Assembly: GCA_019637585.1 (NCBI GenBank)
Contig: JAHBVL010000002.1
Span: forward strand, 186,001-250,000
Direction: 5' to 3'
Source of the DNA: Thermomicrobiales bacterium
GTDB taxonomy: Bacteria; Chloroflexota; Chloroflexia; Thermomicrobiales; UBA6265
DNA length: 64,000 nucleotides
Part shown: piece by piece, positions 1 through 64,000 of the stretch
Layout of the letters: every line of letters starts with the position of its first letter
Position numbering within the stretch: the first letter of the stretch is position 1
The notes under the pieces: generated by a model
Seen by the model: only the letters and a program-made list of their open reading frames with translations
Told to the model about the DNA's origin: nothing
Databases searched by the model: none
Translations under genes and position numbers: made by a program

Positions 1-780
1 TCCGAAGACACGCGCGGCATTGGCTGTCGTCGTTTGCGCGATGGATGCGACGGTCGTCTGTCGCACGTTTGCCAGGTGCCCGGCGATCAACGGAATCGAT
101 TCGGGCGTGTTTCGTTTCTCGGACCAGTTGGATGGCGACAGGTAGGGCGAGTCTGTTTCGAGCAACAGCTGGTCGTCGGGAACGCTTCGCAATATCTCCT
201 GGAGACCGCGGGCACTGCGCCGCGTCATCAGACCACCCGCGCCGATCATCCAGCCTCGCTCGATGATCCAGGCCGCCAATTCCGCCGATCCATCGAAACT
301 GTGGAAAACGCACATCGGCTGGTCGGTCTGCGGCAGCGAAGCGCGAATGTCCGCTTCGACATCTCCTCGCATGTGGATGATCACCGGGAGCCCGGCTGAC
401 CGGGCGATGGAGAGCTGGCTGCGAAATGCGGTCAGTTGAACGTCGCGAGGCTCCGCATTCCAGTAGTAGTCGAGACCGCTTTCGCCAACTGCTGAAGGGC
501 GCCAGGCGTCGACCAGCCGCTCCAGCTCATCACCGCAGCGCGAACTCCATTCGCCGGCGCTGTTCGGATGGATGCCCAGCGTGAATGACACGCCCGGATT
601 CGCACCCGCAAGATGCCTGGCGGCCTCCCACATCCGTTGACTGAATCCGACGTTGACGATGTGCCGCACGCCCAGCGCCGACGCTCTGGCGATGACCGCG
701 CCGGCGTCTGCGGCGAATTGCTCGTCGCTGAGATGGGCATGGGTGTCGACGAAGGTCGGTTTTCGTTCGATTTCGCTCAT
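1..780 (-). CDS. tatD: TatD family metal-dependent hydrolase (3' end cut by window edge)
   Basis: Read on the minus strand from an ATG at 780, with no stop before the window edge; 260 codons are visible, close to the usual full family length, so only a few C-terminal residues are missing. TatD proteins are metal-dependent TIM-barrel DNases/hydrolases. The expected metal and catalytic signatures are all present: FVDTHAHLSD near the N-terminus, GESGLDYYW at about residue 95, IHMRGD, FHSFDGS and LLETDSPYLSP. The start ATG overlaps the glmS stop by 4 nt (ATGA), so it is translationally coupled to glmS. Molecular role (DNA or RNA 3' trimming) is family knowledge, not shown here. Confidence 0.93.
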   Translation of the reverse strand, partial: MSEIERKPTFVDTHAHLSDEQFAADAGAVIARASALGVRHIVNVGFSQRMWEAARHLAGANPGVSFTLGIHPNSAGEWSSRCGDELERLVDAWRPSAVGESGLDYYWNAEPRDVQLTAFRSQLSIARSAGLPVIIHMRGDVEADIRASLPQTDQPMCVFHSFDGSAELAAWIIERGWMIGAGGLMTRRSARGLQEILRSVPDDQLLLETDSPYLSPSNWSEKRNTPESIPLIAGHLANVRQTTVASIAQTTTANAARVFG

Positions 781-2546
781 TTCACCGTAACGCTCTTGGC
801 CAGATTTCTCGGTTTGTCCGGATCGTTGCCGCGAATCAATGCCGAGTGATATCCCAGCATCTGTGCGGGCAGCGCCTGCACCAATGGAGCGGCGTCGCCG
901 ACATCCGGCACCTCGACGAAGACATCGAAGGCGGGATCATTCCGGCTGCCGATGCCAACAATAAACCCTCTGCGGGCTTTGAGTTCCATTGCACCGGAAA
1001 TAATATCCCGGCGCGATTCGTCTTCGGGCGCATAGACGATGCAGGGTGTGCCCGGCTCGACAAGCGCGATCACGCCATGCTTGAGCTCACCCCCGGCAAA
1101 CCCTTCTGCATGGATATACGACACCTCTTTGATTTTGAGTGCAGCTTCCAGGGCAGTGGGGTAGGAAAGTCCCCGTCCGATGATGAACATGCTGGTGGCG
1201 GCGCGGGTCATTTCCGCGATCGCCTGGATCCGTCCGATCCACGCCCGCGTCAACAAACTCCGAAGCGCGCTGGCGGCGTCGAGGACGAGTTTCCGGCCCA
1301 GATCGGGTTGTCCGGCGACCTCGTGCGCCAGCATGATCAGCGTGGCAACCTTCGCCGTGTAGGCCTTGGTCGAGAGCACGCACTGTTCCGGTCCGGCGCG
1401 GAGCGGGATGCACAGATCGACCATGCGATCGAGCGTCGATTGTTCGGCGTTGAGAATCGCTCCGAGTCTGGCGCCCCGTGCCCGGGCCGCGAGCATGGCT
1501 TCGATGATGTCGGCTGTTTCGCCACTCTGTGACAGAGCAATCACCAGACTGCGGTTGGTCAGGAAGTGCTCGTGGTACTTGAACTCCGATCCGACCACGA
1601 AGTTGACGTGCCGTTTGGCGATGCGGCTGAAGAGATAGGAACCGGTCAGAGCGGCGTATGACGCCGTGCCGCATCCGACGAGAAATGTTCCGTACGACTC
1701 CTGGATGGCGTGGGCCATCGCGCTGATTTCGCCGTTTGCCGTCCGGGCCAGACGTTCGAGAACGTCGGGCTGCTCGGCCATCTCTTTCGACATGAAATCG
1801 GGATGACCGGCCAAGCCGGTGTCGAAGGAGCGGTCGGGCAGTTTCCGCCACGTTGGTGCGATCTCGCGCATCGAGGCAAGGTCCCAGAGCCGTACCGAAC
1901 CGCCATGGATCTCCGCAACCTGCCCGTCCTCCAGATGGTGGATGAGTTCGGCTTTGCCGTGCAGCGCGATGGCGTCTGACGCGATCGTGCTCCCGTCCGG
2001 ACCGGCGCCGAGCACGAGGGGGGAAACGTTTTTCGCCGCGAACATGGTTCGGGTTTCATTGTCGATTGCGATGATGGCGCTCAATCCCTGGAGCCGGTCG
2101 ATCACCTGACCAAAGGTGGCTGGTGAGATCCGGCCCTCCTGTTTGCTTCGCTCTTCGAGAAGATGAGCGATGACCTCGCTGTCCGTTTCCGAACGAAAGT
2201 GATGACCCTGGAGCTCGAGCTCAGCTCTCAGCGAACGGAAGTTCTCTACGATGCCGTTGTGGATGACGGCGAACCTTCCCGTGCAGTCGAGGTGAGGATG
2301 AGCGTTGGCATCGGTCACGCCGCCGTGCGTCGCCCAGCGGGTGTGCCCAAATCCGATCCCGGAGGTGGGCAGGGAGAGCGTTGCATCCCCAATCTTGCCC
2401 GCCGACTTACGCACTTCGAGATGACCGTTGACCCCCAGCGCCACGCCCCAGGAGTCGTATCCCCGGTACTCGAGTGTCTTCAGCGCGCAGAGAATATCAC
2501 TCGCCAGATTGGTCGGTTCCCCGACATATCCATAGATTCCACACAT
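777..2546 (-). CDS. glmS: Glutamine--fructose-6-phosphate aminotransferase (isomerizing)
   Basis: Makes glucosamine-6-phosphate from fructose-6-phosphate and glutamine, the first step toward UDP-GlcNAc for cell wall. The 589-residue protein starts MCGIYGYVG, placing the catalytic Cys at position 2 after Met removal. The N-terminal glutamine amidotransferase domain covers roughly residues 2-220 (HTRWATHGGV, HNGIVENF). Two SIS sugar-phosphate isomerase domains follow (GCGTASYAAL, SQSGETAD; GRGLSYPTALE, ELKHGVIAL), and the C-terminus DKPRNLAKSVTVK is the family signature. The leader carries a glmS ribozyme, so expression is probably repressed by GlcN6P through self-cleavage of the mRNA. tatD follows with an ATGA overlap. 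purB is divergent. Confidence 0.98.
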   Translation of the reverse strand: MCGIYGYVGEPTNLASDILCALKTLEYRGYDSWGVALGVNGHLEVRKSAGKIGDATLSLPTSGIGFGHTRWATHGGVTDANAHPHLDCTGRFAVIHNGIVENFRSLRAELELQGHHFRSETDSEVIAHLLEERSKQEGRISPATFGQVIDRLQGLSAIIAIDNETRTMFAAKNVSPLVLGAGPDGSTIASDAIALHGKAELIHHLEDGQVAEIHGGSVRLWDLASMREIAPTWRKLPDRSFDTGLAGHPDFMSKEMAEQPDVLERLARTANGEISAMAHAIQESYGTFLVGCGTASYAALTGSYLFSRIAKRHVNFVVGSEFKYHEHFLTNRSLVIALSQSGETADIIEAMLAARARGARLGAILNAEQSTLDRMVDLCIPLRAGPEQCVLSTKAYTAKVATLIMLAHEVAGQPDLGRKLVLDAASALRSLLTRAWIGRIQAIAEMTRAATSMFIIGRGLSYPTALEAALKIKEVSYIHAEGFAGGELKHGVIALVEPGTPCIVYAPEDESRRDIISGAMELKARRGFIVGIGSRNDPAFDVFVEVPDVGDAAPLVQALPAQMLGYHSALIRGNDPDKPRNLAKSVTVK

Positions 2547-2668
2547 TTCTGCTTATCCCTGTGCAGGCTCAGGTTCAAGCGGGCGCTCACCAGCTACGGA
2601 GTCGCGGGTTCGCTTGCGCCAGTGACCATTGCGATTGTTCAGGGGACTGCAGACCGCAAATCGCGGAG

Positions 2669-2817
2669 CCGGCACGTTGAGCGGCTTCTGTCAGACCGTT
2701 GCCGGTCTGGTTTGTACCTGCTCATCACGACTGTGCCTGCCGGGAAGCCATCCGCCGAATCGTTCGATCGGCTTCCACCTCGTCAACCTGTCGACCTCGA
2801 GACAGGTCCTGGCGCTA
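2669..2817 (-). ncRNA. glmS self-cleaving ribozyme in the glmS leader
   Basis: On the minus strand the leader holds the glmS ribozyme core. The cleavage dinucleotide would be A2816/G2815, followed by GCGCC. P1 is a 7-bp pairing ACCTGTC/GACAGGT. The conserved GTTGACGAGG segment follows; in studied ribozymes it carries the active-site guanosine. P2.1 is GGAAGCC/GGCTTCC closing a loop with ATCGA and TTCGGCGGATG. Downstream, CGGC/GTCG can form P3, its loop GGCAC can pair with GTGCC at 2675-2671 as the P3.1 pseudoknot, and CAGACCG-GCAA-CGGTCTG at 2709-2692 forms P4.1 behind a GGTACAAACC internal loop. Order and pairings match the known architecture. About 120 nt separate it from the glmS ATG. Confidence 0.93.
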
Positions 2818-2959
2818 CTGGAATTCCAAACGGCCCATGTGCCGGTCAGGCAATCCCGAACTGAGTGTACGTTCACAACGAGTAATTCACCAGCCGATCA
2901 GCCTATACTTCCGAGGACGTTCGTCCGGATTGTCATTCGCTTTTTCGGGAGAAACAGAC

Positions 2960-4300
2960 GTGATCGGCCGCTACACCAGGCCGGAGATGGGTCGGGTCTG
3001 GAGCGACGAGTCCAAGATCGACTGCTGGCTCCGCGTGGAGATCGCAGTTTGCCAGTCATGGCACAAACGGGATCGAATCCCGGACTGGGCGATCGAGCAA
3101 ATCCGAACCGCTTCCTGCGATCTCGAACGGATGCGCGAGATCGAGCGGGAAACCGACCACGACCTCATCTCTTTCCTTCGAGCAACCGGAGAATCGATCG
3201 GCGATGCCGCCAGATTTGTGCATCTCGGGCTGACCAGCTCCGATGTCGTCGATACCGGATTGGCCATGCAGGCGGTCGAAGCCTGCCGGATGATCGATGC
3301 CGAGCTCGCAGCGCTCACGGATGCCGTTTGGGCCCTGGCGCTCGCGCATAAGCACACCGTCACAATCGGCCGAACCCATGGCATCCACGCTGAACCGACG
3401 ACCTTTGGGCTGAAAGCGCTCGTCTGGTACGACGAGCTACGCCGGCACCGGCGCCGGCTCGCGCTGGCGCTGGAAGACATCGCAGTGGGTCAGATCTCGG
3501 GCGCTGTCGGCACCCACGCCCACGTGCCACCCGAAATCGAAGAAGAGGTCTGCGAAGCGCTCGGTCTGAAACCGGATCTGGCGTCGACCCAGGTCATTCA
3601 GCGCGACAGGCACGCGTTTTTGATCAGTGTTCTGGCCGGAATCGGCGCCACGATCGAAAAGATCGCGACGGAAATCCGCCACCTGCAGCGCACCGAAGTC
3701 CGGGAAGTGCAGGAGCCCTTCGGGCAGGGGAACCAGGGGTCCTCGGCGATGCCCCACAAGCGCAACCCGCACGAATCCGAACGACTGTCCGGTCTTGCCC
3801 GCCTTCTGCGCGGTTACATGGTCACGGCTTACGAGAACATCGCGCTCTGGCACGAACGGGACATCAGCCACAGCAGCACGGAACGGCTGATCTTTCCCGA
3901 TGCATTCATCCTGGTCGACTATTCCCTCCATCTGCTGACAGAGATCATCACCGATTTGAAGGTCTTCCCCGACCGGATGCGCTACAACCTCGAACTGACG
4001 GGCGGACTGATCTATTCGCAAAAGGTGCTTCTGGCGCTCGTCGACGCCGGCGTCGACCGGCAGGCCGCCTACAAAATCGTGCAGCGGAATGCGCTGGCCG
4101 CCTGGGACGATCCCACGATTGCGTTCGCCGACCGGCTCAAGGCGGATAGCGAGGTCACTGGCGCGATCGATAGCGCCGGTATCGACGCCCTGATGCGCGC
4201 GGAGGACCAGCTGATTCACGTCGATGGCTTGTTCGACCGGATCGTCGCCGATGTCAAAAGGGAATCTGGCGATGCCCAGCTGGCGAGCGTGGCACTGTGA
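2960..4300 (+). CDS. purB: Adenylosuccinate lyase
   Basis: Cleaves SAICAR and adenylosuccinate, releasing fumarate, in IMP and AMP synthesis. I place the start at GTG 2960, with GGGAGA at 2947-2952 as ribosome binding site and the typical N-terminus IGRYTRPEMGRVW; the upstream in-frame extension has no family resemblance. The product is 446 residues, normal for the short bacterial form. Seen motifs: HLGLTSSDVVDTG, IGRTHGIHAEPTTFG with the catalytic His, and the superfamily signature GSSAMPHKRNP near residue 265. It opens the pur operon and overlaps purC by 4 nt. A TATACT at 2904-2909 may be its -10 element, without a convincing -35. Confidence 0.97.
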   Translation: MIGRYTRPEMGRVWSDESKIDCWLRVEIAVCQSWHKRDRIPDWAIEQIRTASCDLERMREIERETDHDLISFLRATGESIGDAARFVHLGLTSSDVVDTGLAMQAVEACRMIDAELAALTDAVWALALAHKHTVTIGRTHGIHAEPTTFGLKALVWYDELRRHRRRLALALEDIAVGQISGAVGTHAHVPPEIEEEVCEALGLKPDLASTQVIQRDRHAFLISVLAGIGATIEKIATEIRHLQRTEVREVQEPFGQGNQGSSAMPHKRNPHESERLSGLARLLRGYMVTAYENIALWHERDISHSSTERLIFPDAFILVDYSLHLLTEIITDLKVFPDRMRYNLELTGGLIYSQKVLLALVDAGVDRQAAYKIVQRNALAAWDDPTIAFADRLKADSEVTGAIDSAGIDALMRAEDQLIHVDGLFDRIVADVKRESGDAQLASVAL

Positions 4301-5229
4301 TCGATCAGCAGGCGTTGACGCAGCTTTCCCTGCAGGGCTATCCCCGGTTCCACAGCGGCAAGGTTCGCGACACCTTCGATCTGGATGACCGATTGCTGAT
4401 CGTGGCGTCCGACCGTATCTCCGCATTCGACGTGATCATGCCCAACGGCATACCGGGCAAGGGCGCCGCACTGACGAAACTCTCGATCTTCTGGTTCGCT
4501 CAGACCAGCGGCATTGTGGCCAATCACTTCATCTCCGACGATCTGACGACGCTGCCCCAGCTTTCCGAGAGCGAACGCGCTGAGCTTGCGGGCCGGGCGA
4601 TGATCGTGCGGAAAGCGGAGCGGATCGATTTCGAGTGCGTTGTGCGCGGCTACATCTCCGGCTCAGCCTGGAAGGAATACCAATCCGAGGGATCGGTCGC
4701 GTTCGTGCCAATGCCCGGCGGATTGCGGGAGTCGGACCGTTTGGCGGAGCCGATCTTTACTCCGGCGGTAAAAAACGATCTCGGTCATGATGAGAACATC
4801 TCGGTGAGCGAGCTTCGCGACCGGATCGGCGCCGAGCAGACTGGCGAGCTGGAACGATTGAGCATCGCGCTCTACACATCGGCTGCGGCACATGCCGCTG
4901 AACGGGGCATCATCATCGCCGACACCAAATTCGAGTTCGGTTTTGCGGATGATGATTTGATCGTCATCGACGAGATGCTCACGCCGGACAGCTCCCGTTT
5001 CTGGGAGGCAGACGCCTGGGAACCAGGCGGACCGCAGGAGAGCTTCGACAAACAGTTCCTCAGGGATTGGCTCCTCGCGTCGGGCTGGGATCGGGAGCCA
5101 CCGGCTCCGGCGCTGCCCGAGGAGATCATTTCTGGAACCCGGCAACGCTATGAAGAAGCGGTGGCTCGCCTCACCGGACCTCCGGTTGCGCGCCACGTCG
5201 ATCGCTCTCGAGAAAGGGCAGGAGTCTGA
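4297..5229 (+). CDS. purC: Phosphoribosylaminoimidazole-succinocarboxamide synthase
   Basis: Joins aspartate to CAIR with ATP to give SAICAR in purine synthesis. The GTG start at 4297 overlaps the purB stop in a GTGA arrangement, so it is probably coupled to purB translation. The 310-residue length matches the yeast-like/long bacterial PurC group. Motifs: FHSGKVRDTFDLDD for the nucleotide loop, ASDRISAFDVIMPNGIPGKG, ECVVRGYISGSAWKEY, and DTKFEFGFADDDLIVIDE with acidic metal and substrate ligands. Its stop shares one base with the purS start. Confidence 0.97.
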   Translation: MIDQQALTQLSLQGYPRFHSGKVRDTFDLDDRLLIVASDRISAFDVIMPNGIPGKGAALTKLSIFWFAQTSGIVANHFISDDLTTLPQLSESERAELAGRAMIVRKAERIDFECVVRGYISGSAWKEYQSEGSVAFVPMPGGLRESDRLAEPIFTPAVKNDLGHDENISVSELRDRIGAEQTGELERLSIALYTSAAAHAAERGIIIADTKFEFGFADDDLIVIDEMLTPDSSRFWEADAWEPGGPQESFDKQFLRDWLLASGWDREPPAPALPEEIISGTRQRYEEAVARLTGPPVARHVDRSRERAGV

Positions 5230-5510
5230 TGTCGAACGCATGGGTGGCGGAAGTCGTCGTCATGCCCAAAGCGGGGGTCAACGACCCGCAGGGAGAAGCC
5301 ATCCTCGGTGGTCTTCATGACCTGGGGTACCGGGCGGTGAGCCGCGTTCGGGCCGGGAAGCAGTTCCGCGTCGAGATCGACGCCGAGAATGAAGCGGCAG
5401 CGAGGAACGCGATCGCCGAAATGAGTGACCGGGTCCTGGCCAATCCGGTGATCGAGGTCTACGAAATCGAGAGTCTCACACCGTTGACCGGAGCGGGAGC
5501 CGAGCGATGA
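5229..5510 (+). CDS. purS: Phosphoribosylformylglycinamidine synthase subunit PurS
   Basis: Small structural subunit that bridges PurL and PurQ in the three-protein FGAM synthase complex. The protein is 93 residues, slightly longer than the usual 80-85. Recognisable features are the N-terminal strand WVAEVVVMPKAGVNDPQGEA and the central region RAGKQFRVEIDAENEAAA. It starts one base inside the purC stop and overlaps purQ by 4 nt. This position between purC and purQ is characteristic of PurS. Confidence 0.95.
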   Translation: MSNAWVAEVVVMPKAGVNDPQGEAILGGLHDLGYRAVSRVRAGKQFRVEIDAENEAAARNAIAEMSDRVLANPVIEVYEIESLTPLTGAGAER

Positions 5511-6208
5511 GTCAGCAGGTCGGCGTCGTCACATTTCCCGGCAGCAATGGCGACCACGACGCCTGGAACGCGTTCGCCAACGACCTTGGCGTACCGACTC
5601 GCATGGTCGACTACCGCGAAACCGATCTCGATGGCATTGCAGTTGTGGTCGTGCCGGGCGGGTTTTCCTATGGCGACTATCTTCGCTGCGGCGCTATCGC
5701 CCGTTTTGCGCCAGTGATGAACGCGGTGCGCGAGTTCGCCCAGAGAGGCGGTCCCGTTCTCGGCATCTGCAACGGGTTCCAGGTGCTCACCGAGGCTCAT
5801 CTCCTGCCGGGAGCGTTGCTGCGCAACGAGTCGCTCCGCTTTCATTGCGACTGGATCCACGTCAAGGTGGAGAACAGGTCGTTCTGGACCTCCGACGTGG
5901 AGGTGGGCGACATCCTCCGGTTGCCGATCGCTCATGGCGACGGATCCTATTTCGCTGACGACGAAACGATCGCCAGACTCGAATCGAATGGCCAGGTCAT
6001 CTTTCGCTACTGCGATGCCAATGGCGCGGTTCTCGACAACGCCAACCCCAATGGGTCACGGCGGGCAATCGCCGGCATCGCTAACGAGGGGCGCAATGTG
6101 GTCGGTCTGATGCCGCATCCGGAACGAGCGACTGATCCGCTGGTCGGAGGCGCCGATGGCCGCAGGATCGTGACAGCCGCACTCAGTGCGCTGCAGGTGG
6201 CGGTGTAG
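5507..6208 (+). CDS. purQ: Phosphoribosylformylglycinamidine synthase subunit PurQ
   Basis: Class I glutamine amidotransferase subunit of FGAM synthase: hydrolyses glutamine and passes ammonia to PurL. It has 233 residues. [14 protein letters not shown] opens the protein, the nucleophilic Cys lies in [10 protein letters not shown] near residue 86, and the His/Glu pair of the triad is in [10 protein letters not shown] near residue 200. The ATG overlaps the purS stop by 4 nt. purL starts 2 nt after its stop, so the three subunits should be made in a coupled way. Confidence 0.97.
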
Positions 6209-6210
6209 CA

Positions 6211-8412
6211 ATGCCGGAAGCCGTGGTCAACTCGATTGCCCCGGGAGCATGGCGTGAAGTCGCCCTGAGCGACGACGAGTACGCCCTGATTCTCGAGTTG
6301 CTCGGTCGTGAGCCGACGCCCGTCGAGCTGGGTATGTTCGGCTCGATGTGGAGTGAGCATTGCGGGTACAAACACACCCGCCCGCTCTTTCCCCGTTTGC
6401 CGACCGACGGTCCGCAGGTTCTTCAGGGACCGGGCGAGAATGCCGGCGCGGTGAGCATCGGCAATGGTCTGGCCGTCGTCTTCAAGGTCGAGTCCCACAA
6501 TCATCCCAGCGCCGTCGAACCCTATGAGGGAGCCGCGACTGGCGTGGGCGGCATCGTGCGCGACATCTTCACCATGGGCGCCCGTCCCATTGCCCTGCTC
6601 AACTCCCTTCGGTTCGGCAAACTCGACGACCAGCGCAATCGCTATCTCTTCGACAACGTCGTTGGCGGAATCGGCGGATATGGCAACTGTCTCGGCATTC
6701 CCACCGTGGGGGGCGAAGTCTTCTTCGATGATTCCTATTCGGGCAACCCGCTGGTCAACGCGATGTGCATCGGTATCGTCACGGAGGATGGCATCGTCCG
6801 GGCCAAAGCGAGCGGCGTTGGCAACCTGATCATGCTCATCGGGGCCGATACCGGCAGGGACGGTCTGCACGGCGCGACATTCGCGTCGGTCGACGACCCG
6901 GAAGCCTCGCATCGGGGTGTGATCCAGGTAGGCAACCCCTTTCTCGAGAAACTCCTGCTGGAAGCGTCGCTCGAACTGCTCACCTCCGGAGCTGTCGTGG
7001 CGATGCAGGATCTCGGCGCTGCCGGTCTGACCAGCTCGACGATCGAATGCGCGAGCCGGGGTGGCGTGGGGGCGGAAATCGACGTCGCACTCGTCCCTCG
7101 CCGTGAAGAAGGAATGACGGCTTACGAGGTCATGCTGAGTGAGAGCCAGGAGCGAATGCTCCTGGTGGTCGAACCGCATGGTTTCGAACAGGTCGACGCC
7201 ATCGTGCGCAAGTGGTCGCTTCACTCGTCGGTGATCGGCAGGATCACGGACGACGGCATGGTCCGCGTCATGGATGGGGATGTCGTCACCGCTGACGTGC
7301 CGGCCGAGTTCTTCACCGACAAATGCCCCACCTATGTTCGCCCCGCTGCCGAGGCGCCTCACGTCGTTGCGGCCAGGGAGACCGACACCTCCGCCTTTTC
7401 CGACCTGAAACCGGGTCAGGCGCCGGCTGTGCTCCTCGAGCTCCTCTCCTCGCCGAACATCTGCAGCCGGAAACCGGTCTATGAACGCTACGACCATACG
7501 ATTCTGACCAACACGGTCGTGGCGCCGGGGCAAGCGGATGCGGCGGTGTTGCGTATCAAGGGTCAGCAGTCGGGAATCGCGACAGCGATCGATTGCAATT
7601 CCCGGTATTGCTATCTCGATCCGCACCTTGGGGCGATGCACGCGGTTGCCGAAGCCTGCCGCAATGTCTCCTGCACCGGGGGGCGTCCGCTGGCGATCAC
7701 CAACTGCCTCAACTTCGGCAATCCGGAGCGGCCAGCCGGTTACTTCCAGCTCGACAATGCGGTTCAGGGGATCGCCGACGCCTGCCGGGCGCTCGATGTA
7801 CCGGTGATCAGCGGCAATGTCAGTCTCTACAACGAAACCGCGAACTCTCCCGTTTTTCCCACGCCGACCATCGGCGCCGTCGGGTTGCTCGATGATGTCT
7901 GCCGCCACGCCACGATGGTCTGGAAGCCGGGCCAGTCGATCGTTCTCCTCGGAGCGTGGTCGCCAGTGCTGGGTGGCAGCGAGTTTCTCAGCTACTGGCA
8001 TGACGCCGTTGCCGGTCAGCCGCCATCCCTCGATCTGGAAGGAGAGCTGAGGGTGCAGGAGTTGGTCCGCGATCTGATTGGCGCTGGTGTCGTGCGGACC
8101 GCGCACGATGTCGCGCTCGGCGGTATTGCCGTGGCTCTGGCCAAGATGGCGATCGTGTCCGGTGTCGGGGCGAATGTCCAGCTGCCTCGCACGGTCGAGC
8201 GCGTCGACGCCCAGTGGTTCGGGGAAGCCGCGTCGGCCATCATCGTGGCTGTCGAAGCTGGAGATGAAGAGCGTGTGCGGGCAAACGCTGCCGAAGCGGG
8301 CGTTCCCTTCCTGCGACTGGGCGAAACCGGGGATTCGGGTCTGACGATCAACGGCGGCAAGGCGATCCCGCTCAGCGCGCTCTCTGTGGCACATGAACAT
8401 GGTTTCGCCTGA
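6211..8412 (+). CDS. purL: Phosphoribosylformylglycinamidine synthase subunit PurL (small type)
   Basis: Catalytic subunit of FGAM synthase: ATP-dependent conversion of FGAR to FGAM with ammonia from PurQ. The 733-residue size is the small PurL form that needs PurS and PurQ, both encoded just upstream. Motifs: [19 protein letters not shown] near residue 45, [39 protein letters not shown], and in the second AIRS-like half [11 protein letters not shown] and [13 protein letters not shown]. Large ORFs antisense to this gene are codon-bias shadows. Confidence 0.98.
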
Positions 8413-8457
8413 GTCTCTGAGTCAATGGGTTGTGCCGACCGTGTAAGATTGGAACTG

Positions 8458-9906
8458 ATGGATAGCGACGTTTTTTCTCTCGATTTCCAGGCGGATGACA
8501 AACCGCACGAAGAGTGCGGCGTCTTCGGAATCTACGCACCTGGGGAGGATGTCGCGCGCATCACCTTCTTCGGTCTCTACGCGCTTCAGCACCGGGGCCA
8601 GGAAAGCGCGGGAATCGCAACCTCCGACGGACAGCGGCTCTTCCGCCGCACCCATCTCGGACTCGTTTCGCAGGCATTCAACGAAGCGGACCTGAGCGCA
8701 TTGCCGGGTATCGCGGCGATTGGCCACACCCGCTATTCGACGACGGGACAGAGCAACGAGCGGAATGCCGGACCGATGCTAACTGTCGGCCCGCAAGGTC
8801 CGGTTGCCGTGGCCCACAATGGCAACATCGTCAACGCCTACGCGATCAAAGAGAATCTCGAAGCGGGCGGTGAGACCTTCGAAACATCAACCGACAGCGA
8901 GGTGCTGACCCGCCTGATCGCGCTCAGTCCGGGTTCGACCATGATCGAGAAGATCAGGGTGGCGATGCCGGCGCTGGTCGGCGCCTACAGCCTGGCGGTG
9001 CTGACGCCGGATGCGATCTACGCGGTCCGCGATCCGAAAGGGGTTCGGCCGCTCTGTATTGGCCGGCTGGGCGATCACTGGATCGTGGCCTCCGAGAGCT
9101 GTGCACTGACCACGGTTGGCGCCCAGTTCATCCGCGAAATCGAGCCGGGCGAGATCATCCAGATCGATATGGACGGGCTGCACTCGTTCCCCCCTGCCCA
9201 GAGCGATCGCCACGCCACCTGTCTCTTCGAGCTGATCTATTTCTCCCGGCCGGACAGCGTCATCCTCAATCAGCGCCTCTATCTGGTCCGTAAGCGAATG
9301 GGCGAGGTGCTGGCGCGCGAGCATCCGGTGGACGCTGATGTCGTCGTCGGATTGCCCGACTCGGCTACGCCGGCGGCCATCGGCTTTGCCCAGGCATCCG
9401 GGATCCCATATAGCGAGGGTTTGATCAAGAATCGCTATATCGGCCGCACCTTCATTCAACCCGATCAGCGGCTCCGGGAGGTCGGGGTATCGCTCAAGTT
9501 CAACGCGCTTCCGGAAGTTCTGGAAAACAAGCGAGTGGTGCTGGTCGATGACACGATCGTTCGGGGGACGACCAGCCGGCCGATCGTCCAGTTGTTGCGC
9601 AACGCCGGAGCGCGAGAGGTGCACATGCGCGTTCACGCGCCGCCGATGATGCACCCCTGCTACCTGGGGGTGGATCTGGCCCGGCGGGAGGAGTTGATCG
9701 CGGCGCGGATGACCGTCGAGGAAATCGGCGAGCATATCGGCGTCGACTCGATCGGCTATCTCTCGCTCGATGGATTGCTCGATGCCATCAACGCACCGGG
9801 CGCCGGATTCTGCACCGGCTGCCTCACCGGCAACTATCCCGTGCCGGTCCAGCTGGAAATGGACATGCACAAGCTGGTGCTGGAACGAGAACCGGTTGCC
9901 ACGTGA
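8458..9906 (+). CDS. purF: Amidophosphoribosyltransferase
   Basis: First committed step of purine synthesis: PRPP plus glutamine to phosphoribosylamine. I chose ATG 8458 (482 residues) because it leaves a short propeptide before the catalytic Cys of HEECGVFGIYA; ATG 8425 is an in-frame alternative, and neither has a strong ribosome site. The N-terminal Ntn amidotransferase domain shows YALQHRGQESAGIA and VAHNGNIVNAY. The PRTase domain shows VVGLPDSATPAAIGFA and VLVDDTIVRGTTSRPIV. Cysteines in HATCLFE, HPCYLG and CTGC fit the oxygen-sensitive [4Fe-4S] type known from Bacillus. Last gene of the pur operon, followed by a terminator. Confidence 0.97.
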   Translation: MDSDVFSLDFQADDKPHEECGVFGIYAPGEDVARITFFGLYALQHRGQESAGIATSDGQRLFRRTHLGLVSQAFNEADLSALPGIAAIGHTRYSTTGQSNERNAGPMLTVGPQGPVAVAHNGNIVNAYAIKENLEAGGETFETSTDSEVLTRLIALSPGSTMIEKIRVAMPALVGAYSLAVLTPDAIYAVRDPKGVRPLCIGRLGDHWIVASESCALTTVGAQFIREIEPGEIIQIDMDGLHSFPPAQSDRHATCLFELIYFSRPDSVILNQRLYLVRKRMGEVLAREHPVDADVVVGLPDSATPAAIGFAQASGIPYSEGLIKNRYIGRTFIQPDQRLREVGVSLKFNALPEVLENKRVVLVDDTIVRGTTSRPIVQLLRNAGAREVHMRVHAPPMMHPCYLGVDLARREELIAARMTVEEIGEHIGVDSIGYLSLDGLLDAINAPGAGFCTGCLTGNYPVPVQLEMDMHKLVLEREPVAT

Positions 9907-9930
9907 TCGGGCAATCAATCAGATAGCGGC

Positions 9931-9949
9931 GACCCGGAAGGTCCGGGTC
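9931..9949 (+). terminator. Intrinsic terminator after purF
   Basis: GACCCGGA (9931-9938), loop AGG, TCCGGGTC (9942-9949): a perfect 8-bp GC-rich stem, followed by TTTGTCTTGT. It lies 24 nt past the purF stop and 30 nt before the gcvT start, so it should separate the pur and gcv transcription units. Confidence 0.85.
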
Positions 9950-9979
9950 TTTGTCTTGTGAGATGTCAGGGAGCCAGGC

Positions 9980-11116
9980 ATGGGTGAAGGGGAGAACCAG
10001 GACGGGGTGAGGCAGACGCCTCTGTATGACCGCCACGTCGCGCTTGGGGCCAAGATGATCCCCTTCGCCGGTTGGATGATGCCGGTCCAGTACGCGGGCA
10101 TCATCGCCGAGCACCGTACCGTGCGCACCGAGGCCGGACTCTTCGATCTCGGGCACATGGGGCAGGTATCGGTGACCGGTCCCGACGCATTGCCATTCCT
10201 CCAGTATGTGGCTACGAATGATGTGTCAAAACTCGAACCGGGCGCCGCGCAGTACGCCATGCTGACCAACGAGCAGGGTGGTGTGGTCGACGACATCATC
10301 ATCTATCGCGAACCCTCGTCGGACGGCTACATGGTCGTCGTCAATGCCTCGAACAAGGACAAGGACGTCGCCTGGATGCAGGAGTGGGCCGCCAGGCGGA
10401 ACGATCTCCAGGTGAGCGTCGAGGACATCAGCGACCGCCTCGGCATGGTGGCCATCCAGGGTCCGAAGTCGGACGACATTCTGGCCACACTCACCAGTGC
10501 AGATCTGGCCGGCCTGCCTGGGTTCCATTTGCTGGAAACCGAGGTGGCTGGGATCCCGGTCAAGCTGGCCCGCACCGGCTACACCGGTGAGGATGGTTTC
10601 GAGATCTATCCGGCCATCGAACGAAGTGGCGAGCTCTGGGATGCGTTGATGGCAGCGGGTGCCGGTGCAGGGTTGCAGCCGATCGGACTTGGCGCTCGCG
10701 ACACCCTGCGGCTCGAAGCCCGCATGCCGCTCTATGGCAACGAGCTGGGCGACGACATTTCCCCGCTCGAGGCCGGATTGGGTTGGGCGGTGGCGCTGGA
10801 CAAGGGCGAATTCATCGGCTCTGGTCCGATCGTTGCACAGAAAGCGGCGGGCGTGCCGCGCAAGACGGTCGGCTTCCGCATGACCGAACGGTCCGGTGCA
10901 CCGCGGTCTCATTGTCCGGTGCAGGTCGATGGCGTCGAGGTCGGATTTGTGACCAGCGGCGCGATGTCTCCCACCCTGGGAGAAAATATCGGCCTGGCTC
11001 TAGTAGAATCTTCCGCCGCGGGAGTGGGGAAACCACTCGAGATCGTCATTCGCGACAAGCCGTACAAGGCGGAACAGATCAAGCTGCCCTTTTACCGGCG
11101 ATCAGAGGCCAGATAG
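9980..11116 (+). CDS. gcvT: Glycine cleavage system aminomethyltransferase (T-protein)
   Basis: Transfers the methylene group from aminomethyl-lipoyl GcvH to tetrahydrofolate, releasing ammonia. ATG 9980 has AGGGAG at 9968-9973. The 378 residues contain the family features: [20 protein letters not shown] at the N-terminus, [34 protein letters not shown] and [20 protein letters not shown]. The C-terminal barrel ends [15 protein letters not shown]. First of the gcvT-gcvH-gcvPA cluster; gcvH follows after 28 nt. No glycine riboswitch is visible in the short upstream gap. Confidence 0.97.
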
Positions 11117-11144
11117 CTGGAAGAATCGAAAGGACGAGACAACA

Positions 11145-11531
11145 ATGGCTGTACCAGCCGATCTGAAATTCACCAAGTCCCACGAATGGGTGCGCGTCGA
11201 CGGTGACACGGCAACCGTGGGGCTGGCCGATTTCGCCCAGTCGGAGCTTGGGGATATCACCTACCTGGAACTGCCCGAAGTAGGGGACTCGATCACGGCC
11301 AAAGACCCTCTGGGAGTTGTCGAGTCGGTCAAAGCCGCATCGGATATCTACGCGCCGGTTTCGGGCGAAGTGGTCGAGCGCAACGAAGCAGCCATCGACA
11401 AACCAGAGCTCGTCAACCAGGACCCGTTCGGCGATGCCTGGCTGATCAAAGTCCGGCTCAGCGACACGGCTCAGCTGGACGATCTGCTCGACACCGACGC
11501 CTACAACGCGCTGCTGGATTCCAACGCCTGA
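11145..11531 (+). CDS. gcvH: Glycine cleavage system H protein
   Basis: Lipoyl carrier that shuttles the aminomethyl group between the P, T and L proteins. The 128-residue size is typical. [20 protein letters not shown] is the N-terminal signature, and the lipoylated Lys lies in [19 protein letters not shown] near residue 64. It sits between gcvT and gcvPA with short gaps (28 and 32 nt), so it is very likely cotranscribed with them. Confidence 0.98.
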
Positions 11532-11563
11532 CACGACAGGACCGCTGGAGGGTCCGCGCTCAC

Positions 11564-12913
11564 ATGACATTCAATCCGCACACGGACGCAGAACGCAAAG
11601 CGATGCTGGAGACGATCGGCGTCTCGGGTGTTGCAGAACTGATCGAAGCGATTCCTGAGTCGATTCGCTTTCCCACGCTCGACCTGCCCCCCAGGCTGAC
11701 CGAGCTGGAAGCCGAGCTGCACATGGCGTCGCTGGCGGCGAAGAACGACATCGTCGCCGCGAACCAGAACTTCCTGGGCGCCGGTTCGTACCGCCACTAC
11801 AGCCCGGCGACGGTCGGCCAGCTGTTGCTGCGCGGCGAGATCTTCACCGCCTATACGCCATATCAGCCGGAGGTTTCCCAGGGCACTCTGCAGATCATCT
11901 ATGAGTTTCAGTCGCTGGTGGCCGAGCTCATGCAGATGGAGATCGCCAACGCCTCGATGTACGACGGTGCGACCGCGCTTGCCGAAGCGGCGTTGATGGC
12001 GCGTTCGGCGGCCAAGGGACGCAAGCGGGTGGTCGTTTCGGGCACGGTGCATCCGAACTACCGTGAGGTGATGGCCACCTACTGCTCGGGCGTTGATATC
12101 GACCTCGATTTCCTGCCGGTTGCGACATCGGGGTTCGCCACGACATCACCGGATATCGCGGCGGCAATCGACGACCAGACAGCAGCGGTCATCGTGCAGT
12201 ACCCCAACTTCTTCGGCACGATCGAGGATCTGGCAGCGATTTCGCATGTTGTTCACGAGCATGGCGCTGCGCTCGTCGTCGCCACGTATCCGATTCCTCT
12301 GGCATTGCTGAAGCCGCCCGGTGCGTTTGGGGCCGATATTGCCACTGCGGAGGGACAGTCCCTCGGCGTCGCGCAAAGTTATGGCGGTCCCTATGTCGGT
12401 CTTCTGGCGGCGAAACAGAGCTATGTCCGCCTGATGCCCGGCCGCCTGGCCGGCATGACCACCGACAGCGAAGGCAAGCGCGGCTATGTGTTGACGCTGC
12501 AAACGCGGGAACAGCACATCAGGCGTGAAAAAGCGACCAGCAACATCTGCACCAATCAGGGGTTGATGGCTACGGCGGCCACGATCTACATGTCGCTGCT
12601 GGGAACCGAGGGGCTCCGCGAAGTCAGCCGGAGGTCCCATGCCAACGCTCATTATCTGGCCGATGGGCTCGGCCAGTTGAGCGGCGTGTCGGTTGCCAAT
12701 GCCGGGGAGTTCTTCAACGAGTTCGTCGTCGAGCTGCCAATAGCCGCCGATCGCGCCAATAGCGCCCTTGCGGAGGCGGGTTTCCAGGGAGGACTCAGCC
12801 TGTCATATGCGGATGAGTCGCTGGGAAATCACATGCTTCTGGCGACGACCGAAATGAACGACCGCGACGGTATCGATCGTTTCGTGCAGACAGTTGGGAA
12901 GATAATTCGGTAA
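11564..12913 (+). CDS. gcvPA: Glycine dehydrogenase (decarboxylating) subunit 1
   Basis: N-terminal half of the two-subunit glycine decarboxylase (P protein), which needs GcvPB, the subunit carrying the PLP-binding Lys. 449 residues is normal for GcvPA. Signatures: FLGAGSYRHYSPATVGQLL, FYTAYTPYQPEVSQGTLQ-like motif (here ending TAYTPYQPEVSQGTL), QMEIANASMYDGATALAEA and TSNICTNQGLMA. Unusually, no gcvPB follows: the next gene downstream is der, after a gap with a hairpin. The partner must be encoded outside the window. Confidence 0.96.
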   Translation: MTFNPHTDAERKAMLETIGVSGVAELIEAIPESIRFPTLDLPPRLTELEAELHMASLAAKNDIVAANQNFLGAGSYRHYSPATVGQLLLRGEIFTAYTPYQPEVSQGTLQIIYEFQSLVAELMQMEIANASMYDGATALAEAALMARSAAKGRKRVVVSGTVHPNYREVMATYCSGVDIDLDFLPVATSGFATTSPDIAAAIDDQTAAVIVQYPNFFGTIEDLAAISHVVHEHGAALVVATYPIPLALLKPPGAFGADIATAEGQSLGVAQSYGGPYVGLLAAKQSYVRLMPGRLAGMTTDSEGKRGYVLTLQTREQHIRREKATSNICTNQGLMATAATIYMSLLGTEGLREVSRRSHANAHYLADGLGQLSGVSVANAGEFFNEFVVELPIAADRANSALAEAGFQGGLSLSYADESLGNHMLLATTEMNDRDGIDRFVQTVGKIIR

Positions 12914-12929
12914 AGTAGCGCGATTCCGC

Positions 12930-12966
12930 TATAATCCGGTGCGCGCCGGCGATAGCTCGCCGGCGC
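12930..12966 (+). promoter_or_regulatory. TATAAT box followed by a strong hairpin in the gcvPA-der gap
   Basis: TATAAT at 12930-12935 matches a sigma-70 -10 element, but no good -35 lies 16-18 nt upstream. It is followed by a perfect 10-bp stem GCGCCGGCGA (12943-12952) / TCGCCGGCGC (12957-12966) with loop TAGC. There is no U-run after it, only a T-rich stretch further on (TATGTGTTGTTCT). It may end gcvPA transcripts, start der transcription, or form a structured der leader; the sequence does not decide. Confidence 0.45.
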
Positions 12967-13046
12967 TTCGGTATGTGTTGTTCTAGAGGGGAAACGCGAA
13001 TCCAGTCGCGCTCGACTGAGCCTGGATCGCGTGCGCGGGGTGTTCC

Positions 13047-14384
13047 GTGACCAAGCCAATCGTCGCGATCGTCGGACGGCCCAACGTGGGGAAGTCGACG
13101 CTGTTCAACCGGCTCGTCGGGGAGCGGCAGGCGATTGTCGAAGACGAACCAGGCACCACGCGTGACCGTGTTTACGGAACGTCGGACTGGCGGGGCATCG
13201 ACTTCACCATCGTCGACACCGGAGGATTGCAGGATGAGTCGGAGATCTCCGGTTCGTCCCATACCGAGATCGCCAGACGCACTCGCGAACAGGCCCGCAG
13301 CGCCATCGACGAAGCGGATGTTGTGGTTTTCCTCGTCGATACCAAATCTGGTCTGACCGCCGGCGACTACGATGTCGCCGATCTCCTGCGACGCACAGAC
13401 AAACCGACGATTCTGGTGGCCAACAAAGCCGACAATCTCTCTCGCCGCGACGATGTGGTCGAGTTCTTCTCCCTTGGTCTGGGGGACCCGGTGGCGATTT
13501 CGTCGATCCATGGCACCGGCACCGGTGACTTGCTCGACCTGATCGTCGAAGCGTTGCCTGAAGCGGAAGAGATCGAGGAAACCGAGGGACCCAAGATCGC
13601 GATTGTGGGGCGCCCGAATGTCGGCAAGAGCCGTCTCCTCAATGCGCTGCTCGGAGAAGAGCGGGCTATCGTCAGCGACGTACCCGGCACCACCCGCGAC
13701 AGTCTGGACACCGTGGTGATGTGGGGAGGACAGCCGGTCACCCTCATCGACACGGCCGGCATTCGTCGCCGGGGCCGGGTGGAAACCGGTATCGAGCAAT
13801 TCAGCGTGCTGCGTTCGATGCGGGCGATCGATCGCTCGGATGTTGTTCTCATGGTGATCGACGCCACTGAACCCTTCACCGCCCAGGACATGCACATCGC
13901 GGGCTACGTCGAGGACCAGAAGAAGGGCATCGTCGTCGTTCTGAACAAGTGGGACCTGATCGACAAAGGTCCCACGACGATGGAAGAGTTCCGGGAAGAA
14001 TCGCGGGATGCTCTCGCCTTCATGCCATACGCGCCGCTCGTTTTCATTTCCGCCAAATATGGGCAGCGCGTCGATCAGGTGATGGCGACCGCGCTCGATG
14101 TCGTCACCGAGCGGGAGAGGCATGTTTCCACGGCGCAGCTGAACAAAATGCTGAGAGAGGCGGTGGCCGCTCATCCGCCGCCGAGCAAGCATGGCAAGTA
14201 CATCAAGTTCTACTACGCCACCCAGGCCGACGTGGCGCCGCCCACATTTATCTTCTTTTGCAACGAGCCGAAGATGATTCACTTTTCCTACCGGCGATAC
14301 CTGGAGAATCAGCTGCGGCAGGAGTTCGGCTTCATCGGCTCTCCCGTCCGCATCAGCTTCCGGGGCAGATCCGAAGACGTCTAG
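13047..14384 (+). CDS. der: Ribosome biogenesis GTPase Der (EngA)
   Basis: Double-GTPase needed for 50S subunit assembly. The GTG start at 13047 has a GGGG-containing upstream region and gives 445 residues, typical length. Two G domains: IVGRPNVGKSTLFNRLVGE at residues 6-24, DTGG and NKAD in the first; IVGRPNVGKSRLLNALLGEE near residue 185, DTAGIRRRGRV and LNKWD in the second. The C-terminal KH-like domain shows THIFFCNE-like FIFFCNEPKMIHFSYRRYLE. It stands alone between the gcv cluster and a repeat region. Confidence 0.98.
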   Translation: MTKPIVAIVGRPNVGKSTLFNRLVGERQAIVEDEPGTTRDRVYGTSDWRGIDFTIVDTGGLQDESEISGSSHTEIARRTREQARSAIDEADVVVFLVDTKSGLTAGDYDVADLLRRTDKPTILVANKADNLSRRDDVVEFFSLGLGDPVAISSIHGTGTGDLLDLIVEALPEAEEIEETEGPKIAIVGRPNVGKSRLLNALLGEERAIVSDVPGTTRDSLDTVVMWGGQPVTLIDTAGIRRRGRVETGIEQFSVLRSMRAIDRSDVVLMVIDATEPFTAQDMHIAGYVEDQKKGIVVVLNKWDLIDKGPTTMEEFREESRDALAFMPYAPLVFISAKYGQRVDQVMATALDVVTERERHVSTAQLNKMLREAVAAHPPPSKHGKYIKFYYATQADVAPPTFIFFCNEPKMIHFSYRRYLENQLRQEFGFIGSPVRISFRGRSEDV

Positions 14385-14423
14385 AGCCCGGATTGTTCAG
14401 TAGGGCCCGCTCCGTGTTTGTCT

Positions 14424-14566
14424 GTAGATGCAGACCCCCGTGTCTGCTGATGCTCGCCGGGCGGCTGCCTTCGATGCGTACGTACGCAATGAGCAGAACG
14501 CTGACTACCTCGCTGCAAGAAGGAGCGACGCGTCCCTGAGAAAGCAGACACGGGGTCTGCGGCTAC
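14424..14566. repeat. Inverted repeat pair flanking 94 bp (REPIN-like)
   Basis: The left arm, 14424-14448, begins GTAGATGCAGACCCCCG. The right arm, 14543-14566, is its near-perfect reverse complement, ending GGGTCTGCGGCTAC. The enclosed 94 bp contain the palindrome GCGTACGTACGC at 14476-14487 and no gene. Arms bounded by GTAG...CTAC resemble the other GTAGC-bounded repeats in the window, at 21224 and 63183. The layout of two inverted palindromic arms around a short spacer is that of a REPIN or small MITE. No target duplication is obvious. Confidence 0.7.
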
Positions 14567-14612
14567 ATGGTGATGAGATCGCTGTCAAAGGCGATGTTTC
14601 ATCCAGGGCCAC

Positions 14613-14730
14613 GTAGTCGTAACGGTGGCGCCCTGTGCCGACCGGTGGCTAGGTAGTCCTGGGGCGGTGCCCTGTGTCCACCGGTGGTTAGGTGATCGTA
14701 GCGGTGGCGCCTTGTGCCCACCGGTGGCGG
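14613..14730. repeat. Three tandem imperfect 39-40 bp repeats
   Basis: Units at 14613-14652, 14653-14691 and 14692-14730, each of the form GTAGTCGTAACGGTGGCGCC followed by CTGTGNCCACCGGTGG with substitutions. The stretch 14385-14803 between der and galE holds only this array and the inverted repeat just upstream; I see no gene in it. The short reading frames here have no family resemblance. Confidence 0.8.
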
Positions 14731-14803
14731 CGCGGAACGCAGCGAAGCGGAGTGGAGCAGAGCCACAACCCTCCGTCGATCCAGAGCCACACCCCTTCGC
14801 CGA

Positions 14804-15781
14804 TCACCCCGAATAGCCGTTGGGATGGCGCTCATGCCAATCCCACGCCGAGCTGATGATCGAATCGAGATCCGACTGTCGCGGACTCCAACGCAACACA
14901 TTCCTCGCCCGGCTGATATCCGCCACAAGCACCGGTGGATCACCCGCTCGCGGCGGACCGTCGACCGCTGGCACCGCATGACCGGTGATCCGCTCGATCG
15001 CGTCGATGATCTGCGCCACGCTGACCCCTTCACCGGCGCCGAGGTTGAACACCTCTCCCGATTGTTCCAGCGAGGTCAAAGCCATCATGTGCGCTCGGGC
15101 CAGATCGACGACATGGACATAATCACGAATCGCGGTGCCATCCGGCGTGGCGTAGGAGCGGCCAAAGAGGGTGAGCGGTTCCCGCCGGCCCATGGCCGCG
15201 AAAATCGCCGAGGGGATGAGGTGCGTTTCGGGGGTATGGTCCTCGCCATTCTGGCTGGTGGCGCCCGCGACGTTGAAGTAGCGAAAGACCGCGTATTTCA
15301 ATCCATAGGCGGCGGAAAAATCGCGCAGAATCGTCTCGGCCATGAGCTTCGACGAGCCATATGGGGAAATAGGCCGTAGTGGCGCATTCTCCGAAACGAG
15401 TGGATCATCCGGCGTTCCATACACCGCAGCCGTCGACGACAGGATGAAGCGCTCCACATTGGCGTCGATTGCCGCCGACAGCAGATTGTTCGTTCCGGCG
15501 GTGTTGACGGCGTAGTAGAGCCCGGGCGAGCGAACGGATTCCGGAACGATCGTGACGGCGCCAAAATGGATGATGGCGTCGGGCCGCGAGTCCAGAACGG
15601 CTTTGGTCACGCCGCCGGCATTGCGGAGATCCACGGTCAGCGCCTGCAACTCGGCCGGAATCGCTGCGGCATGGCCCTTGGAGAAGTTGTCGAGCACGAC
15701 GACATCATGGCCGTCGTCCAGTAGCAGCTCGACGGCGATGCGGCCGACATACCCCGCTCCGCCTGTCACCAATACGCGCAT
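14804..15781 (-). CDS. galE: UDP-glucose 4-epimerase
   Basis: Extended short-chain dehydrogenase that interconverts UDP-glucose and UDP-galactose, using bound NAD. ATG 15781 is preceded by GGGAG; a TTG one codon earlier is less likely. The 325-residue protein has the NAD-binding MRVLVTGGAGYVGR, the DNFSKGH loop and the catalytic Ser-Tyr-Lys set (LSSTAAVYGTP, SPYGSSKLMAE). FRYFNVAGA, RDYVHVVDLARAH and FNLGAGEGVSV follow, as in GalE. Transcribed away from glyA, alone on its strand. Substrate could extend to UDP-GlcNAc; this cannot be read directly. Confidence 0.93.
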   Translation of the reverse strand: MRVLVTGGAGYVGRIAVELLLDDGHDVVVLDNFSKGHAAAIPAELQALTVDLRNAGGVTKAVLDSRPDAIIHFGAVTIVPESVRSPGLYYAVNTAGTNNLLSAAIDANVERFILSSTAAVYGTPDDPLVSENAPLRPISPYGSSKLMAETILRDFSAAYGLKYAVFRYFNVAGATSQNGEDHTPETHLIPSAIFAAMGRREPLTLFGRSYATPDGTAIRDYVHVVDLARAHMMALTSLEQSGEVFNLGAGEGVSVAQIIDAIERITGHAVPAVDGPPRAGDPPVLVADISRARNVLRWSPRQSDLDSIISSAWDWHERHPNGYSG

Positions 15782-15900
15782 CAATGAGTCTCCCGATCAG
15801 ACGGCAATGCCCCGAATCCAGTGCGAGACTGGCAGGACCCCGATGGTACAATCATCGCCGCCGCACGTCTCGGCGTTCCACTCGCATGTGAGGTTTTCCG

Positions 15901-17160
15901 ATGGTTGTCGCTCACCAGACGCTTGCCAGCGTCGATCCTGCAATTGCCGCCATTCTGGAGCGCGAAGCGCAACGGCAGCGCCTGGGAATCGAGCTGATCG
16001 CCTCGGAGAACTTTGTCAGCCAGGCGGTGCTGGAAGCGGTTGGCAGCGTCCTGACCAACAAATATGCGGAAGGTCTGCCCGGCAAGCGCTATTACGGCGG
16101 TTGCGAATTTGTCGACGAAGCCGAGAATCTGGCCCGCGACCGGGCCAAGGAGCTCTTCGGCGTCGAACATGTCAACGTTCAACCACACTCGGGCGCGAGC
16201 GCCAATCTGGAGGCCTATCTCGCGTTGATCGAGCCGGGCGACAAGATTCTGGGCCTGAGCCTTTCCGAAGGTGGTCATCTGACGCACGGATTGAAGGTGA
16301 ACTTCTCGGGCCGGCTCTTTGACGCGCATTTTTTCGGCGTCAATCTCGAAACCGGGTTCATCGAATACGACGAAGTCCTGGCAAAAGCGAAGGAAGTCCG
16401 GCCACGGGCCATCATCGCCGGCGCGAGCGCATACAGCCGGGCGTTCGACTACAAGCGTTTTCGTGAGATCGCCGACGAAGTTGGCGCGTATCTCTTTGCC
16501 GATATCGCGCATCCGGCGGGATTGATCGCCACAGGCCAGATTCCGACATCGATCGGTCATGCCCATGTGACCACCACCACCACCCACAAAACGCTGCGCG
16601 GACCGCGCGGCGGCATGATCATGACCAGCGAGGAGTTCGGCAAAGCGATCGACAAATCGGTCTTTCCGGGATTCCAGGGCGGACCGCTGATGCACGTCAT
16701 CGCCGGTAAAGCGGTGGCCTTCGGCGAAGCGCTGACTCCCGAATTCACCGACTACTCGAAAGCCGTCATCGCCAATGCCAAGCGCATGGCGGAAGTCTTC
16801 GCCGAGGAAGGACTGCCGGCCATTTCGGGCGGCACCGATACGCACCTGATGCTGATCGACGTCGGCGCGATCGGACTGAGCGGCAAACAGGCGGAAACGG
16901 CGCTCGATGCGGTGGGCATCACGGTGAACAAGAACACCATTCCGGGCGACCAGCGACCGCCGACCCAGGCCAGCGGTATTCGGGTCGGATCGCCGGCCAT
17001 CACGACACGTGGATTCGGGCTCGCCGATTGCGAGCAGGTGGCCCGGCTGGTCAGCGCGGTGCTCCGCCAGCCTGACGATCCGGCGGTGGCCACCACCGTG
17101 CGCGGACAGGTCGAGGAGCTGGCATCCCGTTTCCCCCTGCCAGGTGTAACGCCTGTCTGA
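15901..17160 (+). CDS. glyA: Serine hydroxymethyltransferase
   Basis: PLP enzyme converting serine and THF to glycine and methylene-THF. The 419 residues show [55 protein letters not shown] and the PLP-lysine motif [16 protein letters not shown] near residue 230. The start ATG follows GTGAGG. A TACAAT at 15847-15852 is a possible -10 box. Together with gcvT/H/PA upstream it links glycine, serine and one-carbon metabolism, which also feeds the purine operon at the left of the window. Confidence 0.98.
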
Positions 17161-17197
17161 GCGGGCCGCCTGAGCGAGGAAAGGAGGCGACGCGGCC

Positions 17198-18268
17198 GTG
17201 GAACACGCCCTGATCGCGCTCGCGCTCTTCGCTTCGACAGCGGCATTGTCCGCTCTTTTGGTCTGGAAGGCGATCGACGTCGGTCATCGGGTCGGCATCG
17301 TCGATCGTCCGACTGAACGGGGGGTGAGCCAGCGCATTGTCGCCCGAACGGGCGGCGCGCCGGTGGCCATCGCCGTCCTGGCCGGTCTGGCGCTCAGTTT
17401 CTCCTTCGACGTCTATCGTTTTCCTGCCGAAATCGAGCGTCTCCTTCTGCTCTCGGTTGGCGGCATGGTGATCGTGCTGATCATGCTGGTCGACGACGCC
17501 ACCGGCATGCCTGCCCGATTCAAGCTGACGGCCCAGTTGGGTGTTGCCGCGCTGGTCGTGTTGCCTCGCTTGCGGGGTTCCCTGCATGGGGTGTCGCTCG
17601 ACCAGTTCAACCTGCCGGTCACGGGGCAGATCTCACTTCCGGTGGCGATCGCCATCCCGGTGACGATCCTCTGGTTCGTCGGAATGATGAACGCCGTCAA
17701 CTGGTCGGACGGGATCGATGGTATGGCGGCCTCGTTGTCGCTCATCGCAGCGGTCGTGATGTTTCTTCACACCTATTTCTGGCCGCGAGGCGATCCGCAA
17801 TTCACGATCTCGTTGCTGGCACTGGTGCTGGCCGGAGGAATCGTTGGTTTCCTGCCATTCAACTGGCACCCGGCCCGCATCATGCTGGGCGACGCCGGCG
17901 CCAACTTTCTGGGGTTCATGCTGGCTGGGCTCTCGATCATTGGGGGAGCGAAAATGGCCACCGCGCTGCTCGTGCTCGGTCTGCCGATTCTCGATATCGC
18001 CTACGTCATCGCCAGGAGGGGGCTCTCCCGCCGCCCCTTGGCCGGCCCCGACATGACGCACCTGCATCATCGCCTGTTGCGACGGGGTTGGAGTCAGGCT
18101 CAGGTTGTTCTGGTCGCATCAGCGGTATCGCTGACCTTCGGGCTTCTGGCGCTGTTGCTGCCGAACCGGGAGGCGAAACTGCTGGCCCTTGGGGTTCTGG
18201 CGCTGCTGATGGTATTGACGTTTCGCCAATATCGAACGGACCACGCGCCCGACGAGACGGTCCACTGA
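17198..18268 (+). CDS. Polyprenyl-phosphate glycosyl-1-phosphate transferase (MraY/WecA family)
   Basis: Integral membrane enzyme that transfers a sugar-1-phosphate from a UDP-sugar to a polyprenyl phosphate. GTG 17198 has AAAGGAGG about 12 nt upstream. The 356 residues are mostly hydrophobic, with about ten membrane helices. Family catalytic signatures: LVDDATGMPARFKL (DD motif) near residue 95, NAVNWSDGIDGMA near residue 166, IMLGDAGANFLGFM near residue 228, and the MTHLHHRLLRRG loop near residue 285. These favour the WecA/TagO side over MraY, so the product probably starts a teichoic-acid-like or O-antigen-like glycan. It lies 37 nt after glyA. Confidence 0.88.
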   Translation: MEHALIALALFASTAALSALLVWKAIDVGHRVGIVDRPTERGVSQRIVARTGGAPVAIAVLAGLALSFSFDVYRFPAEIERLLLLSVGGMVIVLIMLVDDATGMPARFKLTAQLGVAALVVLPRLRGSLHGVSLDQFNLPVTGQISLPVAIAIPVTILWFVGMMNAVNWSDGIDGMAASLSLIAAVVMFLHTYFWPRGDPQFTISLLALVLAGGIVGFLPFNWHPARIMLGDAGANFLGFMLAGLSIIGGAKMATALLVLGLPILDIAYVIARRGLSRRPLAGPDMTHLHHRLLRRGWSQAQVVLVASAVSLTFGLLALLLPNREAKLLALGVLALLMVLTFRQYRTDHAPDETVH

Positions 18269-18271
18269 GCG

Positions 18272-18490
18272 CTACTGGAGGAGGAGATCGAATCGGGGCC
18301 GGTCCTTGCGGTTGCGATTCGCTTTCTTGTCCACCACATTGACCAGCGACGATACCGCTTCTCCGGAGTGCCGCCCGAGCATGGCTCCGACCAGCGCGCC
18401 GGCGAGCCCGCCCACGACGGCGCCCATGAGAAAAGGCAGAGCAGGGGATTGATCCTGCGTCTGCGCAGTTGACTTGCCCGACCGTGCCAT
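18272..18490 (-). CDS. Small glycine-zipper membrane protein, function unknown
   Basis: A 72-residue product with one hydrophobic segment, roughly residues 18-41, built of Gly/Ala repeats (FLMGAVVGGLAGALVGAMLG). The flanks are polar and end in a basic tail (KKANRNRKDRPR). This resembles YtxH-like or glycine-zipper proteins, but the match is only compositional. It lies downstream of rsfS on the same strand and runs against the WecA-type gene with a 3-bp gap. The coding call rests on its position and the well-formed membrane segment. Confidence 0.6.
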   Translation of the reverse strand: MARSGKSTAQTQDQSPALPFLMGAVVGGLAGALVGAMLGRHSGEAVSSLVNVVDKKANRNRKDRPRFDLLLQ

Positions 18491-18531
18491 CGATTTCCCG
18501 TCCTCGCCTACGAGCCAGGATGGCTCAACCG

Positions 18532-18924
18532 TTACTGAATGGACAAGACGCGGGGAGCCTCTGCCCAGAGTTGCTCCAGGCGGTAAAAATCGCGGAGCTC
18601 ACTGCTGAAGATATGCGCCACCACCTCGCCATAGTCGAGCACAATCCAGCCAGATTGCGGCGTGCCTTCCATCCGCAGCGGCCGGATTCCCTCCTTGGCC
18701 AGTTCCTCGTTGATCTCTTCTGAAATCGCCCGGAGCTGACGCTCGTTTTCTCCCGAACAGAGGAGGAAGAAGTCGGCGACCGATGAAAACTCCGTGATTT
18801 CCAGAAGGAGCGTGTTCGACGCAGGGGTGTCCGTCAGGATATCGGCGATCCTGACTGCCAGCTCCCGGGCAGTCAACCCGGGCGTGGCCTCGGCGACCAT
18901 CTGCGTCTCGTTTGAAGCGGTCAT
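18532..18924 (-). CDS. rsfS: Ribosome silencing factor RsfS
   Basis: Binds uL14 of the 50S subunit and blocks subunit joining under starvation. The product has 130 residues. The family core is visible: LEITEFSSVADFFLLCSGEN near residue 42, RQLRAISEEINEELAKEG, GWIVLDYGEVVAHIFSSELR and FYRLEQLWAEAP. The Ser-Val-Ala-Asp-Phe and Asp-Tyr-Gly-(E/D)-Val-(V/I)-Ala-His-Ile motifs are diagnostic. It begins 38 nt after the 3' end of the tRNA on the same strand. Confidence 0.95.
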   Translation of the reverse strand: MTASNETQMVAEATPGLTARELAVRIADILTDTPASNTLLLEITEFSSVADFFLLCSGENERQLRAISEEINEELAKEGIRPLRMEGTPQSGWIVLDYGEVVAHIFSSELRDFYRLEQLWAEAPRVLSIQ

Positions 18925-18962
18925 TCTGCTCTTTTCGTTGCCAAGTCATCGCGACATTCGGG

Positions 18963-19034
18963 TGGGCCCGGCAGGATTCGAACCTGCGACCCTGGGGTTA
19001 TGAGCCCCGTGCTCTGCCGCTGAGCTACAGGCCC
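18963..19034 (-). tRNA. tRNA with CAU anticodon (probably tRNA-Met)
   Basis: The minus-strand sequence folds as a 72-nt tRNA: acceptor GGGCCTG/CGGGCCC with one G-U pair, D arm GCTC/GAGC, anticodon loop CTCATAA (anticodon CAU at 19002-19000), T arm GCAGG-TTCGAAT-CCTGC, discriminator A. CCA is not encoded. The anticodon stem CGGGG/CCCCA has a C-A mismatch at its outer pair. The acceptor G1-C72 pair excludes initiator type. Elongator Met is most likely; tRNA-Ile2 (modified to read AUA) is possible. Confidence 0.95.
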
Positions 19035-19304
19035 GCGTTCTCTGCCGGTGTCGCTTCGATCGTCGCTCGACAGAGAACTTCAATGATACCCGCTGGCTAC
19101 CGAACAGAGCCGAAACCGACGGGTGTGACTCTTTCGTCGCCTTCGACCCGCAGCCCCATCGGGCGGCAAACCAGCGAACGTACGCATGTGGAAGCACTAT
19201 ACCACGGGTAGGGACGATCGTAGTCGCTCGTTCCAGCGCTGGGTATCCATCGCCCGTCGCTGCACGCGCAATGACCTGCGCCGGTGGTGTTTGCACACAG
19301 GAAT

Positions 19305-19333
19305 TTGACGTTGTGTGCGGGTCGTTGTAAACT
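19305..19333 (+). promoter_or_regulatory. Distal rho promoter
   Basis: TTGACG (19305-19310), 17-nt spacer, TAAACT (19328-19333): a good sigma-70 type match. It lies about 280 nt upstream of the rho start, so transcripts from it would carry a long leader. Confidence 0.55.
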
Positions 19334-19483
19334 TCCCAAATCCGATCAGGCAAATGACGCCTCTGCCTGTGCGCGGATTCCGGCAAACAATGGGTTAGGA
19401 CTCCTTCACCCTCTGGCCGGGCCAACATGCTCGTTCTTGTGCGCGCGAGTTCCCCGTAGTGGTTTCCAGTTGACACGACGATG

Positions 19484-19512
19484 AATTGTTGACGTGTTCA
19501 CAACCAGATATA
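19484..19512 (+). promoter_or_regulatory. Proximal rho promoter candidate
   Basis: TTGTTG (19484-19489), 17-nt spacer, TATATC (19507-19512), about 100 nt before the rho start. It is weaker at -35 than the distal candidate. Confidence 0.4.
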
Positions 19513-19611
19513 TCTCGGACCGTGTGCGCGGTTCGCTGATTCACCACCTCATGCTTCTATCCACAAATCAACAACGCAACCAAACAATGCGAATCCAGGG
19601 AGGGTTTCAGT

Positions 19612-21204
19612 TTGTCCGATAACGGAGAAGACACAATGACCGAAGAGCAGAACGTGCTCGAATCGTCTGCCGGCGCGGTTACCGTCGCCGATCCTCCCGT
19701 GGAAACCGAGCCCACGGAACAGACCGACATCCAGAACGGAGCGGTTGCCCCTGATGAGGCTGGGGAGGCTGGAGCCGAGAGCGGCGAAGAGGGGCAGTCT
19801 CCTCGTGGTCGCGACCGGCGCCGGGGTCGCCAGAATCGTGGCGAGCGAGGCGAGCCTCGCGAACCGCGACAGGATGGCCGCGGCAGTGGTGGACGCCAGC
19901 GACAACAGAGCGATGGCGCTCAGCCGCAACCGCCGCGCAATGGCGGCGGACCGACGCTCGTTGTTTCCGAGCTGGAGACGATGCCGCTGGAGGGTCTCTA
20001 CGAGCTGGCGCGGGAGTTGGAGCTGCAGGGCTATTCGCGCATGAAGCGCCCTGATCTGATCATCAAGCTCCTGCATGCCCGGACCGAGCGCGAAGGGTAC
20101 ATCTTCGGCGACGGCATCCTCGAGATCATCGAGGACGGATTCGGCTTCCTGCGTGGCGCGCGGCTCCTTCCTGGCGCCGACGATATCTACGTTTCCCAGT
20201 CGCAGATTCGCCGCTTCGGGTTGCGGACGGGAGACCGGGTGTCTGGGCAGGTTCGCCCGCCCAAGGACAACGAGAAGTTCTTCAGTCTCCTGCGCGTCGA
20301 AGCCGTCAACGGCGTCGATCCGGAGACAGCGCGACGGCGACCGAATTTCGATTCGCTGACGCCGATTTTCCCGCTCGAGATGATCGATCTCGAAACCCAG
20401 CCGAATGTCCTGTCGACCCGCATCCTCAACCTGGTGGCGCCGATCGGCCGGGGACAGCGCGGTTTGATCGTTTCACCGCCCAAGGCCGGTAAGACGCTCC
20501 TCCTTAAAGCGATCGCCAATGGCGTTTCCACCAACAATCCAGACATTCACCTGATGGTCTGTCTCATCGGCGAGCGACCGGAGGAAGTGACCGACATGCG
20601 GCGTTCGGTCGATGGCGAGGTCATCTCCTCGACATTCGACGAGCCGGTGGAGGATCACACCAAGGTTGCGGAGATGGCGTTGGAGCGAGCCAAGCGCCTG
20701 GTCGAAGGTGGCCGGGATGTGGTCATTCTGCTCGACTCGATCACGCGACTCGCCCGTGCCTACAACCTGGCTGTGCCGCCGAGTGGCCGAACGCTTTCGG
20801 GTGGTATCGATCCGGTGGCGCTCTATCCGCCCAAGCGCTTTTTCGGCGCTGCCCGCAACATCGAAGGTGGCGGCAGCCTGACGATTGTCGCGACCTGTCT
20901 GGTCGATACCGGCAGCCGCATGGACGACGTCATCTACGAGGAGTTCAAGGGCACAGGCAACATGGAACTCCACCTCGATCGCAAGCTGGCCGAACGCCGG
21001 GTCTATCCGTCGATCGACATTCAGCGTTCCGGCACCCGTCGCGAAGAGCTGCTATTGGACGACAGCACCCTGCGTCAGGTGTGGACGATGCGACGGATGG
21101 TTTCGATGCTGGGCGGCACTGAAGGGACTGAGCTGATGCTCGGGCGCCTGGCCAAGACCCAGACCAACGAGGAATTCCTGGCCACGCTCAACAAAGAGGT
21201 TTAG
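19612..21204 (+). CDS. rho: Transcription termination factor Rho
   Basis: Hexameric RNA helicase that ends transcription. I use TTG 19612, with GGGAGGG at 19598-19604 (530 residues); ATG 19636, with GGAG at 19624, is an equally possible start. Residues 1-115 are a disordered, acidic then Arg/Gly-rich extension ([17 protein letters not shown]), as in many GC-rich phyla. The Rho-N SAP-like and cold-shock RNA-binding domains follow ([27 protein letters not shown]). Then come Walker [14 protein letters not shown] near residue 292, Walker [18 protein letters not shown] near residue 370, and [17 protein letters not shown]. Confidence 0.97.
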
Positions 21205-21223
21205 CGACGCCTATCCAACAAAT

Positions 21224-21397
21224 GTAGCGGAGAGGCCTGCCTCGCTCGTCGGTGGCGACGGGCAACGCAGGCGTTGCCGCTACATTTTCAGCGATGGGCA
21301 ACGCAGGCGTTGCCGCTACATTTTCGGCGACGGGCAACGCGGGCGTCGCCGCCATATTTTCGGCGACGGGCAACGCAGGCGTTGCCGCTACATCGTG
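21224..21397. repeat. Four exact-length 36-bp tandem palindromic repeats between convergent genes
   Basis: Units at 21254-21289, 21290-21325, 21326-21361 and 21362-21397. Each reads GGCGACGGGCAACGCAGGCG then TTGCCGCTACATTTTC with few changes. Each unit holds the hairpin GGCAACGC/GCGTTGCC. A related half-element starting GTAGCGG lies at 21224. No spacers separate the units, so this is not CRISPR. The array fills the rho/asparaginase convergent gap. Its last unit overlaps the 3' end of the minus-strand gene and supplies its TAG stop at 21390-21388. It could act as a bidirectional transcription end. Confidence 0.9.
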
Positions 21398-22344
21398 GGC
21401 TCTTGCGCCTCATAGATTGGCACCACCACACGTTGCCGGACTTCGTGCTGTGCCATGCCCGCTTCCTGATAGACATAAAACCGCCCAGGGACCGTCGCCG
21501 CTCCCCAGGGTTCGCCTTCCCGGCTCAGGGCGACGACGTTCATCTCTCCTCGCAGGGGATCGTCGAGCCGGGCCAGATCGGTGAGGGCCTGGCGAACCGC
21601 TTCCTCGATCGACAGACCGAATCGCATGAACGTGACGATGCTGTGCGCCGTGCAGGCCCGCTGGGCGAGCTCACCGCGACCGGTGCACGCGGCAGCGCCA
21701 TAGCGGTCGTCGCAGTAGTTGCCGGCGCCGATGATGGGCGAGTCTCCCACCCGGCCGGGATACTTCCAACCCCATCCAGATGTGCTAACCCCGCTGGCAA
21801 TGCGGCCCTCTTCATCCTGGCAGATGAAGTTGACGGTTCCGTAGGGACGCTCGACCAGCTGTGGATCGGAAGTGACCGTGCCGATCAGCGTTCTCATCTT
21901 TGTCAAATAGTCGGTGAATTCTGGGTTGGCGTAGGTTCCCTCGAGACCGTCTTTCCAGAGTTGCTCGGTTTCCGGGGTCAGCAGGTTCTTCTCTTCCAAC
22001 CCCATTTCACCAGCCAGCCGGTTGGCGCCGGCGCCAACCAGCAAAACGTGCGGCAGTTCCTGCATGACCATCTGCGCCAGCTTCGCCGCGTCCTGATAGT
22101 GCTGGAGAGCGGCCACGCTGCCGGCTGAGAGATCGGACCCGATCATCACCGACGCGTCGAGTTCGACCTGCCCGAGGAAATTGGGGATGCCGCCATATCC
22201 AACGCTTCTGTCCTCCGGGTTCGCTTCGACGAGCGACAATCCGGCGACAACCGCATCGACCGCCGCACCTCCCAATGTCAGCACGTCGAGCGCAGCCTGA
22301 ATACCGACCGAGCCGTTCTGGCTGGCCACAACTCGTGCACGCAT
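21388..22344 (-). CDS. N(4)-(beta-N-acetylglucosaminyl)-L-asparaginase / isoaspartyl peptidase family (Ntn hydrolase)
   Basis: Self-processing amidohydrolase that cleaves the GlcNAc-Asn bond, or beta-aspartyl peptides. ATG 22344 (MRARVVASQNGS) gives 318 residues; the longer in-frame extension runs into the upstream gene. The autoproteolysis nucleophile is probably Thr170 in RPYGTVNFI, with the substrate segment GWKYPGRVGDSPIIGAGNYC after it, as in glycosylasparaginase. LTLGGAAVDAVVAGLSLVE near residue 23 and SVGYGGIPN are also family motifs. Last gene of the uvrB-led run, 19 nt after the HypE-like gene; its stop codon lies within a repeat. Confidence 0.88.
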   Translation of the reverse strand: MRARVVASQNGSVGIQAALDVLTLGGAAVDAVVAGLSLVEANPEDRSVGYGGIPNFLGQVELDASVMIGSDLSAGSVAALQHYQDAAKLAQMVMQELPHVLLVGAGANRLAGEMGLEEKNLLTPETEQLWKDGLEGTYANPEFTDYLTKMRTLIGTVTSDPQLVERPYGTVNFICQDEEGRIASGVSTSGWGWKYPGRVGDSPIIGAGNYCDDRYGAAACTGRGELAQRACTAHSIVTFMRFGLSIEEAVRQALTDLARLDDPLRGEMNVVALSREGEPWGAATVPGRFYVYQEAGMAQHEVRQRVVVPIYEAQEPTM

Positions 22345-22363
22345 GGTCTTTGGCCTTTCGATG

Positions 22364-23404
22364 TCAGGAGAGCGAGACGATGAGACGCGCGTATTCGTCG
22401 GTGGCGAAGAGCGGCAATCGTTCCACCGCACCATTGCTGACCAGGTCGAAACCTCGTTCCGGCACGGCGAGTTTGCCGATGACCACCGGCCGTGAACCAT
22501 CCGGCCAGGTCAGGGCTTCCAAGTCGGGCACGTTCTCGGGCCGCACCGCGGCGAGGAGACTCCCCGAGGCGAGAAGTCCGAGTGGATCGAGACCGAAGTG
22601 ATCGCACAGTGCGGCGGTTTCCGGAAGCACAGGCACCCGGTCGCGGTTGATCACCGCGCCACATCCCGCGGCGACAGCGATTTCGCGGATACCGGACGCC
22701 AATCCTCCCTCGGTCGGATCGTGGAGCGCGGAGACGCCGCCGGTCGCGATCAGCGCTCGCGCATGCGATGCGATCGAGATGCCTGGATCGACGAGGAGAC
22801 TGGCGCAACGATCGAGAAAGTCGTCATCGAACGCATCGCTCAGCTGGTCGCGCAGTTCGCGTGCGATCAACGCAGTGCCTTCCACGGCAATGGGCCGGGT
22901 CAGCACCAGTCTGTCGCCCGGTTGACCGCAACCCGGCTCGATCAATCCTGCTGCAGTCGTCTCGCCGATCATCGTGCCGACCAGAATGGGCCGGTCGAGC
23001 CCGGAAGTGATCTCGGTATGCCCGCCAATCAGGGAAATGTCCTGGGACCGGCAGGCGTCGACAAGCTCGCCGAACATCGATTCGACGGAAGCAGTGGTGG
23101 TGGCGCCTTCCGGCAAGAGCGCGGTGACCATCAGCCAGCGTGGCGTTGCCCCCAGACAGGCGAGATCGTTGGCATTGACGCTGACCAGGTAGAGGGGCGC
23201 TGAGTCGCTGGCGAAGGTGATCGGATCGCTCTTGATGACCAGCCTGGTCTCACCAAAATCAAGCACGGCCGCATCCCGACCCACTCCCGGACCGACCAGC
23301 ACGCGATCGTCCGTCGGCAGCGCTCCGGAGAGCAGCTTGCCGAGGAGATCCATCGGCAGTTTTCCGACGGGCAAGGCATCAGAAGCAGAGCGATCGAACG
23401 TCAC
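22364..23404 (-). CDS. AIR synthase-related (HypE-like) protein
   Basis: A 346-residue protein of the PurM/HypE/ThiL/SelD fold: N-terminal half RVLVGPGVGRDAAVLDFGE near residue 35 and LVSVNANDLACLGATPRW, then LIGGHTEITSGLDRPI. The C-terminal domain shows LHDPTEGGLASGIREIAVAAG. The closest named relative is HypE, but the HypE C-terminal Pro-Arg-Ile-Cys motif is absent (it ends YARLIVSLS), and no hydrogenase genes are near. It probably binds ATP and activates an unknown carboxylate or amide. GTG 23404 is the start used; a later Met (MDLLGKLL) is possible. Gap of 21 nt to xseB. Confidence 0.8.
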   Translation of the reverse strand: MTFDRSASDALPVGKLPMDLLGKLLSGALPTDDRVLVGPGVGRDAAVLDFGETRLVIKSDPITFASDSAPLYLVSVNANDLACLGATPRWLMVTALLPEGATTTASVESMFGELVDACRSQDISLIGGHTEITSGLDRPILVGTMIGETTAAGLIEPGCGQPGDRLVLTRPIAVEGTALIARELRDQLSDAFDDDFLDRCASLLVDPGISIASHARALIATGGVSALHDPTEGGLASGIREIAVAAGCGAVINRDRVPVLPETAALCDHFGLDPLGLLASGSLLAAVRPENVPDLEALTWPDGSRPVVIGKLAVPERGFDLVSNGAVERLPLFATDEYARLIVSLS

Positions 23405-23425
23405 AGTCGGCGTGTTCCAGAGGTG

Positions 23426-23731
23426 CTAGCGGTCGACAGGGCCATCCCAGGGATCGTGTCCCTGTTTCGAGCCTTCATCATACTGCGGAGTGGGGGAGAG
23501 TATCGAGATGCGCAACTCCGCCTGCTCCAGCAAACTCTGGCAGCGCTCGCTCAGTTTCGTGCCTGTTTCGAAGCAGCGAACTGACAGATCGAGGGTGAGA
23601 TCCCCTTCGTCCAGCAGCGTGACGATCGCCTCCAGGGCATCGAGCGCATCTTCGAATGACCCATTCCCGGCGACTGCGTCCCAGCCCTCGAGGGCGGCGC
23701 TGACGCGGGCGATCCGTTCATCCCGGTTCAC
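23426..23731 (-). CDS. xseB: Exodeoxyribonuclease VII small subunit
   Basis: Small helical subunit of ExoVII, which degrades single-stranded DNA into oligonucleotides together with XseA. The 101 residues contain the conserved core SFEDALDALEAIVTLLDEGD followed by LTLDLSVRCFETGTKL and LEQAELRI. The ATG overlaps the xseA stop by 4 nt, so the two subunits are coupled. The last 20 residues are a polar tail not found in shorter homologues. Confidence 0.93.
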   Translation of the reverse strand: MNRDERIARVSAALEGWDAVAGNGSFEDALDALEAIVTLLDEGDLTLDLSVRCFETGTKLSERCQSLLEQAELRISILSPTPQYDEGSKQGHDPWDGPVDR

Positions 23732-25011
23732 GATGTTGCTCCCAGCTGCGTGGATTCCACCACCGACGCAATCGAACCATCCCGCGTATGCGCGACCAAC
23801 CGGCGACCCGGTGCGGTGTCTGTTGTCAGATTCACCGGTCCGCCTGTTTCGGCGTCGGCCAGGGCGACATACCCGCGATCCAGCGTTGCCCGGGGATCGA
23901 GCACGGCAAGGAGGCTGCCGGCACTGGCCGCCGCCACCTTCGATACGCCGACACGTTCCCGTGCCCTGGTCTGAATGCTACTGGTTGCTGTCGACAGCGC
24001 GGCACGTCGCGCCTCTAACGACTTCATGGTGAGGAGCTGGAGCGCATCCGATTGCTCATCGAGTCTCAGCGTGAGATTGCTGATCGTGGCGAGCGGACCG
24101 CGACGAATCAGTTCTTCGCGGCATCTGCTGACATCGAGCATCTGATCGAACAGAGAACGCCGGAAGCCGTGCGAATGGCGCATCAGGTCGGCCAGCAGCT
24201 GGCGTGCCGCCTGTCCACTTGGCGCGGAAACGATTTCGGCGGCGGCGGATGGCGTTGCGGCGCGCAGATCTGCCACCAGGTCGAGGAGCGTCCAATCCGA
24301 CTCATGCCCCACGGCGCTGACAACCGGGATCGGCGAAGCGAAGACGGCGCGAACCAACTGTTCGTCGTTGAATGCCGCCAAATCGGTGGCGCTTCCTCCG
24401 CCGCGTCCGATGATGATCACCTGGCAGCGGCCGTCGTGCAGGAGCTGCTGCAGCGCCATGCGCAAGGAAGCGGGTGCGCCGTCGCCCTGCACGGTGGCGG
24501 GTGCGAAAAGGAGATGAATGAACGGGTTGCGCCGCTGAAGAACGGTCGCCACGTCGTGGCGAACGGCTCCTTCAGCGGAGGTGACCAGCCCAATGACCCG
24601 AACACGTTCAAGAAGCGGCCGCTTGCGTGATTGCTCGAAGAGACCTTCCGCCGTCAGCTGTTGCTTCAGGAGCTCGAACTCGAGCGCCGCCAGTCCGACG
24701 CCGGCCGGCCGGATGAAGTCGGCATAGAGCTGGTATTTTCCGTCGCGAGGAAAGATGGAAATGCGACCATGAATGGCGCATCCCTGGCCGGCAACCGGAC
24801 GATATCGCTGCCGGATCGCCGCGTTGCGGAAGAGCACGCAGTTCAACCGGGCGTTGTCGTCGGCAACCGAGAAGTAGTGATGCCCGGCTCCAGAGACGAA
24901 CGTCTCCACCACCTCGCCTTCGATCCAGAGGTCGGAGAGCAGCTCATCGGCGTCGAACAGATGCTGCAGGTACTCGGTGACCTCGCCGACTGTCAGCGGA
25001 GCAGCGCGCAC
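23728..25011 (-). CDS. xseA: Exodeoxyribonuclease VII large subunit
   Basis: Catalytic subunit of ExoVII. GTG 25011 begins directly after the accB stop. The 427 residues comprise an N-terminal OB fold (LSDLWIEGEVVETFVSGAGH, then YFSVADDNARLNCVLFR), the nuclease core (VIGLVTSAEGAVRHDVATVL, IIIGRGGGSATDLAAFNDE, VSAVGHESDWTLLDLVADLR) and a coiled C-terminal region ending LDRGYVALADAETG. Length and motif order are normal. It sits between accB and xseB in the long minus-strand operon. Confidence 0.96.
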   Translation of the reverse strand: MRAAPLTVGEVTEYLQHLFDADELLSDLWIEGEVVETFVSGAGHHYFSVADDNARLNCVLFRNAAIRQRYRPVAGQGCAIHGRISIFPRDGKYQLYADFIRPAGVGLAALEFELLKQQLTAEGLFEQSRKRPLLERVRVIGLVTSAEGAVRHDVATVLQRRNPFIHLLFAPATVQGDGAPASLRMALQQLLHDGRCQVIIIGRGGGSATDLAAFNDEQLVRAVFASPIPVVSAVGHESDWTLLDLVADLRAATPSAAAEIVSAPSGQAARQLLADLMRHSHGFRRSLFDQMLDVSRCREELIRRGPLATISNLTLRLDEQSDALQLLTMKSLEARRAALSTATSSIQTRARERVGVSKVAAASAGSLLAVLDPRATLDRGYVALADAETGGPVNLTTDTAPGRRLVAHTRDGSIASVVESTQLGATS

Positions 25012-25527
25012 CTACGACCCATCGGCGGTCAACCGGAAGAGTGGTTGGCCATACTCCACGGCGTCGGCATTGCGAACGAGAATCTCGGCGATCGTGCCAG
25101 TCTGATCGCAGACGATTTCGTTCATGATCTTCATCGCTTCGATAATCGCGATGGTTTGTCCGACTTCCACGCGATCGCCGACTTCCACGAACTCCGGTTC
25201 ACCAGGACCGGGGGCAGCGTAGAAGGTGCCGATCATCGGCGAAACGATGTAGGTGTCGTTGCCGTCGGTCTCGGGCGTGGTTTCGTCGTCGCTGGCCGGG
25301 GTAGCCTCGTCAGGCAGAGCCAGGGGCTCATCGCGGCGATCACCATGGCGCCCCTTGTTTCCACCCTGTCGTGGCCGCTCGCTGCGCAGTCTGATCCGGG
25401 CTTCCGGAATCTCGACTTCGAGCGATGCGAGGCCGCTCGCTTTCATATGGGCAGAGAGCTGGGCGACGAACTCGGAAATGCTGGCCAGATCTGTCCGCTC
25501 TGGTGCGGTTGTCTCGTCGTCAGCCAT
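25012..25527 (-). CDS. accB: Biotin carboxyl carrier protein of acetyl-CoA carboxylase
   Basis: Carries the biotin that shuttles CO2 in the first step of fatty acid synthesis. ATG 25527 overlaps the efp stop by 1 nt; a GTG one codon earlier is also possible. The 171 residues contain a helical N-terminus (ISEFVAQLSAHMKASGLASL), a charged linker of about 50 residues, and the biotinyl domain with IVSPMIGTFYAAPGPGEPEF and the biotin-lysine motif IIEAMKIMNEI near residue 135. accC is not adjacent, although efp-accB pairing is common in bacteria. Confidence 0.96.
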   Translation of the reverse strand: MADDETTAPERTDLASISEFVAQLSAHMKASGLASLEVEIPEARIRLRSERPRQGGNKGRHGDRRDEPLALPDEATPASDDETTPETDGNDTYIVSPMIGTFYAAPGPGEPEFVEVGDRVEVGQTIAIIEAMKIMNEIVCDQTGTIAEILVRNADAVEYGQPLFRLTADGS

Positions 25528-26084
25528 CACGCACGCTCGATGTAGTCGCCGGAGCGAGTGTCGACGCGCAACCGGTCGCCGATGTTGATGAAAAGCGGCA
25601 CATTGACCACCAGACCGGTTTCCATCGTTGCCGGTTTGGTGCCGCCAGAGGCCGTATCACCTTTCAGACCGGGGTCGGTCATGGTGACTTCGAGCTCGAC
25701 TGAGGTCGGCAGCTCGAGATCGATTGGCTCGCCTTCATAGGTCAGCAGATCGACCAGTTCGTTCTCCTTGACGAACTTGCCGGCATCCCCCATGGCGTTG
25801 TCATCAAGCACGAACTGATCGAAGGTATCCATGTCCATAAAGTGGTGGAAACCGCCCTCGCTGTACATGTACTGCACATGCTGGCGCTCCAGTCTGGCCG
25901 GGGTGAATCGTGCTCCCGCCTGAACCGAGTGTTGGGTAATCGACCCGGTGCGCAAATCGCGCAGCGTCAGGCGCACCTGCGCCGAGCCGCGCCCCTGCTT
26001 GTTGTGCGCGAACTCGATCACCTTTACCAGGCGCCCCTCGTAGTCGAGGGTCAAACCCTTCCGTACTCCCGCTGCATCGATCAT
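25527..26084 (-). CDS. efp: Elongation factor P
   Basis: Relieves ribosome stalling at polyproline stretches. The 185 residues form three beta-barrel domains with the usual motifs: LRDLRTGSITQHSVQAGARF, YMYSEGGFHHFMD, LPTSVELEVTMTDPGLKGDT and the C-terminal VDTRSGDYIERA. The domain-I loop is NKQGRGSAQ, so the residue that carries the beta-lysyl group in other bacteria is Arg32, as in Thermus EF-P. No modification enzyme lies in the window. Cotranscribed with accB (overlapping stop and start). Confidence 0.97.
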   Translation of the reverse strand: MIDAAGVRKGLTLDYEGRLVKVIEFAHNKQGRGSAQVRLTLRDLRTGSITQHSVQAGARFTPARLERQHVQYMYSEGGFHHFMDMDTFDQFVLDDNAMGDAGKFVKENELVDLLTYEGEPIDLELPTSVELEVTMTDPGLKGDTASGGTKPATMETGLVVNVPLFINIGDRLRVDTRSGDYIERA

Positions 26085-26099
26085 CAGTGATCTGCTCCC

Positions 26100-27200
26100 C
26101 TAGTTTGTGATTCGCTTCTTCCGGGCATGTGACATCACCCGGCAGCCATTCTCTTCGACAACAACGACGTCTTCGATGCGAACACCGAATGACCCTGGAA
26201 AATAGAGTCCAGGCTCGATTGTAATGACATTTCCCGCATCGAGTGGGCGATCGGACAATTTACTCACCGATGGACCGTCATGAACGCGGATACCGAGCCC
26301 ATGTCCGACACCATGAATGATGTTGTCCGCATATCCCGCATCCTCGAACACTTTCCGGGACGCGAGATCGACATCCTTTGCCGGAACGCCGGCCGAGACC
26401 GCGGCGATCGCAACCTTGTGTGATTCGGCAACCAGATCGTAGATCGCTGCTACCTGTGCGTCAGGTTCGCCGATCCAGGTCGTGCGCGTCAGATCGGCGT
26501 TGTAGCCATTGAGCACCGCGCCCATGTCGATGACGATGGGCACGCCCTCAGTAATCGGTGTCTCCCCGGTTGCGTGATGCGGACGCGCTCCATTCGGACC
26601 AGCGGCGACCGCCGTAGAAAAACCGGGGCCGTCCGCGCCATGATCGCGGAAGCCGTCCTCGATCAATCTGGCCACCTGCCGCTCGGTCATACCGGCGACA
26701 ATCTGCGGCTCGACCTCCTCGAACACCGCGTCAGTGATATCGATTGCTTTCTGGATCAACGCGATCTCGTCGTCAGACTTGACCCAGCGCATCACGTCGA
26801 TCTGACCGTTCATCGGCTCGAACGAGAAGCCTTTCCCGTGTTCGCTGATAGCCTGCCAGGTACCGACCGAGATCGACGCTGGCTCGAATCCCACGCGTTG
26901 CCATTTGCGCTCGGCAATCAGCTCACCAATGAACTTCTCCCACGGACGGCTCCACCCGATCACGTCGAATGCCGTGGCCTCATCAGCGGCCCAGGCTGTG
27001 TTGTTGGTGCTGGTGGCCAGCAAGGCGGCATCCGGCGACACCAGCGCCACGCCGGCGCTTTCGGTGATGCCATGGTCGTGGGCAGAGTAGCCGGTGACAT
27101 AAAAGCGATTGTCGGGATCGGAAATCATGAGGGCGTCGAGTCCCAGCTCGCCGCACAATCCCTGGATCCGCTGCAATCGCGCTTTCAGCTCGTCAGCCAT
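26100..27200 (-). CDS. M24 family aminopeptidase (Xaa-Pro peptidase type)
   Basis: Metallopeptidase of the pita-bread fold, cutting N-terminal residues before proline or X-Pro dipeptides. ATG 27200 is used (366 residues); it shares a base with the aroQ stop. An N-terminal creatinase-like domain (MISDPDNRFYVTGYS) precedes the catalytic domain. The five metal ligands can be seen: IDMGAVLNGYNADLTRT (two Asp), IHGVGHGLGIRVHDGP (His), TIEPGLYFPG (Glu) and VRIEDVVVV (Glu). Placement before efp is common for this peptidase in bacteria; EF-P and proline-related roles may be linked. Confidence 0.93.
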   Translation of the reverse strand: MADELKARLQRIQGLCGELGLDALMISDPDNRFYVTGYSAHDHGITESAGVALVSPDAALLATSTNNTAWAADEATAFDVIGWSRPWEKFIGELIAERKWQRVGFEPASISVGTWQAISEHGKGFSFEPMNGQIDVMRWVKSDDEIALIQKAIDITDAVFEEVEPQIVAGMTERQVARLIEDGFRDHGADGPGFSTAVAAGPNGARPHHATGETPITEGVPIVIDMGAVLNGYNADLTRTTWIGEPDAQVAAIYDLVAESHKVAIAAVSAGVPAKDVDLASRKVFEDAGYADNIIHGVGHGLGIRVHDGPSVSKLSDRPLDAGNVITIEPGLYFPGSFGVRIEDVVVVEENGCRVMSHARKKRITN

Positions 27201-27646
27201 CAATGAAGCTCCCTGGTCAGGTAGTCGAGGGCCAGTAGATAGCCATGAGCGCCCAGCCCGACGATTTGTCCGGCGGCAACCGGCGCAATGACCGAGTGGT
27301 GCCGGAACTCCTCGCGGGCGTGAACGTTGGAGATATGGACTTCGATGACGGGCGTGCCAATGGCGCTGACCGCGTCGCGGATCGCGTAGCTGTAGTGGGT
27401 GAACGCGCCCGGATTCATGATGATGCCGGCCGCGTCACGCCCCTCGCTGTGCAGGAAGTCGATGATCGCCCCTTCATGGTTGGATTGGTAGGCAACGACC
27501 TCGATCGGTGGTGAGAAGGAAGCGGCCCGGTCATGGACCGACGCTTCGATCGAGGCGAGGGTGACGGTGCCATAGTGCCCCGGCTCGCGTGTGCCGAGCA
27601 AATTGAGATTCGGACCATTGATCAGGAGAATGCGCCTGCTTGACAT
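27200..27646 (-). CDS. aroQ: 3-dehydroquinate dehydratase, type II
   Basis: Third step of the shikimate pathway. The 148 residues match type II enzymes in length and motifs: [20 protein letters not shown] with the catalytic Tyr of the GHYG turn, [30 protein letters not shown] and [17 protein letters not shown] with the catalytic His. The ATG lies 9 nt after the stop of the secreted-protein gene. The next gene, the M24 peptidase, overlaps its stop. Confidence 0.97.
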
Positions 27647-27655
27647 GCGGGACGA

Positions 27656-28648
27656 TCAACCAACCGGCGCGCCGGCGTTCGCCACGCCGGAGACAAAGGC
27701 TCTGATCCGGTAGGACTCGCCGCCATCCGCTGGCGTGAACCTGCCGGAAAAGATGTAGATCGGCACCAGGTACTGGGAGCCTCCCGGCAGTCCTGCTGTC
27801 GTGTAGCCAATGTCGATCCGGCTATAGGTGGCGTCTCCCCGAACCACGCCATTCTCGTCGGCGATCCCCTCCGGCAATTGAAGATCGAGGAACGCCTGAC
27901 CGCTGGCGATCTCCTGCCAGGCTTCGTTGGCATCGCGGAGCTGATAGAGGTCCGCCCGCTCGATCGAGGGCCACCGGATCGATGATTCGACCACAAATCC
28001 GCCCGGTCCTTCGGTGACGAGCACGCTGGGATAGGCGGCGATGAGTCCCTGCGGTTCGAGCGGCAGGAACTGGACGACGACACGCTGCGTTTCTTCGGAG
28101 CGGGCGATGACCCGCCCGTCGTCAGCGCTATTGGGCAGGAGTCCGGCGGTGCGGAGCCAGTCGCGGGCGAACGTGATGGCGTCTTCGTCGCCTGGCAGAT
28201 CGCCGCCGTCCGGGGTGGCAGTCGTGAAGAACTGCACCAGATCGGACGACACGAAAATCTCGCCGTTCTCATCGCCGATATCGAAAGTGCCATTGCCCCG
28301 GTCGTTGACCTCTCCCGTGATCCCGAGATTGTTGGCAATGCGCTCTGTGCGACTCGCCGACGCTTCCCGCCAGTTGAGCGCATAGACCACGGCTTCACGG
28401 GGCACCGCGGCGAGGTCGACCGTTGTCGTGGAGTTGAGCTCGAAGGTGTAGCCCTGAACGTTGGAGGTCGGGAGATCGGGAGGGGGGAGCTCGGATGCAA
28501 GCTCGCTCTGCGAGGCATCTGGCCCTTCTTCCGATTCGGGGGTTGCTTCATCCTGCGCGAGTACGACGGGCGAACCGCCGCCCAGCGCCAGAAATGCCGC
28601 CAGAACGATCCAGATCAGGCGTTGCGCCTTCCAGCTGGTTTCAGTCAT
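27656..28648 (-). CDS. Secreted protein of unknown function
   Basis: A 330-residue product with an N-terminal signal peptide (residues about 10-31: [15 protein letters not shown], cleavage near VVLAQDEA). A low-complexity acidic, Glu/Ser/Pro-rich linker to about residue 65 comes next, then a globular region. The globular part has alternating strands ([54 protein letters not shown]) and no motif that I recognise. It has no second membrane segment and no lipobox Cys. Its ATG overlaps the uvrB stop by 4 nt, which ties its expression to uvrB, an unexpected partner. Presumably acts outside the membrane. Confidence 0.85.
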
Positions 28649-30699
28649 CGGGGTGCTGCTCCCTCTGCTACTACCGCGCGTCGCGGCGAATCGATCTGGA
28701 CCAGCTCGAGCTCGGAAACTCGCCTGAGCTCGACGATCTGGTCACGCAACATTGCCGCCTTCTCGAATTCGAGGTCTTTCGCGGCTTTCTTCATCTGGGA
28801 CTCAAGGTCCTTGATCAGTTTGAACAGTTCTTCTTTCGGCATCATAGCGATAGCGCCGGGGTGATCGCCATCCGTCCGGTACTGAGCCTGTTCTTCGGCC
28901 ACACTCCGGATCCGGTCGGTCAGGTCCTTGATCTCCTTGACGATACCGGCGGGCGTGATGCCATGTGCCTCGTTGTGCGCCATCTGGATGGCCCGGCGCC
29001 GGTAGGTTTCGTCGATGGCGCCCTTCATCGATTTGGTCATCGTGTCGGCGTACATGACGACGAGTCCTTCGACATGCCTCGCCGCGCGTCCGATGGTCTG
29101 GATCAACGACCCCTCGGACCGGAGATACCCTTCCTTGTCCGCGTCCAGAATCGCCACGAGCGAGACTTCCGGCAAGTCGAGTCCTTCCCGCAAGAGGTTG
29201 ATCCCGACCACGACATCGTACACGCCGAGCCGCAAGTCTCTCAGGATCTCGATGCGCTCCAGCGTGTCGATCTCGCTGTGCAGGTACTGGGTGCGAACCC
29301 CCATTTCCTTCAGGTAGTCAGCCAGGTCTTCAGCCATCCGCTTGGTCAGCGTCGTGACCAGTGCGCGTTCACCCCGCGCCACCCGGGCATGGATCTCGTC
29401 CAGCAGATCGTCGATCTGCCCCTTGGTCGGCCGAACCGAAATCGCTGGATCGATCAACCCTGTGGGGCGGATCACCTGCTCGACAATGCGCTCCGACGTC
29501 TGCTGCTCGTACGGTCCGGGTGTGGCCGAGACGTAGATCACCTGATCGAGCATGGTTTCGAACTCGTCGAAGGTCAGCGGCCGGTTGTCCCGCGCACTGG
29601 GCAGCCGGAAACCATGCTCGACGAGAACATCCTTGCGCGCCCGGTCACCGGCGTACATGCCGCGCACCTGGGGGAGGGAGATATGAGATTCGTCGACGAA
29701 CATCAGAAAATCGTCGGGGAAGTAGTCGAGGAGGGTCGACGGCTGTTCCCCCGGCACGCGGCCGGAAAGGTGCATCGAGTAGTTCTCGATTCCGGAGCAG
29801 TAGCCGGCTTCCTGCATCATCTCCAGGTCATACATCGTGCGCTGGCGGAGACGGGCGGCTTCGACGATTTTGCCCTGCTTGTCGAGCTCCGCGATTCGCT
29901 CGTCGAGCTCCTGCTGAATGGCTTTGATGCCGATCTGCAAACGGTCGGCGGTGGTCACGTAGTGTTTTGCGGGATAGATATCGAGCTCGAGCCGATCGAC
30001 GAGCAGCTCGCCGGTCAGCGGATCGATTTCCACGATCCGTTCCACCTCGTCACCGAAAAACTCGATGCGAACGGCGATTTCCTCGTAGGCCGGGAAGACC
30101 TCGATCGTGTCGCCACGAGCACGGAACGATCCCCGGATCAGTGTCATGTCGTTGCGGTCGTACTGGATATCGAGCAGATGCCGGATGACCTTGTCCCGGC
30201 GCGCGCTGCCACCCCGGCGCAGCGAGACAACAGTCGCCTGGTATTCCTCGGGTGAACCGAGACCGTAGATGCAGGAGACCGACGCGACGATCAGGACATC
30301 CTTGCGGGTCAGCAGCGACTTCGTCGCGGCGTGCCGGAGCTTGTCGATTTCTTCGTTGATATCGGTGTCTTTTTCGATGTAGGTATCGGTGCGGGGGACG
30401 TAGGCTTCGGGCTGATAGTAGTCATAATATGAAACGAAGTATTCGATTGCGTTCGAAGGAAAGAATTCCTTGAACTCGGCGTAGAGCTGAGCGGCGAGCG
30501 TTTTGTTATGCGCCAGAACCAGCGTCGGACGGTTGATCCGTTCGACGATGTTGGCCATCGTGAAGGTCTTGCCCGACCCGGTGACCCCCAGCAGCGTCTG
30601 GCGCTTCAGATCGTGCTGAAGACCATCGACCAGCTCGAGAATCGCCTTGGGTTGATCGCCGGTGGGGCGCAGATCAGATTCGAGTCGAAAGTCAGGCAT
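28645..30699 (-). CDS. uvrB: UvrABC system protein B
   Basis: DNA-damage verification helicase of nucleotide excision repair. The 684 residues have normal UvrB order: Walker [21 protein letters not shown] near residue 37, the damage-inserting beta-hairpin [20 protein letters not shown] near residue 92, [15 protein letters not shown], the DESH-type box [25 protein letters not shown], and late helicase motifs [12 protein letters not shown]. The C-terminal UVR domain [20 protein letters not shown] binds UvrA/UvrC. First gene of the long minus-strand run; promoter at 30749-30778. Confidence 0.98.
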
Positions 30700-30748
30700 G
30701 GCGGAATACTCGATGGTACAGGAACTTGCCGATGGGGCATGCCGGTAG

Positions 30749-30778
30749 AGTATACCAACGGCAGGTGAAAGCGAACAA
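30749..30778 (-). promoter_or_regulatory. uvrB promoter
   Basis: On the minus strand: TTGTTC (30778-30773), 18-nt spacer, TATACT (30754-30749), about 50 nt before the uvrB ATG. It would drive the ten-gene run ending at 21388. No LexA-like operator (bacillus- or E. coli-type) was recognised nearby. Confidence 0.6.
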
Positions 30779-30786
30779 ATGTACGG

Positions 30787-32316
30787 CTATCGCTCCTGCC
30801 TCGGTCGTACCCGAACCGCCTGATAGGGTTTGCCGGGCAGGCGGACGCCAAATGCCGCCTCCGGTTCGCCGCCTGAATACTGGCCGCCGCCTTGCCGGTA
30901 GGCGGGAGCAACCGGAAGAGGGGCCTTCTCCAGGGGCGTGATCGTCATTTCCCAGGTGTCGATCAGATCGATCTCGTAGTCGCCGTCGGTCATCGGCAAT
31001 CCGATGGCCCATTCGGCTGGCTGATGCTCCCCGAAATAGAGGTAGATGACCTCGTCGTCGTGCGCTCCCGATACCCGAGTCCATTCCCAGTTGTCCTGGG
31101 GGTAGGCGTAGGGGGTCAGGCCGTTTTTCACATCTTCTTCGATGAGATCGCGCAGAAAGCCGATCCGCGGCCAGCTCTCGCCGCGCAGGATGCCGCCCTT
31201 CGACCACCAGAGATCATCCCTGGGGTGCATGAAGGTCTCGCCATGACCCGCGTACCCGCCACGCATGACCGTGATCCAGAAACGATGCACGAGTTCCCGG
31301 CCGGAGATATTGCCCCAGGGACGGGGGATGTTCCCTTCATACTCGGGTTCATCGTTGAGAATCGGTTTGCCCCATTCGTTCCGCCAGGCGACGGTCTGTT
31401 TCACATCCCAGTTCTGCAGGCAGACGTGATCGACCCATGGCAGCCGGTGGTTGTACATCCGGGCCGGGTCGCCGTTGTGGATCGACTTGAGGTGCCGATA
31501 GGGATCGTATCGCTCCAGCGTCTTGAAGATCTCTTCCCAGTGGGGCAGCGGTTTCACATCGATGAGGAAGTCATATTCATTGGCCGGCGCCCACCAGACA
31601 TTCGAAAAAGCGGCCAGCCGGGCACAGAGATAGCGCAGGTACCGAAAGTCGCGATCGTGACCCATGTCCCGGTATCCCCAGCGGTCGCAGGCATGGAAGA
31701 GGATCAGATCGGCCTGCAGCCCCATATCGCGCAACGTCTCGATCTGCTTGTCGACGTGGCGAAACATGGCGAAGTTCGGCCGGTCCCAGTCGAGTGACCC
31801 ATCCTCACGCTGCTCGTAGAAGTGCATGATCGGTTCCTCGTTGTTGTAGATGTAGTCCTTGGGAAAGATCATCATCCGGAGCTTGTTGAAGCGCGTCTGC
31901 TTCAATGTGTTCAGGGTGAGGTCCTGCTGTTCCAGCGGCTGATGCATCCAGGCATAAGCAGTGGTGCCGAATGGGAAATAGGGCGTGCCGTCGGCGTACG
32001 CGAAGTGAAACTTGTTGACGACCCGAACCGGCCCATGTTGTCCCGGTTTTGCTGGCCCGCACGAGAAATCGCCCGTCCGGCCATCGAGGTCGGAAGTGCT
32101 GGATGAGGTTTCGTATCGCCAGTCGCCCTCCGTGTCGGGCATAAAGCGAATGCGATAGACGCCATCGCCGTCGTAAAAGCCGGGAACGACGATCGATCGA
32201 TTGCCGAAGGAGAATCGGGCCTCCAGGTCGACGTCCAGATAGGGATTGCCGGTCTTCGGCCCGTCCAGCGCGATCTCGAACACATCCCATCGGGGTACAG
32301 ACATCGGCTCAGGCAT
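30787..32316 (-). CDS. DUF5060/DUF4038 family glycoside hydrolase
   Basis: A 509-residue cytoplasmic-looking glycosidase (no signal peptide from ATG 32316, MPEPMSVPRW). The N-terminal beta-sandwich is DUF5060-like (WDVFEIALDGPKTGNPYLDV, FYDGDGVYRIRFMPDTEGDW). A TIM barrel of the DUF4038/GH5-clan type follows: YFPFGTTAYAWMH, FNKLRMMIFPKDY, and NVWWAPANEYDF with the likely acid/base Glu. ILNDEPEYEG has the likely nucleophile Glu, then a beta domain ending EAAFGVRLPGKPYQAVRVRP. Substrate unknown; relatives act on plant or fungal polysaccharides. An upstream in-frame extension to 32442 is less credible. Confidence 0.85.
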   Translation of the reverse strand: MPEPMSVPRWDVFEIALDGPKTGNPYLDVDLEARFSFGNRSIVVPGFYDGDGVYRIRFMPDTEGDWRYETSSSTSDLDGRTGDFSCGPAKPGQHGPVRVVNKFHFAYADGTPYFPFGTTAYAWMHQPLEQQDLTLNTLKQTRFNKLRMMIFPKDYIYNNEEPIMHFYEQREDGSLDWDRPNFAMFRHVDKQIETLRDMGLQADLILFHACDRWGYRDMGHDRDFRYLRYLCARLAAFSNVWWAPANEYDFLIDVKPLPHWEEIFKTLERYDPYRHLKSIHNGDPARMYNHRLPWVDHVCLQNWDVKQTVAWRNEWGKPILNDEPEYEGNIPRPWGNISGRELVHRFWITVMRGGYAGHGETFMHPRDDLWWSKGGILRGESWPRIGFLRDLIEEDVKNGLTPYAYPQDNWEWTRVSGAHDDEVIYLYFGEHQPAEWAIGLPMTDGDYEIDLIDTWEMTITPLEKAPLPVAPAYRQGGGQYSGGEPEAAFGVRLPGKPYQAVRVRPRQER

Positions 32317-32445
32317 CGTCGTTTGGTCCTTGGCTATGAAGCTGCTGTCCGGTTTTGTTCGTACGAGGATATCTGAAAAACCACACGTGCCCACGCCGTC
32401 AATGGCGCTTTCACGCACTTCTGGCGGGGCGGATGCGCACAACCC

Positions 32446-32907
32446 TCACGGGATGCGATAGATCTCGGCGTCTGCAGCTGGTTGGGCGATGATGTCGTCG
32501 ATATGCCGCACGGCCCAGCGCTGACTGGCGAAGGCCAGGCGACCGGTCGCTTCTTCACGATCGCACCAGGCGTAATCCTCGAACTCGGGCGCCAGCGTGA
32601 TCGGCGATCCGGTGCGCACTTCGAACGCAAGCACCGGCGCCAGCACGATCGTATCGGTCAGGTGGTCGTAGAACTGGTTGATGTAGTCGGCCGAGTAGGC
32701 CGCAAGCTGGTCGAGACCTGTCTGCATCCGCACCGCGCGTCGCGCTGCCTCGACCGTCGACTCGTCCGGTTCGATGCGTCCATGCACCGCGTGCCACGTG
32801 CCGCCGAGCTGGCCGTCGCTACGGCGTTTGAGCAGCAGGAACTCGGCATGCCCACGATTGCGGCGAAAGACGTAGGCGTCGACGATGTCGTTCGAGATGC
32901 CGGGCAC
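32446..32907 (-). CDS. Nudix-fold protein with degenerate catalytic box
   Basis: A 153-residue protein of Nudix fold: AYVFRRNRGHAEFLLLKRRS, GGTWHAVHGRIEPDESTVEA, and a C-terminal FEDYAWCDREEATGRL as in Nudix hydrolases. The Nudix box G-x5-E-x7-REUxEExGU is present in outline (Gly, Glu, Arg and the final Gly-Leu fit) but reads RAVRMQTGL. The Glu of RE and both metal-binding Glu of EE are therefore Ala, Met and Gln. The minus-strand codons confirm this. It is probably not a standard pyrophosphohydrolase; a binding or regulatory role is possible. Lies between the glycosidase and a repeat-rich gap. Confidence 0.85.
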   Translation of the reverse strand: MPGISNDIVDAYVFRRNRGHAEFLLLKRRSDGQLGGTWHAVHGRIEPDESTVEAARRAVRMQTGLDQLAAYSADYINQFYDHLTDTIVLAPVLAFEVRTGSPITLAPEFEDYAWCDREEATGRLAFASQRWAVRHIDDIIAQPAADAEIYRIP

Positions 32908-33235
32908 TGCGGGACTCCCTGCACCGCACGATATGTCAGTGCGGCCCGGGGAATTCTATACGAGGCGCGTGGAGAGTCCGGAGCGTGGAGTCCGGAGTCC
33001 GGAGCTGGTGTCGGGAAGGCGAGCCTTCACAGTCAATCACGGATTTCGGGCGACACGTTGAATTGCGGATAACATTGATTGACCGCAAAGTATCGAAACA
33101 GCGGAAATCCCCCCGGACTACGGGCAACGGGCTACGGGCAACGGACTCCGTACCACCCCAATCGCGTATCCTATGGCCCGATTGCCATCGTGCTGATGGA
33201 TTCTGCAATCGACACCGGAAGACGCCGCTACCTCC
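32908..33235. repeat. Intergenic stretch with short tandem repeats
   Basis: This 328-bp divergent gap holds repeats of AGTCCGG/TCCGGAG type (32976-33004) and two tandem 14-bp copies CTACGGGCAACGGG/A (33118-33131, 33132-33145). Between them lies an AT-richer patch around 33060-33100. I see no gene in it. Promoters for the flanking divergent genes must lie here, but none stands out. Confidence 0.6.
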
Positions 33236-34807
33236 GTGACGACTGATCCCGCAACCAAACCCGCGAGCGACTGGAGTCAGCGCATGCTGATGCCGGTGGT
33301 TTTCGTCGGCGGTATGTCGAGTATCGGCATCGAGCTGGCGACGTCGCGACTGATTGCGCCGTACTTCGGGACTTCCACCTTCATTTGGGCGAACCTGATC
33401 GGTCTGACGCTCGCGTATCTGGCGCTCGGGTATTACTTGGGCGGACGGCTCGCGGACCGATACGCGTCGACGTCGTTGCTCTACCTGATCACAGCCTTGG
33501 CCGGTTTCGCGTCGGCGCTGATTCCGTTTCTTGCCCGCCCGGTGCTGAGAGCGTCGCTTGGCGCTATCGACAATGTGGACGCTGGCGCCTTCTACGGTTC
33601 GTTGATCGGCGTCATCGTCCTCCTGGCGGTTCCCGTCACGCTCTTTGGGTTCGTGACGCCGTTCGCCATCCGTCTGCGCGCCACAGATGTCGACACAGCT
33701 GGTTCGAATGCGGGCCGGGTCTGGGCGATTTCGACCGTGGGATCGATCGCCGGCAGCTTCCTGCCGGTTCTGCTGCTCATCCCGCTGGTCGGCACGCGGA
33801 ATACCTTTCTGATCATGGCGCTGGCGGTGATCATCGTGTCCGGCGTCGGGTTGCTCGGTTCGTCATCACCACGATTCGGTTTGGTCACCGCCGTTCTGGC
33901 GGCTCTCCTTGTCGTGCTGAACGCCACGGTCGACGCCCACCCGATCAAGCCCCCCTATCGTGGTGTTTTGCTTGCCGAAGCGGAATCGGCCTACCACTAC
34001 ATCCAGGTGCTCGATGAGAACGGAGTGATTCTCCTGGCGCTCAACGAGGGACACGCCATTCACTCCATCTACAACCCGGCGACGCCGCTCACGGGGGGAC
34101 CCTGGGACTACTTCTCGGTCGCTCCCCTCTTTCTGGATGATGCGCCAGATCTGGAGTCGAGTCTGATCATTGGACTGGCGGGCGGAACCGCGGCCAGAAC
34201 GATCTTGGACATCTATGCCGAATCGACCGTCGACGGTGTCGAGATCGACGAGGAGATCGTTTCTCTCGGCCGTGAGTACTTCGCGCTCGATGACCCTCGC
34301 ATCACGACCGAGGTCGAGGACGGACGCTTCTATCTGACCGCCACGGACCAAACCTGGGATCTTATCGGCATCGATGCCTATCGACAGCCCTATATTCCAT
34401 TTCATCTGACGACACGCGAGTTCTTCGAGGAGACGGCCCGTCATCTCACCGATCAAGGCATGGTGGTGGTCAATGCGGGCCGGTCCGATACCGATTACCG
34501 GCTGGTCGATGCCCTTTCTTCGACGATGCTCGACGTCTTTCCTCACGTCTTTCTGATAGACACCATGAACTACGACAATACGCTGATCATCGGTACGTTC
34601 GCACCCGCGTCGGTCGATGCATTTCTGGCAAATGCAGGGGGCCTTGAATCGGGGTCGACACAGGCTATCATTGCAGAAGCGGCGATGACTTATGGGAACA
34701 TTCGGGTAGCCGAGCCCACGATCGAGCCGTACACTGACGACCGGGCTCCGGTCGAATGGCTCATCGATCAGATGATCGTTGACGCCGCACGGGAAGAGGA
34801 AACGTGA
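33236..34807 (+). CDS. Membrane-fused spermidine synthase-like protein
   Basis: 523 residues from GTG 33236. The N-terminal ~220 residues hold about seven hydrophobic helices (MPVVFVGGMSSIGIELATSR, SFLPVLLLIPLVG, VLAALLVVLNATV). The C-terminal part is a Rossmann methyltransferase-like domain of the polyamine synthase superfamily (SLIIGLAGGTAARTILDIY with the cofactor Gly-rich loop, VDGVEIDEEIVSLGREYF, LIGIDAYRQPYIPFHLTTRE). The aminopropyltransferase DAD/DSSD signature is replaced by IGIDAYRQP, so the true reaction is uncertain. Membrane location predicted. pgeF overlaps its stop (GTGA). Confidence 0.85.
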   Translation: MTTDPATKPASDWSQRMLMPVVFVGGMSSIGIELATSRLIAPYFGTSTFIWANLIGLTLAYLALGYYLGGRLADRYASTSLLYLITALAGFASALIPFLARPVLRASLGAIDNVDAGAFYGSLIGVIVLLAVPVTLFGFVTPFAIRLRATDVDTAGSNAGRVWAISTVGSIAGSFLPVLLLIPLVGTRNTFLIMALAVIIVSGVGLLGSSSPRFGLVTAVLAALLVVLNATVDAHPIKPPYRGVLLAEAESAYHYIQVLDENGVILLALNEGHAIHSIYNPATPLTGGPWDYFSVAPLFLDDAPDLESSLIIGLAGGTAARTILDIYAESTVDGVEIDEEIVSLGREYFALDDPRITTEVEDGRFYLTATDQTWDLIGIDAYRQPYIPFHLTTREFFEETARHLTDQGMVVVNAGRSDTDYRLVDALSSTMLDVFPHVFLIDTMNYDNTLIIGTFAPASVDAFLANAGGLESGSTQAIIAEAAMTYGNIRVAEPTIEPYTDDRAPVEWLIDQMIVDAAREEET

Positions 34808-35646
34808 GTACAACGATCGAGAGGGATGCGGCCCTTGTCGGCGATATGACTTTGACTAACCTGAGCCCTCTGCAGAGCGCGCTCTTCACGAAAACCGGCG
34901 GTGTCGCCCATGGTGTGACCCGGCGCATTCCAGATGTGCAACCTGCTGAAGCGAATATCAGCTACACGGCCCCGCGCGATCGCGTGGAGGCCTGGAGAAT
35001 GCGCCAGCTCTGGAGTGCGTCGATGGGTATCGATGCACAGACGCTTGCGGTGCCTTATCAGGTGCACGGCAGTGGCGTCGCCATCGTTCGTCGCCGCCAG
35101 GCCGGTTCGGGCGCGGCGCCCGGTTCGAAACTGGTGGCCAAGGCTGACGGCGTGATCACGGGAGATGAGGGCGTCGCGTTGATGACGACGCATGCCGACT
35201 GCCTCCCGATGCTCCTCTATGCACCGGAAACCCGCGTCGTCGCTGCCGTGCACGCCGGATGGCGCAGCACGGTGACCGGGGTGACCCGCAACACGCTTCG
35301 CACCATGTATTCGGTCTTTCACGTCGATCCGGATGAGGTTCTGGCGTTCATCGGGCCGGCGATCTGCCGAGCGTGCTATGAGGTTGGCCCTGAAGTCGAG
35401 CGAGCCTGGAGCCTGATCGATCCCAGCGATTCGGCGGGCGCCATTGTGCGAACCGGAGATCGGCTCTCATTCGATCTGGTGGCCGCCAATCGGCAGTTTC
35501 TCATCGCCGATGGCGTCCAGCCAGAGAACATCGAGGAATCGGGCTTCTGCACACGCTGTCAGGGCGATCAGTGGTTCTCTCATCGCGGGCAGGGGCCACT
35601 CACCGGCCGGTTCGGCGCCATCATCTCGCTCAATGGACGGTATTGA
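34804..35646 (+). CDS. pgeF: Peptidoglycan editing factor PgeF / polyphenol oxidase family (YfiH)
   Basis: A 280-residue protein of the YfiH/LACC1 family, variously described as a purine nucleoside phosphorylase/adenosine deaminase or a peptidoglycan-quality factor. The metal ligands are conserved: VPYQVHGSGV (His), MTTHADCLPMLLY (Cys) and VAAVHAGWRSTVTGV (His). FIGPAICRACYEVGPEV and SGFCTRCQGDQWFSHRGQ also match the family. GTG 34804 overlaps the previous stop, and yggS follows after 9 nt; the PgeF-YggS pair is widespread in cell-division neighbourhoods. Confidence 0.95.
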   Translation: MSTTIERDAALVGDMTLTNLSPLQSALFTKTGGVAHGVTRRIPDVQPAEANISYTAPRDRVEAWRMRQLWSASMGIDAQTLAVPYQVHGSGVAIVRRRQAGSGAAPGSKLVAKADGVITGDEGVALMTTHADCLPMLLYAPETRVVAAVHAGWRSTVTGVTRNTLRTMYSVFHVDPDEVLAFIGPAICRACYEVGPEVERAWSLIDPSDSAGAIVRTGDRLSFDLVAANRQFLIADGVQPENIEESGFCTRCQGDQWFSHRGQGPLTGRFGAIISLNGRY

Positions 35647-35655
35647 TCGAACAGC

Positions 35656-36345
35656 ATGTCCCTGATCGCCGATCGTATCCTGGAAATTCGCCAACGCATC
35701 GACCGAGCCTGCCTCTCAGCGGACCGCGATCCTGCGTCTGTGACGCTCGTCGGCGTGTCGAAAACGGTCGGGCGGGCGGAGATCGACGCCGCCTACGAGG
35801 CCGGGTTGCGTGATTTCGGCGAGAACCGCGTGCAGGATGCCATCGCCAAGTTCACGGACGATTGGCCGGCGGATGCGACGCGTCACCACATCGGATCGTT
35901 GCAGACGAACAAGGTCCGGCAGGCGATGCGGGTGATCGATCTCTTTCATGCGGTCGACCGGTTGTCGCTGGTCGAGGAAATGCGCAAGCAAGCCGAAAAA
36001 CTGGATCGCGTGGTTCCGGTTCTCGTCCAGGTGAATGTCGCCCGGGACCCGCAGAAGAGCGGATGTGCGCCAGAAGAAGTGTCCGCTCTGGCAGCGAGCA
36101 TCGCCGGCGCGCCGGAGCTCGAGCTCCGCGGGTTGATGACGATCGCCCCCCTGGTCTCTGATCCCGAAGAGACACGACCGGTGTTCGCCGTGTTGCGCAC
36201 GATGCGCGACGATCTCGAGCAGACCCTGGGGATCTCGCTGCCCCATCTCTCGATGGGCATGACCAACGACTTCGAGGTCGCCGTTCAGGAGGGCGCCACG
36301 CTGGTGCGCGTCGGCAGGGCGATCTTCGTTCCCGATCAGGTCTGA
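35656..36345 (+). CDS. YggS family pyridoxal phosphate homeostasis protein
   Basis: PLP-binding protein (human PLPBP family) that buffers cytoplasmic PLP. The 229 residues contain TLVGVSKTVGRAEIDAAYEA with the PLP-Lys near residue 36, DFGENRVQDAIAKF, HHIGSLQTNKVRQAMRV, ELRGLMTIAPL and HLSMGMTNDFEVAVQEGATL, all diagnostic. It follows pgeF by 9 nt. The stop overlaps the end of the convergent UPF0182 gene by 10 bp. Confidence 0.96.
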   Translation: MSLIADRILEIRQRIDRACLSADRDPASVTLVGVSKTVGRAEIDAAYEAGLRDFGENRVQDAIAKFTDDWPADATRHHIGSLQTNKVRQAMRVIDLFHAVDRLSLVEEMRKQAEKLDRVVPVLVQVNVARDPQKSGCAPEEVSALAASIAGAPELELRGLMTIAPLVSDPEETRPVFAVLRTMRDDLEQTLGISLPHLSMGMTNDFEVAVQEGATLVRVGRAIFVPDQV

Positions 36346-39161
36346 GCTTGCGGTGTGCCCGCTGCTGCTGGTGTCGCTTCCGGCGCGCCGGAAGCCAGCG
36401 CACTCATCATTTCCAGAATCTCCTGAAGTTCTGCCTGCGCCTCGCCGAACCCTTCCCAGTCGCCGGCTTCCATCGCCGCCTGACCTCGTTCGAACGCGTC
36501 TGACGCCGCGAGTGCCAGCGACTCCAGCGTCGCATCCGTTGCCGTCGTACCGGTGGACGTCGCTGGGCTCTCCACATCGCTATCGCTGGGAGATGCCGGG
36601 TTCACGTCTTGCTCATCGACTGGCGTGCTCCCCCCGGTGAGCGCCAGCAGCGCTTCCGCCAGCGTCGGACGCATCACCGTTCGTTCGTTGGACGCCACAA
36701 TGACGCGTCGCAGCTCGGGCAAAGCGCCCGACTGATTGCGCGCCTGTAGATAGAGCGGTTGCACGTAGAGCACGCTGTCGCCAACCGGAATGACCAGCAG
36801 GTTGCCACGAATCACCTGCGAGCCAGACTGGTTCCAGAGGCTGATTTGCGCGGAAATCTCAGGTTCCTGGTCGATTCGCGCCGATATCTGACTGGGACCG
36901 AAAACAGTTTCCTGTCGGGGGAAGCGGTAGAGCACCAGCGAGTTGGAGCCGGTTTCGTCGGCGAGTCCGGCCATCCAGGCCGTCATGTTCTGCCGTTCCG
37001 AATTCCCGCCTGGCACGTAGGGCCGAATCAATGCGTAGGAAGGATCATTCTCGCCCGGCAACGTCAGCGTCACGTAGTAGGGCACCATCCGGGTCGGTTG
37101 ATCCTCATTGGTGATGTACTCATCGGGCACTGCCCAGAGATCCTCACCGTTGTAGAAAGCGGTTGGATCGCTGACGTGATAGCGGGTGAACGCCTCCGAC
37201 TGGATTTCGTACATGCGCTCCGGATACCGGAAGTGCTCGGACAACCCGGTCGGCATGTCGCCGATCGGTTTGAACAGATCCCCATATGCCTGATCGTATG
37301 CGTCGGCGACCGGGTCGACGGTGGATGTCCGGTAGAAATCGACATTGCCGTTGTACGCATCCACGACAACCTTCACGCTGTTGCGGATGTAGTTGATCCC
37401 ACCGTAGCGGGTCGCGTGCGGAAAGAGATCGCTCGTGGTGTAGGCATCCACGACCCAGAACAATCGCCCATCGTTGATCACCAGGTAGGGGTCGTCGTCG
37501 AGTTCGAGGAATGGCGCGATCTCCAGGATGCGATCGTTGATCTGTTGCCGGAGCAGGACGCGGGTGTCGTCATTGAACTGGTCGGTGAAAAAGACATTCT
37601 GGTCTCGAAGATGAATCGCCAGCAGCGTTTTGCCGATGAATCCCCCGACGCCGATCGAGCCCCGCCCCTCCCCTGAATAGGCAAACCCGGTGTCCTCTCC
37701 CGGCTGGAACGAAATCTCTCCCGAGAACTCCGGCTGATTCGAATGAACCGCCACCCACGCATGCTGCGATTCACCGAAATAGATCTCCGGTTGCGTGATG
37801 GCGAACACACCCTCGCCGTCGGGAGGAATACTCTGCACCACGAACACCGGCAGCCCCTGGGCCGTCGCTTCGCTCACCGGTCCAGCGACCGCGCCATAGC
37901 CGTGCGTGTAGACCAGATGGCTGTTGACCCAGGTTTGGGATCCCGATGGGAGGCCGTCGATGACCAACTCTCTGGCCGAGATCAGCACCTGATCGATCGA
38001 TCCATCCTGCACGTACCGGTCGATGTCGACATCGAGGAAGACGTAGTACGGAACGAATGACTCAAGTTGCTGAAAGGCAGTTCTGGCGATGCGGTAGTCC
38101 CACAATCTGATGTTGCCGAGCGTTTCGGGATATTGGTCGAGCGCTGACGCCTCGAGTGGTTCCATACCGCTCAGTTCCCGCATGGTCACGTCAGTGAGGT
38201 CGAACCCCTCACGCGTCATGGCCATGTTGTTGCTGATGAAGGGCCGCTCACGACTCAGCTCGCTCGGCTCGACGAACACCTGCTGGATGATCGACGGCAG
38301 GAAAACGCCAATCAGCAGCGACGCCACCGCCCACGCGGCCAGGGCCAGCAGGAGGGGACGAATGCGCTGCATGAAGGCATTGACCAGCAACAATCCGCCA
38401 ACGATCAGCGAGATGAATACGAGGAAGTAGTTGATCCACCGCTGGACATTGACGTCGGTGTAGCCGGCGCCGAAAACGGCGCCTCGCGTCGAGTAGACGA
38501 GCTGATAGTTCATGAACACGTAGCGAACACCAACCATGAGCACAATCAAGCCGGCCAGAGCCAGCAAATGAACCCTCATCTGGTTTGGTGCTTCGCCCAG
38601 ACGGCGAATCCGGATCCCCAACCGGATGATGTAGACGAGTGCGGTGCAGATCAATGTGAGGATGGCCAGACCAAGGAGCAGATCGAGCAGATTGGACATC
38701 GCTGGCAGCCGGAGGAGATAGAAGGAGATGTCCCGGTTGAACACCGGATCCTTTTCCCCATAGTTCGAAACGAATCTGGCCAGCTGCCAGGTCTCCCATT
38801 GCTGGCCGATGATCCTGCCGAAGAGCACGGCCACAATACCAGTGCCGATGGCCAAGAGCGCCACCAGGAGCCGGTTGGCAACCTGGGTTGCCGATCCTCT
38901 CGGGCTCGATTCGCGCGTTCTCCGCAGCGCCAGCGCCAGATTGATGCCGAAAAAGGCGGCGAACGCCAGTCCTCCGAGAATCGTATAGACGATCTCGGCC
39001 CGGTATCGGGCAACCAGCGAGTGACGGTAGCCCATGCTGCCGAACCACCACCAGTTGATCCAGAAGGACGCTGTCAACCCGGCAACGACCGCAACCAGCG
39101 CGAGCACCAGCAGGATGACCCCGAGCCGTTTGAGTGATGATGGAATTGCGATGCGTTTCAC
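36336..39161 (-). CDS. UPF0182 family large membrane protein
   Basis: About 940 residues from GTG 39161 (MKRIAIPSSLKRLG); an in-frame ATG at 39221 would add 20 residues. The N-terminal ~300 residues hold seven membrane helices, starting VILLVLALVAVVAGL and the family hallmark FWINWWWFGSMGYRHS. The large extracytoplasmic part includes YVFLDVDIDRY, HLVYTHGYGAVAGPVSEATA, PEIYFGE, YGGINYIRNSVKVVVDAYNG and FRYPERMYEIQSE, all typical of COG1615. The C-terminal ~90 residues are an Ala/Thr/Ser/Glu-rich tail. Function unknown; found in many Actinobacteria, cyanobacteria and Chloroflexi. Monocistronic. Confidence 0.92.
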   Translation of the reverse strand: MKRIAIPSSLKRLGVILLVLALVAVVAGLTASFWINWWWFGSMGYRHSLVARYRAEIVYTILGGLAFAAFFGINLALALRRTRESSPRGSATQVANRLLVALLAIGTGIVAVLFGRIIGQQWETWQLARFVSNYGEKDPVFNRDISFYLLRLPAMSNLLDLLLGLAILTLICTALVYIIRLGIRIRRLGEAPNQMRVHLLALAGLIVLMVGVRYVFMNYQLVYSTRGAVFGAGYTDVNVQRWINYFLVFISLIVGGLLLVNAFMQRIRPLLLALAAWAVASLLIGVFLPSIIQQVFVEPSELSRERPFISNNMAMTREGFDLTDVTMRELSGMEPLEASALDQYPETLGNIRLWDYRIARTAFQQLESFVPYYVFLDVDIDRYVQDGSIDQVLISARELVIDGLPSGSQTWVNSHLVYTHGYGAVAGPVSEATAQGLPVFVVQSIPPDGEGVFAITQPEIYFGESQHAWVAVHSNQPEFSGEISFQPGEDTGFAYSGEGRGSIGVGGFIGKTLLAIHLRDQNVFFTDQFNDDTRVLLRQQINDRILEIAPFLELDDDPYLVINDGRLFWVVDAYTTSDLFPHATRYGGINYIRNSVKVVVDAYNGNVDFYRTSTVDPVADAYDQAYGDLFKPIGDMPTGLSEHFRYPERMYEIQSEAFTRYHVSDPTAFYNGEDLWAVPDEYITNEDQPTRMVPYYVTLTLPGENDPSYALIRPYVPGGNSERQNMTAWMAGLADETGSNSLVLYRFPRQETVFGPSQISARIDQEPEISAQISLWNQSGSQVIRGNLLVIPVGDSVLYVQPLYLQARNQSGALPELRRVIVASNERTVMRPTLAEALLALTGGSTPVDEQDVNPASPSDSDVESPATSTGTTATDATLESLALAASDAFERGQAAMEAGDWEGFGEAQAELQEILEMMSALASGAPEATPAAAGTPQAQT

Positions 39162-39282
39162 CCTTGCCGCTACCTGCCCTGACCGACCGTGCGGTGACGC
39201 AAAGTCATGGTACGCTCCCATTCAGCGAGAGCGCATAAACGTGCTCATGCTACCACTCGGGGGAGAGCGACTCGGCAAATCG

Positions 39283-40116
39283 ATGGTGACGCAGAACAAC
39301 GGGCCAACGGTTCACAATCTGGCCAGCGGCAGTAGCGCCAATGCGCTCCTGATCCGCCAGAATGGCGTTTCCCTGCTGATCGACTGCGGATTGCCGATTC
39401 GCAAGCTCCAGGCGTCGCTGAAATCACTCGATATGAAGATCGAGGACATCGACCTGCTCTTCGTCACGCACGAGCATTCCGACCATGTCCGTTCGCTGCC
39501 GCAGTTGAAGCGGGCGGGCGTCACGGTTGTCACGTCGGCCGGAACGGCGCGGGCCACGCGGATGGGGCCGGCGGAGTTCGTCGCCGCGCGGGCCGGTCAG
39601 ACCTATGACATGGCCGGATTCACGATCGCTCCCTGCGCGGTTTCGCATGATGCCGCTGAACCGCTGGGCCTCATGGTCGAAACCGGGGGGCTGACGATCT
39701 CGGTGATGACCGACCTGGGACAAATCAGCCCCGGTCATATCGAGGTCATGACCGCAGCCGATCTCATCATTCTGGAGTCGAACCACGACATCGATATGGT
39801 CCGCTTCGGGCCGTATCCCCCTCATCTGAAACGACGGGTGCTTTCGGGAACCGGACATTTGTCGAATGTCGATGCCGGCAAAGCGCTGCGGAGTGTTCTG
39901 TCCAGATCGAACCGGGACCCCGCAATCTGGCTGGCCCATCTCTCCGAAACGAACAACCGGCCGGCAACCGCGGCTACGACCGTTCGGCAACACATCCCGG
40001 GGGCGAGAGTGCGAACCCTGCCTCGCCACGACATCATCAATCTCCTGGCGCTTCATCTGCCCGACCCGGTGGCTTCCGCCACGCCGCTCCAGGTTCCGCT
40101 CTGGCTAGAAAGGTGA
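39283..40116 (+). CDS. MBL-fold metal-dependent hydrolase (YycJ/WalJ-like)
   Basis: Beta-lactamase-fold phosphodiesterase family whose members are linked to 5'-3' exonuclease and cell-wall/DNA coordination. ATG 39283 (MVTQNNGPTVHNLASGSSAN) gives 277 residues, near the family length; ATG 39247 is an alternative. Metal ligands: LFVTHEHSDHVRSLPQL (HxHxDH) near residue 60, AVSHDAAEPLGL, SVMTDLGQI, ESNHD and HLSNVDAG. The last two correspond to the family NHD and GHLSN motifs. Divergent from UPF0182. Confidence 0.9.
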   Translation: MVTQNNGPTVHNLASGSSANALLIRQNGVSLLIDCGLPIRKLQASLKSLDMKIEDIDLLFVTHEHSDHVRSLPQLKRAGVTVVTSAGTARATRMGPAEFVAARAGQTYDMAGFTIAPCAVSHDAAEPLGLMVETGGLTISVMTDLGQISPGHIEVMTAADLIILESNHDIDMVRFGPYPPHLKRRVLSGTGHLSNVDAGKALRSVLSRSNRDPAIWLAHLSETNNRPATAATTVRQHIPGARVRTLPRHDIINLLALHLPDPVASATPLQVPLWLER

Positions 40117-40208
40117 CCGGAGGACCAGGGAAGCTCGGCGGTACAATCCCATCGCCGTCATGAGGTGACGGCTCCGTCCCGCTGCGAGAGGAGCTTTCCC
40201 TGTCCACC

Positions 40209-40568
40209 GTGCTCTTGTTTCACGACCGCCTGGCGACGTCGGTTCTCCTGTTCATGTTTGCCGTGGGCCTGTGGGGACTCTTCACCTATATGAAGGGTGG
40301 GATCCTCGAAGGGAGCATCGGCGGGGCGCTGATGATCGGTCAGGTGCTGATCATCGTCCAGGGGCTTTTCGGTCTCGCCCTCTATATCAAAGGTCCCCGA
40401 CCCTCCGATCCCGTCCACATCCTCTACGGCATCACCGCCGCCATCGTGATGCCATTCGTCTACACCTACGCCAGGGACAGGAACCCGCGGCAATCACTTC
40501 TCATCTTCAGCTTGATTGCCCTCTTCATCGGCGGGCTGGCGATTCGCGGTATGACCACTGCCGGTTGA
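40209..40568 (+). CDS. Small four-helix membrane protein, function unknown
   Basis: 119 residues from GTG 40209, with four predicted membrane helices (SVLLFMFAVGLWGLFTY; IGGALMIGQVLIIVQGLFGL; VHILYGITAAIVMPFVYTYA; LLIFSLIALFIGGLAIRGMT). The ribosome binding site GAGAGGAG (40186-40193) is 15 nt from this GTG, but exactly 6 nt from an in-frame CTG at 40200, which may be the real start. TACAAT at 40142-40147 is a possible -10. Similar short proteins occur in Chloroflexi genomes, but I recognise no named family. Confidence 0.75.
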   Translation: MLLFHDRLATSVLLFMFAVGLWGLFTYMKGGILEGSIGGALMIGQVLIIVQGLFGLALYIKGPRPSDPVHILYGITAAIVMPFVYTYARDRNPRQSLLIFSLIALFIGGLAIRGMTTAG

Positions 40569-40689
40569 GCCAGTTCCGTACATCCAACGGCCCGAAAGTT
40601 ACGTTTACCTGAGAAGAAGCGCCCTGCAGTTGGCGATGTAGCACGCTACGTCACAGCTGTTGACCGGCAGGTCACACCCCGATTTTCCG

Positions 40690-40718
40690 TTGACATCCAA
40701 AATGCCCGAGCGTACAAT
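40690..40718 (+). promoter_or_regulatory. Near-consensus sigma-70 promoter of the HTH gene
   Basis: TTGACA (40690-40695), exactly 17 nt, TACAAT (40713-40718), about 62 nt before the HTH-protein start. This is the best promoter match seen in the window. Confidence 0.8.
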
Positions 40719-40746
40719 CCGACCGTACAGTCCGCAGTGTACGCTC
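40708..40746. promoter_or_regulatory. Inverted-repeat operator overlapping the -10 element
   Basis: GAGCGTACA (40708-40716) and TGTACGCTC (40738-40746) form a perfect 9-bp inverted repeat, with an additional CCGTACAG between them at 40724-40731. The left arm overlaps the -10 box. A bound repressor would block transcription; the downstream HTH protein is the obvious candidate for autoregulation, which is inferred. Confidence 0.6.
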
Positions 40747-40780
40747 GCAACGGCACGCGTTCACCGCGAAAGGAGTCAGC

Positions 40781-41317
40781 GTGGAAGGCGGTTCCCGCGA
40801 TTACCAGCAGGTGATCGATCAGGCGCTGCAGGTGGTCTATAGCCACCATCACCGGCTGATCAGTCAGCTGCATCCCGAGGCTTTTGAGCCCCTCACACTC
40901 GCGCAATTGCGTGAGGGACCATTGGGCCGGGATCTCTCGAAATTGGCGAAACTGGCACGCGGAGAAGTCCGTGAATCAAAGGAACAGGTTCTGATGGCGA
41001 TCGATTCGATCGTCCAGCTCCTCTTCTGGCCGGCCGCCTCCGATGACTACACAGTCCCGCGTTCGTTCTGGGATACCGATCTCGGGCGGATGCTCGCTTT
41101 GGCCAAATTCAAGGCCTTCTCGTCGAGCGAACTGGTAAGTATCGGAAACGCTGCACAGCAGCTCAATGTCACGCGCCCGACGATCTATCGATGGATGGAC
41201 GACCGGACGCTGAGCTATGTTCGCGATGATATGAGCGGCCGCACATTTGTGGTTCGCAAGGACATCGAGAACCTCAAACGGGTAGCCGCTGAACTGGGCG
41301 CCAGCGAAGCATCCTGA
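40781..41317 (+). CDS. DNA-binding protein with MerR/excisionase-type helix-turn-helix
   Basis: 178 residues from GTG 40781, with AAAGGAG at 40769-40775. Residues 1-110 are alpha-helical with no recognised domain (YQQVIDQALQVVYSHHHRLI, LGRDLSKLAKLARGEVRESK). The C-terminal ~60 residues hold a helix-turn-helix plus wing, SIGNAAQQLNVTRPTIYRWM followed by DDRTLSYVRDDMSGRTFVVRK, as in the HTH_17 excisionase/MerR group. A strong promoter with a symmetric operator precedes it, and a terminator follows, so it is a monocistronic, probably self-regulated transcription factor. Ligand and targets unknown. Confidence 0.88.
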   Translation: MEGGSRDYQQVIDQALQVVYSHHHRLISQLHPEAFEPLTLAQLREGPLGRDLSKLAKLARGEVRESKEQVLMAIDSIVQLLFWPAASDDYTVPRSFWDTDLGRMLALAKFKAFSSSELVSIGNAAQQLNVTRPTIYRWMDDRTLSYVRDDMSGRTFVVRKDIENLKRVAAELGASEAS

Positions 41318-41340
41318 GCAGACAATGAATTCCAGACGAT

Positions 41341-41371
41341 AAACCGGCGGAACCCGAACCGCCGGTTTTTC
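41341..41371. terminator. Bidirectional intrinsic terminator
   Basis: AAACCGGCGG (41341-41350), loop AACCCGAA, CCGCCGGTTT (41359-41368) followed by TTT. A 10-bp perfect stem with A-run before and T-run after. It sits between the convergent HTH gene and alr and can serve both. Confidence 0.9.
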
Positions 41372-41379
41372 GTTGCTGC

Positions 41380-42579
41380 TTAGTCCTCTGTCTTGTTGTT
41401 GATTGCAACAACATTCGAGTTTTGAGCGTAGAACGCCGGCAAACGCTGACCGAAGCCGGTCAGAATCTCGTATGGGATGGTGCCAGTCATGGTGGCCAGC
41501 TCTTCGATGGTCGGTTCGCCGTGTGCACCGTCCCCCACCACGGTCACGACCGATCCATATCGGGCGTCACACTCATCAGGGAGCTCGATCACCGTTTGAT
41601 CCATCGAGACTCGCCCCAGTTCGGGCAGCTTCGACCCCCGAAACCCGACCCATGACCGTCCCGAGAGGGCGCGACAATATCCATCGGCGTAGCCGAGCGG
41701 CAGCAGTGCCGTTCTTGTCGGGCGATCGGCTCTGAACGTGCCGCCGTACCCCACTTCCTCCCCGGCGGGAATCGTGTGGACACGTTGAATCGCCGCCTCC
41801 ACCCGGACTGCCAGTTGCATGCCTGGAAGGAGCGGCACGCCGGCATCGGGCCGGACGCCGTAGAGACAAATCCCGGGCCTGACCATATCGAAATCGAGAT
41901 CACGCCGCCGCAGCGTGGCGGCACTGTTCGACGCATGGACGATTCCCGGATCGATTCCGGAACCGCGGATCGCAGCGACGGTGTCCTTGAAGATGCTGGC
42001 CTGCTTGTCAGTCGGCGACTGGTCGGACTCATCAGCCCTGGCGAAGTGCGTGAATACGCCCCGAAAGCGCATGCCCGGATGCTCGGCTATCGCGTGGGCT
42101 GCCGCGATCGCTTCCTCCGGCGCGACGCCGAACCGGTGCATGCCGGTGTCGATTTTCAGAAAGGCGGAGAGTGATCCCACGCCAGATCGAGGAATCGTCC
42201 GGCAGAACGCCGCGACCTGGTCGGTAGAGCCAATGGTCAGGGTCACGCCAGCTTCGATACTGGCCCCGATCTCCATGGCCATGGTCGCGCCCAGGACGAG
42301 GATTTCCTGGGTGATTCCGCTCGCCCGCAGCTCGAGCGCTTCGCTGACGGTGGCCGTACCGAGCCAGCTCGCCCCACCGGCTACAGCGGCTCTGGCGGCA
42401 TGTGGCGCGCCTTCGCCATATCCGCCCGCTTTGACGACTGCCAGCACCATCACCGATGGTCCCACGGCATTGCGAATCGTTGCGACGTTCGTTTCGATCG
42501 CGTCGAGGTCGACAATGATCCTGGCGCCGCGACCCGGCAGCGACCAGACCTTCTCGGAGATGTCAGGCGCGAAGGTCAT
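41380..42579 (-). CDS. alr: Alanine racemase
   Basis: PLP enzyme that makes D-alanine for peptidoglycan. The 399 residues show ARIIVDLDAIETNVATIRNA, the PLP-Lys motif VLAVVKAGGYGEGAPHAARA near residue 50 (Asp-Ala is more usual where Gly-Gly stands), LKIDTGMHRFGV, RPGICLYG, the second catalytic Tyr in GYGGTFRA and SMDQTVIELPD. Last gene of the tatA-tgt-acpS-nnrD-alr series; 16 nt separate it from nnrD. The acpS-nnrD-alr grouping recurs in many bacteria. Confidence 0.96.
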   Translation of the reverse strand: MTFAPDISEKVWSLPGRGARIIVDLDAIETNVATIRNAVGPSVMVLAVVKAGGYGEGAPHAARAAVAGGASWLGTATVSEALELRASGITQEILVLGATMAMEIGASIEAGVTLTIGSTDQVAAFCRTIPRSGVGSLSAFLKIDTGMHRFGVAPEEAIAAAHAIAEHPGMRFRGVFTHFARADESDQSPTDKQASIFKDTVAAIRGSGIDPGIVHASNSAATLRRRDLDFDMVRPGICLYGVRPDAGVPLLPGMQLAVRVEAAIQRVHTIPAGEEVGYGGTFRADRPTRTALLPLGYADGYCRALSGRSWVGFRGSKLPELGRVSMDQTVIELPDECDARYGSVVTVVGDGAHGEPTIEELATMTGTIPYEILTGFGQRLPAFYAQNSNVVAINNKTED

Positions 42580-42595
42580 TGGCCGTCAATCGTCC

Positions 42596-43579
42596 TCAGG
42601 AGCGTTCCAGGCGGACCAGGACCCTGGCGATCGCTTCTGGCAAGTCGCTGGCCATGAGTCCGAGGGTGCCGTAGGTCGCTTTGGCGTCGCGAGCGGCGTT
42701 GACGCCGGCAAAGATGGCCAGGCGACCCGCATCGATAAGCGATAACCCCTGGGCCAGGAAAGCGCCGACGGCGCCCGCCAGAACATCACCGGTGCCGGCT
42801 GATGCAAGCGAGCGAGGGATGTCGTCGACTCTGATCGTGTCGGCGCCGTTGGTCAGAACAGCTGTTGTTCCCTTGAGCAGAACGGTCTGGTTCCATTGAG
42901 CCGCGGCAGCGACTGCGGCTGTTTCGGGATCGCCCGCTATCTCCGCGGCTTCCGCACCGGTCAACCGGGCCATTTCGCCCGCGTGCGGTGTCAGCAGCAG
43001 CGTTTGAGGCTTGACCCGCGTCCACCACTCCGGCTGCGTGGCCAGCCAGTTCAACCCGTCGGCATCGATGACCGCGGGCTTGTCGTTCCCGACCAGTGCG
43101 TCTCCAGAGTCCTCAGCGCCGGACGGAGCGCCGATGCCAAATCCCACCGACCCAGACCGTTTCTGCTCTGCGAAGCCGAAAAGCGCTCCAAGCAGGGCAG
43201 TGGCGTGATCGTCGTCCGAAAGCCCTGGACCGATCACCAGAGCGGCGGATTTCTCGGTTCGCTCGCCGATGAGCGCTCGGGCCTTCCGGGCGGCATGGGG
43301 CGGGTCTCCATCGGGAAGCGGGATGAATGTCGCTTCCGGCACGATGCCGGCAATCGGACCGATCGACGATCGCGAGACGGCGACGCTGACGATGCCGGCT
43401 CCCGAACGCATGGCGGCTCGGGCGCACAATGCCGGTGCGCCGATATAGCCCGGCGCACCGCCAACAATGACCAGGCCGCCCACGCTCCACTTGTGAGCGC
43501 CGGCTTCACGGCGCGGCAATACCGCGGCCGCGTCTCGGTCGTCCATCAGTCCTGCGGTTTTCGCGTTCTTTCCTGCCAT
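42596..43579 (-). CDS. nnrD: ADP/ATP-dependent (S)-NAD(P)H-hydrate dehydratase
   Basis: Repairs hydrated NAD(P)H. The 327 residues correspond to the YjeF C-terminal carbohydrate-kinase-like domain only: WSVGGLVIVGGAPGYIGAPA near residue 31, AMRSGAGIVSVAVS, LVIGPGLSDDD, VIDADGLNWLA, LLTPHAGEMARL, VLLKGTTAVLT and SLASAGTGDVLAGAVGAFLA with the catalytic Asp in GTGD. The N-terminal epimerase half found in bifunctional enzymes is absent, so an epimerase, if any, is encoded elsewhere. There is a 40-residue insertion around residues 140-165. Confidence 0.93.
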   Translation of the reverse strand: MAGKNAKTAGLMDDRDAAAVLPRREAGAHKWSVGGLVIVGGAPGYIGAPALCARAAMRSGAGIVSVAVSRSSIGPIAGIVPEATFIPLPDGDPPHAARKARALIGERTEKSAALVIGPGLSDDDHATALLGALFGFAEQKRSGSVGFGIGAPSGAEDSGDALVGNDKPAVIDADGLNWLATQPEWWTRVKPQTLLLTPHAGEMARLTGAEAAEIAGDPETAAVAAAAQWNQTVLLKGTTAVLTNGADTIRVDDIPRSLASAGTGDVLAGAVGAFLAQGLSLIDAGRLAIFAGVNAARDAKATYGTLGLMASDLPEAIARVLVRLERS

Positions 43580-43621
43580 GTGTCGCCGGGCTCTCCGTGA
43601 GTCATTGAAACGAATAGTTCA

Positions 43622-44044
43622 TCAGTTATCTGAGCAAACGCACGCTTTCTTCAGGCCGACAACGATCGCCATCGCGTCGGTGCGGGAATGCGTGATGGAG
43701 ACGCTGAAATCATCCAGTCCGAGCAACGCCGCGCGTTCGGCCGCTGTGCCATGCAGCACGAGCACCGGTTTGCCCCGCCGGTTGGACAGCGTTTCCATTT
43801 CCTTCCATTTGATACCGCGGATTCCCGTGCCGAGCACCTTGGAGGTCGCTTCTTTCACCGCAAACCTGCCAGCCAGCTCATTGGGAAACCGGGCATAGCG
43901 TTCCTGCTCTGGCTTCGTGAAAACGCGGTCCAGGAATCGCTGACCGAATTCGTCGAGCACCCGCTTGATCCGGTCGATCTCGATCACATCGATTCCGACA
44001 GCAATGGCTCCCGATTTCTCCGGATCGAACTCAGGGAGGTACAC
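43622..44044 (-). CDS. acpS: Holo-[acyl-carrier-protein] synthase
   Basis: Attaches 4'-phosphopantetheine to ACP. I use GTG 44044, which has GGAG 7 nt upstream and yields 140 residues; a GTG at 44083 would give 153. Core motifs: VGIDVIEIDRIKRVLDEFG with the Mg-binding Asp, FTKPEQERYARF, and ELAGRFAVKEATSKVLGTG with the second acidic ligand. SITHSRTDAMAIVVG follows near the C-terminus. Length is slightly above the usual 120-130. It stands between tgt and nnrD. Confidence 0.93.
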   Translation of the reverse strand: MYLPEFDPEKSGAIAVGIDVIEIDRIKRVLDEFGQRFLDRVFTKPEQERYARFPNELAGRFAVKEATSKVLGTGIRGIKWKEMETLSNRRGKPVLVLHGTAAERAALLGLDDFSVSITHSRTDAMAIVVGLKKACVCSDN

Positions 44045-44086
44045 CAGCAAACTCCAACCGTCGCCTCGCGAATCAGCCCGCACATT

Positions 44087-45247
44087 CTACGCGACGACTG
44101 CTTTGAGCCGGTCAGATGGCCCTGCCGGCTTGTACCGGGCGGCGAAGTCACCATGAGCGATGGCGAATGTCCCCGCCTCGATCGCCGTCCGCATTTCCTC
44201 GACCTGGCGGACCAGAAAGCGAATGTTATGTACGGATGCCAATCGCAGTCCCAGCAGCTCTCGTGCCCGAAAAAGATGGTGCATGTAGGCGCGGGTGAAA
44301 CGAGCGCAGGTCGTGCAGTCGCACGTATCGTCCACCGGTAGATGTTGATGTTTGAATTCGGCTTTCAGAATGTCGATCCGGCCGTCTGGCGTGAAGAGAG
44401 AACCATTGCGGGCCAGCCGGGTGGGAAGCACACAATCGAACATATCCACGCCACGAGCGACGGCGTTCCACAGATCCTCAGGCGATCCAACCCCCATCAG
44501 ATAGCGCGGTCGATCAACTGGCAGGAGCGGGCAGGTCGCTTCCAGCACCGCGTTCATGACATCCTTCGGTTCACCGACACTCAAACCGCCGATAGCCGAA
44601 CCGGCGACATCACACTGGGCCAGGAAGCGGGCTTCCTCGGCGCGCAGCTCGACATCCATGCCGCCCTGACAGATACCGAAGAGGGCGCCTTTCACCGCCG
44701 CAGGATGATCGTGCCAGGCGACGATGCTCCGTTCGAGCCATCGCCGTGTTCTGGCGGTCGCATCGACGATCTTGCGTGGATTGGCCGGTAATCCGATCAG
44801 GTGATCGAGGGGCATCATGATGTCCGACCCATATCGAATCTGCAGATCGACGACCGATTCCGGCGTCATGACCCGGGCCGATCCGTCGATGTGGGAGCGA
44901 AAGGTCACCCCTTCCTCGCGAACCTTCGCCTGTTGGGCCAGACTGAAAATCTGAAACCCGCCGCTGTCGGTGAGAATCGACCGGTTCCAGCGCATGAACG
45001 GATGAAGCCCTCCGGCTTCCTCGATCACATCGACGCCGGGACGCAGCATGAGGTGATAGGTGTTGCCCAGGATGATCTCGGCGCCTGTTGCCTCCACCTC
45101 GATCGGGTCGAGCGTTTTCACCGTTGCCTGTGTTCCCACCGGCATGAAGACTGGTGTCTCGATCGATCCCGATTTTGTGGTGATGCGGCCCCGGCGGGCT
45201 TCCGTTCCGGGCGAGGAGGCAATGAGATCGAAGGAGAATGGGGTCAT
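44087..45247 (-). CDS. tgt: tRNA-guanine transglycosylase
   Basis: Inserts preQ1 into position 34 of GUN-anticodon tRNAs for queuosine. ATG 45247 (MTPFSFDLIASSPG) gives 386 residues. Motifs: PVFMPVGTQATVKTL, LGNTYHLMLRPG, ILTDSGGFQIFSLAQ with the base-binding Asp, and FGICQGGMDVELR. These are followed by MFDCVLPTRLARNG with the nucleophilic Asp, and the zinc site CDCTTC...HN near the C-terminus. A hairpin lies just upstream of the start. The other queuosine genes are not in the window. Confidence 0.97.
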   Translation of the reverse strand: MTPFSFDLIASSPGTEARRGRITTKSGSIETPVFMPVGTQATVKTLDPIEVEATGAEIILGNTYHLMLRPGVDVIEEAGGLHPFMRWNRSILTDSGGFQIFSLAQQAKVREEGVTFRSHIDGSARVMTPESVVDLQIRYGSDIMMPLDHLIGLPANPRKIVDATARTRRWLERSIVAWHDHPAAVKGALFGICQGGMDVELRAEEARFLAQCDVAGSAIGGLSVGEPKDVMNAVLEATCPLLPVDRPRYLMGVGSPEDLWNAVARGVDMFDCVLPTRLARNGSLFTPDGRIDILKAEFKHQHLPVDDTCDCTTCARFTRAYMHHLFRARELLGLRLASVHNIRFLVRQVEEMRTAIEAGTFAIAHGDFAARYKPAGPSDRLKAVVA

Positions 45248-45266
45248 GAGGCGTGAGACATGAAAT

Positions 45267-45295
45267 GACCGGCTGCGTTTGCGGTGCAGCCGGTC
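45267..45295 (-). terminator. Hairpin between tatA and tgt
   Basis: GACCGGCTGC (45267-45276) pairs perfectly with GCAGCCGGTC (45286-45295), 10 bp around a 9-nt loop. On the minus strand it is followed by ATTTCATGTCT, not a clean U-run. It lies 20 nt before the tgt start and may be a weak terminator for tatA or a structure in the tgt leader. Confidence 0.5.
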
Positions 45296-45314
45296 TGGCA
45301 AGAACCACAGCTGA

Positions 45315-45986
45315 TCAATTGAGACTCGGCGGACCCTGGTTGTATCCGGCGCTTTGCCGGCGAGCCCGTGCTCGCATCAACGCGTCTGCCTGCGTTCCGG
45401 AGACAGCCACAGGTTCGCCGCCATTCGATGAGTCTGTGCCATTCGGTTTGGCCGGCGCCGGCGCATCATCCATGAAGGAGACACCAGCCAGTGGATCGCT
45501 CTTGCTGGCCTGGACGACAACCGGAGCGGCCTCCTGCTTCTTGGCGGCGGCCGCAGTGCTCTTGGATGTGGACCCCGCCTTCGCAGTCGATGCCGATTTC
45601 GCCGTCGACGCGCTCTTGGCGGCGGTGGACGACTTGGTGGTTGTTCCCGACTTCGTCGCCCCGGAAGCGGCTTTTCCTACCGATTTCGCGGTTTTGCTCA
45701 CCGACGACCCGACCGAGTTGAGCTCTTTCTGTAGACTCGAGGTCGTCCCGGCCATCTCCGATTTGAGCCCGGCGATCTCCTTGTCGACATTCGACTTGAG
45801 ATCTTTGACACTCACACCGGTCTGCTTCTCGAACTCGCCGGTCATGTCGGTGGTCATCTTCCGGATGTCACGCAGCAGTTTTCCTGCCTGACCGGCCATT
45901 TCTGGTAATTTGTCTGGACCGAATATCATGACGGCGACGACGGCGATCACCAGGATCTCCTGCCATCCCATCCCTACGAAGCCCAT
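45315..45986 (-). CDS. tatA: Twin-arginine translocase subunit TatA/TatE type
   Basis: 223-residue Tat component. One N-terminal membrane helix (ILVIAVVAVMIFG), then the diagnostic hinge FGPDKLPE and an amphipathic helix (MAGQAGKLLRDIRKMTTDMT). The rest is a long Ala/Ser/Thr/Lys-rich tail (residues about 95-150, KSASTAKSASTAKAG) and a polar C-terminus, much longer than the usual 60-100 residues. TatA is favoured over TatB by FGPDKLPE; a single TatA with dual function is possible, since no tatB or tatC is nearby. Divergent from pth. Confidence 0.88.
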   Translation of the reverse strand: MGFVGMGWQEILVIAVVAVMIFGPDKLPEMAGQAGKLLRDIRKMTTDMTGEFEKQTGVSVKDLKSNVDKEIAGLKSEMAGTTSSLQKELNSVGSSVSKTAKSVGKAASGATKSGTTTKSSTAAKSASTAKSASTAKAGSTSKSTAAAAKKQEAAPVVVQASKSDPLAGVSFMDDAPAPAKPNGTDSSNGGEPVAVSGTQADALMRARARRQSAGYNQGPPSLN

Positions 45987-46146
45987 GGATGCCTTACCTC
46001 GTTGCTACCAGCCGCACGCATATGAGTCCCGCAGCGGGTTGTCCGGGCTGGCCGGTGTGGAGTATAGCACCGGCATTCTCTCGAACCTCTGGTCGAGAGT
46101 CACGAAATCGAGTCGAGTCGAAGAAGAGGAAATCGGTGCACAACAG

Positions 46147-46758
46147 GTGAAGATCGTCATTGGATTAGGCAATCCCGGCCAGAAATATGAATCGACCCGC
46201 CACAATCTTGGCTTCATGGTGATCGATGAATTGCGGAACCGTTTGCAGCCCGACGTGCAACGGGAGCGGTTCAAATCGCAACTGTGGGAGGCGCGCCACG
46301 CCGGCGATCGCGTCGTGCTGGCAAAACCGCAGACCTTCATGAATCTCAGCGGTGTCGCCGTTCAGCAGATCGACCAGTGGTACAAACCGGACATGGGCAA
46401 CATCCTTGTGGTCTACGACGAGCTCGATCTCGAATTCGGCGCCCTGCGAATGCGGGAACGAGGCAGCGCCGGTGGTCACAACGGGTTGGCTTCGATTCTC
46501 CAGTCGCTCGGCACCACCGATGTGCCGCGGTTGCGGATCGGCATCGGACGCGGCAAATCGGCAGCGAAGGCGCGGGTTTTGTCGACATTCACGCCGGAGG
46601 AACGGGAATCTCTCCCGGCTATCGTGGAACGAGCTGCCGACGGCGTTATGCTCTGGATCGATCAGGGGCCGATCGCGGCAATGAATGCCATCAATGTCAG
46701 GGAAGCGTCGCAAACACCCGAGCCGGCAGGAGTGGCATCCGTGGAGGAGTCAGAATGA
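46147..46758 (+). CDS. pth: Peptidyl-tRNA hydrolase
   Basis: Releases tRNA from prematurely dropped peptidyl-tRNA. The GTG start at 46147 places [20 protein letters not shown] at the N-terminus, as in the family; the upstream in-frame stretch is leader. 203 residues. Catalytic residues: Asn in GLGNPG, His in [12 protein letters not shown], Asp in [23 protein letters not shown] and [12 protein letters not shown] are also diagnostic. No clear ribosome site is adjacent to this GTG. The stop overlaps the dehydrogenase start (ATGA). Confidence 0.95.
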
Positions 46759-47618
46759 GCGGCGGCAGCGCGACATCCGTTGCGGTGATAGGCAGCGGAA
46801 CGATGGGAAGCGGTATCGCCCAGGTTCTGGCGACCTCGGGGCATGCGGTGATTCTGCTCGACCGAACGCCCGCCGATCTCGATCGGGGGCTCGGCGCCAT
46901 CTCGTCGAGTCTGCAGCGACTCGTCACAAAAGAAAAGCTCACCGCGGCGGCATCCGCCGCGGCGCTGGACCGCATCGAAGCAACCACGGACTGGCAGAAC
47001 GTGAGTGCCGCCGGGGTCGTCATCGAAGCGGTGTTCGAAGAGCCAACGGTCAAGGCCGATGTGATGGCACGCATCGACGAAGCGGTCCCGGATGCGGCAT
47101 TTGTCGCGTCGAACACCTCGTCGATCTCCATCACCGCGATTGCCGCCCGATCGAAACACCCCGACCGGGTCGTCGGCATGCACTTCTTCAATCCCGTGCC
47201 GATGCTGTCGCTCGTTGAAGTCGTCCGGGCTTTGCAGAGTTCCGATGCGGCGATCGAGGGGGCGGTTTCTCTGGCGCTGGCTATGGGCAAGCAGCCTGTT
47301 GTCGTCAACGACGCCCCCGGATTCGTCGCCAACCGCCTCCTGGTTCCGATGATCAACGAAGCGATTGTCCTGCTCGAACAGGGCGTCGCCGGCAAGGAGG
47401 AGATCGACCAGATCATGAAGCTGGGCGCCAGCCACCCGATGGGACCCCTCGCTCTGGCCGATCTGATCGGGCTCGACATCTGCCTGGCTATCATGGAGGT
47501 CCTGCATCGGGACATGGGAGAGGACCGCTACCGACCGGCGCCTCTTCTCCGGCGAATGGTCGATGCCGGGTACCTGGGTCGCAAGCGAGGGCGGGGATTC
47601 TATGACTACGACAGCTGA
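46755..47618 (+). CDS. 3-hydroxyacyl-CoA (3-hydroxybutyryl-CoA) dehydrogenase
   Basis: NAD-dependent oxidation of 3-hydroxyacyl-CoA. The 287 residues have the Rossmann motif [20 protein letters not shown] at residues 10-29, [26 protein letters not shown], the catalytic His in [36 protein letters not shown] and [15 protein letters not shown]. The size and C-terminus ([16 protein letters not shown]) fit single-domain Hbd/PaaH proteins. ATG 46755 has GGAGG just before it. It overlaps the downstream B12-binding gene by 17 nt, suggesting a joint acyl-CoA pathway. Confidence 0.95.
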
Positions 47619-48048
47619 ACATGCGTCTGGGTCACACCCAGCGCCGATTCGCATGCTGATCGCCAAACCGGGGCTCGATGGTCACGACCGGGGAGCAAAG
47701 GTGATGGCTCGCGCGTTTCGCGACGCCGGTTTCGAGGTCATCTACACCGGACTCTTCCAAACGCCGGAGATGATCGCCAGCGCCGCGTTGCAGGAGGACG
47801 TCGACGTCGTCGGCCTGAGCATCCTCTCGGGAGCCCACATGACCCTCTTCCCCAAGATCATGGCCGCGCTCCGAGAACGTGGGCTGGACGATGTGCTCGT
47901 CGTGGCTGGGGGCACCATTCCCGAACAGGATCAGACTGCCGTTCACGACATGGGGATAGCCCGGGTGTTCGGTCCAGGCACATCGATGAGAGTGGCCATC
48001 GACTACGTGAGAGAAGAGGTCGCGCGGCGTGCCGTCGACGCCGGCTAG
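47602..48048 (+). CDS. Methylmalonyl-CoA mutase C-terminal (B12-binding) subunit
   Basis: A 148-residue free-standing cobalamin-binding domain. [20 protein letters not shown] holds the DxHxxG motif whose His coordinates cobalt. The later motifs are [18 protein letters not shown] (SxL) and [11 protein letters not shown] (GG). This matches the small subunit of split acyl-CoA mutases (methylmalonyl-, isobutyryl- or ethylmalonyl-CoA type). The catalytic large subunit is not in the window. ATG 47602 lies inside the end of the dehydrogenase gene; meaB overlaps its 3' end by 20 nt. Confidence 0.93.
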
Positions 48049-49009
48049 GGCGCTCGTCGATCGAGCAATGGCAGGAGATCAGCGGAGCATCGCCCGCCTG
48101 GCCACACTGCTCGAACGCGGCGGAGCATCAGCGGAACAAGTCCGCGCCTCTCTCCCCTCTCCCGCGGTCGGGAGAGGGGCCGGGGGTGAGGGACATCCCC
48201 ACGTCGTCGGCATCTCCGGTCCTCCCGGCGCCGGCAAGAGTTCGCTGCTGTCCGCCGTCGCCCGGTTCCTCTCCGACCAGCACCGCACCGTTGCCATCCT
48301 GGCCGTCGATCCGACCAGTCCTGTCACCGGCGGCGCCATGCTCGGCGACCGCATCCGCATGACGGACGCCGCCCTCCTCCCCGGCGTGTTCGTCCGCAGC
48401 GTTGCGGCTCGGTCGCGACTCGATGGACTCTCCCCCGCCGTGACCGATCTGATCGACCTGTTCGCCGCGGCCGGGTACGAGAAGATCATCGTGGAAACAG
48501 TTGGGTCGGGCCAAAACCAGTTCGCGGTTGCGGATTATGTCCACACTCTCGTGCTGGTCGAATCGCCCGGCGCCGGCGATGGCGTTCAGATGCTGAAAGC
48601 CGGCATCATGGAGCTCGCCGATGTCTACGTGGTGACCAAAGGAGATCTGCCCGGCGCTCACCTGGTCAGCCGAGAGCTTCGCGCCATGCTCACCCTAGGT
48701 GAGCGCTCCCGCGACTGGGCCCCTGCCGTGGTGCTTACATCGGCGGAGTCTGGGGAGGGGGTCGAGAAACTCGTTGCCGCGCTCGACGCGCATCGAGACT
48801 GGCTCGAGTCCTCCGGAACGATCGAGGACCGGCGGGCCCGCATCGTCCGATCGGCGATCCGTTCTCGGATCGAGGCCCGTCTCGATCGTGTGCTCGAGTC
48901 GGACGAGGGCCGCCAGATCGTGGATCAAACCGTGACAGGGGAGCGTGACGCGACCAGCGCTGCCGAGCTCATTCGGGCTCGGATGGCCGAACCGGTCAGC
49001 CGCGATTGA
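48029..49009 (+). CDS. meaB: Methylmalonyl-CoA mutase-associated GTPase MeaB (ArgK type)
   Basis: G3E-family GTPase that loads and protects the B12 cofactor of acyl-CoA mutases. 326 residues from GTG 48029. Motifs: Walker [21 protein letters not shown] near residue 60, [70 protein letters not shown]. The linker before the P-loop, residues 43-57 ([13 protein letters not shown]), is longer than the short Tyr-Pro-His-Thr-Gly linker usual here and is encoded by a REP-like palindrome (48154-48179). Its end overlaps larB by 14 bp. Confidence 0.95.
48154..48179. repeat. REP-like palindrome inside meaB
   Basis: CCCCTCTCCCG (48154-48164), loop CGGT, CGGGAGAGGGG (48169-48179): an 11-bp perfect stem, with GCCGGGGGTGAGGG following. 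This C/G-rich palindrome, with its CCGGGGGTGAGGG tail, is a type found scattered between genes in many bacterial genomes. Here it is within the coding sequence and in frame. Confidence 0.8.
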
Positions 49010-49733
49010 CCCGTTTGGCGATCAGCGCCGCCATCGCTCCAGCTCCCACCCCATTGTCGATGTTCACGACCGCCACACCCGGCGCACACGCCTGCAGCAT
49101 TGTGGTCAGCGCCCCCTCCCCACTGCCTCCGTGTCCGTAACCGGTCGACGTGGGAAGACCAATCACCGGAATGTCGATCAACCCGGCCACAACCGACGGA
49201 AGTACGCCATCCATGCCCGCTGCCACGATGATCGCTGCCACGTCGGCTTCGATCAGTGCTTCCAGCGGTTCGACCAGGCGATGCAACCCGGCGACGCCGC
49301 AGTCCTGAAACACGTGCACGGTGCAGCCAGCGCTCTGGGCGACGAGCTTGGCCACCGATGCGGCCGGCCAGTCAGACGTTCCCGCCGTCAGGATGCCAAT
49401 CGATCCAGCAGCGTCCGGCGCAGGAGCATGGGGATCACGCACGACCAGCGTGCCGGTTTCGAACCGGATCTCGAATCCGTCATCGCGCAATGCGACGCCG
49501 ACCTGCTCGGCCATTTCTGGTGTGCATCGTGTGGCCAGCACCTGACTGTTTCGCGTCAGCAGACGCCGGCAAGCGGAAAGGACCGCGTCCGGCGTTTTCC
49601 CCTGGCAATAGACGACTTCCGCCAACCCGCAACGCTCCGCGCGATCGAGGTCGGCCCGGACGCCGTCGAGCTCGGGCGTGGTTGCCCCGTGAGTGAGCGC
49701 GCGCCGGAGATGGTCGAAGGGAGATTTGCTCAT
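48996..49733 (-). CDS. larB: Nickel pincer cofactor biosynthesis protein LarB
   Basis: 245 residues with the N-terminal LarB-specific part (LDRAERCGLAEVVYCQGKTP) and the C-terminal AIR-carboxylase-like domain (GILTAGTSDWPAA, VFQDCGVAGLHRL, IIVAAGMDGVLPSVVAGLID, GLPTSTGYGHGGSGEGALTT, VVNIDNGVGAGAMAALIA). LarB carboxylates and hydrolyses nicotinic acid adenine dinucleotide, starting the nickel-pincer cofactor. larC, larE and larA are not in the window; solitary larB genes are known. The ATG overlaps the tlyA stop by 4 nt. Confidence 0.95.
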   Translation of the reverse strand: MSKSPFDHLRRALTHGATTPELDGVRADLDRAERCGLAEVVYCQGKTPDAVLSACRRLLTRNSQVLATRCTPEMAEQVGVALRDDGFEIRFETGTLVVRDPHAPAPDAAGSIGILTAGTSDWPAASVAKLVAQSAGCTVHVFQDCGVAGLHRLVEPLEALIEADVAAIIVAAGMDGVLPSVVAGLIDIPVIGLPTSTGYGHGGSGEGALTTMLQACAPGVAVVNIDNGVGAGAMAALIAKRVNRG

Positions 49734-50515
49734 GTCGCGTTCAACGCCTCGGTGATGGCTGCTTCCAGGTCCAGTTCCGTGTTCGATTCTCGTGACAGGT
49801 ACAGCAGAAACTCCCTGTTGCCTTCCGGACCGAGCAGTGGAGAGCGTGTTACTCCGACCGGCGAGAGCCCGTTCTCGACTGCCCAGTTCGCGGCATCAGA
49901 CAACACCCGCCGGTGAATCGTAGGGTCAGAAACGACCCCCTTCTTGCCGATCTCGTTCTTGCCCGCTTCGAACTGGGGTTTGACGAGCGCCACGCACTGA
50001 CCCGACGGTCCGAGTATGGTGGCAACCACGGGAAAGATGAGCCGAAGGGAGATGAAGGAGACATCGATCGTCGTCAGATCGATGGGTTCGGGCAGTGCTT
50101 CGAGATATCGCGCATTGGATCGCTCCATCACCACCACCCGAGGATCTTCGCGCAGCCGGTAGTCGAGCTGGCCGTAGCCGACGTCGATCGCATAAACCCG
50201 CGCCGCGCCGGCTTGCAGCAGGCAGTCGGTGAAACCGCCGGTACTGGCGCCGATGTCGGCGCATATGAAACCGGCAGGCTCGATACCGAAGTGGTCGAGC
50301 GCATGCTGCAGCTTGTTTCCCCCCCGGCTGACGAACCTGCGCCGCTCCTTCAGGGTGACCAACTGCTCAGGAGTGATCCGCTGGCCCGCCCGGGCCACAG
50401 TCTGGCCATCGACCCGCACATCGCCGGCCAGGATCAATGCTTGTGCTTTGGAACGTGTTTCAGCGATGCCCCGGTCGACCAGTGCGATGTCGAGTCGCTC
50501 AGCGGCCCCGGACAT
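49730..50515 (-). CDS. tlyA: TlyA family rRNA (cytidine-2'-O)-methyltransferase
   Basis: 261 residues: an N-terminal S4 RNA-binding domain (RLDIALVDRGIAETRSKAQA, ILAGDVRVDGQ) and an FtsJ-like methyltransferase domain with the SAM loop CADIGASTGGFTDCLLQAGA near residue 92. The rest shows AIDVGYGQLDYRLREDPRV, DLTTIDVSFISLRLI, LVKPQFEAGKNEIGKKGVV and the Lys-Asp-Lys-Glu-like catalytic set. TlyA proteins methylate 16S C1409 and 23S C1920 and confer capreomycin sensitivity in mycobacteria. Sits 2 nt downstream of ruvC. Confidence 0.95.
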   Translation of the reverse strand: MSGAAERLDIALVDRGIAETRSKAQALILAGDVRVDGQTVARAGQRITPEQLVTLKERRRFVSRGGNKLQHALDHFGIEPAGFICADIGASTGGFTDCLLQAGAARVYAIDVGYGQLDYRLREDPRVVVMERSNARYLEALPEPIDLTTIDVSFISLRLIFPVVATILGPSGQCVALVKPQFEAGKNEIGKKGVVSDPTIHRRVLSDAANWAVENGLSPVGVTRSPLLGPEGNREFLLYLSRESNTELDLEAAITEALNAT

Positions 50516-50517
50516 GG

Positions 50518-51018
50518 TCAGCGCACTTCCCCGGCCAGGGAAGCGTATCCAGAGGCATGGTGCGCATGGCAGATGGCCACCGCCACGGCGTCCGCCGCAT
50601 CGTCCGGCTGGGGCGCGTAAGGAAGCCCCAGAATCATCCGCACCATCTCCTGCATCTGGTTTTTGTCTGCTTTCCCGTATCCGGCGACAGCGTGCTTCAC
50701 TTCCGACGGGCTGTACTCATGAACCGCCAGATCGTGCATCGCGGCGGTGAGCAACACGACTCCCCGGGCCTGTCCGACCGAAATCGCCGTTGTCACATTT
50801 CGGGCGAAGAAGAGCGCTTCGATGGAAACCACATCGGGTTTGTGCAGCGTCAGAAGCTCCTGCAGCTCTTCGTACAACTCGCGAAGCCGGTAGGGCATGG
50901 AAGTTGTCGATCCGGTTTCCAGGACGCCATGCTCGATCAACCGGGAATCCTGGCCATCGAAGTCGATGACGCCAAAACCCATGCGCGCCGTACCGGGGTC
51001 CACGCCGAAGATGATCAT
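50518..51018 (-). CDS. ruvC: Crossover junction endodeoxyribonuclease RuvC
   Basis: Holliday junction resolvase, 166 residues. The catalytic acidic residues sit in MIIFGVDPGTARMGFGVI (Asp), DVVSIEALFFARNVTTAISV (Glu) and PDDAADAVAVAICHAH (two Asp). KHAVAGYGKADKNQMQEMV is a family signature. It follows yebC by 15 nt, the common yebC-ruvC arrangement. ruvA and ruvB are not in this window. Confidence 0.97.
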   Translation of the reverse strand: MIIFGVDPGTARMGFGVIDFDGQDSRLIEHGVLETGSTTSMPYRLRELYEELQELLTLHKPDVVSIEALFFARNVTTAISVGQARGVVLLTAAMHDLAVHEYSPSEVKHAVAGYGKADKNQMQEMVRMILGLPYAPQPDDAADAVAVAICHAHHASGYASLAGEVR

Positions 51019-51033
51019 GCTGTCGATCGTGGA

Positions 51034-51780
51034 TCAACCAACGGCGGCCAGAACCTCTTCGCTGATGTCCAGGTTGGAGTAGACCTGCTGAACGTCATCG
51101 AGATCCTCCAGCTTCTCCAGCATTCGGATGTTCTTGATGGCGGTCTGCTCTTCGGCTTCCATCAGCGTCTTGGGTCGCATGGTGGGCTCGGCAGATCGAA
51201 CGTCGTAGCCCGCGGCGACGAGCGCCTCCTGCACGACATGGAGATCGGTCACCTCGGTGAAGACCTCGACGACGTCATCCTCGATCTGCACGTCCTGGGC
51301 GCCGGCGTCGATCGCCACGAGCGCCAGCTCCTCGGCATCGACATTCTCGGAACCGACCAGAAGCGACCCGACATAGTCGAACATCCAGCCGACGCTTCCC
51401 GACTCGCCAAGCGTGCCGCCCGCTCGGGTCAGAACCGACCGAACCTCGCCAACCGTCCGGTTGCGGTTGTCGGTCAATGCCTGGATAACGACGGCAACCC
51501 CTCCGGGGCCGAAACCCTCGTAGCTCACTTCGTCGTAGTTGTCGGAACCAGCGCCGCCTGCCGCTCGTTCGATCGCCCGCTCGATGTTGTCGCGAGGCAT
51601 GTTTTCGGCGCGCGCCTTTTGGACGGCAATCCGCAACCGGAAATTCGACTCGGGATCGGGAACGCCCGACCGGGCAGCAACGGTGATCTCTCGCGCCAGC
51701 TTGGTGAAGAGCTGACCGCGCTTCTCATCCTTGGCGCCCTTCTGACGCTTGATCGTCGACCATTTTGAGTGTCCAGACAT
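51034..51780 (-). CDS. YebC/PmpR family probable transcriptional regulator
   Basis: 248 residues with the conserved N-terminus MSGHSKWSTIKRQKGAKDEK, RLRIAVQKARAENMPRDNIE, YDEVSYEGFGPGGVAVVIQA and LTDNRNRTVGEVRSVLTRAG. These match the three-domain YebC/TACO1 family, known as DNA-binding regulators and more recently as factors that help ribosomes at proline-rich stretches. First gene of the yebC-ruvC-tlyA-larB run; its upstream region is shared with sigA. Confidence 0.97.
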   Translation of the reverse strand: MSGHSKWSTIKRQKGAKDEKRGQLFTKLAREITVAARSGVPDPESNFRLRIAVQKARAENMPRDNIERAIERAAGGAGSDNYDEVSYEGFGPGGVAVVIQALTDNRNRTVGEVRSVLTRAGGTLGESGSVGWMFDYVGSLLVGSENVDAEELALVAIDAGAQDVQIEDDVVEVFTEVTDLHVVQEALVAAGYDVRSAEPTMRPKTLMEAEEQTAIKNIRMLEKLEDLDDVQQVYSNLDISEEVLAAVG

Positions 51781-51835
51781 TGGGGTTCCACCTGATCTCT
51801 ACTCGACCGTAACCGGCGAAGTATATCACTCGCTC

Positions 51836-51863
51836 TTGACCGGTTATTTCGCTTCTGTAATCT
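51836..51863 (+). promoter_or_regulatory. sigA promoter P1
   Basis: TTGACC (51836-51841), 16-nt spacer, TAATCT (51858-51863). About 215 nt before the sigA start. Confidence 0.55.
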
Positions 51864-51875
51864 CTTTACAACTCC

Positions 51876-51904
51876 TTGAAATATGCGATCTTATATGGTA
51901 TTTT
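51876..51904 (+). promoter_or_regulatory. sigA promoter P2 candidate
   Basis: TTGAAA (51876-51881), 17-nt spacer, TATTTT (51899-51904), within the AT-rich patch. Lies just downstream of P1 in the same orientation. Confidence 0.4.
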
Positions 51905-52080
51905 CTTTGTCGTGTTCAGTAAACGACGCTGTTCCTGAATGTCTCACATAGCAACTCACGGCAGTTCCCGCAGCCTGCCCCGGAATGGTCGCTGCCTGTC
52001 TTGCATGTGCAAAACACCGGTTGTGACCGGAGCGGCTGTGCTCCGGCGTTGTCGATGAGACGGGACGGGAGACTTTCTGG

Positions 52081-53217
52081 ATGATGACGGATCTCTTGGC
52101 GAAAGGCCGCGATCAGGGGTTCGTGCTCGCAGACGACATTATGGCGCTCTTTCCCAACATGGAAGAGCATGTCGCAAACCTCGACGATTTCTATTCCTCC
52201 CTCATAACCGAAGGCATCGAAGTTCTCGAGCAGGCGCCCTCGCCGCTGGGATCGAGCCGGAACCAGACGCAGGTCGACGAGCGTCAGGGTCTTGCCGATC
52301 AGCAGTCTGGCGTCGGCGACTCCGTCCGTCTCTACCTGCAGCAAATCGGCGAAACCGATCTGCTGACCATGCAGGGTGAAGTCGATTTGGCCCGCCGGAT
52401 GGAAGCCGGGAAGTCTGCTGAGGAAGAACTGTGCAAAGGCGCGCTGGTGCCGCTCAAGCGGCGTAAAGAGCTGTCCGCGCTTGTCGCTGATGGCGAGCGA
52501 GCCCGGGCTCATCTCATCCAGGCGAATCTCCGGTTGGTCGTCTCCGTGGCCAAGCGCTATGTCGGACGCGGGCTTTCCTTCCTCGATCTGATTCAGGAAG
52601 GCAACATCGGTTTGATGAAGGCCACCGATAAGTTCGACTACAAGCGTGGGTTCAAGTTCAGCACATACGCCACCTGGTGGATTCGCCAGGCAATTACCCG
52701 GGCGATCTCCGACCAAAGCCGGACGATCCGCCTGCCAGTCCATGTGGGTGAAACGATCAACCGGGTGCGGAAAACCGCGCACCGGCTCCAGCAGATTTTC
52801 GAGCGGGAACCAACCGCCAACGAAATCGCCCGTGCTACTGATCTGCCGGAGGCGAAGGTCTTGCAGGTCATGGACGTCTCTCGTCACCCCGTGTCGCTGG
52901 AAACACCCGTGGGCAATGAGGGAGACGCCTTCCTCGGCGACTTCATCGAGGACCATGCGTCGCCTCCCCCACTGGAAGTGGCGTCCAACCACATCCTGAA
53001 AGTCCAGATCGGCGAAGCCCTGGCCAAGCTCAGTGAGCGAGAGCGCAAAATCCTCGTCCTTCGCTTTGGACTCGAGGATGGCCGCTTCCGAACGCTGGAA
53101 GAAGTCGGTCAGGAATTCGGCATCACCCGCGAGCGCATCCGCCAGATCGAAGCCAAAGCGCTCCGCAAGCTCCGCCATCCTACGTACAGTCGCCAGCTGC
53201 GAGGGTACTTGGATTAG
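52081..53217 (+). CDS. sigA: Primary RNA polymerase sigma factor (RpoD/SigA)
   Basis: 378 residues, a short primary sigma without the large non-conserved region. ATG 52081 (a second ATG follows directly) with GGGAG upstream. A helical region-1.1-like N-terminus ([20 protein letters not shown]) precedes region 1.2 ([20 protein letters not shown]) and region 2 ([39 protein letters not shown]). Region 3 ([20 protein letters not shown]) and region 4 ([40 protein letters not shown]) follow. The region 2.4 and 4.2 sequences are canonical, in keeping with the TTGACA/TATAAT-like promoters seen here. Confidence 0.97.
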
Positions 53218-53218
53218 G

Positions 53219-53332
53219 GCAGTCAGCAGTCGGCAGTCAGCAGTCAGAGACTCAGAAGCAGAGGAGCTGCCAAAACTGGCGGCTCCTCTCATTCGATTGC
53301 GCACTGACTGCTGACTGCCGACTGCTGACTGC
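53219..53332. repeat. Perfect 29-bp inverted repeat between convergent sigA and fabF
   Basis: The left arm 53219-53247, built of GCAGTCA/GCAGTCG 7-8 bp units, is the exact reverse complement of the right arm 53304-53332. Between them is a second hairpin, GAGGAGC-T-GCCA / TGGC-G-GCTCCTC around loop AAAC (53261-53288). The left arm starts 1 nt after the sigA TAG. The outer base of the right arm is part of the fabF TAG. The whole could fold into one long cruciform/RNA hairpin and may end both transcripts. Confidence 0.92.
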
Positions 53333-54579
53333 TACGCTCCCCACCGCGACATCACCAGCGACACATTGTGCCCGCCGAATCCCATCGAATTCGACATGAC
53401 ATGCGTGATTGGGGTCTGGCGAGCGACGTTGGGGACGTAGTCCAGGTCGCATTCTGGGTCGGGGGTGTGGTAGTTGATCGTCGGCGGCGCCGTTTGGTGT
53501 TCGATCGCTTTCATCGCAATGACCGCTTCGATGGCGCCAGCGGCGCCGAGCAGGTGGCCGGTCATCGATTTGGTCGAGCTGATGGGGACGCTGTATGCGC
53601 GTTCGCCTAGGGCTCGCTTGAGCGCCGCGGTTTCGAATTTCTCGTTCAGCTGCGTCGACGTGCCGTGCGCATTGACGTAGTCGATATCTCCCGGCTGCAA
53701 ACCAGCATCGGCCAGCGCCAGCGACATGGCCCGCGCCGCTCCTTCGCCCTCCGGCGCAGGCTGGACGATGTGATTGGCGTCGTCGGTTGTCCCGTAGCCC
53801 GCGATGACGCCCAATATCGGCGCGCCCCGTCTGGCGGCGTGCGATTCGCGCTCGAGGACGAGCATGGCGCCCCCTTCGGCGAGGACAAACCCGTCCCGGT
53901 CCTTTTCGAACGGGCGGCTCGCGGCCTGGGGATCGTCATTGCGTCGTGAGAGCGCCTGCATGGCGTTGAATCCCGCCACGCTAAGCCGGGAAACCGGCGC
54001 CTCGCACCCGCCGGCGTACACGACGTCGGCCATGTCGTCCCGGATCCACCGCGCTGCTTCGCCAATGGCGTGAGCGGAGCTGGCGCAGGCCGAAACCGTG
54101 GCCATGTTCGGTCCTTTGGCGTTCAGACGCATCGCCGCGAGTCCGCTGGCCATATTGCCGAGCATCATGGTCATGAAAAATGGGCCAATGCGGCGAGGCC
54201 CTTGCTCGGTCAGCGTTTCCATGCCCGATTCGATCGTTTCGATAGCGCCCATACCGGTCGCCAGCAAGACGCCCACCCGGTTCGGATCGACCGACTCGCC
54301 AGGCAGCCCGGCGGATTCCGCCGCTTGCATGGCGGCGGCAACACCCAATTGAGCGTAGCGGTCCATCCGCCGGTGTTCCTTGCGTCCCAGAAGTCCCTCG
54401 GCGTCGAAATCCTTCACCTCGGCGGCAAACTGCGTCTCGTACTCGGAGGCATCGAACCGGGTGATCGGTCCGACTCCTGATACTCCCTCGACCAGATTCG
54501 CCCACATCTCAGCCGGCGAGTTCCCGACCGGGCTGTACACGCCGATACCGGTGACGACAACACGTTCGCGGTTAGTCAT
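53332..54579 (-). CDS. fabF: Beta-ketoacyl-[acyl-carrier-protein] synthase II
   Basis: Elongating condensing enzyme of fatty acid synthesis, 415 residues. The Cys-His-His triad is visible: TVSACASSAHAIGEAARWI (Cys) near residue 163, YVNAHGTSTQLNEKFE (His) and SMTGHLLGAAGAIEAV (His). RVVVTGIGVYSPVGNSPAEM opens the protein, and MSNSMGFGGHNVSLV closes it. It stands alone on the minus strand, so the rest of the fab genes are elsewhere. The stop codon TAG is shared with the end of the inverted repeat. Confidence 0.96.
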   Translation of the reverse strand: MTNRERVVVTGIGVYSPVGNSPAEMWANLVEGVSGVGPITRFDASEYETQFAAEVKDFDAEGLLGRKEHRRMDRYAQLGVAAAMQAAESAGLPGESVDPNRVGVLLATGMGAIETIESGMETLTEQGPRRIGPFFMTMMLGNMASGLAAMRLNAKGPNMATVSACASSAHAIGEAARWIRDDMADVVYAGGCEAPVSRLSVAGFNAMQALSRRNDDPQAASRPFEKDRDGFVLAEGGAMLVLERESHAARRGAPILGVIAGYGTTDDANHIVQPAPEGEGAARAMSLALADAGLQPGDIDYVNAHGTSTQLNEKFETAALKRALGERAYSVPISSTKSMTGHLLGAAGAIEAVIAMKAIEHQTAPPTINYHTPDPECDLDYVPNVARQTPITHVMSNSMGFGGHNVSLVMSRWGA

Positions 54580-54981
54580 GGGATGGGGGCTCCAGAGGGA
54601 TAGGGTTGTTCATAGTTCATAGTTCATAGTTCATAGTTCATGGTTGATAGTTGATGGTTCAGAGTGAGCGCGTTCGGCTTTGACTGATTCATCGTGAGGC
54701 CCGTCTACCATTTCCCATTTCCCATCCCCTATTTCCCAAACACCACCCACCATTGCCATTTGCCCTTTGCCTTCATCCCCGTCTCCTCGCTGATGGTACC
54801 CTGAACGCTGCCGGCCCTGCGGTGTGCGTGATTGCTGGCGTGGTTCTGAGCCTTATAAGAACGAGTCGGGAGCTGGTTTCCGCAGTACGGATGCCGGCGC
54901 CCACCTGCTATGGCAGGTTCAGGCTCCGCCACACACGGCTCTCGCGGGGACGGCATCCCACCGTCGATTCAGGAGCGGCAG
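54580..54981. repeat. fabF-holA divergent gap with a 7-bp microsatellite
   Basis: Seven tandem CATAGTT-type heptamers at 54611-54659 (four perfect, three changed). A pyrimidine-rich stretch with repeated CATTTCCC-like words at 54711-54770 comes next, then the holA promoter. I see no gene in these 402 bp. Confidence 0.75.
54832..54859 (+). promoter_or_regulatory. holA promoter candidate
   Basis: TTGCTG (54832-54837), 16-nt spacer, TATAAG (54854-54859), about 120 nt before the holA start. Confidence 0.5.
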
Positions 54982-56016
54982 GTGATTCACGTCATTCTCG
55001 GTCCCGATCGCGCACTGGCTCGGGTGACCCTGAAGAAGCTGCTCGATCAGTTCGATCCAGGCGGCGACAATACCTCCCGATTCGAAGCTCCGGGCGACCC
55101 CATAGGCGAGGTCGCGACGGCACTCGCCACGCGAACCTTCTTTGCCGAATCGCGGATTGTGGTGGCAACCGGATATTTTGGCTTGCTCAGCCGGGGAACT
55201 GGCAGCAAGGGGAAGCGAGGCAAAACAAGCACTTCCTCTCCCCCCGATCAATTCGAACGGCTCTTCGAGCTTGCCGAATCGCAAGGCGAGCTGATCCTTT
55301 TCGAACCCGATCTGGCGTCGATTCCCGCTACTGCCAAATCGCTGCTCCCTGCGGCGGCAAACGTGGCGATGCACGCGCCAGCACGCGGCTCGGCCCTGGT
55401 CGAGTACATGCGTCAGGCGGTCGAGGAGCGGGGCGCGACGATCGACCGGCAAACCGCCCAGTATCTCCTCAACCGGCTCTTTCCCGGACATTGGCAGCAA
55501 GCGGCCAACAACCCCGCATTCGATCGCCCTCCCGATATCGAATACCTCCTGACCGAACTCGACAAACTCACCGTCGCCGTGGGTGGCGCCGCTATCGATG
55601 AAGCGCTCATCGACGAGTTGACGACGGAACGGACCGCCGACCACATGTTCACGCTGCTCGACGCGGTGGTCTCCGGCAACCAGGGTACGGCGCTGCGGGA
55701 AGTCGACCTTTTGCCTCACTCCAGTGATGAGCTTTCCCGGTTGCTGGCCATGATCGGTCAGCAGATCGAGTTCTCGGCCGCGGCAGTGGCTGCAGGACGT
55801 CCGAATGATCCCCTGCTGGCGGGCAAAGCCCTCGGCATGCCGAACCCGAACCGGATGAAAGCGGTTCTCAATGTGGCTGGGCCGGCGGCGGCTCGCCAGA
55901 CAGTGCTGCTCGAATCAGCGGTGGATGCCGACCGACGCCTCAAGACCGGGTTGGACGCTGCTCCGGGTGACACGCTCTATCGCATCATCACGCGTTCGGG
56001 CGCCCGGCGGGGGTAG
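54982..56016 (+). CDS. holA: DNA polymerase III subunit delta
   Basis: Clamp-loader subunit that opens the sliding clamp. GTG 54982 with AGGAG at 54971-54975 gives 344 residues and the family-like N-terminus IHVILGPDRALARVTLKKL. Further features: FFAESRIVVATGYFGLLSRG, LILFEPD, TIDRQTAQYLLNRLFPG and EYLLTELDKLTVAVGGAAID. ERTADHMFTLLDAVVSGN and LPHSSDELSRLLAMIGQQIE follow in the C-terminal collar domain. A 15-residue Lys/Ser/Thr-rich insert occurs near residue 72. Convergent with rpsT; a terminator lies between, and holA next to rpsT is a common arrangement. Confidence 0.93.
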   Translation: MIHVILGPDRALARVTLKKLLDQFDPGGDNTSRFEAPGDPIGEVATALATRTFFAESRIVVATGYFGLLSRGTGSKGKRGKTSTSSPPDQFERLFELAESQGELILFEPDLASIPATAKSLLPAAANVAMHAPARGSALVEYMRQAVEERGATIDRQTAQYLLNRLFPGHWQQAANNPAFDRPPDIEYLLTELDKLTVAVGGAAIDEALIDELTTERTADHMFTLLDAVVSGNQGTALREVDLLPHSSDELSRLLAMIGQQIEFSAAAVAAGRPNDPLLAGKALGMPNPNRMKAVLNVAGPAAARQTVLLESAVDADRRLKTGLDAAPGDTLYRIITRSGARRG

Positions 56017-56019
56017 CAG

Positions 56020-56048
56020 AACAGCGGACGTTCGAAACGTCCGCTGTT
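56020..56048. terminator. Hairpin terminator between holA and rpsT
   Basis: AACAGCGGACGTT (56020-56032), loop CGA, AACGTCCGCTGTT (56036-56048): a perfect 13-bp stem, starting 4 nt after the holA stop. Weak or no U-run on either side, but strong symmetry fits a bidirectional end for convergent genes. Confidence 0.75.
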
Positions 56049-56080
56049 GCCAGACCCACCGTGAATTGTGGAGCGCGCGC

Positions 56081-56353
56081 TTAGGCGGCCACGCTCATCG
56101 CGTTGTATTTCGCCATCAAGCGCGACTTGCGCCGCGCGGCATTGTTCTTGTGGATAACGCCCTTGCTGGCGACACGGTCGAGAACGCTGATCGCGTCTCC
56201 GACTGCGGCAGCAGCGGCGTCTACGTCGCCACTCTGGATAGCCAGCTCGGCTTTCTTCACATAGGTGCGCGCCGAAGACCGAAACGGCCGGTTTCGCAGG
56301 CGCTTCTGCTCGTTGATCAGAATTCGCTTCCTGGCAGACTTGTTGTTAGCCAA
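56081..56353 (-). CDS. rpsT: Small ribosomal subunit protein bS20
   Basis: 90 residues, TTG start at 56353 with AGGGGAT upstream giving MANNKSARKRILINEQKRLR, the usual S20 N-terminus. AELAIQSGDVDAAAAAV and GVIHKNNAARRKSRLMAKYN are also typical. Binds 16S rRNA at the bottom of the 30S subunit. S20 genes often use UUG starts in bacteria and are translationally autoregulated; here the TTG is visible. Confidence 0.97.
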   Translation of the reverse strand: MANNKSARKRILINEQKRLRNRPFRSSARTYVKKAELAIQSGDVDAAAAAVGDAISVLDRVASKGVIHKNNAARRKSRLMAKYNAMSVAA

Positions 56354-56464
56354 CGATCTCTATCCCCTTAGCTCTCGTGAGTGCGCTACGCTTGTATGTC
56401 GGTGGCACGCCAATAGACCGGCATCGACGCCACAGCCCGAAAATGATACCAGACGAACTGCCGG

Positions 56465-58141
56465 ATGGCTACGCGACCACTGAACTCCTCGCCTGTCGAA
56501 CCGGGTGCCGCCACAGCCCCTGCGGTCGACCCATCTCCGAAGCCACCGCCGGCGATGTCCACGCGCACGTTCGCCCGGAGCGCGGCGATCGTCGGCATCG
56601 CCGCGGTCATCAGCAGAGTCCTGGGGCTGGTTCGCGAAATCGTGATGGCCAACCGCTTTGGCACCTCCGGTGAGTACGACGCATATGTCAGCGCTTTCCG
56701 GATACCCGATCTTCTCTTCCTGGTCATTATGTCGGGCGCCTTCGGTTCTGCGTTCATCCCGGTGTTCGGCTCGTTCCTGGCCCACGGTGAACGGGAGAAG
56801 GCGAACCGTCTGGCCTCAGCGGTCATCACCTGGACCGCGCTGATCACGATCGTTCTGGGGATCGTTGCCTTCATATTCGCTGGACCGTTGATGCGCTACG
56901 TCGTCGCGCCCGACCTGGCCAGTGATTCGATCGATCTGGCCGTCCGGACGATGCGGTGGTTGCTGATCTCCCCGCTTCTGCTTGGACTCAGCATTGCGGC
57001 CAAGGGCATTCTGGAAGCGCAAAACCTCTTTACACTCCCGGCGCTGTCGCCGGTGATCTACAACCTGGTCATCGTTCTGGCCGCGATCTTTCTTGCTCCC
57101 TCCTACGGGATCGGGGGAGTCACCGCAGGCGTGCTGGTTGGGGCGTTTCTCCATTTGGCGGTGCAGATACCCGGACTGGTGAGCGTTGGGATGCGCTACA
57201 CCCCCTCACTCTCCCGCACCACCGAGGGCTTGCGGGATGTGGTCCGGCTGCTCGGTCCTCGCATCATCGGCCAGGCGGCCTTCCAGATCAATTTCGTGGC
57301 GATCAATGCCTTCGCGTCGATGGCGGGAGAGGGACGCGTTTCCGGACTGAACTATGCCTGGCAATTGATGATGCTCCCCAACGGCGTGCTGGCGCTGAGT
57401 ATTTCCACTGTTCTCTTTCCGACCATGACGCGCCAGTGGGAGCTGGGACAGGTCGCCGAACTGAAGCAGTCACTGCTTCGCGCTCTCCAGCCTCTCCTCT
57501 TCCTCGTGATTCCGGCATCGATCGGTCTCTTTGTCTTCGGCGAGGCGATTGTCCAGACCATTTTTCAAACGGGCAATTTCACCAGCGAATCGACCAGGCT
57601 CGCCGCCCAACCGCTGGCCCTGCTGGCCGGTGGCCTCGTCTTCTACGGGCTGGTCGAGGTGCTGGCCAGGACCTTCTATGCTATGAAAGACACGATGACT
57701 CCGGTGATTGCCGGTATCGTGATCATCGTCATCAACATCGTGATCAGCTACCTCGTGGTCGACCGGCTGGGACATGTGGGGCTGGCCATGTCGCTGAGCG
57801 TTTCGACCATGATCGAAGCCCTCATCCTGCTCGTCATTCTTCGCCGCAGAATCGGCGGATTCGGATCGCGCTTCGGGGTCTGGCTGACGAAGGTCATCGC
57901 CGCCGCCGCCGTCATGGCGCTGGCAGCGGAATGGCTGCGGCCGCGCCTCAATGAGCTGACCGAACCGGGCGTCGAGCACCGCATGTTCCAGATCGTGCAG
58001 CTCGGTATTGCCGTGGCGTTCGTCGGCGTTGTCTACTTCGCGGCGGCGTGGATTCTCCGGGTGCCGGAAGCGACACGCTTTTTCCGGTCGATCGACCGCC
58101 GAGCCCAGCAAGTGACTCGCCGCAACAGCAGGCGGCGCTAG
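56465..58141 (+). CDS. murJ: Murein biosynthesis integral membrane protein MurJ
   Basis: Lipid II flippase, 558 residues with about fourteen membrane helices. After a 30-residue Pro/Ala-rich cytoplasmic start (an ATG at 56555 would omit it) come [20 protein letters not shown] and [60 protein letters not shown] and [20 protein letters not shown] complete the MviN/MurJ set. The Arg residues of the central cavity (VLGLVRE, SAFRIPD) are conserved. Followed by lepA after 22 nt. Confidence 0.96.
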
Positions 58142-58150
58142 ACCATCCCG

Positions 58151-58156
58151 TATACT
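58151..58156 (+). promoter_or_regulatory. TATACT box directly before lepA
   Basis: TATACT ends 7 nt before the lepA ATG, with no clear -35 and no ribosome binding site between. If used, the transcript would start at or next to the AUG (leaderless). Confidence 0.35.
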
Positions 58157-58163
58157 CACCGCC

Positions 58164-60029
58164 ATGTCGACGATTGCCTCTCCTGCCTTGAAAAACGCCC
58201 CGGTTCCTGCCATTCCGCAGGAGCGGATCCGCAACTTCTCGATCATTGCCCACATCGACCATGGGAAGTCGACGCTTGCCGACCGCCTGCTCGAAGAAAC
58301 GGGCACGGTTGAGTCGCGCCAGATGGTCGAACAGATTCTCGATTCGATGGATCTGGAACGAGAGAAAGGCATCACCATCAAGGCGCGTGCCGTCCGGATG
58401 ACCTACCGTGCATCGGATGGACTCGACTACGAGCTCAACCTGATCGACACGCCCGGGCATGTCGATTTCTCCTACGAAGTCAGCCGCAGCCTGGCGGCCT
58501 GCGAGGGAGCGCTCCTCGTCGTCGATGCCAGCCAGGGGATCGAAGCCCAAACCCTGGCCAATGTCTACCTGGCCCTCGAACAGAATCTGGCAATCGTGGC
58601 GGTGATCAACAAGATCGACTTGCCGAGCGCCAATCCTGAATTGGTCAAAACCGAAGTACAGAATGTGATCGGACTGATCGACGAAGAGATCATCTGCGCC
58701 TCGGCCAAGGATGGCACCGGCATTCCGGACATTCTCGAAGCGGTCGTGGCGCGTATGCCGCCTCCCGCCGGTGAACCGGAAGTACCGGCCAGAGCACTGA
58801 TCTTCGACTCGCACTACGACGCCTACAAAGGTGTCATCGCTTACGTAAAAGTGGTCGATGGCGAGATCCAGCGCGACGACCGCATCCGGCTCATGTCCAC
58901 GGGCAAGGAATCTGAGGTGCTCGAGCTCGGGTTCTTTTCGCCGGGCATGATCTCCGCGCCGGCGTTGCGTTGTGGAGAGGTCGGCTACATCGCCACCGGA
59001 TTGAAGGTAGTCAAAGACCTTCAGGTCGGCGACACGGTCACGGTGGCATCGCGCCCGGCTCCGGCGCCGCTGCCCGGGTACCGCCCCGCCAAACCGATGG
59101 TTTTCGCTGGTCTCTATCCCGTGGATGGCGAGGAGTACCCGCTCCTGCGGGAAGCGTTGGACCGATTGCAGCTCAACGACGCGTCGCTCGTCTACGAACC
59201 CGAGTCTTCCACGGCGCTCGGATTCGGTTTCCGGGCTGGATTCCTGGGACTCCTGCACATGGAGATCATCCAGGAACGCCTGGAACGGGAGTACGGAATC
59301 GATCTGCTGGCGACGGCGCCCAGCGTCGAGTACGAAGTCGTCATGCGCAATGGCGAGACCGTTGTCGTCGACAATCCGGCCGCCATGCCGTCGCCAGGCG
59401 AGTTCGAGGAGATTCTCGAACCCTGGATGGATATCAGCATCATCGTTCCGTCCCGGTACATCGGCAATATCATGGATCTCGTCACCAAGCGCCGAGGTGT
59501 CTTCCGCGAGATGACCTATCTCGACGAAGACCGCGTGCACCTGCAGTTCGACATGCCGCTCGGCGAGGTGATCGTCGACTTCTACGATCAGTTGAAGAGC
59601 CGCACCCAGGGATATGCGTCGCTCGACTACACCTTCGCCAAAATGAAACCGGCTGATCTGGTGCGGCTCGATGTGCTGGTCAGCGGCCAGCCGGTCGACG
59701 CGCTCTCCATCATCACGCATCGTGAAGACGCCTACACCCGCGGCCGCGATCTGGTGACGGCGTTGCGGCAGCTGATTCCGCGGCAGATGTTCGATGTGCC
59801 CGTGCAGGCGTCGATCGGCAGCCGGATCGTGGCGCGGGAGACGATTCGCGCTATGCGGAAGAACGTCCTCTCCAAGTGCTACGGCGGCGACATCACCCGC
59901 AAACGGAAACTGCTGGAAAAGCAGAAAGAGGGCAAAGCCCGGATGAAGATGGTCGGCAGCGTCGAGATTCCCCAGGAAGCCTTCATGGCGGTGCTGAGCC
60001 TCGGCGACAAGGGATCATCCACCAAGTAA
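58164..60029 (+). CDS. lepA: Elongation factor 4 (LepA)
   Basis: Back-translocating translational GTPase, 621 residues. G-domain motifs: [20 protein letters not shown] near residue 28, [33 protein letters not shown] and [16 protein letters not shown]4-specific parts: [60 protein letters not shown] and the C-terminal [20 protein letters not shown]. No clear ribosome site precedes the ATG. The stop shares one base with the MazG gene start (TAATG). Confidence 0.98.
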
Positions 60030-61369
60030 TGGCCCCCCTCTCGTCGATCACCATTGCCGGCGTCGGTCCGGGCAATCCGCTGGCGCGCACGCGGGCGCTC
60101 GACGCGGCTCTCTCCGGGGCGGAGGTCATCATCCTGCGTACTGCGATCCACCCTGGCGTGGAAGATTTCGTCACCGACTCGCGTGTTGTTGTCTGCGACG
60201 ACCTGTACGAATCGATGGGTTCGTTCGACGAAACCTATGCCGCCATCGCGGATCGCGTGCTCGATGCCGCTGCCTCGAATCGGGTGGTTTACCTGGTCCC
60301 GGGATCGGCAGTCTTTGGCGAACGTACGGTGCAGATGATCCGGCAGCGCGCTGGTGAGGCGGGCATCCCCCTGACGATACTGCCTGCGGTTTCCGCGCTG
60401 GACGAGATTGCGGCGGCGGTGGGGATCGACCTGCTCACCGACCGACCGCAGTTGATCGATGCCGCGGATCTCGCGGCGAAGGTCGATCTCGAACCCTTCT
60501 CCGGTAGCCAGGTTGTTCTCGACCCAACCCGCTGGGCGATCGTCAGCCAGGTCTTTGATCGACGCACCGCGAGCGACGTGAAACATGCGCTGACCCGGAT
60601 ATGGCCGGAGGATTATCTGGTGACCGTCGTCCGGGGAGCGGGAACCGGTGACGAAGTGATCGCGTCGATGCCCCTCTCCGAACTCGATCACGTCGCACAC
60701 GATCACCTGACGACCGTGGTGATCCCACCCATGTTGTGGCTTGACGCGCCCGCCAGTCCAGCGACTCTTTTTCGGATCATCGCCGCATTGCGGTCGCCGG
60801 AGGGCTGTCCGTGGGACCGGGAGCAAACACACGAATCGCTGTCGGGCAAGGTCATCGAAGAAGCGCACGAAGTCGCTGAAGCCATCGCTCTGGGCGATCC
60901 GGACGAGCTGCGTGATGAACTGGGGGATCTGCTCCTCCTGGTGGCGCTCAATGCCCAGATTGCCGAGGAGGCCGGGGACTTCACGATCGAAGACGTTTTC
61001 CGGGCGGTGAACAGCAAGCTGGTGCGCCGGCACCCACATGTTTTCGGCGATGTGGTCGCCGAAACACCGAACGATGTACTCAAAATGTGGACAGCAATCA
61101 AAGCCACCGAAAAAGGCGGCAACGCCGGTTCCGCGCCCGCTCTGCGATATGATCAGTTGCCTCGCACGATGTCCGTCGTCGAGCGGATTCGCCGAGCGGA
61201 GGGTGCGACGCTGGCCAGCAACCAGGCGAGCGAGTCGGACATCGGCGCCGGGCTGCTGGTGTTGATCGAACAGGCCCTGGAGTCCGGTGTCGATCCTGAA
61301 TCGGCACTCGAACGCGCATACAGGGAAAAGAAGGCTTCGACAGACAACCATCTATCGATTGGGGAGTGA
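60029..61369 (+). CDS. mazG: Tetrapyrrole methylase-MazG fusion nucleotide pyrophosphohydrolase
   Basis: 446 residues from ATG 60029. Residues 1-235 form a tetrapyrrole (SAM-dependent) methylase-like domain (TIAGVGPGNPLARTRALDAA, VVYLVPGSAVFGERTVQMI, ILPAVSALDEIAAAVGIDLL). Residues 240-446 form a MazG domain (RIIAALRSPEGCPWDREQTH, IEEAHEVAEAIALGDPDELR, DELGDLLLLVALNAQIAEE, KLVRRHPHVFGDV). This matches the YabN architecture of Firmicutes and relatives. MazG removes pyrophosphate from NTPs; the substrate of the methylase part is unknown. Coupled with lepA and aspS. Confidence 0.95.
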   Translation: MAPLSSITIAGVGPGNPLARTRALDAALSGAEVIILRTAIHPGVEDFVTDSRVVVCDDLYESMGSFDETYAAIADRVLDAAASNRVVYLVPGSAVFGERTVQMIRQRAGEAGIPLTILPAVSALDEIAAAVGIDLLTDRPQLIDAADLAAKVDLEPFSGSQVVLDPTRWAIVSQVFDRRTASDVKHALTRIWPEDYLVTVVRGAGTGDEVIASMPLSELDHVAHDHLTTVVIPPMLWLDAPASPATLFRIIAALRSPEGCPWDREQTHESLSGKVIEEAHEVAEAIALGDPDELRDELGDLLLLVALNAQIAEEAGDFTIEDVFRAVNSKLVRRHPHVFGDVVAETPNDVLKMWTAIKATEKGGNAGSAPALRYDQLPRTMSVVERIRRAEGATLASNQASESDIGAGLLVLIEQALESGVDPESALERAYREKKASTDNHLSIGE

Positions 61370-61377
61370 AATCACGC

Positions 61378-63182
<1,805 letters not shown>

Positions 63183-63186
<4 letters not shown>

Positions 63187-63410
63187 CGGCAACACCTGCG
63201 TTGCCTGACGGGCGAGGCGGGCCTCGCCGCTACACCCAGCAACACGCGACACCTGTCGCGGCAACGCCTGCGTTGCCCCGCAATTCCAGGGACTGAGGGG
63301 CGAGGCAGGCCTCGTCGCTACACCCGGCAACGACGCGACACCTGTAGCGGCAACGCCAGCGTTGCCCCGCGGTCCCAGAGGCTGACGGGCGAGGCGGGCC
63401 TCGCCGCTAC
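63183..63410. repeat. Three composite palindromic repeats between aspS and the Mur ligase
   Basis: Copies at 63183-63233 (51 bp), 63255-63321 (67 bp) and 63344-63410 (67 bp), each starting GTAGCGGCAAC (GTCGCGG in copy 2) and ending CGCTAC. Each copy has two halves that are themselves palindromic, GGCAACGC-TGCGTTGCC and GGCGAGGC-GGCCTCGCC, and the outer ends are mutually inverted. Copies are separated by related 21-22 bp linkers. The first copy contains the aspS stop codon TAG (63184-63186). Confidence 0.9.
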
Positions 63411-63433
63411 AGGGCTACGGTTCGGCCGTGGTG

Positions 63434-64000
63434 TCAACGTGGTCCGTAGCCCGCTTTCGCCAGCGCGATTTTCGCCGCGGCTACTTCATCCCACGGGTGT
63501 TTGTCCTGACCCCAGATGATGCTTCGCTCGTGACCCTTGCCGGCGAGGAGCACGATGTCTCCTTCGCTCGCCTGTGATACGGCGAAATCGATGGCTTCCT
63601 GACGGTCGACGATGCAGACGAAGTCTGATCCTTCGGTCTTGCCTTCGCTTCGCGCCCCGGCAGCGATCTCCTGAATGATGCTCATCGCGTCTTCGAAGCG
63701 AGGGTCTTCGGTCGTAAACACACTCAGATCGGCTAGCCGAGCAGAAACCGCTCCCTGCATTGGCCGTTTGGCGGTGTCGCGCTCGCCGGCACTGCCGCTC
63801 ACACAGATGAGACGCTTGCCTGGCGCGAGCCCCCGCAGCAGCTTCAGGATTTTCTCCAGCGACTCGGGGGTGTGCGCATAGTCGACGATCACCGAAAACG
63901 GCTGTCCGGCATCGACCCGCGTCAGCCGACCTGGAATCGCCGGCGCCGAACTCAGCCCCGCCGCAACCAGATCCAATCCGATCCCGGTGGCAAGAGCGAT
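63434..64000 (-). CDS. murE: Mur ligase, MurE type (UDP-MurNAc-tripeptide synthetase), C-terminal part
   Basis: 189 codons, open to the window edge at its 5' end. The visible part is the C-terminal ligase domain: FSVIVDYAHTPESLEKILKL near the start, GKRLICVSGSAGERDTAKRP, LSVFTTEDPRFEDAMSIIQE, VDRQEAIDFAVSQASEGDIV and LLAGKGHERSIIWGQDKHPW. The order and the GKGHE motif identify MurE. The amino-acid specificity motif reads EDPR instead of the DNPR of meso-diaminopimelate enzymes. It faces aspS across the repeat array. Confidence 0.9.
   Translation of the reverse strand: MALATGIGLDLVAAGLSSAPAIPGRLTRVDAGQPFSVIVDYAHTPESLEKILKLLRGLAPGKRLICVSGSAGERDTAKRPMQGAVSARLADLSVFTTEDPRFEDAMSIIQEIAAGARSEGKTEGSDFVCIVDRQEAIDFAVSQASEGDIVLLAGKGHERSIIWGQDKHPWDEVAAAKIALAKAGYGPR

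Follow-up and report, generated by a model that had tools for sequence, protein, structure and literature searches.

The minus strand of the window (the whole stretch of 64,000 nucleotides analysed here) carries at positions 2669-2827 what is, judged from its sequence and predicted fold, a complete and ordinary glmS ribozyme. This ribozyme is standard equipment in the order Thermomicrobiales and no rare outlier. A structural variant of it, found in the Chloroflexota families f51 and f18, probably controls genes other than glmS.

Identification and genomic context of the ribozyme

As determined by cmscan, family RF00234 matched the window over its full length (model positions 1-167, window 2827-2669) with 79.8 bits, against a gathering cut-off of 37. 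The E-value was 1e-16 over the 64 kb and all Rfam families. The initial annotation had read a complete glmS ribozyme from the letters and proposed an Infernal search with RF00234, and the significant match and intact core bases bear it out. The coordinates given there hold, and the cleavage position, between 2816 and 2815, is consistent with the A(-1)/G1 site predicted from the RF00234 alignment. In a search of the whole genome (3.94 Mb), the window copy was the only match (E 1.5e-18). The ribozyme strand is predicted to fold stably (z = -3.06).

The 3' end of the ribozyme and the ATG of glmS are separated by 122 nt on the same strand (Table 1). The open reading frame was identified as glmS by TIGR01135 with 568 bits (cut-off 418). 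It is the sole full GlmS of the genome, the other SIS-domain proteins being 304-393 aa long. Promoter and terminator scans near the ribozyme found none, a result of little weight in a GC-rich genome with uncertain promoter types. Two proteins of the RNase J family are encoded in the genome (534.7 and 514.3 bits, cut-off 400).

Upstream of the ribozyme, purB opens a run of genes on the plus strand (window 2960-12913), followed by open reading frames reading as purC, purS, purQ, purL and purF. The purine run is directly continued by genes resembling gcvT, gcvH and gcvPA of glycine cleavage; purB is the one gene of this run that was checked against a library. A 6S RNA (RF00013) lies at window 54811-54954 (+) with 57.6 bits (cut-off 46.4).

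Table 1. Coordinates of the ribozyme, its parts and neighbouring genes in the window, and of variant loci in other genomes. Compensatory changes and paired cells refer to the alignment of 39 Thermomicrobiales sequences.
Feature	Coordinates	Strand	Details
glmS ribozyme, whole RF00234 match	2669-2827	-	2827-2817, 5' leader ahead of the cleavage site
Predicted self-cleavage site, A2816/G2815 (A-1/G1)	2815-2816	-	RF00234 alignment
P1, 8 pairs	2785-2808	-	2808-2801 with 2792-2785; compensatory changes in 7/8 pairs; 96.5% of cells paired
P2.2 pseudoknot, 4 pairs	2753-2814	-	CGCC 2814-2811 with GGCG 2756-2753; invariant in 39 sequences
GACGAGG core strand	2778-2784	-	invariant alignment columns
P2, 7 pairs	2743-2776	-	2776-2770 with 2749-2743; compensatory changes in 6/7 pairs; 99.6% of cells paired
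P3, 4 pairs	2728-2742	-	2742-2739 with 2731-2728; 100% of cells paired
P3.1 pseudoknot, 5 pairs	2671-2737	-	P3 loop GGCAC 2737-2733 with GUGCC 2675-2671
P4, 5 pairs	2678-2724	-	2724-2720 with 2682-2678; compensatory changes in 5/5 pairs
P4.1, 7 pairs	2692-2709	-	GCAA tetraloop 2702-2699; compensatory changes in 7/7 pairs
AGGGA, Shine-Dalgarno-like	2556-2560	-	about 9 nt ahead of the glmS start; read from the sequence
glmS, glutamine--fructose-6-phosphate transaminase (isomerizing), 589 aa	777-2546	-	TIGR01135
purB, divergent neighbour	2960-4300	+	outside ribozyme control; TIGR00928, 487 bits, cut-off 326
Variant ahead of glnA (f51)	L120:1501-1718, L122:1501-1720, L124:4718-4501, L127:1501-1704, L119:395-602, L128-L132, others		
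Variant ahead of AraC/MGMT-EamA cluster (f18)	L162-L168, L170, L172, L175, L177, L178		

Structure and covariation

All eight helices of the window copy consist of standard pairs. P1, P2 and P2.2 form the double-pseudoknot core, in which covariation backs P1 and P2. Inside P2 lie AUCGA (2768-2764) and UUCGGCGGAUG, together with a short inner P2.1 (2765-2763/2759-2757). The P3/P3.1 pseudoknot and P4/P4.1 with its GNRA loop are present as well. The pairing of the P3 loop GGCAC with GTGCC and the GCAA-capped P4.1 had been recognized in the initial annotation, and both were recovered here. The P1 that it described is also present, but has eight pairs with a terminal G-U, not seven. Its seven-pair "P2.1" likewise exists and is the helix that we name P2, the difference being a matter of naming. 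The last G of GACGAGG, G2778, is presumably the active-site guanine, equivalent to G40 of B. anthracis and G33 of T. tengcongensis.

Covariation was scored on the named structure, including pseudoknots, in an alignment of the window copy and 38 copies from the same order (39 Thermomicrobiales sequences). Across this alignment 95.6% of cells pair, and compensatory changes on both sides were found in 29 of 43 pairs. The covariation score was 0.433 against 0.171 in shuffles, with 0 of 500 shuffles as high, and it fell to 0.04-0.11 when partners were slid by 1-3 columns. In P3.1, compensatory changes occurred in three of the five pairs, with 81.5% of cells paired. The columns A/GCGCC (the slash marking the cleavage site), GACGAGG, CGA and TCGGCGG are invariant in all 39 copies. 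Since P2.2 is invariant, covariation speaks neither for nor against it; its support comes from the RF00234 model and from crystal structures of glmS ribozymes.

It might be argued that the window copy is a decayed or inactive relic that no longer cleaves, as its 79.8 bits are below the scores of several genomes of the same order (up to 107.9) and a few P4 bases close to the internal loop deviate from the consensus. However, 68-92 bits is the normal range in the window's own family, the invariant core positions are all intact and every helix retains standard pairs, so that we regard a relic as very unlikely. Chance resemblance can be dismissed, given the E-value of 1e-16 against all Rfam families and a covariation score far above those of the shuffled and slid controls.

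Proposed action of the window copy

The window copy is almost certainly a standard riboswitch-ribozyme of the glmS class that lies in the 5' UTR of its gene and turns glmS down at high glucosamine-6-phosphate (GlcN6P). At high levels GlcN6P, the product of GlmS, would bind the preformed double-pseudoknot core and act as the cofactor with which the RNA cuts itself between A2816 and G2815. This would leave the downstream mRNA with a 5' hydroxyl and open to degradation from its 5' end, for which RNase J is the most likely enzyme, and glmS expression would drop. In B. subtilis, where GlcN6P is the cofactor of cleavage, RNase J1 degrades the 5'-OH product (PMC3997798). For the window copy we infer that the leader is transcribed, that it is cleaved in vivo in dependence on GlcN6P, and that RNase J then degrades the mRNA.

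Distribution and descent

RF00234 matches were found in 54 of the 61 genomes of the family and order, including all 28 near-complete ones. The ribozyme was present in at least 86 of 131 genomes of the class and at least 128 of 400 of the phylum; these two counts are lower bounds because rescans of negative glmS loci with permissive filters recovered diverged copies in L111 (34.7 bits) and L118 (33.8 bits). Chloroflexota glmS ribozymes with large insertions were seen at L111:1089-1428, L117:3746-3493 and L118:1135-1384. These insertion-rich copies are 250-340 nt long in all and score near or below the Rfam threshold. Ten named relatives were checked, and in each of them (10/10) the ribozyme lies directly upstream of glmS.

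The Chloroflexota host suggested in the initial annotation holds in the sense of GTDB, where Thermomicrobiales belong to that phylum, while NCBI places them in a phylum of their own, Thermomicrobiota; by GlmS, the closest named relatives of the window are Thermomicrobiales. A GlmS tree of 84 rows was built by a quick method and included partial proteins, two Clostridia and no ribozyme-bearing Bacillota. In this tree the window GlmS belongs to a set (support 99) of 24 Thermomicrobiales proteins whose genomes all have the ribozyme. Two long-branch members of the order, L025 and L027, lie outside this set. Chloroflexota GlmS form two deeply separated lineages, a shorter divergent one, to which the window protein belongs, and a longer one, and the ribozyme accompanies both. 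The GlmS of a Levyibacteriota genome (L076), which is without ribozyme, was placed inside the shorter lineage.

The distribution and the tree fit a long vertical presence of the ribozyme within the order. The initial annotation had spoken of scattered cases outside Firmicutes and of sparsely sampled lineages as useful for tracing transfer or vertical descent. The near-universal occurrence in the order is at odds with such a scattered case, and with the window GlmS nested among ribozyme-bearing Thermomicrobiales the copy says little about transfer into this genome. An older transfer into an ancestor of the phylum may have occurred, the tree being one without ribozyme-bearing Bacillota. A recent acquisition from Firmicutes, of the ribozyme alone or together with glmS, might be considered, as glmS ribozymes are best known from that group. 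This is hardly credible for a ribozyme near-universal in the order, with the window GlmS nested firmly among Thermomicrobiales and in a different main clade from both Clostridia of a tree without ribozyme-bearing Bacillota. A text search found no paper on a glmS ribozyme in Chloroflexota or Thermomicrobiales, which is not proof of novelty; older papers in which the glmS ribozyme and Chloroflexi both appear are silent on this occurrence.

A variant ribozyme upstream of glnA and other genes

In the phylum survey, some genomes of family f51 had two RF00234 matches, one ahead of glmS and the other ahead of glnA, the glutamine synthetase gene (Pfam Gln-synt_C, 416 bits). A search of the whole family gave RF00234 matches in 88 of 121 genomes, and the best 30 loci comprised 18 ahead of glnA and 12 ahead of glmS. 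Most genomes with the glnA-linked copy have a second, ordinary copy ahead of glmS. Among the 53 variant loci examined, glnA was downstream at 47 (18 best loci, 19 further genomes and 10 more). Six loci remain. Three of them, L205-L207, are additional copies in genus g294 at which glnA was not found, and the core is altered in L207 and its neighbours. L209 is without glnA in the stretch covered, L212 stops at a contig edge, and the sixth, L215, is a degenerate-looking copy.

Both the conserved GCGCC strand of P2.2 and the linkage to glmS are absent from the glnA-linked copies, and for want of the GCGCC strand we file them as a variant and not as plain members of RF00234. In the variant core A/GCGCC is replaced by A/GCG-R-CUG, with GATCAGCGG opposite, so that in P2.2 CG and CUG would pair with CG and CAG and one purine would be bulged. 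GCG-R-CUG and CAGCG are complementary in 20 of 20 aligned copies. The variant also has two extra hairpins, placed between the P2 strand and AAAATCGA, and a helix formed by the leader ahead of the cleavage site with a segment that follows P3. This leader helix (alignment A2, columns 4-10 with 167-173) shows compensatory changes in five of its seven pairs among the 20 copies, and through it the 5' product could remain attached once the RNA is cut. Over the whole structure, 90.9% of cells pair in the 20 copies, changes on both sides were found in 41 of 61 pairs and 0 of 500 shuffles reached the covariation score. The leader helix is also visible by eye in the glmS-linked copies L133, L134 and L139, and some glmS-linked copies of f51 are seemingly without P4.

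The RF00234 scores of glnA-linked loci were 47.7, 46.6 and 42.9 bits, above the cut-off of 37, and 35.0 and 34.9 bits, just below it; they are lowered because of the extra stems. We built a covariance model, R1, from the 20 variant copies, which score high by construction; the scores of the others are independent. R1 separated the two kinds of f51 loci, with 77 loci in 74 genomes at 118-225 bits and the rest at 93 bits or less. L215 scored 72.8 bits with R1 and is outside the 77. Downstream of glmS in genome G415, a T-box-like leader (RF00230) at L119:5155-5373 (+) reached 68.8 bits, with a threshold of 93.

In family f18, the variant was found 24-800 nt upstream of an open reading frame with AraC-HTH and O6-methylguanine methyltransferase (MGMT) domains, followed by an EamA permease (Table 1). 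In the f18 genome L161 it precedes glnA.

Discussion

Compared with the RF00234 type of B. subtilis, with P3.1, P4 and P4.1 (Winkler et al. 2004), the window copy shares the cleavage-site motif, the core and the double pseudoknot. It further shares the P3.1 pseudoknot, the GNRA-capped P4.1 and the place upstream of glmS, and differs only in host lineage and a short P1 loop, with no structural difference. The 2011 paper by McCown, Roth and Breaker reportedly described Deinococcus-Thermus glmS ribozymes with additional core stems, and 2 of 463 glmS ribozymes outside glmS mRNAs. The window copy is likewise a non-Firmicutes member of the same class, but unlike the Deinococcus-Thermus copies it has no extra core stems, whereas such stems are present in the glnA-linked copies and in many others from Chloroflexota. 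A control genome, Deinobacterium chartae, was positive for RF00234. A text search of the literature for glmS ribozyme together with glutamine synthetase or glnA found no report of a link to glnA, an absence that does not prove novelty.

Retained in the variant are the positions equivalent to the active-site guanine, to the contact strand AUCGA and to the last G of GCGG. As these positions are kept, GlcN6P appears to be its likeliest ligand. GlcN6P is one of several end products that inhibit enterobacterial glutamine synthetase (PMC6316151), so that control of glnA by the ribozyme would make sense. We consider it likely that Chloroflexota possess a variant defined by the bulged P2.2, two extra core hairpins and the leader helix, which in f51 stands ahead of glnA and so would set glutamine synthetase levels, a counterpart at the mRNA level of inhibition by GlcN6P, and in f18 stands ahead of the AraC/MGMT-EamA cluster.

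The window copy itself is one more well-behaved member of its class and shows the ribozyme to be ordinary in Thermomicrobiales, not scattered as it had seemed. If the reading of the variant is true, a catalytic riboswitch would have been recruited to control nitrogen assimilation, and the ligand specificity of a glmS-type ribozyme would become askable in a natural variant.

Follow-up and report, generated by a model that had tools for sequence, protein, structure and literature searches.

The closest described counterpart of the locus reported here is BldC of Streptomyces. According to published accounts, BldC binds direct repeats at its own promoter and at that of smeA-sffA, a DNA-translocase operon (PMC5859096), represses some targets and activates others (PMC6428758), and has a wide regulon that includes cell-division and chromosome genes (PMC5859096, PMC6428758). 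Its repeats are given as AATTXXXX(C), 9 bp in length, and BldC-like proteins are said there to be widespread in bacteria (PMC5859096).

We analyzed a regulator gene of a Thermomicrobiales bacterium that lies in a stretch of 64,000 nucleotides (the window, 64 kb in all) and encodes a protein of 178 aa from a GTG start (40781-41317, + strand). The AlphaFold model of this protein (pLDDT 90.5) consists of six helices followed by a winged helix-turn-helix (HTH). Based on profiles and structure comparison, the C-terminal winged HTH (about residues 115-172; 41123-41296, + strand) is Xis/BldC-like. It passes the cut-off of the excisionase (Xis) family TIGR01764 (30.2 bits against 28.8) and scores below the cut-off of HTH_17, and its best structural matches are Xis (4j2n_A; Z 8.9, rmsd 2.0, 54 aligned) and BldC (Z 8.5 and 8.3; for 6amk_B, Z 8.3 with an rmsd of 1.4 Å over 51 residues), which agrees with the excisionase/MerR-like HTH named in the preliminary description of this DNA. 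SoxR (2zhg_A; Z 7.2, rmsd 2.9, 59 aligned) and RacA (5i44_B; Z 6.1, rmsd 3.4, 60 aligned) are less close, and families missing from these structure-comparison lists are not thereby excluded. With the whole model, Foldseek returned nothing from the PDB below E 0.001 (BldC was reached at an E of only 0.087, with probability 1.00), and a sequence search of the PDB gave best E values of 0.78 and 0.03. The MerR-like character of the HTH is visible in the SoxR and RacA matches; in contrast to MerR-type proteins, however, the HTH is C-terminal with no effector domain after it, and MerR_1 (PF13411) scores 12.8 bits against a gathering cut-off of 21.6. Inverted arms centred on GTAC are a feature of the mer operator, too.

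The N-terminal part of the regulator (about residues 1-113; 40781-41119, + strand) is predicted to be a conserved helical domain. Pfam assigns it to no family in the window protein, and among 33 members of the family only stray single-member matches were obtained. Its model (pLDDT 89.2) had no Foldseek PDB match below E 0.001, the best structural match reaching Z 4.2 (rmsd 4.1, 90 aligned); this lack of a clear match to the modelled domain leaves its fold open and does not make the fold new.

Matches to the regulator occur in 59 of the 61 Thermomicrobiales genomes, including 28/28 near-complete ones, and the match in G027 is only a paralogue with 34% identity. Among 56 loci from named records, 55 are long matches, including Thermomicrobiales, Sphaerobacter, Thermomicrobium, and Thermalbibacter, and the remaining one, from an Oscillospiraceae record, is short. 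A search across the phylum (301 genomes) gave matches in 19 genomes; five of these belong to the order, and the 14 from other orders matched at E values of 5e-16 to 9e-4. In the 420 bases before the matched stretch of six homologues from outside the order (the true start was not used), GTAC was absent from four loci and isolated in two. This breadth within the order is unlike that of functional excisionases, which are found on mobile elements together with an integrase, whereas the regulator gene is chromosomal and lies near alr and the gene for NAD(P)H-hydrate dehydratase. These two neighbors are often kept in relatives (30/55 and 43/55 loci, respectively), where genes were called as open reading frames chosen by length and codon-position GC, with approximate starts. 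In the window, the neighbors are a metallo-beta-lactamase-fold protein, a 119-aa ORF, alr (by Pfam), and NAD(P)H-hydrate dehydratase, and the space separating the regulator gene from convergent alr contains a GC-rich inverted repeat, AAACCGGCG with a spacer of 10, followed by a T run (41341-41368, no strand assigned), probably a bidirectional terminator. Paralogues with 28-40% identity (L079-L088) retain the N-terminal domain, and in most of them the HTH is strongly altered.

The regulator gene is preceded by a near-consensus promoter, just where the preliminary description had placed it, with the -35 element TTGACA (40690-40695, + strand) and, after a 17-bp spacer, the -10 element TACAAT (40713-40718, + strand), recognized from both the sequence and the orthologue promoters. 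In a scan for the σ-70 consensus, it was the single TTGACA-16/18-TATAAT site in the window with at most one mismatch. A ribosome-binding site, AAAGGAG, is found at 40769-40775 (+ strand).

A symmetric operator had also been proposed here, formed by a 9-bp inverted repeat and a central box. The repeat exists and is perfect, with arms GAGCGTACA (40708-40716) and TGTACGCTC (40738-40746), and extends to 10 bp once the next base pair is added (left arm 40707-40716, right arm 40738-40747, neither assigned to a strand); the central CCGTACAG is at 40723-40730. The left arm does overlap the -10 element, whereas the central box, also thought to overlap it, begins 4 nt downstream. A search for the two arms with a spacer of 10-30 gave one place in the window and matched 0/100 shuffles. 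However, the window contains 24 perfect 9-bp inverted repeats with a spacer of at most 40, GAGCGTACA/TGTACGCTC included, so that symmetry alone means little. Further arm-N21-arm sites in the genome, which the preliminary description suggested looking for, amount to a single one: in the 3.9-Mb genome, arms with a spacer of 21 are found at one place without mismatch and at one more with three mismatches, and the reversed control also gives one. Among 57 orthologue promoters, the arms are complete in one (that of the window) and in 5/57 if three mismatches are allowed; neither arm is conserved. We therefore rejected the outer inverted repeat as a functional operator. By sequence comparison, the element that exceeds chance expectation is instead the promoter together with a direct repeat, CGTACA-N7-CGTACA, so that an operator over the -10 element, ahead of the HTH gene, is retained in a different form.

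Box 1 of this direct repeat (CGTACA, 40711-40716, + strand) overlaps the -10 element and is conserved at 79-100% per position in 53 aligned promoters. Box 2 (CGTACA, 40724-40729, + strand) follows box 1 at a distance of 13 bp, where transcription is expected to start, and is the best-kept part, with per-position conservation in the same 53 promoters of C 100, G 100, T 100, A 98, C 98, and A 90%. A third box on the - strand (40738-40743, reading TGTACG on the + strand) is shared by a minority of relatives in either orientation, a downstream third GTAC being present thereabouts in 14/57 promoters, and a GTAC upstream of the -35 element occurs in 12/57. The pattern TTGAC-16/20-TANNNT-2/12-CGTA[CT] is present in 56/57 orthologue promoters, against 0/11 paralogue or fragment loci (L079-L089) and 0/5,700 dinucleotide shuffles; thus, among relatives, the inverted repeat is not kept upstream of orthologues and the operator with GTAC boxes is. 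Two CGTACA-type boxes 13 bp apart are found in 50/57 promoters; proteins of the BldC family occupy direct repeats cooperatively and head-to-tail. Where box 1 is decayed (L004, L005, and L022), the -10 element (TAGAAT) and box 2 are both retained.

The 57 promoters were drawn from 70 loci and represent 56 genomes (G035 contributes two); left out were two loci cut by contig ends (L030 and L076) and the paralogues or fragments L079-L089, some of which have short upstream DNA, and a second regulator copy in G028 has no locus and is absent from the set. The fixed-spacing alignment comprises 53 of them (L011, L052, L065, and L066 were omitted), with L068, L077, and L078 poorly aligned. All these counts refer to dependent samples, since they come from relatives, many of one family or genus.

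Box 1 overlaps the -10 element and box 2 lies over the expected start, so each might serve the promoter itself, and the boxes would then be conserved promoter or start-site sequence (extended -10 context and initially transcribed region) with no regulator involved. We regard this as very improbable: the direct repeat is absent from the 30 lexA promoters examined in the same order, the 12 promoters mentioned above have a further GTAC upstream of the -35 element, and palindromes of the box stand at differing distances from -10 elements (see below).

The regulator resembles BldC in its winged HTH fold, in the tandem direct repeats at promoters, in having its own gene among the (here predicted) targets, and in DNA-translocase or division targets. 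In contrast, BldC has 68 residues and is a winged HTH only, whereas in our regulator a helical domain of about 110 residues precedes the HTH, and the 9-bp AATTXXXX(C) repeats described for BldC differ from CGTACA boxes that are 13 bp apart and also occur as inverted pairs. By analogy, the regulator may work like BldC; as repeat length, consensus, and protein layout differ, we do not assign it to the BldC family.

The exact sequence CGTACAATNNNNNCGTACA has 41 matches in 38 of the 61 genomes of the order (reversed control, 0), of which 35 are, by position, at the regulator gene; outside the order it is present in 7/296 genomes. Of its six other places, one is upstream of thyX in G045, a genome of the genus Sphaerobacter, and another, in G050, has the same leading sequence. 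Three, found in related genomes, precede a gene for a similar protein, in L186 an N-acetylmuramoyl-L-alanine amidase by Pfam, and the last (in G015) precedes an ORF without assignment. In the window's own genome, the operator core gives two further matches if three mismatches are allowed, one of which belongs to the set of palindromes described next.

A scan of the window's own genome for pairs of boxes led to the palindrome TACGTACA-N3-TGTACGTA. With at most one mismatch, it has 33 sites (32 places, one being doubled at contig ends) in 22/61 genomes of the order and none in the control, while outside the order three sites were found in 296 genomes against eight in the control. The shorter form ACGTACA-N3-TGTACGT gives 95 sites in 45/61 genomes, compared to eight reversed-control sites; in the remaining 16/61 genomes there is no palindrome within one mismatch, and in the window there is none within three. 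Two incomplete genomes (G008 and G031, 65 and 70% complete) contain the palindrome, and the regulator gene was not found in them.

The palindromes tend to lie close to gene starts, often just after a -10 element. We examined 79 sites from the retrieved loci (L238 was dropped because it is the same contig-end place as L240) and found 64 close to an ORF's 5' end, a site being counted as such if it lay at most 350 bases before the start or 150 after it, compared to 32.5% of 2,840 random positions; only 10/79 were solely deep in an ORF, against 63% at random positions. A TANNNT ending 0-4 nt upstream accompanies 28/79 palindromes, versus 2-8/79 at shifted places, and a TTG at a distance of 15-19 bp was present in 15 of 29 TANNNT flanks, compared with 4 for two shifted sets (29 each). 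Because the last T of TANNNT can belong to the extended box TGTACGTACA, we repeated the test for TA given that T. TA then stands in first place in 16/96 cases at gap 0 and 19/98 at gap 2, and also in 9/48 at gap 7, against a background of 2.1% and 4/167 at gaps 14-34. Judging from these positions, the palindrome takes a place after the -10 element similar to that of box 2 ahead of the regulator gene.

A link between the two forms of the motif comes from G045 and G050, where the operator of the regulator is CGTACAATAGGTACGTACA and a second copy, CGTACAATATGTACGTACA, departs from it at 1 of 19 positions; thyX lies downstream of CGTACAATATGTACGTACA in G045 (Pfam Thy1 on the homologue L329), and G050 has the same leading sequence. 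The autogenous operator of the window's family, however, is a poor match to the palindrome (compared by eye, it deviates at 4 of 14 specified positions), and operator and palindrome are therefore linked via the box and intermediate forms and not by a single motif.

We then tallied the genes beside the palindrome by homology over 78 loci, with Pfam applied to representatives (L211, with two mismatches, is included, and the reference locus of each family is counted). One of 16 reference families, picked from the same 78 loci that were tallied, is downstream at 41/78 loci, reference loci included, and at 37/78 none is within reach. The most frequent target encodes a protein with LysM and a C39 peptidase (11 genomes), all others being found at one to four loci each. 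Among these are ftsK (three loci) and ftsA (two, with ftsQ upstream), L,D-transpeptidases (YkuD; three of one family and one of another), amidase, thyX, and uvrC (two each), alaS (three, two of them divergent from uvrC), greA (two, with a third greA 825 bases off), and one locus each for ribonucleotide reductase and a dGTPase-like HD protein. Further loci precede a DUF4015 protein (two), a NERD protein (two), and a protein without Pfam match (four), and NarL-type response regulator genes follow the palindrome at four loci (Pfam on L263). From their sequence context, we infer that the GTAC palindromes control wall, division, and dNTP genes.

The presence of NarL-type genes in this list raises the question of whether the HTH protein binds the tandem boxes and regulates only itself, the palindromes belonging to another regulator of the order, such as a NarL-type response regulator. 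The poor fit between the window-family operator and the palindrome, and the concentration of CGTACAATNNNNNCGTACA at the regulator promoter (35 of its 41 matches), are in line with such a division. On the other hand, the hexamer box is common to both forms, as are a similar place after the -10 element and, among the genomes searched, the near-restriction to the order, and in Sphaerobacter the operator and its second copy are nearly identical. The response regulator sites, moreover, amount to four loci, two of them in one genus, against 56/57 promoters with the regulator's own box. We consider a separate palindrome-binding regulator unlikely.

Since ftsK and uvrC among the targets looked like SOS genes, we tested LexA as the binder. 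The lexA gene is present in 54/61 genomes and in 28/28 near-complete ones, which made it the obvious candidate if another repressor used the boxes as operators and the HTH protein did not bind its own promoter, its gene being merely the most conserved target. LexA is excluded: all 30 lexA promoters retrieved from the order (L266-L295) contain a GAACNNNNGTTC-type box with at most one mismatch, and 0/30 contain the palindrome. LexA, in other words, is separately present in these genomes with its own box, although the two regulons would have some target types in common. The nearly equal taxonomic range of operator and regulator gene also argues against a different repressor, which appears to us quite unlikely. 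The most conserved site of a regulon is often located before the regulator's own gene.

We thus return to the HTH protein itself, which we infer to be the binder of the GTAC boxes; it is the simplest candidate because the same box is found in the same order with its most conserved site before the protein's own gene. Autoregulation is likely, being the simplest reading of the regulator promoter, and we hold it to be fairly probable, judging by these genomic patterns, that the HTH protein represses its own gene and controls wall, division, and dNTP genes through GTAC boxes. The regulator would bind CGTACA via its BldC-like C-terminal winged HTH. On the regulator promoter, two or more protomers would occupy the head-to-tail boxes over the -10 element and start site and block RNA polymerase, so that a strong promoter would be held down by its own product. 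Steric repression can be argued from the location of the boxes on these two elements, but not by analogy, because BldC both represses and activates. The regulator may, as the preliminary description suggested, be under tight self-repression and vary in level. Elsewhere, the same protein would act on the inverted pair ACGTACA-N3-TGTACGT, often at or just after the -10 element, and mostly as a repressor. Its targets would comprise peptidoglycan remodelling (LysM-C39 peptidase, L,D-transpeptidases, and amidases), division (ftsA and ftsK), dNTP supply (thyX, ribonucleotide reductase, and dGTPase), and repair (uvrC). Repression by the HTH protein would respond to a signal presumably sensed by the N-terminal domain, and the target genes would follow the growth or division state that this domain reads.

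More tentatively, the regulator could be a master growth and division factor of Thermomicrobiales, self-limiting and BldC-like with a new sensor domain, that uses tandem GTAC boxes for autogenous control and inverted ones for its regulon and thereby places peptidoglycan remodelling, FtsA/FtsK division, and dNTP synthesis (ThyX, ribonucleotide reductase, and dGTPase) on one signal; we see this as possible, though somewhat short of probable. Such a role is filled elsewhere by unrelated proteins, and narrow keyword searches of one open-licence library listed no paper whose title points to a regulator of division or wall genes for this group. If the HTH protein does act through GTAC boxes as proposed above, the order would have an order-wide regulator, an operator, and a first target list that could be tested in cultured Sphaerobacter and Thermomicrobium, and BldC-like proteins would gain a two-domain form using both tandem and inverted boxes.

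Several individual loci have additional sites. In four members of the window's family (L006, L007, L015, and L022), a perfect CGAACGTTCG palindrome, with a spacing unlike that of the LexA box, is located just upstream of the -35 element of the regulator and may be a second operator. At four loci of one genus (L014, L016, L017, and L018), TTGACA is immediately preceded by an additional site, GTACGTACAC or GTACATACAC. In one genome, two identical GTAC palindromes 20 bp apart (L311, positions 1501 and 1521) precede the LysM-C39 peptidase gene, and in two genomes of the genus Sphaerobacter (L247 and L249) a second site, GTGTACGTACAC, lies in the spacer of the response regulator promoter, starting 23 bp before the palindrome. 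Finally, in the window's own genome (L208, position 2803; C9:37301), a TTGACA-17-TAAAGT promoter with a GTAC palindrome is found between two convergent ORFs. Only a short, doubtful ORF lies downstream of this promoter, which may drive a small RNA.
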